Source of the DNA: Bacteroides sp. ET71
GTDB taxonomy: Bacteria; Bacteroidota; Bacteroidia; Bacteroidales; Bacteroidaceae
Assembly: GCF_023336905.1 (NCBI RefSeq)
Contig: NZ_JAMBLS010000025.1
Span: 1-50,130 of the forward strand
Length of the DNA: 50,130 nt
Direction: 5' to 3'
Part shown: positions 1 through 50,130 of the stretch, in pieces
Layout: each line of letters opens with the position of its first letter
How positions within the stretch are numbered: the stretch's first letter is position 1
Program-made: the position numbers and the translations under genes
The notes under the pieces: generated by a model
Told to the model about the DNA's origin: nothing
The model's database searches: none
What the model saw: the letters and a program-made list of their open reading frames with translations, nothing else

Positions 1-3
1 GCC

Positions 4-11
4 TACCTTTG
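4..11 (+). promoter_or_regulatory. -7 box of the alkaline phosphatase promoter
   Basis: TACCTTTG matches the Bacteroidetes -7 consensus TAnnTTTG. It lies about 55 nt before the phosphatase start codon. The -33 region would be outside the window. Confidence 0.55.
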
Positions 12-65
12 CTTCGCTTTTCCGGCAAGAATCATATGAATCAACCCCTATAATAAAAACTACTT

Positions 66-1466
66 ATGAAACGATTTACCTATCTCCTCTTCCTCGTCCT
101 GCTGGCCCTGTCAGCCCATGCCCAGCGGGCCAAGTACGTGTTCTTCTTCATCGGCGACGGCATGGGCCTGAACCAAGTGAACACCACCGAAATGTATCTG
201 GGCGAACAGAACGGGCGCATCGGCACGCAGCCCCTCACCTTCGCCTCCTTCCCCGTAGCCGGCATGGCCACCACCTACTCAGCCACCAACTCCATCACCG
301 ACTCCGCCGCCGGAGGCACAGCCCTGGCCACAGGCTCGAAAACCTACAACGGAGCCATCGGCGTCGATCCCGACAAACAAACCCTGACCAGCGTGGCCGA
401 ACAAGCCAAACGCTCCGGACGCAAAGTAGGCGTCACCACCAGCGTCAGCATAGACCACGCCACACCCGCCTCCTTCTACGCCCACCAGCCCGACCGCGGC
501 ATGTACTACGAGATTGCCCAAGACATGCTCGCCGCCGGATTCGACTTCTATGCAGGCGGAGGATTCCTCAAACCCGACCGCACACACGACGGACGACAGG
601 CACCCAGCATCTTCCCCCAGATTGAGCAAGCCGGATACACCCTGGCCCGTGGCGTGGACGAATACCAGGCCAAGCGCGACGCCGCCAGCAAGATGGTGCT
701 GATTCAGAAAGAAGGAGCCGACCCCGCCAGCCTGCCCTATGCCATCGACCGCCGGCCAGGCGACCTCACACTGAAGCAAATCACCGAAAGCGCCATCGAC
801 TTCCTGACCCGGGACAACAACAAAGGCTTCTTCCTCATGGTCGAAGGAGGTAAAATAGACTGGGCCTGCCACAACAACGACGTAGCCACCGCCGTGAACG
901 AAGTGATGGACCTGGACGAAGCCGTCAAAGTGGCCTACGACTTCTACCAGAAACACCCGAAGGAGACACTCATCGTCATCACCGCCGACCACGAGACCGG
1001 CGGCCTCGGCCTGGGACGCAGCGGCTATACATTGGCCCTGAAATCCCTCGCCAATCAGGACAACTCCCAAGAAATGCTTTCACGCGCCATCACCGACCTG
1101 CGCAAAGACAAAGCCCACAAAGCCACATGGGACGACGTGAAGGCCCTGCTGAGCCGGGAAATGGGCTTCTGGACAGAACTGCCCATCTCATGGGAACAAG
1201 AAAAGATGCTGCGCGACGTCTACGAAGAATCCTTCGTGCACAACCACGTGAAGTTTGCCGAAAGCATGTACGCCAAGACCGAACCCCTGGCAGCGGCTGC
1301 CCGCCAAGTGATGAGCCAGTTGGCCCTGGTGGGCTGGACATCGGGCGACCACACGGCCGAATACGTCCCCGTCTTTGCCATAGGCGCCGGCTCGCAGGCC
1401 TTCTCCGGCAAGATGGACAACACAGACATCCCCAAGCGCATTGCCAAGGCAGCAGGCTATAAATAA
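66..1466 (+). CDS. Alkaline phosphatase, secreted
   Basis: Hydrolyses phosphomonoesters, probably in the periplasm. Residues 1-20 form a Sec signal peptide ending in AHAQ. The metal-binding GDGMG motif is at about 30-34. TDSAAGGTA at 78-86 carries the catalytic serine (Ser80), and a downstream TADHETGG motif supplies zinc ligands. At 466 aa it is a normal family length. It is a single-gene unit: a TAnnTTTG box precedes it and a strong hairpin follows, beyond which the next gene converges. A PHO-type operator is not visible. Family assignment is firm; the physiological substrate is unknown. Confidence 0.93.
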   Translation: MKRFTYLLFLVLLALSAHAQRAKYVFFFIGDGMGLNQVNTTEMYLGEQNGRIGTQPLTFASFPVAGMATTYSATNSITDSAAGGTALATGSKTYNGAIGVDPDKQTLTSVAEQAKRSGRKVGVTTSVSIDHATPASFYAHQPDRGMYYEIAQDMLAAGFDFYAGGGFLKPDRTHDGRQAPSIFPQIEQAGYTLARGVDEYQAKRDAASKMVLIQKEGADPASLPYAIDRRPGDLTLKQITESAIDFLTRDNNKGFFLMVEGGKIDWACHNNDVATAVNEVMDLDEAVKVAYDFYQKHPKETLIVITADHETGGLGLGRSGYTLALKSLANQDNSQEMLSRAITDLRKDKAHKATWDDVKALLSREMGFWTELPISWEQEKMLRDVYEESFVHNHVKFAESMYAKTEPLAAAARQVMSQLALVGWTSGDHTAEYVPVFAIGAGSQAFSGKMDNTDIPKRIAKAAGYK

Positions 1467-1486
1467 CTCTTCCGTAGCGTAAAAAG

Positions 1487-1537
1487 AAAACACGGATAGC
1501 AGCGGGCATCGCCCAAAGTTCTTGCTATCCGTGTTTT
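1487..1537. terminator. Bidirectional hairpin terminator between convergent genes
   Basis: A perfect 15-bp stem pairs 1487-1501 with 1523-1537, with a small GGGC/GCCC hairpin in the loop. It has an A-run on the left and a T-run on the right, so it can stop both the phosphatase transcript and the converging hydrolase transcript. Confidence 0.85.
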
Positions 1538-1548
1538 TTATGCCCGAT

Positions 1549-2394
1549 TTATTCCGAAACAGTAGCCAGCAGATGTCTTGCCAGCCACTGGGATGCCAAA
1601 GAGGCGGCAAAGGGAACATTGGCAGAAAACACATGGTCGTCGCCGGGGATTAACTGAAATTCGCTTTGCGGCATCACCTGCCGGAACCTCACTCCGTAAG
1701 TGTAGGGAACAACACGGTCGGCCTGTCCGTGAATGATGAAGGTGGGGCCATCGTATTGCGCCGCCGTCTCGTAGATGGGCAATTCGAGGGCCGATTGGAT
1801 GAAGTCTCGTCCTAATTTGTGTCCCGAAGGCATGGTGATATATTCAGGGGCATGCCACGGGTCGTACATCACGCCCATCGTGTTTCCCCTCAAGGCATCG
1901 TCGCGCAACACGGCAGCCGGCGCCATCAGCACCAATGCTTGGATGAAGCGTCCGCTCAGTCTTCCGGCGGTCATGGCAGCCACCACCCCTCCTTGCGAAT
2001 GTCCCACCAGGGCGATGCTGCCTGTGTGCGGCAGGTTGCGGACAAAAGCCACGGCAGCCAGTGCATCTTCAATCTCGTTGGGCACGGTCATGTTGACAAA
2101 ATCCCCCTCACTCTGTCCGTGTCCGTTGAAGTCGAAGCGAAAGGCACCAATCCCTGCTTTTACCAGGTTGTCGGCTATGCAGCTCAACAAATACTCGTTC
2201 ATCTGTCCGGTGAAACCATGGCAAATGACCACCACCGGACAGCGTTCTCCAGCCTTCAACGCAGGCAGTTGCAAGCGTGCAGCCAGCCGCCCCATAGAGC
2301 CTTTGATGTAGAATGTAGAATCTGTCTGTGCCGAAACAGCTATGCAGCATAGCGTCAGCAACAGGATTGCCGTTGTTTTTCTAAGTGATATCAT
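1549..2394 (-). CDS. Secreted alpha/beta hydrolase
   Basis: Serine hydrolase fold. The start MISLRKTT at 2394 is chosen because a signal peptide (TAILLLTLCCIAVSAQ) begins there; the open frame extends 84 nt further upstream without signal-peptide character. The nucleophile elbow is GHSQGG, an early HGFTG motif is the likely oxyanion region, and a late GDDHVF carries the likely catalytic histidine. HGQADRVVP resembles the acid-residue loop of this fold. About 281 aa, typical of family S9-like or acyl-esterase hydrolases. The stop is 11 nt from the terminator. The substrate cannot be read from sequence; sugar-ester deacetylation is one possibility. Confidence 0.85.
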   Translation of the reverse strand: MISLRKTTAILLLTLCCIAVSAQTDSTFYIKGSMGRLAARLQLPALKAGERCPVVVICHGFTGQMNEYLLSCIADNLVKAGIGAFRFDFNGHGQSEGDFVNMTVPNEIEDALAAVAFVRNLPHTGSIALVGHSQGGVVAAMTAGRLSGRFIQALVLMAPAAVLRDDALRGNTMGVMYDPWHAPEYITMPSGHKLGRDFIQSALELPIYETAAQYDGPTFIIHGQADRVVPYTYGVRFRQVMPQSEFQLIPGDDHVFSANVPFAASLASQWLARHLLATVSE

Positions 2395-2478
2395 GATCAG
2401 AACAATTTTCTGTAGAAGTCGGACAAGCACTTGCCGGTTCTGTCCGAAGTAATGCTTCTTTCCGGTAGAGGCAGCCAA

Positions 2479-3246
2479 TTACAGTTTCGTCTCCCCCTCG
2501 ATATAGTTTTCCAAAAAGAGATGCTCCCCGTCAAACACGGCATACGAGAAGAAGTTTATCCAGTCACCCAGAATCACGATGCGCGCCGTGCTACTCAGCA
2601 TCAGGTCCAGCTCGATGTGCCGGTGCCCGTAGATGAAGAAATTAATGCCCGGATGCCCCTTCAAGTATTCTTTGGTGTAGAGCACCAGCGGCTCCTTGTC
2701 TTCACCCATATAGTCCGGGTCTTTGCCGTCGATGCGTTTCAGGCGGCTGTGCTTGGCCCACTGAAGCCCCAAGGCCACACTCCAGCGCGGGTGCAGGGCC
2801 GAGAACAAACGCTGCATCGTGTGGCTGTGAAACAACGTGCGCAACAACTTGAATCCCGTGTCCCGGTCGCCCAATCCGTCTCCATGCGCCAGGTAAAACT
2901 CCTTACCGCAGATTTCGGTAGTCATAGGCTCGCGGTGCAGGATGACGCCACATTCCGTCTCCAGGTAGTCGCCGCACCAGATGTCATGGTTGCCGATGAA
3001 GAAATGCACTTCCACGCCCAGGTCCGTCAGTTCCGACAGCTTGCCCAGAAAGCGCGTGTAACCCTTGGGCACGACGGTCTTGAACTCATACCAGAAGTCG
3101 AACATGTCGCCCAGCAGGTAGACGGCCGAAGCCTTGTGTTTGATACTGTCAAGGAAGTTGACCAATCGGCGCTCCTGTGTCCGCCTATGGTCGATGGCCA
3201 GCGAACCCAAGTGCGCATCGGAGAGGAAATAAACGTTCTTCATCAT
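2479..3246 (-). CDS. lpxH: UDP-2,3-diacylglucosamine diphosphatase (LpxH-type)
   Basis: Calcineurin-like metallophosphoesterase cleaving UDP-2,3-diacylglucosamine to lipid X in lipid A synthesis, at the cytoplasmic face of the inner membrane. Metal-site motifs appear in order: SDAHLG near residue 9, GDMFDFW near 47, GNHD near 88, HGDG near 120, and GHRH near 213. At 255 aa it fits LpxH. Two start codons are adjacent (MMK); either is possible. The downstream hydrolase start is 85 nt away, so cotranscription is plausible. The assignment to LpxH rather than another phosphoesterase rests on the DMFDFWYEF stretch and overall layout. Confidence 0.85.
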   Translation of the reverse strand: MMKNVYFLSDAHLGSLAIDHRRTQERRLVNFLDSIKHKASAVYLLGDMFDFWYEFKTVVPKGYTRFLGKLSELTDLGVEVHFFIGNHDIWCGDYLETECGVILHREPMTTEICGKEFYLAHGDGLGDRDTGFKLLRTLFHSHTMQRLFSALHPRWSVALGLQWAKHSRLKRIDGKDPDYMGEDKEPLVLYTKEYLKGHPGINFFIYGHRHIELDLMLSSTARIVILGDWINFFSYAVFDGEHLFLENYIEGETKL

Positions 3247-3280
3247 GCCATTTTATTTAGTTGCGAGCTACAAACTACTA

Positions 3281-3332
3281 CTCGTCACTCGTATCTTGTA
3301 TCTCGTATCTCGTCACTCGTACCTTGTCACTC
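3281..3332. repeat. Short direct repeat in intergenic DNA
   Basis: CTCGTCACTCGTATCTTGT at 3281-3299 recurs with one change at 3309-3327, a 28-bp period, with extra CTCGTAT units between. It ends inside the stop region of the downstream thiol lipoprotein gene. This is simple degenerate repeat DNA between lpxH and the lipoprotein gene. Confidence 0.6.
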
Positions 3333-4464
3333 ATTTAAACAATTCGTCCAGGTATTCGTAGAAAGCCGGGTCTTCGCCCACCACAATCTTGGCAATGTTC
3401 CCTTCCGGGTCGATGACAATCTTCGTGGGATAACCCTCGATGGCATAGAGGGTGCTGACGTCGGGATTGCCCTCGTTACGCACATGCAGCCACGGCAATT
3501 CGTGCTTCTCGACGGCCTCCTTCCACTTCTCTTCCGTGTCGCGGCAGTCGATGCCCAGTATTTCCATCTTGCCCTTATACTTCTCGTAATACTTCTTCAT
3601 CTCGGGGATGCCCTTGATGCACCAGCCGCACCAGCTTCCCCAGAAGTCCAGCACCACATACTTGCCGCGCAGCGAAGAGAGCGTCAGGTCTTTCCCCTGC
3701 AAGTCTTTCAGCGTGAAGTCCGGAGCCGTCTTGCCTTCGGCTACGTTCTCTTTGGCCTTGGCCTTTTCCTGTTCTTCCTTAATGATTTTGTCCAAGAATT
3801 GGTACATGGCAGCCAGCTTACCGTTCTTAGCCTTGTCGCCCAGCAGTTCCAGAGCTTCTTCTTGCTTCTCTCCGGTGCGCCATGCCAGAAAGACAGAAAG
3901 ATCTTCATCGGGATGCTGGCGGATATATTCCAGACAACGACTGGCTGCCCGTTTCTCCAAATCCTCCAGAGGTGCGACCACTTTCATGATGGAATCTTGC
4001 GCCCCGCCTTCCTGCTGCATCTGCATGGCACGGTTGATAATGCTCTTGATGGAATCATTCAACGGCTTCATCTCCTCGTCCAGCTTGTTGTAGGCCGTAT
4101 AGAAGTCCGAACCTGTTACCTGATATTCTTTCAAGTCTCCTTTCACCGTCAACTGGTCGCCGGAGAAAGCCAACAAGTCGATTCGCTTTGTCATGTCAAA
4201 AGGTTTGCCCGGTTCCGGCGTGGGAATGATGGTGACAGATATGGGCACCGTGTCGGGCTCGAGTTGCAGCTTGAAGCTCCCTTGCTGCAAGACCAGAGGG
4301 ACTTCCACACTTTTGCTGTCAGAGAAGAGAGGTTCGCAGATGGCTCTCAACGTGTCGCTTTCCACGCCGGTCAGCGTACCCGTTATGGTTGTCTTCGTGT
4401 TCGATTGGCAGGCTCCCAACAAAACTGCCCCGGCCGCTAAGGCCCATGCAATGTTCTTTTTCAT
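3331..4464 (-). CDS. TlpA-like thiol-disulfide lipoprotein with DUF4369-like N-terminus
   Basis: Periplasm-facing redox lipoprotein. The lipobox is LLGAC with Cys19. An all-beta N-terminal part (about 25-115, with ITGTLTGVESDTL) resembles DUF4369. A charged helical linker follows (about 125-240). From about 245 to 377 there is an AhpC/TSA-TlpA thioredoxin domain with WGSWCGWC, the redox pair being Cys279 and Cys282, and a cis-proline region near GYPTKIVI. The 377 aa length is usual for Bacteroides members. Its substrate is unknown; cytochrome maturation or general disulfide reduction are the family precedents. Confidence 0.88.
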   Translation of the reverse strand: MKKNIAWALAAGAVLLGACQSNTKTTITGTLTGVESDTLRAICEPLFSDSKSVEVPLVLQQGSFKLQLEPDTVPISVTIIPTPEPGKPFDMTKRIDLLAFSGDQLTVKGDLKEYQVTGSDFYTAYNKLDEEMKPLNDSIKSIINRAMQMQQEGGAQDSIMKVVAPLEDLEKRAASRCLEYIRQHPDEDLSVFLAWRTGEKQEEALELLGDKAKNGKLAAMYQFLDKIIKEEQEKAKAKENVAEGKTAPDFTLKDLQGKDLTLSSLRGKYVVLDFWGSWCGWCIKGIPEMKKYYEKYKGKMEILGIDCRDTEEKWKEAVEKHELPWLHVRNEGNPDVSTLYAIEGYPTKIVIDPEGNIAKIVVGEDPAFYEYLDELFK

Positions 4465-4499
4465 CTGTGATGTCGTTTAAAATGATACAATCTTTGGGT

Positions 4500-4811
4500 T
4501 TACAGGAAACCCAGCTCCAGCTTGGCTTCTTCGCTCATCATGTCCTTGTCCCATTCGGGTTCGAAAACCAAGTTGACCGTGGCGGCCTTTACACCGTCCA
4601 CCGATTCGATTTTCTGTCGGACATCTTCCATGATGAACTCCGCTGCCGGGCAATTAGGAGCGGTCAGCGTCATGTCTATGGTCGCCTCGCCTTCGTCAGA
4701 TACGTCTATCTTGTAAATCAGTCCCAAGTCATAGACATTGACCGGAATCTCGGGGTCATAGACCGTCTTCAGCATGGCGACAATCTTCTCTTCTATCTGG
4801 TATTTCTCCAT
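4500..4811 (-). CDS. MIP18/DUF59 family Fe-S assembly protein (SufT-like)
   Basis: Small cytosolic protein of the DUF59 family, whose members assist Fe-S cluster assembly. It shows the hallmarks TVYDPEIPVNVYDLGLIY and MTLTAPNCPAAEF. A longer reading from a TTG at 4841 exists, but the candidate promoter's -7 box lies at 4839-4846, so transcription should start downstream of that codon. I therefore use the ATG at 4811, giving 103 aa. The family normally keeps one conserved cysteine, seen here in PNCPA. It is followed after 35 nt by the thiol lipoprotein gene, so the two may be cotranscribed. Confidence 0.87.
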   Translation of the reverse strand: MEKYQIEEKIVAMLKTVYDPEIPVNVYDLGLIYKIDVSDEGEATIDMTLTAPNCPAAEFIMEDVRQKIESVDGVKAATVNLVFEPEWDKDMMSEEAKLELGFL

Positions 4812-4838
4812 ATGTTGCACTTTTATTTGATTGGGCGA

Positions 4839-4870
4839 CAAAGCTAAAGTTTTTTCCTGAGAATAACAAA
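4839..4870 (-). promoter_or_regulatory. Promoter of the SufT-like gene
   Basis: On the - strand, TTTG (4870-4867), a 20-nt spacer and TAGCTTTG (4846-4839) match the Bacteroidetes -33/-7 pattern. A second possible -7 box, TATATTTG, overlaps the -33 element at 4874-4867. Confidence 0.65.
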
Positions 4871-4904
4871 TATACGACGAAAATAGGCTTTCCGCTTCCC
4901 GGCC

Positions 4905-5591
4905 TCACAACCGCCCCTCGTCATTGAAGCTGTAGTAAGCCCCGTCGGTTACGATGACATGGTCCAGCAGCCGGATGTTCATCAGCCGCGCAGCATCACG
5001 CACGGCATGCGTCAGGTGGATGTCGTCCGTGCTCGGATGCACGTTGCCTGACGGATGGTTGTGTACCAGGGCCAGTTGGGTGGCGCGTTGCAACAGCGCC
5101 TCGCGCAAGATGGTGCGCACGTCGGCCGTCGTCTGGTCCAGCCCGCCCCGGCTGATGCGCACCTTGTCAATGACGCGCGCCGCCTGGTTGAGCAGCAGAA
5201 TCCAGAACTCCTCCGTGGGCAGGTCGCACAACAGGGGATGGAACAGCTCGTAGATGTCGCTCGACGAACGCATGGCCGGGCGTTCCGGCTTCTCCTGCAA
5301 AGTACGCCGTTTGCCCAGCTCCAGCGCCGCCATCACGCTGATGCTCTTGGCCGGGCCCATGCCCTTGAACCGGGCGAAGTCCGCCACCTGCCACTTGCCC
5401 AACCGGTGCAGGTTGTTGTCCGCCGCAGCCAGGATGCGTTGCATCAGGCTTACGGCACTCTCTTCGGTATTGCCCGACCCGATGAGGATGGCCAGCAGTT
5501 CGGCGTCGCTCAGCGCCTCGGCGCCTTTTTGCATCATCTTCTCGCGCGGGCGGTCTTCCTCGGCCCATTGGTTGATGTTGAGTTTTTCCAT
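4905..5591 (-). CDS. radC: RadC/JAB-domain DNA repair-like protein
   Basis: The N-terminal helix-hairpin-helix-like part (LSDAELLAILIGSGN near 27; FKGMGPAKS near 74) is followed by a JAB/MPN metallo-domain with VHNHPSGN...STDD, the likely zinc site. At 228 aa it is full length. The name is historical: a direct repair role of RadC is not established. Upstream lies the 11-bp repeat cluster (5665-5755). It is followed on the same strand by the SufT-like gene after 93 nt that include that gene's own promoter. Confidence 0.92.
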   Translation of the reverse strand: MEKLNINQWAEEDRPREKMMQKGAEALSDAELLAILIGSGNTEESAVSLMQRILAAADNNLHRLGKWQVADFARFKGMGPAKSISVMAALELGKRRTLQEKPERPAMRSSSDIYELFHPLLCDLPTEEFWILLLNQAARVIDKVRISRGGLDQTTADVRTILREALLQRATQLALVHNHPSGNVHPSTDDIHLTHAVRDAARLMNIRLLDHVIVTDGAYYSFNDEGRL

Positions 5592-5664
5592 GGTCTGAAT
5601 CAGTATGTTGTCAATATTTATTCATATTTCCCCTTCTTTCTTCCGGTTTCCCGGCCGGAAGGGG

Positions 5665-5755
5665 AACGGTTCGTACCAAAGTCGTACCAAAGTCGTTCCA
5701 AGTTCGAGTGTATAGAAACGAACAAAGAACGTATTTGGAACGAATTTGTCCGCAC
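5665..5755. repeat. 11-bp repeat cluster with inverted arm, copy A
   Basis: Units of the form CGTACCAAAGT repeat with an 11-bp period at 5672-5702, ending CGTTCCAAGTT. An opposed arm, TATTTGGAACGAATTTGTCC, lies at 5732-5751. The reverse complement of a closely related element is found at 41436-41528. It sits between the stop of the glycosyltransferase gene and radC. Confidence 0.75.
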
Positions 5756-5793
5756 GATGAATCCGCTTTTTTTACTTTCCGGCCACCGGGCGG

Positions 5794-6783
5794 TTATTGA
5801 TAGAAATTTTTCTTGAACGCCTCAAACTCGGCTTTACCCCGCACGCAACGCCGCCACCAGGCGCGCCAGAATCCGCTGCCGTAGCCGATAAGTTGTACGT
5901 AGGCAGCGGCTATGGACAGCAGGCCGATGCGCAGGCTGCGGTTTTGCACCGCCGAGTCCAGGCAGACCAACAGGGCATAGAGCACCAGTGGCAGCGGGGA
6001 GTAGGGGCATACCGGGGTGCCGAGCAGCAACACGGCCGTGCCCAGCGTGAAGAGTGCCGGCAGGAGGTGGACAACCTTCAGCGAGTCGGGATATTTCTTG
6101 TAGAGGTTGATGCGCGCGATGCCCGAGTTGTGCACCTGCTTGAAGAATTTCCGCAGGTTGGTCCGCCGTTTGTGCCACACCCAGGCGTCGGGGAACAGGC
6201 GGCAGCGGTATCCGCCCCGGAAGATACGGATGCTGAAGTCGATGTCTTCGCCGAAACGCATCCGTGAGAAGCCGTCCAGGGCTTGGTAGACCTCGCGGCG
6301 CACGCCCATGTTGAAGCTGCGCGGGTAGAACTTGTCCATCTTCTTCCGTCCGCCCCGGATGCCTCCCGTGGTGAAAAACGACGTCATGGCGTAGTTGATA
6401 GCCTTTTGCATCGGAGTGAACGAGTCGTGTGCACGGTCGGGCCCGCCGAAGGCATCGCACGGTTCGCGCTGCAGTTCTGCTTCGATGGCTTCCAAATAGC
6501 CGGGTGGCACGATGACGTCCGAGTCGAGGATGAGCAGGTATTCGCCCCGGGCACGCTCGGCGGCGTAGTTGCGTGTCTGTCCCGGCCCGGAGTTGGGCTT
6601 GGTGTGGTAGTGCAGGTCGAGACGGCCGGCATAGCGTTCGGTCACTTCGCGGCAGGGCAGGGACGAACCGTCGTCCACCACGATGACCTCGAAGTCGCTG
6701 AACGACTGCGCCGTCAGGCTTTGCAAGAGTTCGTCCACTTCCTCCGGGCGGTTGTAGACGGGGATAAGGAAGGAATATTTCAT
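5794..6783 (-). CDS. Family 2 glycosyltransferase
   Basis: Transfers sugar from a nucleotide-sugar donor, probably at the cytoplasmic face of the inner membrane. It begins with SFLIPVYNRPEEVDELLQSL and VVDDGS, has LILDSDV as the metal-binding D-x-D, and a later RFGEDIDFSIRI with the likely catalytic ED. Hydrophobic segments near 240-310 suggest one or two C-terminal membrane anchors. 329 aa. The acceptor is unknown and there is no surrounding polysaccharide locus. Its promoter and first 14 codons occur again at 8706-8780. The copy ends in the codon region for NRPEE, so this gene is the intact version. Confidence 0.9.
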   Translation of the reverse strand: MKYSFLIPVYNRPEEVDELLQSLTAQSFSDFEVIVVDDGSSLPCREVTERYAGRLDLHYHTKPNSGPGQTRNYAAERARGEYLLILDSDVIVPPGYLEAIEAELQREPCDAFGGPDRAHDSFTPMQKAINYAMTSFFTTGGIRGGRKKMDKFYPRSFNMGVRREVYQALDGFSRMRFGEDIDFSIRIFRGGYRCRLFPDAWVWHKRRTNLRKFFKQVHNSGIARINLYKKYPDSLKVVHLLPALFTLGTAVLLLGTPVCPYSPLPLVLYALLVCLDSAVQNRSLRIGLLSIAAAYVQLIGYGSGFWRAWWRRCVRGKAEFEAFKKNFYQ

Positions 6784-6817
6784 ACGGATGTCTGGCTTTG
6801 TTCCGTAGGCAAAGATA
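6743..6817 (-). repeat. 75-bp duplicated segment, copy 1 (intact gene 5' end)
   Basis: It covers the -7 box, leader and first codons of the glycosyltransferase. It is the same as 8706-8780 except for two differences, both at third codon positions. Confidence 0.95.
6810..6817 (-). promoter_or_regulatory. -7 box of the glycosyltransferase promoter
   Basis: TATCTTTG on the - strand, 27 nt upstream of the start codon, matches TAnnTTTG. It is the last block of the 75-bp sequence duplicated at 8706-8780. No clear -33 TTTG at the right distance. Confidence 0.55.
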
Positions 6818-6915
6818 GTGTTTGATTGGGATAGTTGGTTCGGATGAACGCGATTTTTTGCGATTTCGCGGAGAAAGGAGGGGGTTAGGGAGCGTCATGG
6901 AGGGAGGCGGCAGCA

Positions 6916-6942
6916 CTCCTGCGGGGGCTGTGCCCGCAGGAG
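6916..6942. repeat. GC-rich hairpin downstream of the DUF1593 gene
   Basis: CTCCTGCGGG (6916-6925) pairs perfectly with CCCGCAGGAG (6933-6942) across a 7-nt loop. It follows the DUF1593 stop on the - strand. No T-run follows, so a classical intrinsic terminator is not certain. The rest of 6818-6969 shows nothing else. Confidence 0.6.
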
Positions 6943-6969
6943 ACGCCGGGTGATGTGGTGAGGGAGGGT

Positions 6970-8406
6970 TCAGGGTGCTACGTCGATGATGATGCGGCGG
7001 TAGGCGGTAAGGCAAGGCGTTCCGCTGTCAGTGACCTCGCAAATCACGTGCAGTTGTTGTCCCTTGCTGTCGGTGGGCAGGCGGAAGGTGGTGCGTGCCG
7101 CATACGGCTCATAGATGGGTAGTGCCCCTCCATAAGTGCCGGCTTCGGGGAGCATCCACCAGTGGACGGTCAGTTTGTCTTTCTCCGGGTCGTACGACTG
7201 TGTGGCATCCAGCGTGATTTCTTCTCCCGCTTGGGCACTCAGGTGAATGGCTTCCAGTCCGTCCTGTCCGTTGACAATGGCTATCGGGTTGCGGTTGCCT
7301 TTGCCCTTGGCAGCCCAATCCATGCGGGCGGCAAAGTTGTTGAAGATGGCCGGGTAGAAGTGATGCCTTTCGTAGTGCTCCGAGCGGATTTTGACATTCC
7401 AGTTGCAGTTGGTGTAGCATTGGAGCGCTTTGTTGGGCGATGCTTCCCGTTTGAAGTATCCTCCCCAGCCTCCGTTGCCGGGTTGTTCGGGATCGCTCAG
7501 CCCGTTGGGCAGGATGTAGAGGAAAGACGGGGTGTCACCTTCTACGCCATATTTGAATTTGGGATAGATTTTTCCCAAGTGGCCGTGGTTTTGTATGTGC
7601 TCTTCGTAACTCGGCCAGTTTGTACTGCCTACATAGTTTTGCGAGATCCAGGCACTTTCGTCCCAGATGAAGAACAGGTCGTCCGGAAAGTTTTTCAGCA
7701 TCCAACTGTGCGAACTGAGTTCGTATTGTTGGCCGCAGACATCCTGGTTGGTGATGGTGTAGACGCGCAGTTTGTGCAGGAAAGTCTTTAGGTCGGCCTC
7801 GCTTCGGGTCTGTTGGACTTGCCAGATGGCTTGTGCCAGGGTATTTCCGCCTCCCCAGACGGCCACCCACAGGGGGCGCGGGTCGGCTTCGTCGGCCAGT
7901 TTGATCAGGAAGTCGCTTCCGGCCGAATGGTTCTTTTCTCCCAACTGGGCCGTTCCCATGCCGGTACTGCCCATCATGGTGCGGCTGCGCAGGTAGTTGG
8001 CGCTGGGCCAGTAGCCTATGAATTGCTGGGACTCTTCCTGGTCAAGGGGGAGGAAATCGCGTTGTTTGGAGCGTTTCATCAGGTTGGGCAGGTCTTGTTC
8101 ATAAGCGTTGATGACAGCTTGTGCGCTGTCTGCCCATTCCTGGGGGTAGAGCATGCCGCAGTTGTTCCATCCGCTGGTGGTGATGATGGCTTCTATTTCG
8201 AACAGGTCGGCGTGTGCCAGCAGGCGGATCATCGATTCCATGTCGTCGGGTTCGCGGTCGGCAGGGGCGATGTCTGTCAGCACCACCAGGCGGGGTTTCA
8301 GTGGTTGGTCATACGGACTGACGGAAGAGGCGGCATTGATTGTTTGGCTGAAAAGCAGGCAGGCAAGAACGGTCAGGTTCAGTGTTGTGATGAATTTCTT
8401 TTTCAT
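6970..8406 (-). CDS. Secreted DUF1593 (nucleoside hydrolase-like) protein
   Basis: The signal peptide is residues 1-25 (LTVLACLLFSQTINA). The N-terminal domain opens with RLVVLTDIAPADREPDDMESMIRLL, the acidic signature of DUF1593, related in fold to inosine-uridine nucleoside hydrolases. The C-terminal 90 residues (IHLSAQAGEEITLDATQSYDPEKDKL onward) look like an Ig/PKD-type beta domain, as in the Sde182-like group. 478 aa, complete. Members are predicted carbohydrate or nucleoside-active periplasmic proteins, but I know of no firm activity to assign here. It stands alone, between the two copies of a duplicated glycosyltransferase promoter, which suggests it arrived by insertion or rearrangement. 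Confidence 0.85.
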   Translation of the reverse strand: MKKKFITTLNLTVLACLLFSQTINAASSVSPYDQPLKPRLVVLTDIAPADREPDDMESMIRLLAHADLFEIEAIITTSGWNNCGMLYPQEWADSAQAVINAYEQDLPNLMKRSKQRDFLPLDQEESQQFIGYWPSANYLRSRTMMGSTGMGTAQLGEKNHSAGSDFLIKLADEADPRPLWVAVWGGGNTLAQAIWQVQQTRSEADLKTFLHKLRVYTITNQDVCGQQYELSSHSWMLKNFPDDLFFIWDESAWISQNYVGSTNWPSYEEHIQNHGHLGKIYPKFKYGVEGDTPSFLYILPNGLSDPEQPGNGGWGGYFKREASPNKALQCYTNCNWNVKIRSEHYERHHFYPAIFNNFAARMDWAAKGKGNRNPIAIVNGQDGLEAIHLSAQAGEEITLDATQSYDPEKDKLTVHWWMLPEAGTYGGALPIYEPYAARTTFRLPTDSKGQQLHVICEVTDSGTPCLTAYRRIIIDVAP

Positions 8407-8434
8407 GATGTTGGATTCTTTGAAATTATTAGTG

Positions 8435-8442
8435 CAAATATA
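8435..8442 (-). promoter_or_regulatory. -7 box of the DUF1593 gene
   Basis: TATATTTG on the - strand, 29 nt upstream of the start codon. The -33 region is poor. Confidence 0.5.
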
Positions 8443-8647
8443 CGTATAAAAACTACATCAGTTGTCAGTTTTTTGACTAAAATGTGATGGATTTCGAGAT
8501 TCATATGGTTCTGATGCACGCCGTGCTGATGTTTCATCTTTATGGGGTGACTTGTAGATAGTGGATGCCCCGTTTGGAGTTTTATATTGACAGGTATAAC
8601 AGGGCAGAACTGGATAACTTGTCGGCCGGATGGATTACTTGTTTGTG

Positions 8648-8746
8648 TTATGCCTGTCGGTTGACTGTGCCTCCTCTGCGGTTGGTGTCGTTGGGCGAAT
8701 TGCCTTCCGGGCGGTTGTAGACGGGGATAAGGAAGGAGTACTTCAT
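8648..8746 (-). pseudogene. Truncated glycosyltransferase 5' remnant
   Basis: Reads M-K-Y-S-F-L-I-P-V-Y-N-R-P-E, identical to the start of the intact glycosyltransferase, then leaves homology and stops after 32 codons. Its promoter box (8773-8780) and leader are preserved, so it could still be transcribed as a short RNA toward the DUF1593 promoter region. The homologous block is 8706-8780. Confidence 0.85.
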
Positions 8747-8780
8747 ACGGATGTCTGGCTTTGTTCCGTAGGCAAAGATA
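8706..8780 (-). repeat. 75-bp duplicated segment, copy 2 (orphan)
   Basis: 73 of 75 positions match 6743-6817 in the same orientation. Sequence on both sides is unrelated. The -7 box TATCTTTG is intact. Confidence 0.95.
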
Positions 8781-8886
8781 ATGATTGCGGGGGACATTCG
8801 GTGCGCAGCGCGAACAATTTTTGCGTGTTTTGCAGGAAAAGAGAGAAAATGAAGCCCGAAAATTATGATTTTATTGAAATAATGTT

Positions 8887-8894
8887 TATATTTG
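8887..8894 (+). promoter_or_regulatory. -7 box of the C10 peptidase promoter
   Basis: TATATTTG, 46 nt before the start codon, followed by an AT-rich leader. Confidence 0.5.
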
Positions 8895-8940
8895 CAAAAG
8901 AGAGTTCTGCATATTTATTACTATCTATCCATTCATACCC

Positions 8941-10764
8941 ATGAAACGATTTTTTTTCTTGTTGTCAGTCCTGTTGCCGGGGCTGTTGTTTGCCAAGAAC
9001 ATCTCGGAGGAACAGGCGCGTCGTGTGGCTACTGCTTTCTGGCAATCCAGTCCGCAGACCCGGGGCGCATCGGCTGTCTCTTGGCAACTGGTGTTACAAA
9101 GTGAGAATTTGCCTACCCGTTCGGTTGCTTCGGCCCCCGCTTATTATGTCTACGACAATGTTTCGGGGCCGGGCTTCGTCATTGTGGCGGGCGATGATGT
9201 GGCCATGCCTGTGTTGGGCTACTCGTTCGAAAATGAATTTCCCTCGTCCGACTTCCTGCCTGTCAACGTGCTGGAGTGGCTCGACGGATTGCGTGAGGAA
9301 ATCAATGCTGCCCGGCGGGAGTCTCTGAAGCCGTCAGGGGTTGTGGCACGGGCCTGGACGTCTACTTCGTCCGGGACACCCGTGGTCGAGATGGAGACGG
9401 CGTTGTGGAATCAAGACTCGCCTTATAACCAGCTCTGTCCCAGAATCAATGGCATAGCTACCTATACCGGCTGTACAGCCACGGCGATGGCCATTGTGAT
9501 GCGTTATCATCAGTGGCCTGTGCAGGGCACGGGGACGTTGCCTGCTTATACCACGGATACGTATGGGCAGTTGGTGCCTGCGCAGGAGTTGGGGCATCCT
9601 TACGAGTGGAACCTCATGCCGTTGGACTACACCCACTCTACTACGCAACAGAACCAGGCCGTGGCCACGCTGATGCGCGACTGTGCCCTGGCATTGCAGT
9701 CGGATTTCGGGCCGTTGGGCAGTAGCGGTACGGGAGCTTACATTACGGACATTCCCGTACAACTGGCTTCCCACTTTGGCTATAGCCAGACGTCACGTTA
9801 TGTGGTGCGCGATGCATATACCACAACGGAGTGGAACGACCTGATGCGCGAGGAGTTGGATGCCAGTCGTCCTGTCCTTTATTCCGGACATAATCCTGAA
9901 GGTGGTCATGCGTTTGTGTTAGACGGCTATGATACCGAGTCTTATTTTCGTGTCAACTGGGGCTGGGGAGGCCTTTGCAACGGATTTTACAAGCTTTCGG
10001 CCCTTGAACCGGAGGAACCGGGCATTGGCGGTTCTATGGGCCAGTATAATGAAGGACAGGTGGCGGTTATCGGCGTCCAGCGTGAAGATGGAAGCGAGGG
10101 AGTGGAAGAGTTGCGCTTCAGCTATTACGATAACCGGTATGGAGCAGCTTCGGGAGGCGCCGATTCACGCATATACAACGGCCTTGCCACAGACGAGCCT
10201 GTCCGTCAGAATGAACCTTTCGAATTGCATATAGGTTTCTTGTACAACAGCGGTACCGCTGCTTTTACGGGACAAATATTGGTGGCTGTGGCCGATAAAG
10301 AAGGGCAAATTGTGGAAGAACTGTATCAATTTGCAGCTCAAGAACTTCCGGTTAGTTTTGGTTTCCTCATTGACCAGAATGTTGTTGTCAGCCAACCCAT
10401 AATGCCGGGGTATCGCATCCGGGCTTATTATAGCAGCGAACGTACTCCGGACTGGACCGTGGTGCGCGGCAACGATGAAGGAGGCTGTGTATGGGACTTG
10501 CTTTTGATGGATGAATATACCATCGAGCAGAGTACTTCGTTTACTTATAATAAGAACGACCGGATGATTCGTCTGACCGTGAAGCAGGGCGTTACGGCAA
10601 CTTTGCGGGATGATGCCGGGACGGATTACAACAGTGTTTGCCAGGCAGACGGTACGGAAATCACCATCGACACCGCTCAATTGCCGGCCGGTTCGTACAT
10701 CTTGGCCTTGCAGAAAGACAGCGAAGAGAAGGAATTGCGCTTCTCTGTCGGGGAGAACCGTTGA
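8941..10764 (+). CDS. Secreted C10 family cysteine peptidase (streptopain-like)
   Basis: Papain-fold protease, exported. The signal peptide is residues 1-18. A propeptide follows (about 20-140; YYVYDNVSGPGFVIVAGDD is the typical pro-region). The catalytic domain has its nucleophile in YTGCTATAMA (Cys178) and its histidine in GGHAFVLDGYD (His323), then RVNWGWGG, which is conserved in C10 enzymes. The last 230 residues form a beta-rich C-terminal part as in Bacteroides and Prevotella members. All expected catalytic elements are present. It is directly followed, 18-39 nt on, by a BACON lipoprotein on the same strand, suggesting an operon. Substrate unknown; host-protein or self-processing are family precedents. 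Confidence 0.92.
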   Translation: MKRFFFLLSVLLPGLLFAKNISEEQARRVATAFWQSSPQTRGASAVSWQLVLQSENLPTRSVASAPAYYVYDNVSGPGFVIVAGDDVAMPVLGYSFENEFPSSDFLPVNVLEWLDGLREEINAARRESLKPSGVVARAWTSTSSGTPVVEMETALWNQDSPYNQLCPRINGIATYTGCTATAMAIVMRYHQWPVQGTGTLPAYTTDTYGQLVPAQELGHPYEWNLMPLDYTHSTTQQNQAVATLMRDCALALQSDFGPLGSSGTGAYITDIPVQLASHFGYSQTSRYVVRDAYTTTEWNDLMREELDASRPVLYSGHNPEGGHAFVLDGYDTESYFRVNWGWGGLCNGFYKLSALEPEEPGIGGSMGQYNEGQVAVIGVQREDGSEGVEELRFSYYDNRYGAASGGADSRIYNGLATDEPVRQNEPFELHIGFLYNSGTAAFTGQILVAVADKEGQIVEELYQFAAQELPVSFGFLIDQNVVVSQPIMPGYRIRAYYSSERTPDWTVVRGNDEGGCVWDLLLMDEYTIEQSTSFTYNKNDRMIRLTVKQGVTATLRDDAGTDYNSVCQADGTEITIDTAQLPAGSYILALQKDSEEKELRFSVGENR

Positions 10765-10803
10765 GAGTATACAGATAAATGAATGATAAAAAGAAAAAAG
10801 ATT

Positions 10804-12213
10804 ATGAAGAAATATAGTTTGATGTGGTTGGTTGTCCTGGCCGGGATATGGGCATCGTGCTCGGACAACAACGAAGAGCAGCGGACGCCGACTCCGAGCA
10901 TCACTTTGGAAGGGGAGAGCACGCAACTGTTGTTCGGCACCTCCGGCGGAAGCCTGAGTGTATCTTTCGAGGCCAGCGTGGGTTGGACGGCGGATGTCGA
11001 CCAGAGCTGGTGCCGGGTGTCTCCAGCTTCGGGGCAGGCCGGCCATGTTTCGGTGATGGTAACGGCAGACGAGAACGATACCTACGACGAGCGGAATGCC
11101 AAGCTGACGTTGGCAGCGGGCGGAGTGTCGAAGACGCTGGTGATTGTGCAGAAGCAGAAAGACGCGTTGACGGTTACTTCCAACCGTGTGGATGTGGACT
11201 CTGACGGAGGGGAAATAGCCGTGGAGATAAAGGCCAATGTCACTTTTGAATACGAGGTGGAAGAGGCTGCTTCGGAGTGGATTGTTCCCATAGAGACCAA
11301 GGCGCTCACCACAACGAATCTCCGTTTTAGCGTGGCGGCCAATGAGAACGCCGAGAAACGGGAAGGCCGTATTGTGGTGCGCAGCGGAGAGATGGAAGAG
11401 ACGGTGACTGTCTATCAGGGCGGTTATACACCGACCTTGGTGCTGAGCCAAAATGAATATACGGTGAGCAGTGACGGCGAGGAAATCGTTATCGAGCTGA
11501 ACACCAATTTGGACTATGAGATGATTTTGCCGGAAGAAGCTGACTGGATAAGCGAGCCTCCTACGCGTGCGCTGTCTACTTATACCCATCGCATCCAGGT
11601 GGCACCCAATGATACGTATGACTTGCGCGAGGCGGAAATCCATTTCATCAACCGTGAGGCGGAAATAGATGAAACGGTACACATCGTACAGGTGCAGAAC
11701 GATGCCATTGTAGTGGCCCGTTTGTCGTATGAGGTGGTTGCGGAAGGTGAACGGCTGGATTTTACTGTTCAGTCGAACGTGGAGTTCTCGGTTTTGCTTT
11801 CAGAAGAATGGATTGAGCAAGTGCCGGTCACCCGTGCGCTTGAGGAAGTGCCTTTGAGCTTTACCGTCGAGGCCAATCCGGATCGGGAACCGCGTGAAGC
11901 CACGATAACCCTGAAGGCGGATAACGTGGAGCAAATCATTACGGTGCTGCAAGCTGGTCATCAGGAGACAAACCGTGTCAGCATAGTGTATAGCGGAGAA
12001 CAGTTTACCGTTCCGCTAATCACGGGTGAATATTTCATGAATGCCTATATCTGGTGGGGGGATGATTCTGAGCGGGAGGCTTATCGCGAGGGAGCCGTGC
12101 ATGCGTATGACGGCGCAGGTCCGCATACGGTTGTCATCGAGTCGGCCGGTGCTGAAGAAATTGCATTGCCCGACCTGGTGGGAGTTTCCGAGATAGATTT
12201 AAGCGAGTTCTGA
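10804..12213 (+). CDS. BACON-domain surface lipoprotein
   Basis: The start at 10804 gives a clean lipoprotein signal (MKKYSLMWLVVLAGIWASC); an in-frame ATG at 10783 would add seven lysine-rich residues. After Cys the chain holds four tandem BACON-type beta domains of about 85-95 residues each. They are marked by W near mid-domain and by ends such as TLVIVQKQKD, TVTVYQGG, THIVQVQND-like and ITVLQAGH. Three carry a K/T-R-A-L element (KALTT, TRALS, TRALE). A distinct tail of about 75 residues rich in acidic residues follows. BACON domains are thought to bind carbohydrate or mucin. Coexpression with the C10 protease suggests a shared surface role. Confidence 0.85.
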   Translation: MKKYSLMWLVVLAGIWASCSDNNEEQRTPTPSITLEGESTQLLFGTSGGSLSVSFEASVGWTADVDQSWCRVSPASGQAGHVSVMVTADENDTYDERNAKLTLAAGGVSKTLVIVQKQKDALTVTSNRVDVDSDGGEIAVEIKANVTFEYEVEEAASEWIVPIETKALTTTNLRFSVAANENAEKREGRIVVRSGEMEETVTVYQGGYTPTLVLSQNEYTVSSDGEEIVIELNTNLDYEMILPEEADWISEPPTRALSTYTHRIQVAPNDTYDLREAEIHFINREAEIDETVHIVQVQNDAIVVARLSYEVVAEGERLDFTVQSNVEFSVLLSEEWIEQVPVTRALEEVPLSFTVEANPDREPREATITLKADNVEQIITVLQAGHQETNRVSIVYSGEQFTVPLITGEYFMNAYIWWGDDSEREAYREGAVHAYDGAGPHTVVIESAGAEEIALPDLVGVSEIDLSEF

Positions 12214-12235
12214 CCGTTTGTGGCTGGATAATTAA

Positions 12236-12270
12236 AAATCCGGATGCGTGATGAAAACGCATCCGGATTT
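12236..12270. terminator. Bidirectional terminator between BACON gene and efp
   Basis: A perfect 14-bp stem (12236-12249 with 12257-12270) with a 7-nt loop, flanked by A-rich and T-rich ends, between converging genes. Confidence 0.85.
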
Positions 12271-12314
12271 ATTTATGTTTAACTTCTTATGGAAAGGAGG
12301 GTGACTCTTCCCCG

Positions 12315-12881
12315 TTATGCCTTCACGCGGCTGACATAAGAGCCGTCGCGCGTGTCGATTTCGATGGTTTCGCCTTCGTTGATGAAGAGAGGCACGCGAA
12401 CCGTTGCGCCCGATTCTACGGTGGCAGGTTTCAGTGTGTTGGTAGCAGTGTCGCCCTTCAGGCCCGGCTCGGTGTAGGTAATCTTCATTTGTACCTTCAC
12501 GGGAACTTCGGCATAGAGCACGGTCTCAGTGGAAGCATCGGACACTACGTCTACCACCATGCCTTCCAGCAGGAAATCTACGCCGTTGATTTGGTCGTGG
12601 GCGATGGGGATTTGTTCGAACGTCTCCTGATTCATGAAGATATAGTCGTCGCCTTCTTTATAGAGGTATTGGTGGGGGCGGCGTTCTACGCGTACGTCTT
12701 CCAGCTTTTCACCGATGTTGAAGCGGCGCTCCAACACGTAGCCGTTGACCACGTCTTTCAGTTTGGTACGCATAAAAGTGTTGCCTTTACCGGGTTTTAC
12801 ATGCAGGAAGTCGATGCAGAAATAAAGTTTGCCGTCCATGCGGATGGCAGTTCCGATTTTAATGTCTTGGGCATTAATCAT
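12315..12881 (-). CDS. efp: Elongation factor P
   Basis: Binds stalled ribosomes and helps peptide-bond formation at polyproline stretches. It starts at MINAQDIKIG (12881). Longer readings upstream run through the promoter and the rpmH gene and are not real. 188 aa, the standard length, with the KOW-like N-terminal domain containing VKPGKGNTF (tip lysine at about 32) and two OB domains, ending TRDGSYVSRVKA. Whether and how the tip lysine is modified here is not visible; no efp-modifying gene is adjacent. Divergent from rpmH. Confidence 0.97.
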   Translation of the reverse strand: MINAQDIKIGTAIRMDGKLYFCIDFLHVKPGKGNTFMRTKLKDVVNGYVLERRFNIGEKLEDVRVERRPHQYLYKEGDDYIFMNQETFEQIPIAHDQINGVDFLLEGMVVDVVSDASTETVLYAEVPVKVQMKITYTEPGLKGDTATNTLKPATVESGATVRVPLFINEGETIEIDTRDGSYVSRVKA

Positions 12882-12936
12882 ACGTTGTTCTATATTTATA
12901 TTAGTAAAATCTTGTTGTAGCCTCTCTTTTCGGCTG

Positions 12937-12968
12937 CAAAAGTAATGCAAATCAATAAAAAACACAAA
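12937..12968 (-). promoter_or_regulatory. Promoter of efp
   Basis: On the - strand TTTG (12968-12965), a 20-nt spacer, and TACTTTTG (12944-12937), 56 nt before the efp start. A textbook Bacteroidetes promoter. Confidence 0.75.
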
Positions 12969-12995
12969 AGATTTGAGAGAAAATGAGTTAAGCAC

Positions 12996-13026
12996 TTGGT
13001 TATTTTGAAAAAAGTCCCTACTTTTG
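12996..13026 (+). promoter_or_regulatory. Promoter of rpmH
   Basis: TTG at 12996-12998, a 20-nt spacer and TACTTTTG at 13019-13026, 43 nt before the rpmH start. It is back-to-back with the efp promoter. Confidence 0.72.
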
Positions 13027-13068
13027 CAGCCCGAATCAGCGAAAATAATAACATAAAAAGATACAACG

Positions 13069-13230
13069 ATGAAAAGAACATTCCAACCCTCGAACAGAAA
13101 GAGAAGAAACAAACACGGATTCCGTGAAAGAATGGCTACTGCCAATGGCCGTCGCGTATTGGCTGCCCGTCGTGCCAAAGGCCGTAAGAAACTGACCGTT
13201 TCCGACGAATACAATGGCGTAAAGGCGTAA
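13069..13230 (+). CDS. rpmH: 50S ribosomal protein L34
   Basis: A 53-residue, strongly basic protein beginning [19 protein letters not shown] and continuing with [18 protein letters not shown], the L34 signature. The extra C-terminal [13 protein letters not shown] is typical of Bacteroidetes L34. It is easily missed because it is short and lies opposite false upstream extensions of efp. Own promoter and own terminator; the dnaA-rnpA neighbours usual in other phyla are absent. Confidence 0.97.
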
Positions 13231-13251
13231 GCGGATAACCGCGTAGCATAC

Positions 13252-13300
13252 AGAGCCGCCCGGTATCGCAATTTCTGCGATGCCGGGCGGCTCTATTTTT
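13252..13300 (+). terminator. rpmH terminator
   Basis: A 19-bp stem with one G-T pair (13252-13270 with 13276-13294), a 5-nt loop and a following ATTTTT tract. Confidence 0.9.
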
Positions 13301-13303
13301 GCG

Positions 13304-13360
13304 TTAACCTAACGATAACGTGGCCTTAACCTAATGCCTGATGGGGATGCTCTATCTTTG
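13304..13360 (+). promoter_or_regulatory. Promoter with two direct repeats before the DUF3836-like gene
   Basis: The -7 box TATCTTTG is at 13353-13360. TTAACCTAA occurs at 13304-13312 and 13326-13334, exactly 22 bp apart, with the second copy over the expected -33 position. This layout suits a dimeric activator of the OmpR or LytTR kind; the regulator is unknown. Confidence 0.55.
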
Positions 13361-13425
13361 CAATGTCAAAAGGACAAAGAAAGAGTAAAAACAAAAGTAT
13401 AACCCCTTAAAAACATTACACGATT

Positions 13426-13905
13426 ATGAAAACTTTAGTTATGTCATTTGTCATTGCAGCTACCGGTTTGTTCAACACTGTTTCCACAGGAAATGCCACC
13501 CAACGTTTTGCCTACAACACGGAAGAGGACGAGGATGCCCAGATTCAGTATGTATATAAGGTCACGGAAGACGGCCAATATCTCCGCCACCACCTGAAGT
13601 ACCGTTGCACGTATGACGATGCCCACAGGCTTTTGACCAAGGAAATCCTTCGCTGGGACGACGCCTCAGCCCGGTATTGTCCTGCCTATGCCTTGCACTA
13701 TGCTTACGAGGAAGATGCCGTCATTGTGGAGTGCGCCCGTTGGTGTGTCGAAGACCAGGCTTATACGGATGTCCGCGAGAAGGCAGTCTATGCTTCCGAT
13801 GCCTACGGCCTGACCTACCAGGCTTATGAATACGATGCCGAAAGCGGTGCCTGGCAGTTGACCCATGAGCACGAGGCCGGAGCCTCGCTGCTGGCCGGGC
13901 GTTGA
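13426..13905 (+). CDS. Small secreted DUF3836-like protein
   Basis: 159 aa. The N-terminal hydrophobic segment (MKTLVMSFVIAATGLFNTVSTGNA) looks like a signal peptide. The rest is a series of Y-rich beta-strand motifs (YVYKVTEDGQYLRHHLKYRCTYDD, LHYAYEED, YQAYEYDAESGAW), as seen in DUF3836 proteins of Bacteroides. These are exported, of unknown function, and often strongly regulated. It is a monocistronic unit: the promoter has an unusual direct repeat, and a strong terminator follows. I assign the family from the overall pattern, not a diagnostic motif. Confidence 0.7.
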   Translation: MKTLVMSFVIAATGLFNTVSTGNATQRFAYNTEEDEDAQIQYVYKVTEDGQYLRHHLKYRCTYDDAHRLLTKEILRWDDASARYCPAYALHYAYEEDAVIVECARWCVEDQAYTDVREKAVYASDAYGLTYQAYEYDAESGAWQLTHEHEAGASLLAGR

Positions 13906-13924
13906 TTTCCTTTAATAAAAAGGA

Positions 13925-13985
13925 AGAGGTTGCATCTGAATGGGGAAGACTGAGTACCTGTTCAGATGCAACCTCTGCTTTTTTA
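13925..13985 (+). terminator. Terminator of the DUF3836-like gene
   Basis: A perfect 16-bp stem (13925-13940 with 13961-13976) followed by GCTTTTTT. Confidence 0.88.
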
Positions 13986-14061
13986 GAGTACTCTGCATGG
14001 ATAAAAAGTACATTGCAGGCTTAAAATGTAAGTGCTTTGTTGGATAACAAAATCTATTTCT

Positions 14062-14069
14062 TACCTTTG
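14062..14069 (+). promoter_or_regulatory. -7 box before the nuclease-like gene
   Basis: TACCTTTG, 26 nt upstream of the ATG at 14095. It rules out the longer reading from 14032, since transcription would begin downstream of that codon. Confidence 0.6.
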
Positions 14070-14094
14070 TAAAATCACTAATCTGATAAAGACC

Positions 14095-14829
14095 ATGAAT
14101 GGAATACCTCGAAGTATAGTTCTTTTGCAAATTATAAAGAAGCATCTTGAACGCTATTTTTCCATGCCCGCTAATTCACGTCTCATACGGAGTACAGAAC
14201 TGTATGATTTCCTGAAGAGACAGCCGGACTTTAGTCGGATGGTTGAGTCTAAATATGCGTTCAGCCGTTTCCTGCGGAAAATGCACGATGAGAATATCTT
14301 GAAGCAGGTCATTCCGAACGTGGAGGTTGATACGAGTAACAAATGTATGTATCAGTGGCGTTTTTATCCGCCCACGAAAACCAGGCAACGGCAGGCTGAC
14401 CCAGAATCGGTCAAGGCTACTTTTCACCTGAGTAAGAGTATGTTTTTCTCCAAAGGAAAAATCTATAAAGCCAATAATGGAGTGATGGTGCGCTCCATGC
14501 AGGAAGTGCATATATTGAACCGATTGCTGCGGGAAGAGGTCTTCGACATCTATTATGAACGTCCGTTGTGTGCTGCAAGCAGTAAGAAGTTCCCTGATTT
14601 TACTATCCTGAATACAGCGACAAACGTCGTTTTCCATTGGGAGCATTTTGGCATGTTGGATAATCCTCGATATTGTGAATACATGGTGGACAAACTTGAA
14701 TGGTACAAACGGGTCGGCTATAAGGGCATTGATGAAGGAGGCCGGCTGGCTGTTACCTGCTATGAAAATGAAAACCAGTTTATCACGAGTGTTGAAAATG
14801 TCATTGAAAGATTAAAGGAAATATCATAG
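14095..14829 (+). CDS. Orphan PD-(D/E)XK-like nuclease-fold protein
   Basis: 244 aa, no signal peptide. The first 90 residues are basic and helical. The C-terminal half has VRSMQEVHILNRLL (Glu137), YYERPL, KKFPDFTIL (Asp168) and FHWEHFGMLDNPRYCEYMVDKLEWYKRVG (Glu183). This E...PDFTI...WEH-G arrangement matches a PD-(D/E)XK-like domain often found at the end of UvrD-type helicases. No helicase or partner is adjacent. The usual E-x-K lysine is replaced by the E-H-F-G form, which seems normal for this subgroup. A role in DNA processing or defence is inference. Confidence 0.65.
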   Translation: MNGIPRSIVLLQIIKKHLERYFSMPANSRLIRSTELYDFLKRQPDFSRMVESKYAFSRFLRKMHDENILKQVIPNVEVDTSNKCMYQWRFYPPTKTRQRQADPESVKATFHLSKSMFFSKGKIYKANNGVMVRSMQEVHILNRLLREEVFDIYYERPLCAASSKKFPDFTILNTATNVVFHWEHFGMLDNPRYCEYMVDKLEWYKRVGYKGIDEGGRLAVTCYENENQFITSVENVIERLKEIS

Positions 14830-14853
14830 CGCTGTTATTCCTATTTTTTATGC

Positions 14854-14861
14854 TATCTTTG
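14854..14861 (+). promoter_or_regulatory. -7 box before the PASTA gene
   Basis: TATCTTTG, 32 nt before the start codon of the PASTA gene. It is probably the promoter for the PASTA-rluD-ddl cluster. Confidence 0.6.
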
Positions 14862-14893
14862 TGCCCGTATAATCCAATTGCATTGACTGAATT

Positions 14894-15544
14894 ATGACCC
14901 TAAAAGAATTCTTCTCTTTTCGCACCAACCGTTTCTTTTGGCTGAATATCCTGGCCATGCCTGTGGTGCTGATACTGCTGGTGTTTGCTACACTGAGGTG
15001 GTTGGACTCATACACGCATCACGGCGAGGCGGTTGTAGTGCCCGATGTGAAGCACAAGCCATTGTCCGAAGCTCAGAAGATTCTTTCTGCCCAAGGCTTG
15101 CAAAGCGTTGTGGCAGATTCTACTTATGTGAAAACGTTGCCGCCGGGCTGTGTTTTGGAATATAATCCGTCCATGAATCAAAAGGTGAAGCTGGGGCGTA
15201 CCATTTATCTCACGGTCAATACGACCAACGTTCCTTTGGTGGATTTGCCCGATGTGGCGGATAACAGCTCCTTGCGTGAGGCAGAAGCACGCTTGTTGGC
15301 TGCTGGCTTCAAATTGATGCCTAACGATACGGTGCCTGGTGACAAAGACTGGGTGTATGGCGTGAAGTTTGAAGGACGTGTGCTGGGATTGAAAGAAAAA
15401 GTGCCTCAGGGTGCTTTCCTCACGATTGTGGTGGGGGATGGCTTGGTGTCTACTGAAGTGTTCCGTGACACATTGGCAACTGATTCTGTCAGTGAATCTC
15501 AGGAGGTGAAAGAAAGTGGTGCGGCCGATGAATCATGGTTCTGA
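14894..15544 (+). CDS. PASTA-domain membrane protein
   Basis: 216 aa. A short cytoplasmic start, one membrane helix (about 17-37) and then two or three extracytoplasmic PASTA units: VVVPDVKHKPLSEAQKILSAQGL, VPLVDLPDVADNSSLREAEARL, and a final part ending in ISIVVGDG-like strands. PASTA domains bind peptidoglycan fragments or beta-lactams in kinases and penicillin-binding proteins; here no catalytic domain is attached. It heads a + strand run with rluD and ddl, consistent with a cell-wall connection. Its exact role is unknown. Confidence 0.85.
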   Translation: MTLKEFFSFRTNRFFWLNILAMPVVLILLVFATLRWLDSYTHHGEAVVVPDVKHKPLSEAQKILSAQGLQSVVADSTYVKTLPPGCVLEYNPSMNQKVKLGRTIYLTVNTTNVPLVDLPDVADNSSLREAEARLLAAGFKLMPNDTVPGDKDWVYGVKFEGRVLGLKEKVPQGAFLTIVVGDGLVSTEVFRDTLATDSVSESQEVKESGAADESWF

Positions 15545-15618
15545 AGAAATCGCGCTTTTCTCTTCTCTTTCATGTCTTATTTCCTTTTATTTTTCCTTAA
15601 TGTTCTTCAGTGATAAAG

Positions 15619-16683
15619 ATGGTTCAAGACGAGATATTGGATGACGAACTGGATGACTTGGAGCCTACCGCAAGCGATGCAGCCCAATTGTACGAGCATT
15701 TCCGCGTGGTGGTGGACAAAGGCCAGGAGATGGTGAGGGTAGACAAATACCTGTTCGACCGTATCCAGAATGCCTCGCGCAACCGTATCCAAAAGGCAGC
15801 CGATGCAGGTTTTGTGTTGGCCAATGGCAAGCCGGTGAAGTGCAGTTATAAGGTGAAGCCGTTGGATGTCATTACGCTCTCGATGGACCGCCCTCCCTAT
15901 GAAAATGACATTGTTCCCGAAGATATTCCCTTGGACGTGGCGTATGAAGATGACGATGTAATCGTAGTCAACAAGCCTGCGGGTCTTGTCGTACATCCGG
16001 GGCATGGAAATTGGCACGGCACGCTGGTCAATGCTATTGCCTGGCACCTGAAGGACAATCCCCGTTATGATGCAAACGACCCGCACGTAGGTTTGGTACA
16101 CCGTATTGATAAGGATACGTCTGGATTGCTTGTCGTGGCCAAGACACCCGAGGCCAAGACTTGCCTGGGCAACCAGTTCTTGCTTAAGACAACCCGTCGC
16201 CGCTATCGTGCCTTGGTGTGGGGCAATGTGGAGCAGGACGAAGGGACCATTGTTGCCAATATCGGTAGAGACCCGCGCGACCGTATGTTGATGACCGTCT
16301 TGCCCGAAGGGGAAGGCCGTCATGCTGTCACCCATTACCGGGTGCTGGAGCGCTTGGGTTATGTCACACTGGTAGAGTGCATCCTTGAGACCGGGCGCAC
16401 GCACCAGATACGTGTCCACATGAAGCACATCGGACACACACTTTTCAACGACTTGCGATACGGTGGCCACGAGATTCTGCGCGGTACCCGTTTTGCCAAA
16501 TATAAACAATTCGTAAACAATTGCTTCGACATTTGTCCACGGCAAGCCTTGCATGCCATGACGCTGGGTTTCAAACACCCCGTCACGGGCGAGGAAATGG
16601 ATTTTACTACGCCCATTCCCCCTGATATGGCCGCCTTGATAGACAAATGGCGGGGCTACATCAGTAACAGAGACTTAGAATGA
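15619..16683 (+). CDS. rluD: Large-subunit rRNA pseudouridine synthase, RluD family
   Basis: Isomerises uridines in 23S rRNA (helix 69 in RluD). An N-terminal S4 RNA-binding domain (VRVDKYLFDRIQNASRNRIQ) is followed by the catalytic domain with GLVHRIDKDTSGLLVVAKT, in which the aspartate of HRIDKDTSG is catalytic, and GRTHQIRVH. I take the ATG at 15619; an in-frame GTG nine bases earlier is less likely. 354 aa. Its TGA overlaps the ddl start (ATGA), so the two are translationally coupled. Confidence 0.93.
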   Translation: MVQDEILDDELDDLEPTASDAAQLYEHFRVVVDKGQEMVRVDKYLFDRIQNASRNRIQKAADAGFVLANGKPVKCSYKVKPLDVITLSMDRPPYENDIVPEDIPLDVAYEDDDVIVVNKPAGLVVHPGHGNWHGTLVNAIAWHLKDNPRYDANDPHVGLVHRIDKDTSGLLVVAKTPEAKTCLGNQFLLKTTRRRYRALVWGNVEQDEGTIVANIGRDPRDRMLMTVLPEGEGRHAVTHYRVLERLGYVTLVECILETGRTHQIRVHMKHIGHTLFNDLRYGGHEILRGTRFAKYKQFVNNCFDICPRQALHAMTLGFKHPVTGEEMDFTTPIPPDMAALIDKWRGYISNRDLE

Positions 16684-17657
16684 AACGTATCATTGCCATC
16701 GTGGCAGGAGGAGACACCTCCGAGTATGAAGTTTCCCTGCGCAGTGCGCAAGGCATTGAGTCCTTCTTAGACAAGGACAAGTATATTCCTTATATTGTCG
16801 TATTGCACGGCACGGACTGGCACGTGCAGTTGCCCGGCGGAGGTACGGCGCCTATTGACCGCAACGACTTCAGCTTTACTTATAACGGGCAAAAGACTTC
16901 TTTCGATTATGCTTATATCATCATCCACGGAACGCCGGGCGAAGACGGTCGTTTGCAAGGCTATTTCGACATGCTCCGCCTGCCCTACTCGGGTTGTGGC
17001 GTGCTGGCTTCGTCGCTTACCTACGACAAGTTTGTCTGCAACCAGTTCTTGAAAGGTTTCGGCGTGCGCATTGCCGACTCGTTGCTGTTGCGTCGCGGGC
17101 AAAGCATCTCGGACGAAGACGTGTTGCAGAAAATCGGTCTTCCCTGCTTTATCAAACCCAACCTGGGCGGTTCCAGTTTCGGCGTGACCAAGGTGAAGAC
17201 ACCGGCTCAGATTCAGCCTGCCATTGCCAAGGCTTTTGCCGAGGCGCCCGAAGTGCTCGTCGAAGCATTTATGCAAGGGACGGAGATTACCTGCGGCTGT
17301 TATAAGACAGGACGCAGTGCAGCCGTTTTCCCCATCACCGAGGTGGTGTCGCACCACGAGTATTTCGACTATGATGCCAAGTATTGCGGCGATTCGGACG
17401 AGATTACTCCGGCCCGCATCCCCGACGAGTTGCGCGACCGCGTGCAGAAACTTACTTCTGCCATCTATGACATCGTGGGAGCCAAGGGCATCATCCGTGT
17501 GGACTACATCATCACCGAAGGGACGAAAATCAATCTGCTGGAGGTGAACACCACGCCCGGCATGACGGCAACCAGCTTTATTCCCCAGCAGGTGCGTGCC
17601 GCCGGCCTGGAATTGAAGCATGTGTTGACAGACATCATAGAAGACAGTTTCCTTTAA
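16680..17657 (+). CDS. ddl: D-alanine--D-alanine ligase
   Basis: Makes D-Ala-D-Ala for peptidoglycan precursors, using ATP in the cytoplasm. It begins MKRIIAIVAGGDTSEYEVSLRSA; ATP-grasp motifs follow: HGTPGEDGRLQGYF, PCFIKPNLGGSSFGVTKV, VEAFMQGTEITCG, and INLLEVNTTPGMT near the end. 325 aa, standard. It overlaps rluD by 4 nt. The residues before the C-terminal motif give no sign of a D-lactate ligase, but specificity is not proven. Confidence 0.95.
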   Translation: MKRIIAIVAGGDTSEYEVSLRSAQGIESFLDKDKYIPYIVVLHGTDWHVQLPGGGTAPIDRNDFSFTYNGQKTSFDYAYIIIHGTPGEDGRLQGYFDMLRLPYSGCGVLASSLTYDKFVCNQFLKGFGVRIADSLLLRRGQSISDEDVLQKIGLPCFIKPNLGGSSFGVTKVKTPAQIQPAIAKAFAEAPEVLVEAFMQGTEITCGCYKTGRSAAVFPITEVVSHHEYFDYDAKYCGDSDEITPARIPDELRDRVQKLTSAIYDIVGAKGIIRVDYIITEGTKINLLEVNTTPGMTATSFIPQQVRAAGLELKHVLTDIIEDSFL

Positions 17658-17677
17658 CCAAACTAAATCCATCTGCC

Positions 17678-18820
17678 ATGAACGAAGAATTTGATGAAAT
17701 CAGACCTTATTACGACGAGGAACTCCCCGCCGTCTACGACGAACTGATTGCCGACCCGGCTTTCCGCCAAGTGGTTCAGCTTGCATTGCCCGGTATTCCT
17801 TTTGAGATGCTGGCTGCCAAGATGCGTACGTGCAAGACCAAGCTGGATTTTCAAGTGAGCTTTTGCTATGATTTCTTGAAGAAAATCATTAAAGAAACGA
17901 CGCAGGGCGTGACACTGAACAACGAGGCGCAGGGTACTCCCGACGGACGGGCCTTCACTTACGTGTCCAACCACCGCGACATCGTGCTCGACTCCGGTTT
18001 CTTGTCTTTGATGCTGGTAGAGCAGGGGCAGGACACGGTGGAGATTGCCATTGGAGACAATCTGCTGATATACCCTTGGATTAAGAAGCTGGTGCGCATC
18101 AACAAATCGTTTATCGTGCAGCGGGCATTGTCCATGCGGCAGATGCTGGAGTCTTCTGCGCGGATGTCACGCTACATGCACCATACCATCTGTGACAAAC
18201 ATCAGTCTATCTGGATTGCCCAGCGCGAAGGGCGTGCAAAGGACTCGAACGACCGGACGCAGGAAAGTATTCTGAAGATGTTTGCCATGGCAGGTGAGGG
18301 AGACATTGTCAGCCGCCTGAAAGAGATGAATATCGTGCCGCTGGCCATTTCCTATGAATATGACCCGTGCGACTTCCTCAAAGCGAAAGAATTCCAGCAA
18401 AAGCGTGACAACCCTGACTATAAGAAAACGACGGCCGATGATTTGCTGAACATGCAGACGGGCTTGATGGGCTATAAGGGGCGCGTGCACTTGTGTACGG
18501 CGGAATGTCTTACTAAGCAGTTGGACGAGTTGGACCGTTCGCTGCCCAAGCAGGAACTCTTTGTGCGGGTGGCCGAGCTGGTGGACAAGGGTATCTTTGC
18601 CAACTATCGCCTGTACCCCAACAACTACGTGGCCGCCGACTTGCTGGAAGGAAGCAACCATTTTGCCGCGCATTACACGCTGGAGGACAAGCAACGCTTC
18701 TCCGACTATGTGGACGGCCAGTTGGCCCGTATCGACTTGCCGGACAAGGACGAACCCTTCTTGCGCGAGAAACTTCTGCTGATGTATGCCAATCCTTTGC
18801 GTAATCAACTAAGTGTGTAA
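17678..18820 (+). CDS. PlsC-like glycerophosphate acyltransferase family protein
   Basis: Probable membrane-associated acyltransferase. The key block is SNHRDIVLDS at about 97-106; later motifs include IWIAQREGRAKDSNDRTQESILKM and the proline-containing VPLAISYEYDPCD. The histidine and aspartate of the block are separated by five residues, where classical PlsC enzymes have four. I believe this HRDI-x-LD form is common in the group, but it makes the catalytic reading less certain. 380 aa; no obvious membrane helix. It lies 20 nt after ddl. A role in phospholipid or lipid A chemistry is possible; the acyl acceptor is unknown. Confidence 0.78.
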   Translation: MNEEFDEIRPYYDEELPAVYDELIADPAFRQVVQLALPGIPFEMLAAKMRTCKTKLDFQVSFCYDFLKKIIKETTQGVTLNNEAQGTPDGRAFTYVSNHRDIVLDSGFLSLMLVEQGQDTVEIAIGDNLLIYPWIKKLVRINKSFIVQRALSMRQMLESSARMSRYMHHTICDKHQSIWIAQREGRAKDSNDRTQESILKMFAMAGEGDIVSRLKEMNIVPLAISYEYDPCDFLKAKEFQQKRDNPDYKKTTADDLLNMQTGLMGYKGRVHLCTAECLTKQLDELDRSLPKQELFVRVAELVDKGIFANYRLYPNNYVAADLLEGSNHFAAHYTLEDKQRFSDYVDGQLARIDLPDKDEPFLREKLLLMYANPLRNQLSV

Positions 18821-18824
18821 TCGG

Positions 18825-19508
18825 ATGAAGAAAGACTGTTACAGCATCCGATGGCACGTTCTGTCGCTCCTTTTCCTGTTGCTGGGTGCGTCGTGCGGCG
18901 ACGATGACTACCATTATCCCGACATCAGCCAGGACTATCTGACGGCGCAGAGCGGTGCAGATGGCCGGTTGGAAACGGTGACGGATGATGACGGTGTGAC
19001 TTTGCCCGTGCTGAACAGCGTGTCTGCACCCGGTCAGGCGGCCGACACCACGTTGCGCATTGTGGCCAATTACGCCCGCGAAGAGGCGGCCGACGGTAGC
19101 CTGGGTGCCCGTCTGTATGCTGCCCAGACTGCGGTGTCGCCTGTGCCTCTTCCTGCCGAATCTTTCGAGGAGGGAGTGAAGAACGACCCCGCTTCGGTGT
19201 TGAGCATCTGGCTGGGTCTGGATTACCTGAACGTGGTGTTGGAAATCAAGACGGGAGGAGGCAGCCATGCCTTTCATTTTGTGGAAGACCGGGTGGAGGA
19301 CCTGGACGGCGGAACCCGTCGCGAAGTGGATGTGACGCTTTATCACGATGCTGCCGACGACCCGCAGTATTACACGCGCCGCGCCTATCTGTCCGTTCCG
19401 CTCTGGCCTTACGTTGCTGACGGGGTAGAGACGTTGGGCATCCGTTTCAACCTGTGCAACTATAACGGCGAGACGGAGACTTATGGCTTTGATTATCGCG
19501 TCCGCTAA
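18825..19508 (+). CDS. NigD-like lipoprotein
   Basis: 227 aa. The ATG at 18825 is chosen over an in-frame GTG at 18813 that overlaps the upstream stop. Lipoprotein signal ending LLGASC, then an acidic GDDDYHYPD stretch. The C-terminal domain (YLNVVLEIKTGGGSHAFHFVED ... DVTLYHDAADDPQYYTRRAYLSVPL) is the NigD-like beta domain found in many Bacteroides lipoproteins. The name derives from a bacteriocin-associated operon; no bacteriocin genes are visible here. Function unknown. Four nt separate it from the acyltransferase stop, so it belongs to the same transcript. Confidence 0.82.
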   Translation: MKKDCYSIRWHVLSLLFLLLGASCGDDDYHYPDISQDYLTAQSGADGRLETVTDDDGVTLPVLNSVSAPGQAADTTLRIVANYAREEAADGSLGARLYAAQTAVSPVPLPAESFEEGVKNDPASVLSIWLGLDYLNVVLEIKTGGGSHAFHFVEDRVEDLDGGTRREVDVTLYHDAADDPQYYTRRAYLSVPLWPYVADGVETLGIRFNLCNYNGETETYGFDYRVR

Positions 19509-19696
19509 GGCGTCGGGCAGCTTGCGGACAGGGGACGTGCTTTGTCCGAACAACGGCCTTGTCTCTTCCGGGCGAGGGCCGCGCTTCGTCCGCGTGGCGG
19601 GTGCGCTTCTTGCCCGTCGCCCGTAAAACTGTGCCGGACTATGCCTTTCCGGCTATGGGTATGAGACGGGGCACTGAACAGGAAATTTGTTTTAAT

Positions 19697-20095
19697 ATGA
19701 TTCGAATGATAAAAATGAACTTGGCTATCGTGGGATTTCTTTTCCCCTTTTTTTGCTCGTGCCAACAGCAGGACCAGCCTTATAAGAGCCTTCCGGTGGA
19801 TGATTTTTGTGCCGTCATTGCCGACCCAGAGGTGCAACGCCTCGATGTGCGTACCATGGCCGAGTATTCCGAAGGTCACATTGCCGGGAGCCTTAACATT
19901 AACGTCTTGGATGAGCAGTTTGCCGTCATGGCCGATTCTTTGCTGAGCAAAGACCATCCCGTGGCTCTTTATTGCCGTAGCGGCAAGCGCAGCAAGAAGG
20001 CTGCCGAGATGCTGGGCAAGGCCGGTTACGAAGTTTTCGAGCTGGAAAGCGGCTTCAACGGTTGGCAGCAGGCGGGGCAGCCGGTGGAAAAGTAG
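19697..20095 (+). CDS. Rhodanese-like lipoprotein
   Basis: About 132 aa. Candidate starts at 19697, 19706 and 19715 all precede a lipoprotein signal ending FFCSC. The single rhodanese domain has its active cysteine in LYCRSGKRSKKAA; LDVRTMAEYSEGHIAGSLNI is the family signature. It could transfer sulfur or bind oxidised thiols in the periplasm. The 188 nt before it are GC-rich with weak resemblance to the repeats near metA; I see no gene there. It converges on murI with a 5-nt gap and no visible terminator. Confidence 0.85.
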   Translation: MIRMIKMNLAIVGFLFPFFCSCQQQDQPYKSLPVDDFCAVIADPEVQRLDVRTMAEYSEGHIAGSLNINVLDEQFAVMADSLLSKDHPVALYCRSGKRSKKAAEMLGKAGYEVFELESGFNGWQQAGQPVEK

Positions 20096-20100
20096 CAGGC

Positions 20101-20940
20101 TTACTCCAGCAGGATGCGTTTCACTTCTACGGCCCGATTCAGGAAGAGCGAGGCCGATTCGGCAAACTTCTCTTCGGCTTCCGTGGTCAGGTAGCGGCAC
20201 GTGGCGCCTCGCGTACAGCGGGCGTCCATTTCGGGGTGGCGGCGGAGGTAGTCCTTCAGACTGTCGGCCACAAGCTCTCCTTGCGTCACGATGTGTACCC
20301 GGCGGGGCATGTAGTGCCGAATCTTCTGCAACAGCAGCGGGTAGTGCGTACAGCCCAGGATGGCGGTGTCGATGCGTTCGTCCTTCCGGAGTAACTCGTC
20401 GATGTACTTTTGTACGAAATAGTCGGCGCCGGGGCCGTGTGCCTCGTCATTCTCTACCAGCGGCACCCACATGGGGCATGCCTGCCCGTAGACGGTGATG
20501 TCGGGGAAGAGTTTGTGAATCTCCATCGGATAGGATTCGGATTTGATGGTTCCCGACGTGGCCAGCACGCCGACGTGGCGCGTCTGTGTGACAGCACCTA
20601 TGCTTTCCACCGTGGGGCGTATCACCCCCAGCACGCGGCGCGAAGCGTCCATCCGGGGCAGGTCGTTCATCTGTATGCTGCGCAGCGCCTTGGCCGAAGC
20701 CGTGTTGCAGGCCAGTATGACCAGCGGACATCCCATTTCGAAAAGACGAACCACGGCCTGGCGGGTAAATTCGTACACGATTTCGAACGAGCGTGTCCCG
20801 TAGGGGGTGCGGGCGTTGTCACCCAGATAGATGTAGTCGTAGGCGGGGAGTGTTTCGCGGATTTGCCGCAAGATGGTCAGTCCTCCGTAGCCGGAGTCGA
20901 ACACCCCGATGGGGCCGGGAAGGGAAGGGAAATGTGGCAT
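20101..20940 (-). CDS. murI: Glutamate racemase
   Basis: Interconverts L- and D-glutamate for peptidoglycan. Motifs: GVFDSGYGGLTIL with the proton-handling aspartate, LGDNARTPYG, ACNTASAKAL with the first catalytic cysteine, and GCTHYPLLL with the second. 279 aa, normal length. It is the last gene of the uppS-bamA-skp-murI block, but a hairpin terminator at 20955-21001 separates it from the upstream skp gene, so it may have partly independent expression. Confidence 0.95.
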   Translation of the reverse strand: MPHFPSLPGPIGVFDSGYGGLTILRQIRETLPAYDYIYLGDNARTPYGTRSFEIVYEFTRQAVVRLFEMGCPLVILACNTASAKALRSIQMNDLPRMDASRRVLGVIRPTVESIGAVTQTRHVGVLATSGTIKSESYPMEIHKLFPDITVYGQACPMWVPLVENDEAHGPGADYFVQKYIDELLRKDERIDTAILGCTHYPLLLQKIRHYMPRRVHIVTQGELVADSLKDYLRRHPEMDARCTRGATCRYLTTEAEEKFAESASLFLNRAVEVKRILLE

Positions 20941-21001
20941 GTAGAAAAAGAAAAGCCTCTCTGCCGGCTTCCTCTCAAGGGGAAAGCAACGGCGGAGAGG
21001 C
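20941..21001 (-). terminator. Terminator between skp and murI
   Basis: A 12-bp stem with one G-T pair (20955-20966 with 20990-21001). On the - strand it is followed by a T-rich tract to 20941. Confidence 0.75.
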
Positions 21002-21022
21002 GTTAAAGATTTTTGTGTGAAG

Positions 21023-21529
21023 TTATTTGATGCCCAGTTGAGCTTTGACTTTGGCGGTCACATCGATGCTTTCTTTGCCGATGTATGCCACGGGTGTGCG
21101 GGCCACGTCGAAGATGTAGACCACGCCTTCAGCCTGTCCCACTGCCTGTACGGCGGCGTCCAGCTTCTGCATGATGGGGGTCATGGCGTCTTGTTGTGCC
21201 TTCTGCATGGACTGTTGTGCTTCCTGCTGGAACTGCTGCTGGCGCTGGGCCATGTCTTGCAATTCCTTTTGGCGGCGTTCTGCTATGTTCTGAGGCAGTG
21301 AGTCGGCTTGTGCCAGAAACTCCTGGTACTTCTTGTTGAACTCTTCTTCTGTTCTTTGCATCTCGTCCTGATACTGTTTGGCCATAGCGTCAAGGTCGGC
21401 TTGTGCTTTGGTGAATTCAGGCATTACGGTGATGACCTCTTGCGAATTCATGTGGGCGAATTTTGTTTGCGCCATCACTGCCAAAGGCAGGGCAAACATT
21501 GCAGCAATAAGTGCGATTTTCTTTAGCAT
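21023..21529 (-). CDS. OmpH/Skp family periplasmic chaperone, paralogue 2
   Basis: 168 aa with a signal peptide (IALIAAMFALPLAVMA). The core is a long charged helical hairpin rich in Q and E (QYQDEMQRTEEEFNKKYQEFL, QRQQQFQQEAQQSMQKAQQ), flanked by short beta strands (KFAHMNSQEVI; VVYIFDVARTPVAYIG) that form the trimer body in Skp. Binds unfolded outer-membrane proteins on the way to BamA. It has its own promoter upstream, so it may be expressed apart from paralogue 1. Confidence 0.9.
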   Translation of the reverse strand: MLKKIALIAAMFALPLAVMAQTKFAHMNSQEVITVMPEFTKAQADLDAMAKQYQDEMQRTEEEFNKKYQEFLAQADSLPQNIAERRQKELQDMAQRQQQFQQEAQQSMQKAQQDAMTPIMQKLDAAVQAVGQAEGVVYIFDVARTPVAYIGKESIDVTAKVKAQLGIK

Positions 21530-21567
21530 ACTCTTTATTTATTTGAATGATTAATTGTTACGTGGTG

Positions 21568-21598
21568 CAAATATAACACAAAGCCCTGCAACGGCAAA
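21568..21598 (-). promoter_or_regulatory. Promoter between the two skp genes, overlapping a terminator hairpin
   Basis: On the - strand TTTG (21598-21595), a 19-nt spacer and TATATTTG (21575-21568). A short GC hairpin (21583-21589 with 21599-21604) lies in the same place and may end the upstream skp transcript. Confidence 0.6.
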
Positions 21599-21649
21599 GC
21601 AGGGTGTGCTTATTTTTACTAAAAACGTTCCTTACGGCAGGTGTCCGGC

Positions 21650-22165
21650 TCAGTTGGCATAGTCCAACCGTGCCAGTACCTCGTCGCTGATGTCTATCTC
21701 GGGCGAGGCAAAAATGATGCTGCTTGCCGAAGCCCGGTCTGTGACGACGGCGTAACCTTTCTCCGTAGCAATCTCCTTGACGGCGTTGTAGACGGCATCC
21801 TGCAAGGGACGCATCAGTTCTTCTTGCAGCTTGGCCAGCTCTCCGCCCGGCCCGAAATAGTGGCGGCGCAGTTCGGCGATTTCTGTTTCTTTGTTCACAA
21901 TGGCCTTTTCTTTGGCCGTGCGTTGGTCATCGGTCAGCGATGAGGCCGTTTTCTGGTAACTCTCGTACATGGATTTGGCTTCCTCCGCCAACTTCTCCAC
22001 TTCGTCTTGCCATTGCTTGGACGATTGTTCAATCTCTTGGTTCGCGCTTTCGTAGGCAGGGATGTGCTGCATGATGTATTCCATGTCTATCAGGGCGAAG
22101 CGTTGCGCTTGTGCCGTCAGGCTGGCTGCGAATAGCGCACAGGCAATTAAAAAGCTTTTTTTCAT
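21650..22165 (-). CDS. OmpH/Skp family periplasmic chaperone, paralogue 1
   Basis: 171 aa with a signal peptide ending AQA. It has the same layout as the neighbouring paralogue: beta strand RFALIDMEYIMQHIPAYE, a long helical arm (EQSSKQWQDEVEKLAEEAKSMYESY), then KGYAVVTDRASASSIIF. It lies 27 nt downstream of bamA, consistent with cotranscription. The pair has diverged well, suggesting an old duplication. Such tandem pairs are usual in Bacteroidales. Confidence 0.9.
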   Translation of the reverse strand: MKKSFLIACALFAASLTAQAQRFALIDMEYIMQHIPAYESANQEIEQSSKQWQDEVEKLAEEAKSMYESYQKTASSLTDDQRTAKEKAIVNKETEIAELRRHYFGPGGELAKLQEELMRPLQDAVYNAVKEIATEKGYAVVTDRASASSIIFASPEIDISDEVLARLDYAN

Positions 22166-22192
22166 AACTTGAGTATGGGTTAAGTGTGTCCG

Positions 22193-24835
22193 TTAAAATT
22201 CTTGTCCCAGGATGAAGTGGAACTGGCTGCCGCCGTATTCGCGGCTTCCATAGACGCGGTCGAAACCATACGCCCAGTCGATACCCATCATGCCAATCAT
22301 CGGGAGGAAGATGCGCACACCGACACCGGCCGAGCGCTTCAGGTCGAACGGGTTGAAGTCGCCCACCTCTTGCCAGGCATTACCGGCCTCGACGAAGGTC
22401 AGGGCGTAAATGCTGGTGCTGGTCTCCAACATCAACGGATAGCGCAGCTCGATGCCCAAGCGTGCGTAGGCGTAGCCTTCACGGCCGTAGCTGGACAGAG
22501 AGCCGTTTTCATATCCGCGCAGAGCGATGGTTTCCGTGCCATAGGTAGAATAACCGGTCATGCCGTCACCACCCACTTCGAACGTGCCGAAGGGCGATTT
22601 CTTGTATTTGTTGTAGTGTCCCAGCAATCCGAAGTCTACGCGTCCCATGATAACGGGCGTACGCTTCACGGTGTACGGGTCGAGCAACGGTATATAGACT
22701 TTCGATTTGAATTTCCATTTGTGGTATTCCACCCACTTCTGCATGGCGTTGATGTCTTCCTGGTTATTCTGGTCGTACTGGCTGTAATCCTTACCGTCGA
22801 ACAGCGAGTAGGGAGGCGTGAGCTGCAAGGACAGCGAGAACTCCGAACCCGTACGCGGATAGATGGGGTTGTCAATAGAACTGCGCGACAGCGTGAGGTT
22901 CAGGCTCAGGTCGTTGCAGTTGCCGTTCGTCACCATAAAGTATTGCCAGTCGCGCAAGATGTAGCGTTGGTACGACAACTCTGCGGTGAACTGGAAGTAG
23001 TCGTCCGGCCACTTCAAGCGCTTACCGTACATCACGGCCAGTCCGAACATTTGCACAGACTTGTCCGGGTCGTAGTAGTTCTCGTAGTTCAAGTAGTTGC
23101 CATAATTGTACATGCCGTAGCCGTACATGCCGCTGTAATAGCTGTTGTAGAAGTTGTTGTACAGCGCGTCGTTATAGTATTGGCTGCTGATGTCGGTCTG
23201 TCTCGAATAGAATGCCGAGACGGAGAACGCGTTCGGGCGCTTGCCTCCGAACCAGGGGTCGTAGAACGAGATACTGTACGACTGGTAATAGCGTGCATTG
23301 GTCTGTCCGCTGATGGTCAACGTCTGTCCGTCGCCCTGCGGCAAGATGCCTCGGTAGTTCTCGCCCGGATGCAGCAGATTGGCCAGGGAGAAGTTCGTGA
23401 ACTTCAGGCTCAGCTTTCCGATGATACCCGTCTGTCCCCAACCGGCGGAGAACTCCACTTGGTCGTTGGCCTTGGACACCAATTGATAGTCAATGTCCAC
23501 CGTCCCATCTTCAGGGCGCGGCTGTACGTCCGGGTTGATTTGTTCCGGGTCGAAGTGTCCCATCTGGGCAATTTCACGGTACGAACGCATCAAGTCTTCA
23601 CGGCTGAACAACTGTCCGGGGCGCGTGCGCAGTTCGCGTCGTACCACGTTCTCATACAAACGGTCGTTTCCGCTGATCATCACCTTGTTGATAGTGGCCT
23701 GCCGTCCTTCGTAGATGCGCATCTCCAAGTCAATGGAGTCGCCCACTATATTTACTTCCACAGGGTCGAGGCTGTAAAACAAATAACCGTTGTTCCAGTA
23801 CAAGTTGCCTATGGCATCTTCGTCGTTAGTGAGGCGGTCGTTCAACAGCTTCTGGTTGTAGACGTCACCTTTCTTCATCTGCAACATATAGTCCAGTTGG
23901 TCGGAAGAATATTGCGTGTTGCCCACCCAGGTAATGTTGCGCAAGTAGTATTTTTGCCCCTCTTCTATCCGCATAAAGACGTTCACCGTGCGGTCGTCAT
24001 AAGGGCTGACGCTGTCTTCTACAATCATGGCGTCGCGGTAACCCAATTCGTTATACTTGTCGATGATGAGCTGTTTGTCGGCTTCGTAATTCTCCTCCAC
24101 GAATTTCTTCGTGCGGAACAGGTTGCGGAGTTTGCCCTTCTCATTGGTCTTTTTCATCACACGTTTCAGCTTCTTGGTCGTCAAAGCCTTGTTGCCGACA
24201 ATCTCGATATGATGCACCTTGACTTTCTCCTTCTTATCTATCTGGATGTCTACGATGACCTGGTTCTTGTTGGCCGGATCGTCTTTCTGGTTGATGAAGA
24301 CCTCCGCATTCTTAAAGCCCTTGTCGTCAAAGTAACGTTTGATAAGCGTTTCTGCACGGTCTACTATATTCGGGGTGATTTGTCCTCCTTTAATCATGCC
24401 GATTCTTTCTTCCAGGTCCTGGCGTTCCGATTTTTTCACTCCGGAATAATGAATGTCGGACACGCGGGGCCGCATGGTCAAATGAATGGTTAGCCAAACC
24501 TTCCCGTTTTCTTCTTTGTCGTCGGTGATGCTGACGTCCGAGAATAAGCCGTGGTGCCAGTAGCGCTTACAAGCTTGCGTGATTTCTTCTCCCGGTATCG
24601 AGATAGTTTGTCCTTTAGACAAACCGGACAATCCTATAATAACGTAGTCTTCGTAGTTATCTGCTCCTTCTACCTTAATATCTGCGATTTCGAACTTCTT
24701 AGGCGTACCGGAATACAAAATTACCGGCGTCTCTGTTTGCGCACTGTCTGTTGCAACTTCCTGGGCAAGTCCTTTAATCGTGCTGGCAAACAAGCCAAAA
24801 ACTACTATAACTATGGCGAAAATACGTTCGTGCAT
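22193..24835 (-). CDS. bamA: Outer-membrane protein assembly factor BamA
   Basis: Central Omp85 protein that inserts beta-barrel proteins into the outer membrane. 880 aa: signal peptide (1-24), then repeated POTRA domains (about 45-460; FEIADIKVEGADNYEDYVIIGLSG marks the first), then a C-terminal 16-strand barrel ending in a terminal Phe (FHFILGQEF). It is somewhat longer than the E. coli protein. A Tyr/Asn-rich stretch in a barrel loop (NDALYNNFYNSYYSGMYGYGM) is unusual and probably surface exposed. It sits between uppS and the skp pair, the expected order. Confidence 0.95.
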   Translation of the reverse strand: MHERIFAIVIVVFGLFASTIKGLAQEVATDSAQTETPVILYSGTPKKFEIADIKVEGADNYEDYVIIGLSGLSKGQTISIPGEEITQACKRYWHHGLFSDVSITDDKEENGKVWLTIHLTMRPRVSDIHYSGVKKSERQDLEERIGMIKGGQITPNIVDRAETLIKRYFDDKGFKNAEVFINQKDDPANKNQVIVDIQIDKKEKVKVHHIEIVGNKALTTKKLKRVMKKTNEKGKLRNLFRTKKFVEENYEADKQLIIDKYNELGYRDAMIVEDSVSPYDDRTVNVFMRIEEGQKYYLRNITWVGNTQYSSDQLDYMLQMKKGDVYNQKLLNDRLTNDEDAIGNLYWNNGYLFYSLDPVEVNIVGDSIDLEMRIYEGRQATINKVMISGNDRLYENVVRRELRTRPGQLFSREDLMRSYREIAQMGHFDPEQINPDVQPRPEDGTVDIDYQLVSKANDQVEFSAGWGQTGIIGKLSLKFTNFSLANLLHPGENYRGILPQGDGQTLTISGQTNARYYQSYSISFYDPWFGGKRPNAFSVSAFYSRQTDISSQYYNDALYNNFYNSYYSGMYGYGMYNYGNYLNYENYYDPDKSVQMFGLAVMYGKRLKWPDDYFQFTAELSYQRYILRDWQYFMVTNGNCNDLSLNLTLSRSSIDNPIYPRTGSEFSLSLQLTPPYSLFDGKDYSQYDQNNQEDINAMQKWVEYHKWKFKSKVYIPLLDPYTVKRTPVIMGRVDFGLLGHYNKYKKSPFGTFEVGGDGMTGYSTYGTETIALRGYENGSLSSYGREGYAYARLGIELRYPLMLETSTSIYALTFVEAGNAWQEVGDFNPFDLKRSAGVGVRIFLPMIGMMGIDWAYGFDRVYGSREYGGSQFHFILGQEF

Positions 24836-24867
24836 CTTTTTGTTCTCTATTTTATTATAGTCGTTGG

Positions 24868-25605
24868 TTATTCACTAATTTGTTCACTGGTTTTGCCGAA
24901 CCGACGCTCTCTTTTTTGATAATCGCAGATGGCCTTGCAAAACTCTTCTTCTTGGAAGTCGGGCCAATAAGTGTCACAAAAGTAAAGCTCGGAGTAAGCG
25001 CACTGCCACAGTAAGTAATTGCTCAGGCGTAACTCGCCTCCCGTACGGATCAGCAAATCGGGGTCGGGCATGAAGTTTGTGGTTAGATAGCGCGCGAATA
25101 TGTCACTGTTGATTTCCTCGGCCGAGAGTTCTCCTTTTTGGACAGCTTGCACTATTTGTTTGGCTGCTTCTGTTATTTCCCAGCGAGCCGAGTAACTTAA
25201 AGCCAGAACCAGGCTCATGCCCGTATTTCCTGACGTGTGTTCAATGCAGGAATTGAGCCGTTCGCAGACTTGCTTGGGCAATTTCTCTGTATCGCCAATG
25301 ACGCGGAAACGGATGTTGTTTTTCATAAATGTCTCTTCTTCGATGGAGTCGAAAAGCAAGTGCATCAATGCTGATACCTCTTCGGCCGGACGTCCCCAAT
25401 TTTCAGTAGAGAACGTGTATAGTGTCAAGTACTTTATCCCCAACCGTGCGGCTTTTTCCGCAATGACATGAACGGTTTCTGCGCCTGCCTGGTGCCCGAA
25501 GCTTCGTTCGCGTCCACGCTGTTTGGCCCATCGCCCGTTCCCGTCCATGATGATGGCAACGTGTTGGGGTATCCGGTTCGCATCTATTTGTTCTTTATAT
25601 GACAT
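24868..25605 (-). CDS. uppS: Isoprenyl transferase (undecaprenyl diphosphate synthase)
   Basis: Cis-prenyltransferase making the C55 carrier for cell-wall sugars. The N-terminal motif [17 protein letters not shown] includes the catalytic aspartate; STENWGRP and the terminal [19 protein letters not shown] ... [10 protein letters not shown] complete the signature. 245 aa. 32 nt upstream of bamA and 85 nt downstream of the DUF6242 gene. Confidence 0.96.
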
Positions 25606-25690
25606 TGTTTCCTTCGTTACTACGTTTATGCCCGACGGCTTGTTTCCTTATTATATATATGTGTAGGTCGCTTTGTTGGCATCCGGTTTG

Positions 25691-27055
25691 TTATTCTCTT
25701 TCAAATCCTAACTTGTTGAGCCTTCCGTGCCATACTTCTGTAGCGGTTCCGTTCCCTCCAAATATCACCCAAATGAAGTCTCGTTTCTCGTCAACTGCCG
25801 TAACTCCTTGAGGGGTGTGGTCCACAGCGACGGTATAAGACGTTTTTCCTGCAAATGATGGCGGCAGTAAGAACTTACGCTCGATTTCCTGCCAAGCAAT
25901 GCCTGTTTCTGATTCGTAAATATCTTCCATAGTGCCGCCAAAAATGTAAAAGCGGTTGTTGTAGCGCATGATGAAAGGATTGTCCATGTCGGGGCATGAA
26001 GCGTTTTCCGTATTAGTTTCCAAGGCAGCCCAATCTGTGCCGTCAGCAGTCATCCAAGGAATCGTTTTTTCTTCGTTGCTACGTGGCATGCCGGTTATGA
26101 CTGTCTGTCCGACACGGCTACCCGTTGTATAGTTGGCATAATAGATATGTTGCGTGGGAAAACCTTCCGGAACAGCATTGCCTGAAGTCCAGGATTGACC
26201 GTCGGTGGTAGTACAGAACTCTTGTGCTCCTGCTTCGTTGAGGCGGATTCCTGCCAATGTAGCAGCCCTCCCGGTTATGTCGTTCGAAGGAATGTTGGCC
26301 AAAAGGGAGAGGACGTTACCGCTCAGACCCGTCACTTCTTCCCAGCTTGTGCCGGTGATGTCGGAGCTATATACTGCGCCTTCTGCCAGAATGTAAAGCC
26401 TGTCGTTGAAGTTGGTGAGCGTGGTAATGTCTGCTTCTTCTGGCAGACCTGTTACCAATTGCCTGCTCCATCCGTATTGTCCCGGCGCTGTTGATGTGCG
26501 GTAAAGTTCGGAAGTGGACGTGTACAGCAAGAGTTCATCGTTCAGTATGACAACTTTCTGTCCTTCTTGGTTGATTGTCTGCGATATGGGGTCTCCTTCG
26601 CGGTCCATCCGTGTCCACATCAGCGAATCCGGGTCTTGACGATGTACACGGATTTGTAGCGTATAATCGCGTGTGGTAACGCCATCGGGGGCATACACTT
26701 TCAGCTTGATGCCTTCGCTTCCCGTGGCATTCATGGCAGGGAGCAGGTTGTGATAAGCTTCTGTGTTCAGTACTGTGTCTGCGGATGTTACGGTCCATGC
26801 TACGCTGATTTGGTCTATTTGGATACTGTCGATAAGAGTATCAGCATCGACCGGCATGGAATCCAGGTTGTATATGAGGTTGTTTAATTGGTCTATTTCA
26901 AACTTATAGTCCACTCCGTGTATGGTCTCAAGACTGAAAGCATGTATGGTTGCATCCGAGCTGTATGCCGTTGTTTCTTCTGAATCCAAACAGGAGCCTA
27001 AGGCTATTGATACCAGCAGAAAGCTTATAATAGCTGATAGAAATCTCGTTCTCAT
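25691..27055 (-). CDS. DUF6242-like lipoprotein with beta-propeller-like body
   Basis: 454 aa. Lipoprotein signal ending ALGSC. The N-terminal 130 residues (ATIHAFSLETIHGVDYKFEIDQLNNLIYN ... TTRDYTLQIRVHRQDPDSL) form the typical conserved domain. The rest contains repeated W-containing segments (GTSWEEVTGL, GQSWTSGNAVPEG, GTDWAALETN, GIAWQEIERK) like the blades of a beta-propeller. Function unknown. A -7 box TATTTTTG lies at 27086-27093 on the - strand. Its position directly before uppS-bamA is suggestive of an envelope role. Confidence 0.78.
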   Translation of the reverse strand: MRTRFLSAIISFLLVSIALGSCLDSEETTAYSSDATIHAFSLETIHGVDYKFEIDQLNNLIYNLDSMPVDADTLIDSIQIDQISVAWTVTSADTVLNTEAYHNLLPAMNATGSEGIKLKVYAPDGVTTRDYTLQIRVHRQDPDSLMWTRMDREGDPISQTINQEGQKVVILNDELLLYTSTSELYRTSTAPGQYGWSRQLVTGLPEEADITTLTNFNDRLYILAEGAVYSSDITGTSWEEVTGLSGNVLSLLANIPSNDITGRAATLAGIRLNEAGAQEFCTTTDGQSWTSGNAVPEGFPTQHIYYANYTTGSRVGQTVITGMPRSNEEKTIPWMTADGTDWAALETNTENASCPDMDNPFIMRYNNRFYIFGGTMEDIYESETGIAWQEIERKFLLPPSFAGKTSYTVAVDHTPQGVTAVDEKRDFIWVIFGGNGTATEVWHGRLNKLGFERE

Positions 27056-27085
27056 TCTTTGTTGTTAGTGTTTATTTACAAGTTG

Positions 27086-27093
27086 CAAAAATA
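27086..27093 (-). promoter_or_regulatory. -7 box of the DUF6242 gene
   Basis: TATTTTTG, 31 nt before the start codon on the - strand. It may also serve uppS and bamA downstream. Confidence 0.45.
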
Positions 27094-27190
27094 GGAACAA
27101 TTTTTGCGATATGCCTCTTTCGAACGAAGTTTTATACAAAATTATAGATAAAATAACCGATTTCCACGATAAACTCTTGGCTAATGAGGC

Positions 27191-28240
27191 TTATAGCCAA
27201 TCTTCGCGTTCCCAATAATGACGAATGAACCTGCCGAAATGCTGCTCTGTGCAGGCAATTTTTTTTCTATTTAACACTGGAGCGGCCACGCCGTCGTGCA
27301 GACATTCCGGGGCTGTTTCGACGAAGGCTTCATCCCAAAGGCCGGCATCGATGAATGTTTGCAGGGTGGTGGCACCACCTTCGACCAGCAGCGATTGCAG
27401 GTTCCGCTGGTAAAGCGATTCCAGCAGTTGGGGCAGCAGTGGTTGGTTGAAATCGGCCTGGATATATTCCACTCCCGGCTGTTCGGCATGTGGTGTTTCA
27501 GTGAAGACCAGTGTGCGTGCGCGTCCGTCAAACAGGTGTAGGTCTGAGGGCAAGGTGTTTTGCCTGTCTATGGTGATGCGGACGGGTGAAGGACCGTACC
27601 AATGGCGTACTGTCAGACTGGGGTTGTCTAACAATGCCGTGCGTGTGCCTACCAGGATGGCACTGTGTTCTGCCCGTCTTTTGTGCACCAACATGAGGGT
27701 GTAGGTATCAGACAGTTGGGCTGGCGTTCCGCCCGTCCGGTTGATGTCGATGAACCCGTCGGCTGATTGGGACCATTTCAGCGTGATGTAGGGGCGGTGC
27801 AAGGTGTGGAAGGTGATGAAGCGCCGCAACAGTTGCCTACATTCTGTTTCCAAGACTCCTACGGTCACTTCGCATCCGGCGTCCAGCAACTTTTGTATGC
27901 CGCGTCCGGAAACCTTGGGGAAGGGGTCGCGGCATCCTATTACGACGCGGGGGATTTGCTTTTCGATGATGAGGTCGGCACACGGGGGAGTTTTCCCGTA
28001 GTGTGAGCAAGGCTCCAGGCTGACGTATAGCGTGGAACGTCGCAAGAGTGATGGTTCTGTCACTGACCGGATGGCGTTTACCTCGGCATGGGCTTCTCCG
28101 CAACGCACGTGGTAGCCTTCGCCGATGATGCGTCCGTCACACACGATAACGGCGCCTACCATGGGGTTGGGGGCTGTCTGACACAGCCCGTTGCGCGCCA
28201 GTTGGATGCATCGGCGCATGTATTTTTCGTTTTCTTCCAT
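27191..28240 (-). CDS. ribD: Bifunctional riboflavin deaminase-reductase
   Basis: Second and third steps of riboflavin synthesis. Start MEENEKYMRRCIQLA at 28240, downstream of a -7 box; a longer reading from 28303 overlaps that box and lacks homology. The N-terminal deaminase domain has zinc ligands HAEVNAI and PCSHYGKTPPCADLI. The C-terminal reductase domain begins near RPYITLKWSQSADGFI, with LLVEGGATTLQTFI. 349 aa. No FMN riboswitch is seen in the roughly 55-nt leader, which holds only a small GGCC hairpin. Confidence 0.94.
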   Translation of the reverse strand: MEENEKYMRRCIQLARNGLCQTAPNPMVGAVIVCDGRIIGEGYHVRCGEAHAEVNAIRSVTEPSLLRRSTLYVSLEPCSHYGKTPPCADLIIEKQIPRVVIGCRDPFPKVSGRGIQKLLDAGCEVTVGVLETECRQLLRRFITFHTLHRPYITLKWSQSADGFIDINRTGGTPAQLSDTYTLMLVHKRRAEHSAILVGTRTALLDNPSLTVRHWYGPSPVRITIDRQNTLPSDLHLFDGRARTLVFTETPHAEQPGVEYIQADFNQPLLPQLLESLYQRNLQSLLVEGGATTLQTFIDAGLWDEAFVETAPECLHDGVAAPVLNRKKIACTEQHFGRFIRHYWEREDWL

Positions 28241-28300
28241 ATTCCTTATTCTGTAAATACTGTTCCTGCATGAAGGTGGCGGCCGCTTGGCTTGGCCGCG

Positions 28301-28308
28301 CAAATGTA
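28301..28308 (-). promoter_or_regulatory. -7 box of ribD
   Basis: TACATTTG on the - strand, 61 nt before the ribD start. It is inside the gap after the zinc-ribbon membrane protein gene. Confidence 0.5.
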
Positions 28309-28350
28309 CGATTTAATTTGGAGACTGCGAAGAAACGTTCTTCCTTTCGC

Positions 28351-29373
28351 TCACTCGTTTAACGTTCCGCAATGGGGGCAGATGCCTTTTTGTGTCAGTT
28401 GGTTGCCGCAGTTTCCGCATCGATAGCGCACTGTGCGGAGCGAACGGTAGAGGCAGTGCAGAAACACAAGGACGAAGGCTGTCAGGAAAATGTAGCCTAT
28501 TCGGATGCGGGTTGTCAGGATGAAGAAGAAGTAACAGCAGATGCAACTGGAGGCTATCCCCAGCAGGTAGTAAACGGCGGAGATGGGCGTGAGCCGACGG
28601 AACAGCACATCGACGGTGGCGACGAGGACGATGATGAACAGCCAAAAGCCGGACAGGAACAGGCTTAGCAGCAACGGGACGTGGAAAGGAGAGAGCGTGG
28701 GGTTGTAGTAAAAGTGTTCCCACATGTCGGGCACGTACACTTGCATCGTCTCGTACAGGGTGGCAGTGATAGCCATCAGCAGGCAGAGCAGCAAGGGGTA
28801 GACGGGGTCCATCTCTTTGAATCCTTTCCACCACAACGGCCTGCGGCGCCACATGCGTATTAACCAGAAGACGGCAAACAACGACAGCACGCTGATGAAG
28901 TAAGGCGTGTGCGTGTGGCTGAACAGGTGTATGGCCTCCGAGATGCTGTCGTCGGGCACAAAGGCTTGCTTCATGTCACATTCGCGCAGCCAGCCTTGTA
29001 TCTCTTGCGTGTGTGCCAGTTTCACCCAGATGCTGTCCACCGTGTCGTTGGGGTGTACGTTAAACTCGGCCACTACCACGCGGTCCCCGCGTTTCAGCGT
29101 GTGATAGCTTTCCTTCAGCGGAAGGCCTGCCAGGCGGATGGAGTCGGCGTGCAGCACGAGGTTGGTGTTCCAGGTGTAATGCCGTTCGTAGAGGTAGGTC
29201 AGCGAGTCGCACGCGCGGGGGGCTGTGTCTGCGGGAAAGGTGGGGGTGCTGTATTGGCACGAGACGGTGGCCAGCAGCAGGAGCCACCAGAGCCATCCTT
29301 TCGGAATACGTGTGCCTGTCGCCTGGCTTTTGGTGCATGCCGTCGGGTGCTTGTGTTTACTGTTCCGCCGCAT
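28351..29373 (-). CDS. Membrane protein with SH3-like ectodomain and C-terminal zinc ribbon
   Basis: I do not recognise a named family. The first 40 residues are basic with a hydrophobic stretch ending LLATVSC, which could be a lipoprotein signal or a membrane helix. A domain of about 100 residues follows, with SYHTLKRGDRVVVAEFNVHPNDTVDSIWVKLAHTQEIQGWL, resembling a bacterial SH3 domain. Four or five membrane helices come next (about 160-315), and the end is CGNCG and CPHCG, a cytoplasmic zinc ribbon. It overlaps the end of the U32 gene by 17 nt, so it is probably translated from the metA-U32 transcript. Confidence 0.75.
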   Translation of the reverse strand: MRRNSKHKHPTACTKSQATGTRIPKGWLWWLLLLATVSCQYSTPTFPADTAPRACDSLTYLYERHYTWNTNLVLHADSIRLAGLPLKESYHTLKRGDRVVVAEFNVHPNDTVDSIWVKLAHTQEIQGWLRECDMKQAFVPDDSISEAIHLFSHTHTPYFISVLSLFAVFWLIRMWRRRPLWWKGFKEMDPVYPLLLCLLMAITATLYETMQVYVPDMWEHFYYNPTLSPFHVPLLLSLFLSGFWLFIIVLVATVDVLFRRLTPISAVYYLLGIASSCICCYFFFILTTRIRIGYIFLTAFVLVFLHCLYRSLRTVRYRCGNCGNQLTQKGICPHCGTLNE

Positions 29374-31201
29374 AGACTTTCATCTGACAATTTTTGCAGT
29401 CGAACGACAGGCGGAACCGTCGTCCGTCGGTCGATACCAGGTAATAAGGTTCGCGGTAAGGGCTGCGGCCTTTCTGGTGGGTGGGGCACCAGCCCATGCT
29501 GAAGCGCAGGCAGTGGCGGCAGAACATCAGCGCGGCTTCGGGGACCGCTTGTGCTTCGTAGGCCGGGGCGATGCGGTGCACGCCGTGCGACAGGTAGAAC
29601 TGCCGTGCCTGTCCGTTCATTACGTTGCCCAGATAGGTGAGCGAGTCCGCAAGGTAGGGATGGTGCGTTTCATGCCGCGGTGACAGTTCGCGCCGGTAAC
29701 CGATGCGCCTGACGTCCAGCAACCGTTGCACCACCTGTCGGCGCCAGTCGGACAGTACCGACGAGGGCAGGAACCATTCGGCTGTCAGCTCCACGTCGGC
29801 TTCGTCCTGTGCCTCGAATGGTGTGTTGCCCAGCTTGGCTAGTTGGGCACGTATGTTGGCGGCCTGCGGGGTGCGGGCCGGTTGCTTGTCGTAAGGGAAA
29901 GACAAGACGGCGCGATGCCCTTCGTCGTCGGTGGCACCGAGGGCAAAGCCCGTGGCTGTCTCCCACAACCGCCAGTGCAACCGGATTTTACGCTCGGCCG
30001 AGGGACGCGCCAGCAGGCGTTCGAACTCTTGGTCGAAATTGCGGTACAACGGGGTGCGGGGTGCGATGCGGGGCACTTGTCCGGCTGGCAGGGCGGGGTA
30101 GAGGCGGTTGCCCTCCACGCGGTTGATGCGGAAACCTTGCAGTTGCCCCCGTTCGTCCAGGTAGCACAGCCCGTCGCCGTTGTGGAAAGGCTTGACTCCT
30201 GCCACGGTCAGGCAGCCGGAGCGTTGCTCCTTCAGCGTGCCCATCTCCTCGCCCAGCGATTTGGGTGTGTCGAACGAGGCGATGTCGCGCGTGCGCCCGT
30301 CCAGGAAGTAGTTCGTGAAGCCGCGGCTGAAGCTCTTGTCCAACTGCGGTCGGAACGTGTATCGGCAGGTGCCCGACGAGGCACGGACGTATTCCTGTCG
30401 TCGGGCCAGAATCTCGTCCAGCTTCTGGCGGTAGGCGGCTGTCACGTTTTTCACGTAGCTGACGTCTTTCAGCCGGCCTTCTATCTTCAGCGACGAGGCT
30501 CCGGCGTCCAGCAACTGTTCCAGCCGCTCGCTTTGGTTCAAGTCTTTCAGCGACAGCAGATGTTTGTTGCGGGCGATGGTGCGTCCGTCGGCGTCCACCA
30601 GGTTGAAGGGCAGGCGGCAGAACTGGGCGCACTCGCCCCGGTTGGCACTGCGGCCGAAGCAGGCTTGGCTGACGTAGCACTGCCCGCTGTAACTGACGCA
30701 GAGCGCTCCGTGCACGAAGACTTCGAGCGACGTCTGCGGGCAGGCCTGGTGGATGCGGGCGATGTCGTCCAGCGAGAGTTCGCGCGCCAGCACCACTTGG
30801 CGGAAGCCTGCTTCGCTCAGGAAACGCACTTTCTCCACCGTCCGGTTGTCCATCTGCGTGCTGGCGTGCAGGGGGATGGGGGGCAGGTTGAGGCGGGTGA
30901 TGCCCATGTCTTGTACGATGAGTGCGTCTACGCCTGCCTGCCAGAGCTGGTGAATCAGTTGTTCGGTCGCGGCGAGCTCGTCGTCGCGCAGCAGCGTGTT
31001 GACGGTGGCGTAGATGCGGACATAGTAGGTGTGCGCATAGTCTACGAGCCGGGCTATGTCTTCTATTGAATTGCCTGCCGCCGCCCGGGCGCCGAAACGC
31101 GCTGCGCCGATGTAGACAGCGTCTGCACCGTGGTCCACGGCAGCCAGACCGCAGTCCAGGTTGCGGGCGGGCGAGAGGAGTTCGATGGCGCGCGGTTTCA
31201 T
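29357..31201 (-). CDS. U32 family peptidase-like RNA hydroxylation protein
   Basis: 614 aa. The ATG start at 31201 overlaps the metA stop (TGATG). The N-terminal U32 domain runs LLSPARNLDCGLAAVDHGADAVYIGA, VHGALCVSYSGQCYVSQACFGRSANRGECAQFCR (the cysteine-rich U32 motif) and SLKIEGRLKD. A long C-terminal extension ends in RHCLRFSMGW and a further cysteine pair (CKNC). Known relatives in proteobacteria act in prephenate-dependent tRNA uridine hydroxylation or 23S rRNA cytidine hydroxylation rather than proteolysis. Which RNA this one modifies is not decided by the sequence. Confidence 0.88.
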   Translation of the reverse strand: MKPRAIELLSPARNLDCGLAAVDHGADAVYIGAARFGARAAAGNSIEDIARLVDYAHTYYVRIYATVNTLLRDDELAATEQLIHQLWQAGVDALIVQDMGITRLNLPPIPLHASTQMDNRTVEKVRFLSEAGFRQVVLARELSLDDIARIHQACPQTSLEVFVHGALCVSYSGQCYVSQACFGRSANRGECAQFCRLPFNLVDADGRTIARNKHLLSLKDLNQSERLEQLLDAGASSLKIEGRLKDVSYVKNVTAAYRQKLDEILARRQEYVRASSGTCRYTFRPQLDKSFSRGFTNYFLDGRTRDIASFDTPKSLGEEMGTLKEQRSGCLTVAGVKPFHNGDGLCYLDERGQLQGFRINRVEGNRLYPALPAGQVPRIAPRTPLYRNFDQEFERLLARPSAERKIRLHWRLWETATGFALGATDDEGHRAVLSFPYDKQPARTPQAANIRAQLAKLGNTPFEAQDEADVELTAEWFLPSSVLSDWRRQVVQRLLDVRRIGYRRELSPRHETHHPYLADSLTYLGNVMNGQARQFYLSHGVHRIAPAYEAQAVPEAALMFCRHCLRFSMGWCPTHQKGRSPYREPYYLVSTDGRRFRLSFDCKNCQMKVYAAEQ

Positions 31202-32118
31202 CACTGGATGTTGTTGATGTCGTAGGGCGTCTCCTGGTAGACGAAGTAGTTGAGCCAGTTGCTGAACAGCAGGTTGGCGTGCGCACGCCAGCGCACCAAC
31301 ACTCCCTTGGCAGGGTCGTCGTCTACGTAATAATTGCGGGGCATCTCGATGGGAAGGCCTTTGCCCAGGTCGCGGCGGTACTCACCGTCCAGCGTCAGGG
31401 GCGAGTATTCCGAATGGCCGGTGACGAAGAACTCGCGCCCGCCCCGCGCCATGACCAGGTAGACGCCGGCTTCGGGCGATTCCGACAGGAGGGTGAGTGC
31501 GGGGACGCGCAGGATGTCTTCGCTCCTGACTTCGGTGTGGCGGCTGTGGGGCACGTAGAACACGTCGTCGAAGCCGCGGAAGATGGGGTGCAGGGGCTGC
31601 AGGGCGCGGTGGGGGAAGATGCCGAACATCTTCTTCTCCAGTGGATATTTCGGGATGCCGTAGAAGTGATACAGGCCTGCCTGTGCCGCCCAGCAGATGT
31701 AGAGCGTCGACGTGACGTGCGTCCGGGCCCAGTCGAATATCTCGGTAATCTCGTCCCAGTACGTCACCCGTTCGAAGTCCATCTGTTCCACGGGAGCACC
31801 GGTCACTATCATCCCGTCGTAGCGTTGTTCGCGCATTTGCTCGAAGTCGGTGTAAAACGCCTTCATGTGCTCTATCGGGGTATTCTTGGGCGTGTGGCTT
31901 TTGATTTTCATGAACGAAATCTCCACCTGGAGCGGCGTGTTCGAGAGCAGGCGCACCAAGTCTGTCTCGGTCGTTATCTTCAGCGGCATCAGGTTGAGTA
32001 TGGCTATGCGCAGCGGGCGGATGTCCTGTCCCGTGGCACGCGTCGTGTCCATTACGAATATGTTTTCCTGCTTCAAGAGTTCGATGGCAGGCAGTTGGTC
32101 GGGTAATTTAAGTGGCAT
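31201..32118 (-). CDS. metA: Homoserine O-acyltransferase, predicted acetyl-specific
   Basis: First committed step of methionine synthesis. 305 aa, starting [11 protein letters not shown]. The catalytic residues fall at the classical numbers: Cys142 (YICWAAQAG), His235 and Glu237 (GHSEY). Residue 111 is Glu ([10 protein letters not shown]); from published work on this family, Glu at this site favours acetyl-CoA and Gly favours succinyl-CoA, so acetyl transfer is predicted. A -7-like box TATCTTTA is at 32155-32162 and an SD-like GGAAGAG lies before the start. It overlaps the U32 gene by one base. Confidence 0.93.
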
Positions 32119-32154
32119 GTGCTTGTCTCTTCCTTTTTTGATGATTTCGGCCCG

Positions 32155-32162
32155 TAAAGATA
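32155..32162 (-). promoter_or_regulatory. Probable -7 box of the metA operon
   Basis: TATCTTTA on the - strand, one base off TAnnTTTG, 37 nt before metA. No SAM riboswitch could be recognised between it and the start. Confidence 0.4.
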
Positions 32163-32290
32163 GTGAAAAGCAGGCAGATGTGTGCAGGAAAATAAGATTT
32201 ATTAAACTCTGGAGGTCGGACGGGTGTCTTTCGTTCCTTTTTAACATCTTGTGAGACAATAGGTTGCTTCTCTCCCTTCCGGCCCTTCCT

Positions 32291-32356
32291 TCTTGTCCGG
32301 AAGAGGCGCGGCTCTTGTCCGGGAGAAGCACGGCTCTTGTCCGGCGGAAGCAAAGC
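32291..32356. repeat. Three 22-bp direct repeats upstream of metA
   Basis: TCTTGTCCGG begins at 32291, 32313 and 32335, each followed by a variable GAAGC-containing half. The period is exactly 22 bp. Confidence 0.8.
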
Positions 32357-32401
32357 GGGGAAAAACACCGGGCGGGTGTAACAAGCAATGCATAGATTCA
32401 C

Positions 32402-32409
32402 TAACTTTG
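32402..32409 (+). promoter_or_regulatory. -7 box of the lrgAB operon
   Basis: TAACTTTG, 53 nt before the lrgA start. No good -33 element. Confidence 0.5.
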
Positions 32410-32461
32410 CGCCCGTTTTTCAGCAATAACTGTTTAAAGGAATATTCTAAACTGAAGCATC

Positions 32462-32827
32462 ATGATTCGTCAATGCGCCATCCTCTTCGGATGTTTAGCT
32501 TTGGGTGAGCTCATCGTCTGGCTGACAGGCGTCAAACTTCCTTCCAGCATCATCGGGATGCTGCTGCTCACTTTGTTCTTAAAGTTAGGTTGGATCAAGC
32601 TGCACTGGGTGCAGGGCATGTCCGACTTTCTGGTTGCCAACCTGGGATTCTTCTTCGTGCCGCCCGGCGTGGCACTCATGCTCTACTTCGACGTCATACG
32701 GGCGCAGTTGTGGCCCATATTGATTGCCACGGTGCTGAGCACGCTGCTGGTGCTCGTCGTCACCGGGTGGGTGCACCAGCTCACGCGCAAGGCCTCGAAC
32801 AAGGCGGCCGACCATTTGAAACATTAA
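32462..32827 (+). CDS. lrgA: LrgA/CidA family holin-like membrane protein
   Basis: 121 aa with four predicted membrane helices. It contains LPSSIIGMLLLTLFLKLGWIKL and NLGFFFVPPGVALM, the family signature. LrgA-LrgB pairs are linked to cell-wall hydrolase control and overflow-metabolite transport in other bacteria. It is followed by lrgB after 36 nt. A LytSR-type regulator is not adjacent. Confidence 0.92.
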   Translation: MIRQCAILFGCLALGELIVWLTGVKLPSSIIGMLLLTLFLKLGWIKLHWVQGMSDFLVANLGFFFVPPGVALMLYFDVIRAQLWPILIATVLSTLLVLVVTGWVHQLTRKASNKAADHLKH

Positions 32828-32863
32828 CCCGGGGCGTTCCCGATTTTAAACACATACATCCTT

Positions 32864-33559
32864 ATGAACTTTCTGGAGAATGAATTTTTCCTGCTGGCCG
32901 TCACCTTCGGTGTCTTCTTCCTGGCCAAGCTGTTGCAGAAGAAGACGGGCCTGATGCTGCTCAACCCCATCCTGCTGACCATCGCCGTGCTGATTGTCTT
33001 TCTGAAGCTGGCCGGCATCAGTTATGAAACATACAGCGAGGGCGGCAAGCTGATTGAGTTTTGGTTGAAACCGGCCGTCGTGGCCCTCGGAGTGCCCCTC
33101 TACCTGCAACTCGAGACGATTAAGAAACAACTCCTGCCCATCCTGCTGTCGCAACTGGCCGGCTGCTTCGTCGGTGTCGCTTCGGTCGTGATTATAGCCA
33201 AACTGATGGGCGCTTCCGAAGAAATCATCTATTCCCTCGCCCCCAAGTCGGTCACCACCCCCATAGCGATGGAAGTCACCCAATCATTGGGCGGCATCCC
33301 GTCGCTCACGGCAGCCGTCGTGGTCTGTGTGGGATTGTTGGGCGGCATCCTCGGGTTCAAGACCCTGCGCCTCATGCACGTGGGCAGCCCCATGGCCCAA
33401 GGCCTGTCAATGGGCACCGCAGCCCATGCCGTGGGCACCTCCGCGGCGATGGACGTCAGCCGGAAGTATGGCGCCTTCGCCAGCCTGGGACTGACACTGA
33501 ACGGCATCTTCACAGCCCTGCTCACGCCGACCATTCTGCGTTGGTTGGGGCTGCTCTGA
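32864..33559 (+). CDS. lrgB: LrgB family membrane protein
   Basis: 231 aa, six to seven membrane helices. Signature stretches: LLNPILLTIAVLIVFL, ALAPKSVTTPIAMEV (here SLAPKSVTTPIAMEVTQSLGG), and MGTAAHAVGTSAAM near the end. It partners LrgA in the same operon. Its stop is 12 nt from the converging rodA stop. Confidence 0.94.
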   Translation: MNFLENEFFLLAVTFGVFFLAKLLQKKTGLMLLNPILLTIAVLIVFLKLAGISYETYSEGGKLIEFWLKPAVVALGVPLYLQLETIKKQLLPILLSQLAGCFVGVASVVIIAKLMGASEEIIYSLAPKSVTTPIAMEVTQSLGGIPSLTAAVVVCVGLLGGILGFKTLRLMHVGSPMAQGLSMGTAAHAVGTSAAMDVSRKYGAFASLGLTLNGIFTALLTPTILRWLGLL

Positions 33560-33571
33560 GCACATCCGTCT

Positions 33572-35026
33572 CTATTTGCGGGCATTTCTCCCTGCGTCGA
33601 TGCGCAGGAAGATGAAGAGCAAGATGCTGAAGCCCCACAGCGAAGAGCCTCCGTAACTGAAGAAAGGAAGCGGGATTCCGATGACTGGCGTGAGTCCCAG
33701 CACCATGCCCACGTTGATGAAGACATGAAACAGAAAGATGCTGGCCACGCTGTATCCATACACCCGGCCAAAAGTAGTCGGCTGGCGCTCGGCCAACCAG
33801 ATGAGGCGTAAGATGAGCGACAGGAACAGGACAAGTACGCCCGTCGAACCGATGAAACCCTGTTCTTCGCCCACGGTGCAGAAGATGAAGTCCGTGTCTT
33901 GTTCGGGCACGTATTTCAGCTTCGTCTGCGTGCCGTTCAGGAAACCCTTGCCTGTCAGTCCGCCCGAACCGATGGCAATCTTCGATTGGTTCACGTTGTA
34001 TCCCGCTCCGCTGGGATCTTCTTCCAGCCCCAGTAAAACCTGGATGCGCACCTGTTGGTGAGGCTCGAGCACGCTGTTGAACACATACTCCGACGAATAA
34101 AGGAAACCCACGGAACAAACGGCGAACAACAGCGTCAGCAGATACGTGCGGCGGCGCGTCCGAAGAGCCAGCCAAACCAAGTATCCGGCCAGGACGACGC
34201 ACAACCCCCATAAGACATAGACCACGTTGAAAGGAACGGCCCAATGCGACAGCGCGACAGCCGCAAGGGTGCAGCCAGCCACACTCAAGGCTATGATGTT
34301 GGCCTCGGTCGTGCGGCGTGTGTAGACCCGCAGCATCAGCGCAGCAAACAGCAGGATGAGTATCAGTACAATGAACTGCCCCAATGGCGTAGGTGTATCC
34401 CACAACTGTGCGCTGGCAAAGCGGATACCCACCACAAAGTAGAGCACGGCACAGAGCCCCGCCAATAGAACTATGCCGGGCATGCCTTCACGATAAAGCA
34501 CCAGAAAGAATGCCAGATATACCAAAGCACTGCCTGTCTCGCGCTGTGCGATAATCAGCAGCATGGGAATCAGAATAATAAGCCCCGTGCTAAGAGCCTG
34601 GCGCACATTCTTCAGACTGAATCCGTAGACACTCATGCACCGCGCCAGGGCCAGGGCCGTGGCAAACTTGGCAAACTCTGCCGGCTGCAAGCTTACGGGA
34701 CCCAGAATGAGCCAGGAATGGGAACCCTTCGTGTCCGGAGCAATGAAAATCGTGACTATCAGCAGCACCAGCATCACCCCGTAAATCAAGTAGGCATACG
34801 CCTCGTAGAAGAGGTCGTCCAGCATCATCAACACGCCGGCCAGTCCCAGCGAACACAGTGCCCAGGCAAATTGCTTGCCCGCCCTTGTCGAGAAGTCGAG
34901 TAATTCGTGCTCGCTATAATCGTAGCTGGCACCGCAGATGCTCATCCATCCGAACGCCACCAGCAGCACATAAAGCCCGATAGTCAGCCAATCAAGCGAT
35001 TTCAGTATCGGTTCCCTGCGTCTCAT
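33572..35026 (-). CDS. rodA: Rod shape-determining SEDS polymerase RodA
   Basis: Peptidoglycan glycosyltransferase of the SEDS family, working with PBP2. 484 aa with about ten membrane helices. Motifs include GSHSWLILGPVSLQPAEFAKFATALAL and the late GVVPVIGIPLPFFSYGGSS-like block (LTPVIGIPLPFFSYGGSSL). The large region between helices (about 195-330) is longer than in E. coli RodA, as usual in Bacteroidetes. It overlaps mrdA by 4 nt. Confidence 0.95.
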   Translation of the reverse strand: MRRREPILKSLDWLTIGLYVLLVAFGWMSICGASYDYSEHELLDFSTRAGKQFAWALCSLGLAGVLMMLDDLFYEAYAYLIYGVMLVLLIVTIFIAPDTKGSHSWLILGPVSLQPAEFAKFATALALARCMSVYGFSLKNVRQALSTGLIILIPMLLIIAQRETGSALVYLAFFLVLYREGMPGIVLLAGLCAVLYFVVGIRFASAQLWDTPTPLGQFIVLILILLFAALMLRVYTRRTTEANIIALSVAGCTLAAVALSHWAVPFNVVYVLWGLCVVLAGYLVWLALRTRRRTYLLTLLFAVCSVGFLYSSEYVFNSVLEPHQQVRIQVLLGLEEDPSGAGYNVNQSKIAIGSGGLTGKGFLNGTQTKLKYVPEQDTDFIFCTVGEEQGFIGSTGVLVLFLSLILRLIWLAERQPTTFGRVYGYSVASIFLFHVFINVGMVLGLTPVIGIPLPFFSYGGSSLWGFSILLFIFLRIDAGRNARK

Positions 35027-36894
35027 CGGCCATCCTCCCCATAACTTATCGTGCGGTTGCTAAAGTCTTCGGCCAACAGCTCGTTTGCTTCCGACAAATG
35101 GCCGTGCAGGTACTGGTCCATCATCAGTGCTCCGATGGGCACGCCATACGTCGCTCCCCAACCCCCGTTTTCGACGTATACCACGATGGCTATCTGCGGG
35201 TCGTCTTTGGGCGCAAATCCCATAAAAACCGAATGGTCCTTACCGTGCGGGTTTTGTGCCGTTCCGGTCTTGCCACAGGCTTCCACATCAGGCAAAATGC
35301 TGCCCACCAGCCGGCATGTGCCACTGCCCGTACTGCCTGTGACTGCGGCACGCATGCCTTCGGCCACCCAGTCGTAATACTGGCTGTCTATGCCCGTATA
35401 TCGGCGTTGCACATAAGCAGTATCCAGTTCATTGTCTTCTATCTCTTTTACGATATGCGGCGTCACGAACCAGCCCCGGTTGGCAATCGTAGCCCCCAGG
35501 TTGGCTATCTGCAAAGGAGTGGCCAGTATTTCGCCTTGTCCGATAGAAATACTAATAACGGTCAGTCCGTTCCAACGGCCGCCATACGCCTTGTCATAGA
35601 ACTGGGCGTTGGGTATGAGTCCTCTCTGTTCGCCCGGCAAGTCCGTGCCCAGCCTGTATCCGAAGCCTTGCGCCACCATGTGGTCTTTCCACACCGTGAT
35701 GGCATTTTGGGGCGAACCATATTTTTTGTCGCCGAACATGTAATAAAGCCCCCAACAGAAATAGGCGTTACAAGAAGTGGCAATGGCCGGCACAAGGGAG
35801 AGGGGAGAGGCATGGCCATGGCAACCTACCCGCAATCCCCGGTGGATAAACCCGTGCGAACACGGATAGCTCGGACTTTCCTTGCCTACAATGCCTTCCT
35901 GCAAAAAGGTCACGGCCTGTGCCGTCTTGAAGGTGCTTCCCGGCGGATATGTGCCTTGGATGGCACGGTTCAGTAGCGGTTTTTGCTTGTCTCGTTGCAA
36001 CTTCATGTGGTTGTCCCCCCTTTGTCGTCCTATCAGCAGGTGAGGGTCGAAGGTGGGGGAAGACACCATGCACAGAATCTCTCCGGACTTGGGTTCGATG
36101 GCTACTATGCTTCCTATCTTTCCCCTCATCAGGCGCTCGCCCAATTGTTGCAGCTTGATGTCAATGCCCAGTTTCAGGTTCTTGCCCGGGACACTGGGGC
36201 GGTCCATTTTCCCGTCCATGTAATGTCCCTGGATACGGCCATGTGCATCACGCAGAAGGATTTCCACCCCCTTCTCGCCCCGCAAGTATTTTTCGTAGCT
36301 TTTCTCTATGCCTTGTTTGCCTATATAGTCTCCGCTTCGGTAGTACGGGTCGGCTTCGATGTCTTTCTGAGAAACTTCTCCGATATCTCCCAGGGCATGG
36401 CCGGCTACGTCGTACGTATATTGCCTGATGGTCCTTCGTTGGATGCCGAATCCGGGAAACTTGTAGAGTTGTTCCTGAAACACACCACATTCTTCTGCCG
36501 GCAGTTGTGTGAGGAAAATCTGTTGGGTGTAGCGCGAATACCCCGGGTTCTTGCGGCGGTCTTTGACTTCTTTCATGCGGCGGTCGAACCAATCCTTCGT
36601 GATGCCCAGCGCCCGGCAGAAATCTGCCGTGTCTAACGCTTCCACTTCACGGGGTACGAAAGTAATGTCATAAGCCGGCTGGTTGAACACCAGCAATTCT
36701 CCATGCCGGTCGTAGATAGCCCCGCGTGAAGGATATTGTACTTTGTTGAGAAAGGCGTTGTTGTCGGCAAACTTCTTGTATTCGTCCGACAACAATTGCA
36801 GGTCCAGCAAGCGTAGCACATAGATGAACACAATGAGTACGGCTGCTCCTCCGATGATGTATTTCCTTTTCTCCAGGTTATAGTTTTTCGCCAT
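35023..36894 (-). CDS. mrdA: Penicillin-binding protein 2
   Basis: Class B transpeptidase for cell elongation. 623 aa: an N-terminal membrane anchor (IGGAAVLIVFIYVLRLLDL), a pedestal domain, and a transpeptidase domain with GSTFKTAQAV (SxxK serine), ATSCNAYF (SxN) and CGKTGTAQNPHG (KTG). Start MAKNYNLEKRKY. It overlaps rodA, and 76 nt separate it from mreD upstream. Confidence 0.96.
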   Translation of the reverse strand: MAKNYNLEKRKYIIGGAAVLIVFIYVLRLLDLQLLSDEYKKFADNNAFLNKVQYPSRGAIYDRHGELLVFNQPAYDITFVPREVEALDTADFCRALGITKDWFDRRMKEVKDRRKNPGYSRYTQQIFLTQLPAEECGVFQEQLYKFPGFGIQRRTIRQYTYDVAGHALGDIGEVSQKDIEADPYYRSGDYIGKQGIEKSYEKYLRGEKGVEILLRDAHGRIQGHYMDGKMDRPSVPGKNLKLGIDIKLQQLGERLMRGKIGSIVAIEPKSGEILCMVSSPTFDPHLLIGRQRGDNHMKLQRDKQKPLLNRAIQGTYPPGSTFKTAQAVTFLQEGIVGKESPSYPCSHGFIHRGLRVGCHGHASPLSLVPAIATSCNAYFCWGLYYMFGDKKYGSPQNAITVWKDHMVAQGFGYRLGTDLPGEQRGLIPNAQFYDKAYGGRWNGLTVISISIGQGEILATPLQIANLGATIANRGWFVTPHIVKEIEDNELDTAYVQRRYTGIDSQYYDWVAEGMRAAVTGSTGSGTCRLVGSILPDVEACGKTGTAQNPHGKDHSVFMGFAPKDDPQIAIVVYVENGGWGATYGVPIGALMMDQYLHGHLSEANELLAEDFSNRTISYGEDGR

Positions 36895-36970
36895 TTCATT
36901 CCTCCATTGTTCCGTGTTCCTTCCTTGATTGGCCGGTATTCCTTTCGTTTTTGGGTTGGCATGATTTGTT

Positions 36971-37489
36971 CTATCGCTCTTTGTTGGCAGGCGTTCTGCG
37001 TATTCCTTCGATGGCAGTGATGCAAGCCATGGTCAGTACGCTGCTTGCCACCATGTGCAGTACAGCCATTCCGGCATGTGCAGCCGAAAAATATTCGATG
37101 GCATACAAAGCCGTATGGTGTAGCAGTGTGCATACCGCCACATACTTTATGAACGAGCCTGCCCCCATTGTACGGAAACCGGGGATGAAATTGTCGGACA
37201 TATCCCTTGGCATGAACAGCCGTAAGAAGAAGGGACGTACAAACGCCAGCAACACACTGGCACTTGCATTCATTCCCGGCGTATCTGCAAACATGTCTAC
37301 TGACAGTCCCAAGGCAAACGCCCAAAGCATTTGCTCTTTTCGTCCCGTATCTGAAGCAAACTTAATCATCAGATAGATGTACACGAAAGGCGTGGCAAAG
37401 CCTTCCATGTGTACGTTGTTCAGTATGAGCACCTGCACCAGCAGAAGCCCCACGAACCAGCCTATCCTATGAATATAATCTTGTATCAA
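36971..37489 (-). CDS. mreD: Rod shape-determining protein MreD
   Basis: 172 aa, about five membrane helices (VGLLLVQVLILNNV; FVYIYLMI; LWAFALGLSVDMFADTPGMNA). The WAFALGLSVDMF stretch is the recognisable MreD core. Its position between mreC and mrdA supports the call, since MreD sequences are poorly conserved. Confidence 0.92.
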   Translation of the reverse strand: MIQDYIHRIGWFVGLLLVQVLILNNVHMEGFATPFVYIYLMIKFASDTGRKEQMLWAFALGLSVDMFADTPGMNASASVLLAFVRPFFLRLFMPRDMSDNFIPGFRTMGAGSFIKYVAVCTLLHHTALYAIEYFSAAHAGMAVLHMVASSVLTMACITAIEGIRRTPANKER

Positions 37490-37498
37490 GGTGTCCTG

Positions 37499-38344
37499 TT
37501 ATTCGTTAAGTTGTTTTTCCAGTTGCTTCAGTTCTTCTTGTCCTTCCCGGGCTATGACACGCACGTCGTCCACTTTGCCGAAATCCGTAGCCAATTTGAT
37601 TTTCAGTAAATAAGACAATCCGTCGTGCGAGTCGGACATTTCGTCGATAACCCCCACCAACAGTCCGGGCGGGAACACGGCCGAATAACCGCTGGTCACC
37701 ACCGTGTCGCCCACGCTGAACTCGGCATGGCGGGGCAGGTCGCGCAGGTAAGCATACTGCGTGTCTCCGCCTTCCCACTTCAGGTAGCCGAAGTAATTGC
37801 TGCCTTGAATCTTGCAACTCAAGCTCGATTTGCTGTTCAGCAGCGAAATGACCAGCGCATAGTGGGGAGTGGTCTTGTAGACAATGCCCACCACGCCGTT
37901 GGCATTGACCACCCCCATTTCCGGGCGTATGCTGTCGGCCGAACCGCGGTCCAGAGTCAGGTAGTTGTCCAAGTGGTTCACACTGTTCTTGACCACGTGA
38001 GCCTTATACAGTTTGTAGCTTCTGTCCGCAGGGATGGAGTCGAGGCTGTGGTAAGCACTTGTATCAGACTGCATGTCAAGCAACTCTTTTTCCAGAGAGG
38101 CTATGCGTTGTTCTAACTGCATGTTACGGTCCAGCAAATCTTCATTGACCTCTTTCAAGTGGAAGAAGGAAGTGACACTGCTTTTCATCTCGAACAACTT
38201 GCCGGATATGGCATTGGTCGAGGTGAAGAACACGCTTTGCTGGTAACGGTTGAAGCGGAATAATAAAACAAAACTGGCTACCTCCAGCAAGATGAAGAGG
38301 AACCAGTAATTGTATTTTACCAGAAAATCCAGCAGATTCCGCAT
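37499..38344 (-). CDS. mreC: Rod shape-determining protein MreC
   Basis: 281 aa. One N-terminal membrane helix (WFLFILLEVASFVLLF), a coiled coil (about 65-95; LDRNMQLEQRIASLEKELLDMQ), then the beta-barrel domain with VVKNSVNHLDNYLTLDRGSADSI and GVVGIVYKTTPHYALVISLLNS. It scaffolds PBP2 in the periplasm. 12 nt downstream of mreB. Confidence 0.95.
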   Translation of the reverse strand: MRNLLDFLVKYNYWFLFILLEVASFVLLFRFNRYQQSVFFTSTNAISGKLFEMKSSVTSFFHLKEVNEDLLDRNMQLEQRIASLEKELLDMQSDTSAYHSLDSIPADRSYKLYKAHVVKNSVNHLDNYLTLDRGSADSIRPEMGVVNANGVVGIVYKTTPHYALVISLLNSKSSLSCKIQGSNYFGYLKWEGGDTQYAYLRDLPRHAEFSVGDTVVTSGYSAVFPPGLLVGVIDEMSDSHDGLSYLLKIKLATDFGKVDDVRVIAREGQEELKQLEKQLNE

Positions 38345-38356
38345 ACGCCGTCGCCG

Positions 38357-39379
38357 TTATCTCATTAAGAACGAGAACTTGTCCACATTCTTCAGCGCGA
38401 TGCCTGTGCCTTTGGCCACTGCATGCAGCGGGTCTTCTGCTATGTGGAACGGTATGTTTATCTTGTCCGTCAGACGCTTGTCCAATCCGCGCAGCAAAGC
38501 GCCTCCACCGGCCAGGTAGATGCCGTTGTGCACAATGTCTGCATACAGCTCGGGCGGAGTGTTCTCCAAAGCACTCAGCACGGCCGTTTCTATCTTCGAG
38601 ATGGACTTTTCCAGACAGTGGGCTATTTCCTGGTAGCATACGGGCACTTCCATGGGCAACGCAGTGATACGGTTCGGACCATATACGATATAGTCGTCCG
38701 GGGCATCCTCGCCCAATTCGGTCAGTGCGGCGCCCACGTGTATCTTGATACGTTCGGCCATACGCTCGCTGACCTTCACGTTGTGCTGCCGGCTCATGTA
38801 TTCTTGTATGTCGGCCGTCAAGTCGTCGCCTGCGATGCGGATAGAGTTGTTGCTCACGATACCTCCCAGCGAGATGACCGCAATCTCTGTCGAACCGCCA
38901 CCTATGTCCACAATCATGTTGCCTTCCGGCGCTTCTACATCTATGCCGATGCCTATGGCGGCCGCCATGGGCTCGAAAATCAGGTATACATCACGTCCGC
39001 CCGCATGTTCGGCCGAGTCGCGCACGGCACGCAGCTCTACCTCCGTACTGCCCGACGGCACTCCGATGACCATCCGCAAGGAGGGAGAGAACAGCCGGTG
39101 CTTGCGGTTCACCATTTTCACCAGTCCGCGAATCATCTGCTCGCAGGCATAGAAATCGGCTATCACGCCGTTGCGCAAGGGACGGATGGTGCGGATGTTC
39201 TCATGAGTCTTTTCGTGCATCATCTTCGCCTTTTCGCCCACGGCAATCATTTTGTCCGTGCGGCGGTCCAAGGCCACTACCGACGGCTCATCCACTACAA
39301 TCTTGTCGTTGCAGGTGATGATGGTGTTGGCCGTCCCCAGGTCCATCGCTATTTCTTGTGTAAAAGAGAATAAACCCAT
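38357..39379 (-). CDS. mreB: Rod shape-determining actin homologue MreB
   Basis: 340 aa cytoskeletal ATPase. It begins MGLFSFTQEIAMDLGTANT (phosphate loop 1), with IVDIGGGSTEIAVISLGGI (phosphate 2) and GIYLAGGGALLRGLDKRL (adenosine motif). First of the elongasome run; transcription may come from purH across the repeat-filled 268-nt gap, since no clear -7 box is seen just upstream. Confidence 0.97.
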   Translation of the reverse strand: MGLFSFTQEIAMDLGTANTIITCNDKIVVDEPSVVALDRRTDKMIAVGEKAKMMHEKTHENIRTIRPLRNGVIADFYACEQMIRGLVKMVNRKHRLFSPSLRMVIGVPSGSTEVELRAVRDSAEHAGGRDVYLIFEPMAAAIGIGIDVEAPEGNMIVDIGGGSTEIAVISLGGIVSNNSIRIAGDDLTADIQEYMSRQHNVKVSERMAERIKIHVGAALTELGEDAPDDYIVYGPNRITALPMEVPVCYQEIAHCLEKSISKIETAVLSALENTPPELYADIVHNGIYLAGGGALLRGLDKRLTDKINIPFHIAEDPLHAVAKGTGIALKNVDKFSFLMR

Positions 39380-39382
39380 TTT

Positions 39383-39645
39383 AAATTGAGAATTGAAAAT
39401 TGAAAATTAGGAACTGAGAATTGAAAATTGAGAATTAGAAAATGGGAGATTGCGTGACATCTTAGGTCCTGTTTAAAAATCGCTCTCTCTGTCATGTTGA
39501 GCAAGCGAAGCGTAGTCGAAGCATCTCCCTACTACTTCTCAGGCGCATAGTGAGATCTCCCGACTGTGTTCGGGATGACAGGAAAATGGATCTTAAACAG
39601 GCTCTTACTCTCATTTTTTAATTCTCAATTCTCAAATTTTCATTT
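39383..39645. repeat. AT-rich inverted repeats around a dispersed element
   Basis: The left side (39383-39446) has several GAGAATTGAAAATTG units; the right side (39607-39645) has the opposite, AATTCTCAATTCTCAAATTTTC. The dispersed element at 39469-39601 lies between them. Confidence 0.7.
39468..39601. repeat. Dispersed repeat, copy 1, with inverted ends
   Basis: The ends are CCTGTTTAA and TTAAACAGG. Inside, TGTCATGTTGAGCAAGCGAA near the left faces CGGGATGACAGG near the right. The first 78 nt (39469-39546) match 41653-41730 at 73 positions without gaps. Confidence 0.8.
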
Positions 39646-39647
39646 AT

Positions 39648-41171
39648 TTAGTGTTTGAAGTGGCGGAATCCGGTGGTCACCATCGCGATACCGTGTTCGT
39701 TGCAGTAGTCAAAGCTCAGTTGGTCCTTGATGCTTCCACCCGGCTGGATGACCGCCGTAATGCCTTCCTTGCCGGCAATCTCTACGCAGTCGGGGAAGGG
39801 GAAGAAAGCATCGCTTGCCATGACAGCCCCGTGCAGGTCGAAGCCGAAGCTCTTGGCTTTTTCGATGGCCTGTTTCAGCGCATCTACCCGGCTGGTCTGT
39901 CCGACGCCGCTGGCCAGCAATTGCTTACCCTTGGCCAGCACGATGGCATTGGATTTGGAGTTCTTCACTATCTTGTTGGCAAAAAGCATGTCTTCTGTCT
40001 CGGCCTGCGTGGGCGCCTTTGTCGTGACTGTTTTCAGGTCTTCGGGTGTTTCCACCTTCAGGTCGCGTTCCTGCGCCAGCACACCGTTCAGCAGAGAGCG
40101 GAACTGTTTTTTAGGCAGCTCGACCGGTTTGCGCACCAGGATGATGCGGTTCTTCTTCTGTCCCAGCACCTCGAGGGCGTCAACGTCATAATCCGGCGCG
40201 ATGATGACCTCAAAGAAGATATTATTGATTTCTTCGGCCGTTTCTTTGTCTACCACTGCGTTGGTGATGAGCACCCCTCCGAAAGCCGAAACCGGGTCAC
40301 CGGCCAGGGCGTCTTTCCATGCCTCCAGCACGGTGGGGCGCGAAGCCAGGCCGCAGGCATTGTTATGCTTCAAGATGGCGAACGTCGTTTCCTGAAATTC
40401 GTCAATCAGGTCTACCGCCGCATTGATGTCCAGCAGGTTGTTGTAAGAGATTTCCTTGCCATGTATCTGGTCGAACATCTGCTCCAGATTGCCGTAGAAA
40501 TAGCCCTTCTGATGCGGATTCTCGCCGTAGCGCAACGCCTTCTGGTTGTTGGCCGAGCAGCGGAAGGCCGTTCCTTCTCCTCCGTCGAAATAGTTGAAGA
40601 TGGCCGTGTCATAGTGCGACGACACGCCGAAAGCCTCTTTGGCAAACCAACGGCGTTCTTCCAGCGTCGTGTTGGCACCACGTTCCATCAGGATGTCGCG
40701 CAAGGGCTGATACTGGGCTTGCGAGGCCACGATGACCACGTCGTTGTAATTTTTGGCAGCGGCGCGGATGAGCGAGATGCCGCCTATGTCAATTTTCTCG
40801 ATGATGTCGGCCTCCGATGCGCCGCTGGCCACTGTTGCCTCGAACGGATACAGGTCGACGATGACCAAGTCTATTTCGGGAATCTGGTATTTTTCAATCT
40901 GCTGACGGTCCTGCTCCAAAGCACGGCGGCACAAGATGCCTCCGAAAATTTTGGGATGCAGCGTCTTCACCCGCCCGCCCAAGATGGAAGGGTAGGTAGT
41001 CAGGTCTTCCACTGCCTGGCAGGGATAGCCCAACGATTCGATAAACTGGCGGGTGCCGCCTGTGGAGAGAAACTGCACGCCTTCTTCATGCAGTTTGGTG
41101 ATGATTTCGTTCAGTCCTTCTTTGTGATAGACGGAAACCAGCGCTGTCTTGATTCTTTTTGTCTCGGACAT
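39648..41171 (-). CDS. purH: Bifunctional AICAR formyltransferase / IMP cyclohydrolase
   Basis: Last two steps of purine synthesis. Start MSETKRIKTALVSVYHKEG at 41171; longer readings would begin upstream of the promoter. The N-terminal IMP cyclohydrolase domain (FLSTGGTRQFIESLGYP; GGRVKTLHPKIFGGIL) is followed by the formyltransferase domain (RYGENPHQKGYFYG; LKHNNACGLA; SDAFFPFPDCVE; QPGGSIKDQ). 507 aa, complete. It is the first gene of the - strand run that leads into mreB. Confidence 0.97.
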   Translation of the reverse strand: MSETKRIKTALVSVYHKEGLNEIITKLHEEGVQFLSTGGTRQFIESLGYPCQAVEDLTTYPSILGGRVKTLHPKIFGGILCRRALEQDRQQIEKYQIPEIDLVIVDLYPFEATVASGASEADIIEKIDIGGISLIRAAAKNYNDVVIVASQAQYQPLRDILMERGANTTLEERRWFAKEAFGVSSHYDTAIFNYFDGGEGTAFRCSANNQKALRYGENPHQKGYFYGNLEQMFDQIHGKEISYNNLLDINAAVDLIDEFQETTFAILKHNNACGLASRPTVLEAWKDALAGDPVSAFGGVLITNAVVDKETAEEINNIFFEVIIAPDYDVDALEVLGQKKNRIILVRKPVELPKKQFRSLLNGVLAQERDLKVETPEDLKTVTTKAPTQAETEDMLFANKIVKNSKSNAIVLAKGKQLLASGVGQTSRVDALKQAIEKAKSFGFDLHGAVMASDAFFPFPDCVEIAGKEGITAVIQPGGSIKDQLSFDYCNEHGIAMVTTGFRHFKH

Positions 41172-41217
41172 GATTCTAATGTTGTTATATAAGTACGCGT
41201 ATTTTATAATAGTCCCG

Positions 41218-41225
41218 CAAAGGTA
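41218..41225 (-). promoter_or_regulatory. -7 box of purH
   Basis: TACCTTTG on the - strand, 47 nt before the start codon. No PurR-type operator recognised. Confidence 0.6.
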
Positions 41226-41435
41226 CGAATTTTGTCGGTTAGCCCGCATAGGAAAAAGCGTTAAAATTGGAGGCGGGTGGAAAGTTTGTGGCATTGGCAG
41301 CCTGGCGCGGGGTGCAAATGGGGTGTGTCGCTGGGTGAAGGCCGGGGTATGTTTCAGAAAGATGAGGCGTCGTGAGATTGTCTGTCTGTTTTGAGAATAA
41401 TATGCTTGCGAGTAAAATATCTGTATGATTATTGC

Positions 41436-41528
41436 TACCAAAGTCGTTCCAGATTCGTCTTTTGTTCGTTTCTAAGCACTCGAACTTGGTACGACTTTGG
41501 AACGACTTTGGTAGGAATTTGGTCGGGG
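41436..41528. repeat. 11-bp repeat cluster with inverted arm, copy B
   Basis: ACCAAAGTCGTTCCA (41437-41451) is the exact reverse complement of 41498-41512. On the right, units TTGGTACGACT, TTGGAACGACT and TTGGTAGGAAT follow one another every 11 bp from 41487. The whole matches copy A (5665-5755) in reverse orientation, including the spacer with TTCGTTTCTA and ACTCGAACTT. Confidence 0.8.
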
Positions 41529-41652
41529 TTTGAAGAGGTTGTGATGCGAAAGGTAAAATTTATTTATAATAGAGGAGCGGATTTGAGAGACTGTCGGGGC
41601 GTTGCTTGTTGTGGAACAATTCTTGGCATAATCGTTGTGGGGATTTTAGGGT

Positions 41653-41760
41653 CTGTTTAAAAATTACTCTCTCTGTCATGTTGAGCAAGCGAAGCGTAGT
41701 CGAAACATCTCCCTAATACTTTTCAGGCGCGCAGTCGAGGAATCTTACTGCGTGCATGAG
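41653..41760. repeat. Dispersed repeat, copy 2
   Basis: The left 78 nt match 39469-39546 at 73 positions in the same orientation; the right part has diverged. Together the two copies flank purH as direct repeats about 2.2 kb apart. Confidence 0.8.
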
Positions 41761-41847
41761 GGGATAGGGTGCGTTCCGGCTGCATTGCACTCAACAATGA
41801 CTAGAAGACTTTTAATGCTCTTAGGAATGAAAAAATATTGCTTCCCC

Positions 41848-41878
41848 TTGGCCATTTAGAGGTAAATGTGTATATTTG
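41848..41878 (+). promoter_or_regulatory. Strong + strand promoter without a protein gene
   Basis: TTG at 41848-41850, a 20-nt spacer and TATATTTG at 41871-41878. It has a full match to TAnnTTTG, but no coding sequence begins within 560 nt. Confidence 0.65.
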
Positions 41879-41884
41879 TGGCGA

Positions 41885-42110
41885 GGTGCAAAGCGTTGCC
41901 TTCAAACCTTTTTGTGAGATAAAAAATTGTAAGAAGCGTTGTGCTTCATTCTTGTTCTTGAGAACCTGAGAAATTTTCAAAACGTACGAGAATGGCACAG
42001 TCGGTTCCTACGCTGGTTTCCAGCGTGAGTCTGCTGTCTATTATCATTTGTGTAATCAGGTTTTCTCAGGATCTTCAAGAACGATGAATAGCACGCAGTT
42101 CCACGCTTGA
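41885..42110 (+). ncRNA. Long-stem structured RNA, 6S-like architecture
   Basis: Downstream of the strong promoter the sequence folds into one long interrupted helix. GTGC (41941-41944) pairs with 42091-42094, TTCAT (41945-41949) with 42084-42088, GTTCTTGA (41954-41961) with 42075-42082, and CCTGAGAAA (41965-41973) with 42062-42070. An open central bubble follows, and the apex is ACGCTGG-TTT-CCAGCGT (42010-42026). A long closing stem, central bubble and terminal hairpin in about 220 nt is the layout of 6S RNA, the RNA polymerase decoy. The ends are approximate and no terminator is clear. The 6S identity is inference; a structured RNA is well supported. Confidence 0.55.
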
Positions 42111-42262
42111 ACCGAGAATGATTATATACTAATCTGATAATCAATTTATATATTAGTTATTTGATACCGTATAGTTCCCATATTCTGTCGGTTTCCCAAA
42201 GGTTATTATTATTTTGCTCCACTGTCTAATAAAAGCTCTTCATTTTGAGGTATGATGTTAAT

Positions 42263-42301
42263 GTTCGCCAAAAGGTTGGTTAGCACAACCCATTGGCGAA
42301 C
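42263..42301. other. Isolated strong hairpin
   Basis: GTTCGCCAA (42263-42271) pairs with TTGGCGAAC (42293-42301), then a 2-by-2 internal loop, then GGTTG (42274-42278) with CAACC (42286-42290) and a 7-nt loop GTTAGCA. There is no T-run, so it is not an ordinary terminator. Confidence 0.6.
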
Positions 42302-42365
42302 TATGATAACCCTAACTTAATGTACTCGGTTCATGATCGGGGTATTAAGCCGCAAAGCATTCTAT

Positions 42366-42398
42366 AATGTCCGATTTTCTTTAAGAATTTCGGACATT
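42366..42398. promoter_or_regulatory. Inverted repeat just upstream of the abiE promoter
   Basis: AATGTCCGA (42366-42374) and TCGGACATT (42390-42398) flank a 15-nt loop. It could be an operator for the antitoxin, which in the AbiE family represses its own promoter, or a terminator for upstream RNA since TTTT follows. Confidence 0.5.
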
Positions 42399-42424
42399 TT
42401 ATTGCTACATCAAGAGTAATATCG

Positions 42425-42432
42425 TATCTTTG
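42425..42432 (+). promoter_or_regulatory. -7 box of the abiE-type operon
   Basis: TATCTTTG, 20 nt before the ATG at 42453, leaving a very short leader. Confidence 0.65.
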
Positions 42433-42452
42433 CAACTAGAATCATTGTGGAT

Positions 42453-43043
42453 ATGAAGACGATACTGACGAAGGAAATACGAAACATTATAAACCGAAAC
42501 GGACCGAACAGGCTTTATATGGTGAGCGATTTTGCCCATCTGAATAATGACGGGCTAGTTACTCGTGCGCTTTCCCGATTAGAGAAAGAGGGTGTGCTCA
42601 TTCGTCTTTCTCAAGGTCTATATTTATGTCCATTACGGAATAAGTTCGGTGTACTTCGTCCCTCTATAGAAGATATCGCATACGCCATAGCGGAAAAGGA
42701 TAAGGCTCGTATTATACCTAGTGGATTGACAGCATTGAACAAATTGGGACTTTCCACACAGGTCACGATGAATGCAGTCTATTTGACAGATGCCACAGCA
42801 AGGGAACTTACTATCGGGAACCGTAAAATCATATTCAAGCGCAGCGCACCTCGCAATTTTGCCTACAAGACAGACCTGTTTCCACTTATAGTCGCTGCCA
42901 TGAAAGAATTAGGGAAAGATAACGTGACAGATGAACAGGTTGCAATCATAAAACAAGCCATTGAAAAATATGGTAGTCCTGATGAAATCAAATACGATTA
43001 CAGCATTGCCCCGCAATGGATTAAACAAAGACTTGCATTATGA
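42453..43043 (+). CDS. AbiEi-type antitoxin (DUF6088-like transcription regulator)
   Basis: 196 aa from the ATG at 42453 (an in-frame GTG lies 6 nt earlier). The N-terminal winged helix (YMVSDFAHLNNDGLVTRALSRLEKEGVLIRLSQGLYLCP) is the DNA-binding part. The C-terminal domain includes IIPSGLTALNKLGLSTQV and YLTDATARELTIG, typical of AbiEi and DUF6088 proteins. In type IV toxin-antitoxin systems it counteracts the nucleotidyltransferase toxin and represses the operon. It overlaps the toxin gene by 4 nt (ATGA). The base composition is clearly more AT-rich than the core genes before it. Confidence 0.88.
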   Translation: MKTILTKEIRNIINRNGPNRLYMVSDFAHLNNDGLVTRALSRLEKEGVLIRLSQGLYLCPLRNKFGVLRPSIEDIAYAIAEKDKARIIPSGLTALNKLGLSTQVTMNAVYLTDATARELTIGNRKIIFKRSAPRNFAYKTDLFPLIVAAMKELGKDNVTDEQVAIIKQAIEKYGSPDEIKYDYSIAPQWIKQRLAL

Positions 43044-44053
43044 ATTTTACTAAGCTTACAAAAGAAGAACAACTTACCATTTTGGCTAATGTAGCCGAAG
43101 AGAAAGGGATTGTGGACAATGCCGTAGAAAAGGACTACTGGGTCAGTATGGTGTTGCGTGCCATATTTTCTTTGCCGTATGCAGCAGCTTTTGTTTTCAA
43201 GGGAGGAACAAGCCTTAGCAAAGGTTGGGGATTAATAGAACGGTTTTCGGAAGATATTGACCTTGCAATAGATCCCCAATATCTCGGTTTCACAAATATT
43301 GAGACTAAAAGTCAACGGACTAAGTTGCGGAAAGACTCCAAGAAGTTCATAGATGGCACTTTTGCGCTTGACGTAGAGAACAGATTAAAAGAGTATGATC
43401 TTTCAGAGTGTTGTAAAGTCATAGTTCCGGAGACGTCTGTCAGCGACCTTGACCCTGTAGTCCTGTTTGTCGAGTATAATTCAGTGCTGCAAACGAAAAT
43501 GCAATATATACCGGAGCGAGTCAAAGTTGAGATAAGTTGTCGTTCTCTCATGGAACCGTCGGAACAGATAGAAATGCGTTCTATGATAGAAGATGCCTAT
43601 CCGGATGAAGATTTTTCATTGCCGATATTTGCAGTCCCCACAGTAGTGCCAGGACGGACATTCTTGGAAAAGGTTTTTCTTTTGCATGAAGAGTTTAACC
43701 GTCCCAATGGCTGTACGCATATCGAACGTATCACACGACACATGTATGACATTGTAAAGATGATGGATAAACCGTTTGCAATGGAAGCAATGCAAAATGT
43801 ACAACTATATGAAGACATTGTGGCTCATCGCAATAAGTTTACGGCATGGAGCGGACTGGATTACACAACACATCTTCCGCATACAATATCATTTCTTCCT
43901 CCTGAAAGCATTGAAGAGGCTTTGCGGGACGACTATAAGCAGATGCAAATCGGCTTTATTTATGCTAATGCGCCCTCGTTTGATGAGATTATGGAGCAGT
44001 TGCATGAGTTGCAGGACAGATTCAGGGCATTGGAATGGAAAAATAATCGTTGA
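43040..44053 (+). CDS. AbiEii/AbiGii-type nucleotidyltransferase toxin
   Basis: 337 aa. The nucleotidyltransferase signature FKGGTSLSKGWGLIERFSEDIDLAI has GGTS at 55-58, Lys61 and SEDIDL at 70-75. Later VKVEISCRSL and a helical C-terminal half complete the family pattern. Members transfer nucleotides to tRNA or other targets and arrest growth, giving phage defence or plasmid stability. All motif I acidic residues are present, so it is probably active. Three nt after its stop a tiny ORF begins. Confidence 0.9.
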   Translation: MNFTKLTKEEQLTILANVAEEKGIVDNAVEKDYWVSMVLRAIFSLPYAAAFVFKGGTSLSKGWGLIERFSEDIDLAIDPQYLGFTNIETKSQRTKLRKDSKKFIDGTFALDVENRLKEYDLSECCKVIVPETSVSDLDPVVLFVEYNSVLQTKMQYIPERVKVEISCRSLMEPSEQIEMRSMIEDAYPDEDFSLPIFAVPTVVPGRTFLEKVFLLHEEFNRPNGCTHIERITRHMYDIVKMMDKPFAMEAMQNVQLYEDIVAHRNKFTAWSGLDYTTHLPHTISFLPPESIEEALRDDYKQMQIGFIYANAPSFDEIMEQLHELQDRFRALEWKNNR

Positions 44054-44056
44054 CGT

Positions 44057-44116
44057 ATGGCATACATTAATGTTGATATAAACGAAACTGAGATATTCAT
44101 TAACTATCTTGCATAA
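44057..44116 (+). other. Tiny ORF 1, 19 codons, after the toxin gene
   Basis: Begins M-A-Y-I-N-V-D-I-N-E-T-E and stops at 44114-44116, three nt after the toxin gene. Its stop codon shares a base with the next ATG. It may be a translated leader peptide, a coupling device, or the remnant of a decayed gene. Confidence 0.3.
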
Positions 44117-44175
44117 TGTATGGATTAAATCCAATTGAGGAAGAATTGCAAAATTTTATAATTAGAAATAATTAA
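44116..44175 (+). other. Tiny ORF 2, 19 codons, before the NERD gene
   Basis: Begins M-Y-G-L-N-P-I-E-E-E-L-Q and ends 6 nt before the NERD gene start. With ORF 1 it fills the gap between toxin and NERD genes almost exactly. Confidence 0.3.
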
Positions 44176-44181
44176 GGTCTT

Positions 44182-47115
44182 ATGGCGTTAGAGGTTTTAC
44201 ATCAGCAGGCAGCAACGCACGAGAATGAGCAATTCCGCCGCGTGGTCAAGATAGTAGATGCCGCGTTCAAAAAGCACAATTACGATGGCATTCTTATTGG
44301 TAATCCATTTAATGAGAAATATCGGCGCTTTCGTGCAGATGCGATTCTCTTTTTCAATCATGGAGTGATAATTATTGACTTCAAAGACTATTCGGGTCAA
44401 CTGATTATTCCACGGGGCGATGATGAATTTAAGAGTTATCCTTGGTATGCAGAAAAAGTATCGGACTGCCAGAATATAGAGGTTAAGGCAGGTGCCCATT
44501 TCTTGAATCCGTTTCTCCAGCTTGTTTCATATAGAAACGCATTCAGAGAAATCGTTGAGCATAATCCAATTCTCGGGCAAAAAATCAATCCATCCCGGGT
44601 GTGCATAGCAAATATCTTTTCAGGACCGCTTAAGCTCAGCAATAAGGTTCCGGGGAAATATCCTTATTATAAGATTGTACAAGAATCGGAGATAGGGGCC
44701 TTGCTTTATGATTTGAATAATGATAATGCTTTCGATGAAGAGATAGCCAAGGCGATTAAAAGCATCTTCCCATCCGATGAATATATTCAAGACTATTCAT
44801 TTGATACGGGGGTGATTTGCAAGCAAGACATCATTGTCGGGAAAGGGGCAAAATCTACTATCGATACCTTTATGCAAACAGAGGGCAACGACCTTCTTGT
44901 CTTAACGTCGATGGATGCAGAAGAACGGGATAATTGGGCAAAATACATTTTTTCTATTGCAGATAATTACAGAATTCCTGAAATTCAAGGACTTTGTCAT
45001 TCAAATAGAATTAGCCGCCGGTTGGGACAGCGCGGGATAGAGGCTTCCAGCCTTTACTCATTCATGTACGGAGGGAACGAGACATCCGAAGATGAAGAAG
45101 ACGATGAGGCCATGCAGGTTATTCCCATCCGTTCGGATGCCGGATTGGATGAGCGAGCATTGTTAATGGTGTATGATGCGCATCTTGTAAGCCGCAGCCT
45201 CTCTCAATCAGATTTGCTTCGCTTTGGAACAGGGCGTTTGCTTGAGGACTTCATCGCCTTTGCCAATCCGGCATCTGAGCGGAAAATCGTTTTCATCGGT
45301 GACCCTTATATGCTATCTTTCGGCTCTTCCGACGATTCTGCTATCAATGTGGCTAATCTTCAAACTATCTGCGAGGATAGGGTTATTCATTACTATCATC
45401 AGCCGGCCTGCGATTCACATGAGTCCTGCAAGGAGTCTCTAAAATGTAGTCTCGCCAAGAGTATGGATGCACAGCTGTTCAACAACTTGAATTATGCCTT
45501 TGATGACGGGTCTATCGTTGAGATCAGGAAAGATGCGATTACCGGCAAAATGAAAGAATGGTTTATGGCTCCATTGCAGCAAGAACCTAAGCAGTCGGTC
45601 CTGTTTTTCAAGAAAAGCGACTGTCTGAAAACCAATCTTTGGGTTAAGCATCATTGTTTGAATAATGGGAAGGAACTTGCAGCAGGCGACCTTCTTATTG
45701 CCAATAATAATATCTATATCCCTGATGAGACCGGGTTTGGTAATCCCAAAAGAGTGCTGAACGGGATGTATTTTACTGTAAAGGATGTGCTTGAGAAGCA
45801 TAGTGAAACAATCTCCATTAAGGCTTATCCTCGTCCAATGTTTCTGTCTTTTACAAAAATATCTGTTAAATGTTTGAGCCTAAGTGGGCAGGATGCCGAA
45901 ATTTGGGTACTTGACAATTATTTGGATTGTTCAGATGAATTGACTAAGGAGGAACAGATTGCAGTTAATGTCTTCATTAATCGTCGTATTACTGAACGAA
46001 AGAAGTCGTCACCATTTGCCAAGACTGAATTTTATAGTCAGTTACTATCTGATGCGGACTATCAAGCCCTCTCTAATGATGAGAAAGAAGCGATAGAAAA
46101 CATTATTCAAAACCGTTCTGTCCAGAAAGAAGATAGGGTACCGGTCAAAACAACGAAAGTGGCCCGTTCATTACTCAAATGTTATTATGATAGGTACGAG
46201 AGTGACATTCAACGGTCTTCCCGTGAGAACGATCCGCTTATCAATGTAATGTATGCGAAATATGCATGGGCTATAACTGTTCATAAGGCTGTCGGCTCCG
46301 AATTTGACAATGTCATCTTGAAAGGATTCCGCACGGAGAATGACGGAATATGCAATGAGTCTTATTTCAGATGGCTATACAGTGGGCTCTGTGTTACGGC
46401 AGGAGTATTCTATATTGCACAACCGCAATATGTCCATCCATTTATGAATTGTACCGTGAGCGAAACAGATTCAGGTGTTAACCCACCGAAGCAATTGCTT
46501 ATATATGATGGGTATAAAGTGCCATCCCGTTTTTCCGATATGGTTCTTAATAACGTCAATGCGTCAGCTGCTATTTGTGAATTGGCAAAGCTTATCGAAC
46601 CAAGCGGTTATATCTTGGAGGTGGTCAAACCGTGCAATGATTATTTGACCAAGGCCGTATTTTCAGTACCACAAGGGATAAAAAAGAAATTGGTAATTGA
46701 TATTCATAACAAGGGTGCTAAGGATTCTTATGGTATCTCGGCAATTAGAATGGAGCCGAATGAGTTAGTTGATGCCACCTGTATTGAGCAGTTCATCGAC
46801 ACAGTCTTCTCCCAGGCTGTGTCATATAATAAATCTGTGGATACTCCTGATTATATTTTGGAAGTCGTTAAGGTATTTGGTGAGCAGATGAAAGAGCGGG
46901 GATTCAAGCTTGAGGTAGTGTCCAGTAAAGATTATCAGATTGTCTGCAAGGTTACATCTGATAACGGCAACGCTATGCTCCGCCTATGGTATGGAACCAG
47001 CTTGGAAAGCCATAGCAAAGGGTTTATCAACAAAATTGAGATGTTCGACGTTACTGATACCACCATTGCAAGTGAGGTGCGGGAAATGATTGTATTTAAA
47101 TCAACAAAACTATAA
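44182..47115 (+). CDS. NERD nuclease fused to a degenerate superfamily 1 helicase
   Basis: 977 aa. The N-terminal nuclease domain (about 15-130) has FRADAILFFNHGVIIIDFKDYSG with Asp53, Asp66 and Lys68, a plausible PD-(D/E)XK site. The rest aligns by eye with RecD/Dda-like helicases, but the NTPase motifs look lost. The Walker A position (about 240-255) reads LTSMDAEERDNW instead of a G-x-G-K-T loop. Motif II is YDAHLVSR (331-338) instead of DEAS. Motif III is GDPYMLSF (373-380) without the Gln. Motif V is TVHKAVGSEFDN (699-710) with Val for Gln, and motif VI is RWLYSGLCVTAG (730-741) without the arginine of TRA. It is not frameshifted. Probably DNA or RNA binding without ATP hydrolysis. The 14-nt gap to the next gene implies an operon. 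Confidence 0.8.
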   Translation: MALEVLHQQAATHENEQFRRVVKIVDAAFKKHNYDGILIGNPFNEKYRRFRADAILFFNHGVIIIDFKDYSGQLIIPRGDDEFKSYPWYAEKVSDCQNIEVKAGAHFLNPFLQLVSYRNAFREIVEHNPILGQKINPSRVCIANIFSGPLKLSNKVPGKYPYYKIVQESEIGALLYDLNNDNAFDEEIAKAIKSIFPSDEYIQDYSFDTGVICKQDIIVGKGAKSTIDTFMQTEGNDLLVLTSMDAEERDNWAKYIFSIADNYRIPEIQGLCHSNRISRRLGQRGIEASSLYSFMYGGNETSEDEEDDEAMQVIPIRSDAGLDERALLMVYDAHLVSRSLSQSDLLRFGTGRLLEDFIAFANPASERKIVFIGDPYMLSFGSSDDSAINVANLQTICEDRVIHYYHQPACDSHESCKESLKCSLAKSMDAQLFNNLNYAFDDGSIVEIRKDAITGKMKEWFMAPLQQEPKQSVLFFKKSDCLKTNLWVKHHCLNNGKELAAGDLLIANNNIYIPDETGFGNPKRVLNGMYFTVKDVLEKHSETISIKAYPRPMFLSFTKISVKCLSLSGQDAEIWVLDNYLDCSDELTKEEQIAVNVFINRRITERKKSSPFAKTEFYSQLLSDADYQALSNDEKEAIENIIQNRSVQKEDRVPVKTTKVARSLLKCYYDRYESDIQRSSRENDPLINVMYAKYAWAITVHKAVGSEFDNVILKGFRTENDGICNESYFRWLYSGLCVTAGVFYIAQPQYVHPFMNCTVSETDSGVNPPKQLLIYDGYKVPSRFSDMVLNNVNASAAICELAKLIEPSGYILEVVKPCNDYLTKAVFSVPQGIKKKLVIDIHNKGAKDSYGISAIRMEPNELVDATCIEQFIDTVFSQAVSYNKSVDTPDYILEVVKVFGEQMKERGFKLEVVSSKDYQIVCKVTSDNGNAMLRLWYGTSLESHSKGFINKIEMFDVTDTTIASEVREMIVFKSTKL

Positions 47116-47129
47116 TTTAGACAGTAAAA

Positions 47130-49730
47130 ATGGCAAAGTTTAGTTCTCATAATAAGAATGATTACTCCCCTCGCATATCAACTAAAATCTATGCTCTCCG
47201 TCGCGATGGTTTATTGGATGATGCCAGACAACTGGCTGAAGATTATCTTCAAAAAAACAGAACAGATATAGATGTTCTGAAAGCCTATGCTTGGACATTG
47301 ATTGATATCTGCAAAAGGGAGCAACAGAAAGGAAATATTGTAGATGCGCGAAAAATTTCAGCTCTTCTGTCGCGTATGCACTTCGAGACCCAATTCGATG
47401 AGTTTGCGGAAATGCTTGTTAGAAAAATACAAGCACTTAGACTAATGGTGAATCCTTTCTACGCTCAGATTCAAGAAGCTAAAGAATTGAGTCAGAAAGG
47501 CAACAATGATAAAGCATGGGGGATTCTTACCCAATTGTCAGTAGACGGAAATCTTCCTGAAGAAGCGCATGAAAGCTATGGATGGGCAATATACCGTTAT
47601 TTGCGAGATCACATTGCACAACTTGATTCAATACAGGTGCGGACGCAACTGAAGAACTATATTTACCTTCATAATGAGCGCCCTTCGATGCTGCATTCCC
47701 AAATATTGAACTTCGCCCTTAATTACTCTAAACAAGATGGCAATTTCAAACTCATATCGTTTCTCAAGTTATGGAATCCGAACAATTTGCGACTGGATGA
47801 TTTTGAAGATTCACGTAGCAACGAAGGCAAAACCATTCCATCGTTGATGTCGAGAATTGCAAAGGCTATTGTTGATTATCCTTTAGATGAGATTCAAGAA
47901 TTTGTTAGGCTTATCCCCTATAGGAAAGACGATTTTATCGAAATGATAAAAAACCATTTCTTCTGGAAACTGTATCATAGTACTGAGGACGGTGTTTCTT
48001 CATCTACATGGGAGCTGTTTAACCAATATATAGAGTTATCCAATGATACTCCGGCCTCTACTTCTCATTCGAAAGTTCTTGGGTTAGCCGAGCGCACAAT
48101 GAAGGAAAACAATGCATGGCGATTCTATGATTTTTTTAGAGGGTGGAACCCAGAGAAACTAAGAACAGCTGACTGGCAAGAAGAGAAAGGAGATAATGGG
48201 GAAACCTATAAACCGTTAGCTGTCAAATCGCTGAAAAGAATAAAAGAAGCTCTTGAGAATCTTTCTGATGAACAACTAGGAGACCTCCAATGGCTTATTG
48301 ACCTCTATGGAATAGCCATAGAGAAGATACCGGATGATGATTGGAATATCAGGTCGAAAGCGTTACTTCATCTGCGCGCTGGTCAGCAAGCAGAAGCAAA
48401 GGATATCTATAAAAAGCTTTGCCAGAAGATGGGAGAGAAATACTACATCTGGAGTGAATTTGCCGATTGTTGGGAAGATGTGGATGTAAAGATTGCTTTT
48501 CTTTGCAAAGCTCTAAGCTTAGAGAAGAATGAAGACTTCATAGGGAAGATACGAATGGAATTGGCTCAACAACTAATTAAATCCAAGAAATATGCAAATG
48601 CAGTAGTTGAACTTGACCAATATAAGAAACACTATGCTGAAAAGGGCTGGTGTATTGATTCAGAAGTGGATGCTCTTCTTGAGCAATGCTCCTCGGTTAC
48701 TCCTGCATCTGACAATAATGCGGCACTTTATGCCGAAAATATCTCAAGAGCGGAAGAATACGCTTACGAAGATATTTCTTTCACGGAAGTTGTACTTGTG
48801 GACAAATGGAAAAACGGGAACGGAAAGACCATGATAGTTTTTGTCGACGGTAAAGCAATTGAATTTGCTACCGATAAGAAGAGATTTCCAGGGCTAAACG
48901 ATAGTCATAAAGGACAAGTTTGGAAATTCAAATTGTATAAAGACGAAACAATCCGAACCATTCCCGGTGATTATCCATGGCAGCAGCCCAAGAAAGAAGC
49001 AGTAATCAAATATATTCCTTTGACTGCCATTCCCTCAGAAACGGCAGATTGGTTTAATTTGCCGATTCAATATGGCTATGTTCAGTATATAAACACAGAG
49101 AAAAAGGTCTATCATATTTATTTGACCGATTCAACACTCGTTTATGAGCACTATGAGCGGAAGGAACTTGAAAAAGGAGATTTTGTCAAACTGCGCCAAT
49201 ACAAAAAGAAAGTCAAGGAAGAGAGCAAGACTTTCTTATGTAACATACAAAAGTGTGCTGAGGATGAAGCTATTGAGAAGTTCAAGTGTAGGATTGCAGC
49301 AGTAGATGATGTCAATAATCAGCGTAAACTATTCCATTTTGTATTAGGTACCAAACAGGCTTCGGGTATTCTGCACTATGATCAGACGGATTTGCGTCCA
49401 TCCGTTGGTGATTGCATTAAGATTCATTATTTTGTCAAGGAAATCAGTGACAAGAAGAATCCGGGTAAGCAAAAGAAATTAGTGGAAGTGCTTAGGGCAG
49501 AGTTGACTGACGGGAGTAATAGTGACTTAGTAAAACGCTTCTCCGGTAATTTGGAACTCAAATATAAAGATAGGTATGATGGAGAAGAACCAGATTTTGC
49601 ATTTATTGGTGATTACTATGTCCATAAAACTATACTGGAAAAATATAACATTACTTCCAATTGTTATGTGAATGCGAAAGCAGTCTATACCGGAGATGGT
49701 AATTGGAAAGTGTATGAAATTGAGAAATGA
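47130..49730 (+). CDS. Large helical-repeat and OB-like protein, partner of the NERD protein
   Basis: 866 aa; I do not recognise a named function. The first 110 residues look like TPR helices (LRRDGLLDDARQLAEDYLQKN). The middle contains an internal duplication with a 124-residue spacing: FLKLWNPNNLRLDDF (211-225) and FFRGWNPEKLRTADW (335-349). More TPR-like helices run 405-500 (LRAGQQAEAKDIYKKL). From about 545 to the end the chain is beta-rich, in three or four blocks like OB or S1 domains (FKCRIAAVDDVNNQRKLFHFVLG; DFAFIGDYYVHKTIL ... GNWKVYEIEK). No membrane or signal segments. Its AT-rich composition matches the neighbouring genes. A scaffold that binds nucleic acid for the NERD protein is inference. 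Confidence 0.7.
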   Translation: MAKFSSHNKNDYSPRISTKIYALRRDGLLDDARQLAEDYLQKNRTDIDVLKAYAWTLIDICKREQQKGNIVDARKISALLSRMHFETQFDEFAEMLVRKIQALRLMVNPFYAQIQEAKELSQKGNNDKAWGILTQLSVDGNLPEEAHESYGWAIYRYLRDHIAQLDSIQVRTQLKNYIYLHNERPSMLHSQILNFALNYSKQDGNFKLISFLKLWNPNNLRLDDFEDSRSNEGKTIPSLMSRIAKAIVDYPLDEIQEFVRLIPYRKDDFIEMIKNHFFWKLYHSTEDGVSSSTWELFNQYIELSNDTPASTSHSKVLGLAERTMKENNAWRFYDFFRGWNPEKLRTADWQEEKGDNGETYKPLAVKSLKRIKEALENLSDEQLGDLQWLIDLYGIAIEKIPDDDWNIRSKALLHLRAGQQAEAKDIYKKLCQKMGEKYYIWSEFADCWEDVDVKIAFLCKALSLEKNEDFIGKIRMELAQQLIKSKKYANAVVELDQYKKHYAEKGWCIDSEVDALLEQCSSVTPASDNNAALYAENISRAEEYAYEDISFTEVVLVDKWKNGNGKTMIVFVDGKAIEFATDKKRFPGLNDSHKGQVWKFKLYKDETIRTIPGDYPWQQPKKEAVIKYIPLTAIPSETADWFNLPIQYGYVQYINTEKKVYHIYLTDSTLVYEHYERKELEKGDFVKLRQYKKKVKEESKTFLCNIQKCAEDEAIEKFKCRIAAVDDVNNQRKLFHFVLGTKQASGILHYDQTDLRPSVGDCIKIHYFVKEISDKKNPGKQKKLVEVLRAELTDGSNSDLVKRFSGNLELKYKDRYDGEEPDFAFIGDYYVHKTILEKYNITSNCYVNAKAVYTGDGNWKVYEIEK

Positions 49731-49778
49731 TATTATTTATGTAAGTTCGATGAAAACAATTAAAACAAAATCGATTGA

Positions 49779-50130
49779 TTATAAGCATTTAGAGATCCAC
49801 ACCTGTCCAAAGCAATCATAGGTTTTTAGGGAAGAAACAATAAGTAGATAGGGCCGGAAATCTTCATTGGAGCGGTTTACTTCCTTTTGTATATTCTCAA
49901 GGCAGGTCGCAAATATGCTCTCATTTTTGAAAAGCCGTACATCCATAAACCAAAACGCTCCATATTTTAAAGAGAAGCATTGAATGATTCGTGTGCGTAA
50001 GGCAATTTCAATGTCTTGAATGGATGTGAAAACTAACGTCCTTAGCTTTTTGTCAAACTGATACAACTCAATAACATCATCAAAGTTGCTGTTAGGGAGG
50101 AACTGATGCTTATCAGAGTTCGGAACTTCC
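49779..50130 (-). pseudogene. Truncated Abi family (AbiD/AbiF, HEPN-like) gene at the window edge
   Basis: The frame is open from the window edge to a stop at 49779. It carries FDDVIELYQFDKKLRTLVFTSIQDIEIALRTRIIQCFSLKYGAFWF, the core of Abi family abortive-infection proteins. The match fades after NEDF, where family members continue for roughly another 100 residues, and the chain ends after about 30 unrelated residues. The N-terminal part is outside the window, and no start codon can be chosen. A frameshift near 49850 or a real truncation are both possible. It converges on the helical-repeat gene. Confidence 0.7.

Follow-up and report, generated by a model that had tools for sequence, protein, structure and literature searches.

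A two-gene system on a laterally transferred block

The window, by which we mean the whole 50,130-nucleotide stretch of DNA from the gut bacterium Bacteroides sp. ET71 that was analysed, carries at 44182-47115 on its forward strand a gene that is, judged by its profile matches, the effector of a two-gene TOTE (TPR-OB-TBP-Effector) conflict system, PDC-M16A/B in PADLOC. The reading frame opens with an ATG at 44182, closes with a stop codon ending at 47115 and encodes 977 amino acids; it is exact and uninterrupted, as the original prediction had held. The system and its surroundings are arranged as follows.

42100-49825, no strand: laterally transferred block (AbiE pair and TOTE pair), recognised by identity to another genus and by GC profile
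42447-43043, forward: AbiEi-type antitoxin (DUF6088), a neighbour on the block
43040-44053, forward: AbiEii nucleotidyltransferase toxin, a neighbour on the block
44182-47115, forward: TOTE effector of 977 amino acids, with a NERD nuclease, a motor-dead SF1 helicase core and a C-terminal region like the TBP part of its sisters
44182-44781, forward: NERD (PD-(D/E)xK) nuclease region, residues 1-200, with E14, D53, D66 and K68 kept (Pfam and motif table)
44782-46491, forward: pseudo-helicase core, residues 201-770 (hhalign to sisters and helicase-only relatives; dN/dS 0.21 against L063)
46492-47112, forward: C-terminal region with a weak hhalign match to the TBP-TOTE-bearing C-terminus of the sisters
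47130-49730, forward: partner gene of 866 amino acids with TPR, DUF7017, S1CSD-TOTE-1 and, below cut-off, S1CSD-TOTE-2; PADLOC PDC-M16B

The effector matches the PDC-M16A models PDLC04474 (1.6e-61, best stretch 12-626) and PDLC04472 (best stretch 290-942), and four other members of the clade described below match the PDC-M16A family at 3e-57 to 5e-63. Its TPR-S1/CSD partner starts 14 bp downstream and matches PDC-M16B at 1.3e-99; in Pfam it shows DUF7017 (2.7e-24), S1CSD-TOTE-1 (5.5e-17), TPR_14 above cut-off and S1CSD-TOTE-2 below it. A TPR partner adjoins the effector in all six systems of the motorless clade, the partner frame of L066 being short and stopping early at 480 amino acids. PMC12458937 credits TOTE conflict systems to Aravind, Iyer and Burroughs in 2022; the PADLOC server paper (PMC9252829) makes no mention of PDC. 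The locus resembles TOTE/PDC-M16 in its adjacent gene pair, in a partner with S1CSD-TOTE domains, TPR and DUF7017, and in an effector matching PDC-M16A; it differs in that the effector is without the helicase ATP-site motifs and its TBP-TOTE domain is undetectable by Pfam. The protein had been proposed as a NERD-RecD/Dda-type effector of a new kind. Its pseudo-helicase state is real, but it is not free-standing: it belongs to a class that was already a defence candidate and has a dedicated TPR-S1/CSD partner. A literature search of incomplete coverage, outside which the 2022 TOTE review lay, found no description of a NERD pseudo-helicase.

The block has a GC content of 0.36-0.44 in 1-kb windows versus 0.51-0.56 over 38000-41499, and over 7736 bp it is 99.5% identical to a segment of Phocaeicola coprophilus An818 (L031:3909-11644), where it sits elsewhere in the chromosome. 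In htpG, by comparison, the two hosts share 70% identity, and a 5.9-kb stretch at 99.7% identity between the two genera shows recent spread. L031 was the one locus found in a scan of genome contigs. A phage origin was rejected, with no PHROGs family matched and two records in a phage collection that spanned 6% of the protein; profile searches of viral contigs (alignments A2, A3 and A4) found no relatives, and none of 63 records in a plasmid search spanned 80% of the query. A promoter scan gave 23 candidates against 22.6 expected from shuffles. Elsewhere, a TIR effector, Mrr and DUF1016 lie near L063, an AAA_5 ATPase and an integrase lie near L066, and the single neighbour scanned near L067 was assigned to no family.

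Helicase motifs compared with active relatives

The closest comparison is with seven NERD-helicases whose motor motifs are intact (L032, L034, L047, L065, L073, L074 and L075), here called sisters. In BLASTP the window protein aligns with them from residues 10-13 to 765-800 at 27-28% identity (E 1e-69 to 1e-78). By hhalign the five-row motorless clade matches the sisters with probability 100 over 937 columns (E 1.2e-95) and nine helicase-only relatives with probability 100 over 634 columns (E 5.1e-45). Residues 201-770 thus align as a probable fold homologue of SF1 helicase cores, and we infer that the RecA-like core fold is preserved. Searches of PDB sequences gave weak or short matches only, such as Dda helicase over about 150 residues from the sisters' profile. 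Two Pfam matches fall slightly under their cut-offs: NERD (PF08378; residues 33-127, 21.6 versus 22.1 bits, E 3.3e-4) and UvrD_C_2 (PF13538; residues 694-735, 25.2 versus 27.4 bits). The clade's C-terminus matches that of the sisters weakly (probability 81, E 1.2e-5); TBP-TOTE was found by Pfam in all five sisters scanned and gave no match in the window protein or four clade mates. In L067 the match extends beyond the stop codon, so its C-terminus is shorter.

The original prediction had placed the helicase motifs by eye, and the placement was right because profile alignments set the same segments opposite intact motifs in relatives: LTSMDAEERDNW opposite the Walker A GxxxxGK[ST], YDAHLVSR opposite DES[HQ]LxSD, GDPYMLSFG opposite GDxxQL and YSGLCVTAG opposite YT-x3-RA. 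When 11 viral-contig helicases were aligned separately, with no NERD sisters as bridges, all five motifs fell in the same places. The alternative that had been raised, a P-loop near residues 217-226, was rejected, since GKGAKS there is not conserved (relatives have GEEAKF, GEEAKT, DIEVEK and DTNVET). The pattern G/A-x4-GK[ST] is absent from all six clade proteins and from the partner in the window. The state of each motif is as follows.

44902-44940, forward: former motif I (Walker A), LTSMDAEERDNWA; G243S, K249R and T/S250D relative to sisters
45172-45198, forward: former motif II, YDAHLVSRS instead of DES[HQ]LxSD; residue 332 still acidic
45292-45324, forward: motif III region, FIGDPYMLSFG, with Met for Gln (Ser in L066 and L067)
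46267-46302, forward: motif V region, WAITVHKAVGSE, with Thr, His and Lys kept and without Gln, as in all seven sisters
46363-46413, forward: former motif VI, YFRWLYSG kept; what follows, including the Arg, has been lost and varies (0/9 sites invariant)

None of the six clade members has Walker A, the Walker B Asp or the motif VI Arg, all seven sisters have the three, and Walker A is intact in 19 of 20 assessable helicase-only relatives. That count leaves out the Dda-type helicases of about 470 amino acids, and it includes four that are close to one another (L089, L090, L091 and L093); L038 was left unscored for motif I, its called frame beginning downstream of it. These helicase-only rows were called TOTE by profile matches, the TBP-TOTE scan having covered L036 alone among them. 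The shorter Dda-type helicases have a P-loop in 39 of 41 frames chosen by their motif V pattern, the other two being called from a later Met.

The observation that motifs I, II, III, V and VI all lack catalytic residues holds, with corrections for motifs V and III. The motif V Gln is missing in all seven sisters, each with an intact Walker A, and its loss was rejected as a sign of inactivation; the motif III Gln is missing in one sister, L047. Because sisters share these absences, the clade-specific losses are motif I, Asp331 of motif II and the motif VI Arg. The nuclease looks usable from its residues, as had been supposed, with Asp53, Asp66, Lys68 and E14 kept in 13 of 13 NERD rows.

A clade of motorless effectors under constraint

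The motif loss is common to six proteins, five of them distinct and one (L077) a near copy of the window protein that was left out of the tree and of the invariant-site counts. The five distinct rows form a single clade with support of 100/100, and the other four are 40-86% identical to the window protein. The losses are thus shared by close homologues, a check the original prediction had proposed, within a monophyletic group that extends down to 40% identity. A sequencing or frame error was rejected, given open frames in six genomes. In L045, a distant TOTE effector, the motifs in question have degenerated separately, and motor loss may therefore recur in the TOTE effector family.

For the closest pair, the window protein and L063, dN/dS is 0.175 overall, 0.09 in the NERD region and 0.21 in the helicase core. 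In this pair dS is uneven (0.67 in NERD versus 0.31 in the core), and in the remaining clade pairs it is saturated or close to it, so that only this one pair gives a good measure of constraint. Across five clade members 160 of the 570 core sites never vary, and fixed replacement residues occupy sites of the former active motifs (K249R, G243S, L252W and D338R). The six-row active set used in this analysis left out L075, a near copy of L034. Former motif I has 6 of 13 sites invariant, no higher than the core background (P 0.13; the P values of the other stretches, seven having been compared in all, are uncorrected for multiple testing), and the stretch at 736-744 that held the motif VI Arg is free to vary. 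Selection had been suggested behind the losses; because the losses are monophyletic down to 40% identity, and frame and sequence are constrained, we regard the protein as a maintained pseudo-helicase and not as a single decayed gene.

A predicted clamp and its alternatives

We consider it somewhat more likely than not, from conserved residues and by analogy, that the effector is a motorless, RecC- and AddB-like nucleic-acid clamp that gates the NERD nuclease of a TOTE system. The SF1 RecA-like core would have been retained as an ATP-independent nucleic-acid-binding clamp, incapable of translocation, that offers a strand to the nuclease or withholds it. The TPR-S1/CSD partner, together with the effector's C-terminal part, would recognise invading DNA or RNA and so license cleavage, and the invader would as a result be degraded locally, or a suicidal response set off, in either case with no ATP spent.

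It is unlikely, though the best placed of the alternatives, that the core is a purely structural remnant which only holds the nuclease and the C-terminal part in position and provides a dock for the TPR partner, with no binding or sensing of nucleic acid. A docking surface would fit the conservation of the stretch after motif II (340-360, 13 of 21 sites invariant) and of the left flank of motif VI (7 of 8), and most motorless systems still have a homologous partner. Against it, the Gly-Asp of motif III and the Thr and His of motif V are in the set of 20 columns that never vary across one pseudo-helicase row, three active NERD rows and four helicase-only rows, and in SF1B helicases residues of this type contact nucleic acid. 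A cryptic NTPase, in which the core binds or hydrolyses nucleotide through replaced residues, is decidedly improbable. Residue 332 is acidic (D/E) in all six clade rows and residue 249 is basic as Arg; in one alignment a Gln falls opposite the Q-motif Gln of the sisters in four of five distinct rows, including that of the window, where others place Gly220, so that an adenine-recognising Q motif may be kept. Yet every member has lost the whole set of Gly243, Gly248, Lys249, Thr/Ser250, Asp331 and the motif VI Arg. That the helicase is drifting in a decaying gene whose frame merely persists through the recent spread of the block is very improbable and already disfavoured, given relatives with the same losses and open frames of 977-993 codons and a dN/dS far under 1 where measurable.

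Among known systems, the sisters share the effector's domain order and catalytic NERD residues and differ in retaining Walker A, DES[HQ] and the motif VI Arg. In PMC4824097 and PMC1185551, RecC and the N-terminal domain of AddB have an SF1 helicase fold without motor motifs that scans a DNA strand. The likeness to the clamp predicted here, an analogy from that literature, is the loss of motor motifs from an SF1 fold in the company of nuclease activity; RecC and AddB differ in that the DNA-repair complexes they belong to include active motor subunits as well, while on the 7.7-kb block no frame of at least 80 amino acids has a P-loop. The pseudohelicase Utp25 has a helicase fold whose catalytic motifs are dispensable, as described in PMC9539457, and differs as a eukaryotic DEAD-box relative that acts in ribosome assembly. 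TALON systems (PMC12458937) likewise place a NERD nuclease alongside TPR-CSD and TBP proteins; their helicase is YprA-like (ARMADA-like), in contrast to the SF1 type in the window.

The usual explanation of helicase-nuclease defence systems is that a motor drives the processing of foreign DNA. Our findings suggest that presumed phage-defence systems of an already known class can do without their motor. We put forward tentatively, at somewhat less than even confidence, the fuller reading that this TOTE lineage dropped its motor and that the SF1 core is now an ATP-independent checkpoint gating the fused NERD nuclease, RecC-like with no motor beside it. A conserved lineage that lacks the motor but has the same type of nuclease and a homologous sensor partner would separate recognition from translocation within one family, making the ATP requirement of TOTE immunity a testable question, and the lineage in the window is a candidate bacterial defence addition to the short list of maintained pseudo-helicases.

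The gene pair and its lateral transfer

The subject protein is the effector of a TOTE / PDC-M16 system; PMC12458937, with reference to Aravind et al. 2022, gives the acronym as TPR, OB, TBP, Effector. An AbiEi/AbiEii pair lies immediately upstream of the two genes:

44182..47115, + strand, effector ORF, uninterrupted frame of 977 codons
47130-49730, + strand, partner gene, 866 aa, 14 bp 3' of the effector

The effector frame is open throughout, as the original prediction held. In Pfam the effector matches NERD (33-127) and UvrD_C_2 (694-735), both slightly below the cut-offs, and in PADLOC it matches PDC-M16A (1.6e-61, best stretch 12-626). The partner matches PDC-M16B (1.3e-99) and carries DUF7017, S1CSD-TOTE-1 and TPR_14 over the Pfam cut-offs, with S1CSD-TOTE-2 under its cut-off. 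TBP-TOTE lies close to the C-terminus in all five scanned NERD sisters (NERD-helicases with intact motor motifs) and in the single scanned helicase-only relative (a TOTE-type helicase without NERD). The family assignment follows from the partner's domains, the PDC-M16A/B matches and TBP-TOTE in these relatives; that the effector's own C-terminal region is the TBP part is a weak assignment.

The 7.7-kb block 42100-49825, comprising AbiE and TOTE, is 99.5% identical to L031:3909-11644 of Phocaeicola coprophilus An818, a member of the window's family (Bacteroidales, Bacteroidaceae; NCBI taxonomy) but of a different genus, where it occupies another chromosomal site. The htpG genes of the two hosts are only 70% identical, and the GC content of the block is 0.36-0.44 vs 0.51-0.56 over 38000-41499. 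Identity of this order at a different locus, divergent htpG genes and the contrast in GC content together show that the block was recently laterally transferred. Among the genes of the shared block we recognised neither an integrase nor a transposase. The P. coprophilus copy sits between htpG-like and dehydrogenase-like genes (named by eye). What we take to be an Abi_2-like reading frame (49779-50066, - strand) spans the right boundary of the block; L031 shares only about its last 47 bases.

Loss of the motor motifs in one clade

The losses first described in the window protein are common to it and five others: its near copy L077, and L063, L064, L066 and L067. Motif I is replaced in all six by LTSM/LESM-x4-RDxW and motif II by [YHT][DE]AHLVSRS; motif III reads GDPY[MS]L, motif V HK[AC][VI]GS, and motif VI is YSG without Arg. 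The seven NERD sisters have a Walker A of the GT-x3-GK[ST] type, [VI]DES[HQ] at motif II and YT-x3-RA at motif VI, and ten helicase-only relatives show the canonical P-loop G-x-AG[TS]GKT, DEAS, GD-x2-QLPP, HKAQGGE and the Arg of motif VI.

The original placement of the motifs was right. In BLASTP the alignment of the window protein with the NERD sisters starts at residue 10-13 and reaches 765-800 (E 1e-69 to 1e-78), hhalign gives the clade a probability of 100 against both the NERD sisters (937 columns) and nine helicase-only relatives (634 columns), and alignment to 11 helicases from viral contigs yields the identical placement. The list of losses needs trimming: those of Walker A (G243S, K249R, T/S250D), Walker B Asp331 and the motif VI Arg stand and are specific to the clade, but the Gln of motif V is absent from all seven NERD sisters with an intact Walker A and that of motif III from one (L047), so the missing glutamines are no sign of inactivation. 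At the Q motif, one alignment sets a Gln against the sisters' Gln in four of the five distinct clade sequences; two others put Gly220 there. Four viral-collection contigs (L089, L090, L091, L093) encode TOTE-type helicases with an additional N-terminal region of ~180-205 aa ahead of the helicase, and their P-loops lie at 217-244, vs 38 in the helicase-only L036.

Walker A is kept in 19 of the 20 scorable helicase-only relatives. The exception, L045 (415-2757, - strand), is a TOTE effector without NERD that has GAFSTGKR, VES and a Cys replacing the motif VI Arg, and by eye it has a TPR-like neighbour of its own. Its very long branch (3.0), placed outside the clade, hints from sequence that the motor may have been lost there independently. 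A search of another 113 genomes from the order of L045 yielded no relative at E 1e-40. The L045 gene pair (L136:2351-7725) is flanked on one side by an intact gene, presumably thiL-like, and on the other by a shorter repeat of the 5' part of that gene, as if an insertion had duplicated part of it.

Conservation of the degenerate core

The five distinct clade sequences group together with 100/100 support, next to the group of the seven NERD sisters (100/99); a fork with 87/82 support unites the two against the helicase-only forms. Identity to the window protein is 86%, 73%, 45% and 40% in the other four. None of the frames is interrupted, and they run to 977-993 codons; the match in L067 extends past its stop, giving a slightly shorter C-terminal end. 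By the Nei-Gojobori method (own script), dN/dS between the window protein and L063 is 0.175 overall, 0.09 in NERD, 0.21 in the core and 0.22 in the C-terminus. Along this pair dS varies (0.67 in NERD, 0.31 in the core); the figures are carried by this pair, dS being near or at saturation for the remaining ones.

Invariant sites make up 160 of the 570 core positions and exceed this background in former motifs II (7/9), III (8/11), V (9/12) and the left part of VI (7/8), with uncorrected P of 0.0008-0.003. Former motif I does not exceed it (6/13, P 0.13), and the former Arg stretch 736-744 has no invariant site among nine. Across the protein, 42 sites are fixed for differing residues in the five clade sequences and six active ones, K249R, G243S, L252W and D338R among them. 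This pattern fits a changed function, not drift.

Each of the six systems in the clade has a TPR partner adjoining the effector. The window's partner is 79% identical to its counterpart in L063, 70% to that in L064 and 44% to that in L066. Against the active systems L065 (where the partner is split into two ORFs) and L074 it reaches 36-41% over long stretches, vs 27-28% between the effectors of the clade and those of the active group. BLASTP gave no match to the window's partner from the partners of L067, L032, L034, L073 and L075, the L067 partner being built differently (TPR and S1). The L066 partner (L085:1651-3090, - strand) is cut short at 480 aa, and its C-terminus resembles a frameshift or assembly error.

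Distribution and a proposed role

Members of the clade turned up in six genomes of five families, all in the window's order. The search of that order matched 10 of 393 genomes (five with clade members, one active NERD form, four helicase-only), that of the class 5 of 395 (the window along with four NERD forms of the active type) and that of the family 2 of 301 (the window and P. coprophilus). Searches around four other members (98, 100, 7 and 10 genomes) found nothing beyond the member itself, and around the active form L073 (42 genomes) L073 alone matched. Among the matches examined from the phylum search (395 genomes) there were at least three more full-length NERD forms, every one of them active. 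The surroundings are usual for defence genes: a CAP12-type TIR effector, Mrr and DUF1016 near L063, and an integrase near L066. One neighbour each of L067 and L066 was assigned no family on scanning. An AAA_5 ATPase lies near L066 (in L085); there was none among the neighbours scanned near L063 (three) and L067 (one).

Passages of PMC4824097 describe helicase-like domains of RecC and AddB that have lost most or all of the characteristic motifs and seem co-opted as scanners, at a place equivalent to the ssDNA track, and passages of PMC1185551 describe inactivated helicase domains and, in RecC, a switch to Chi recognition. The window's system differs from both in that its block carries no P-loop gene, the pattern being absent from every ORF of at least 80 aa on 42100-49825, partner included. 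The clade has lost the ATP site and keeps a constrained core, the GD of motif III, the T-x-H-K of motif V and the NERD residues, which by sequence look usable, as first proposed. With RecC and AddB as precedent, we infer that the core may serve as a nucleic-acid-binding clamp that would gate the NERD nuclease, and that recognition would fall to the S1/CSD partner and the effector's C-terminal part.
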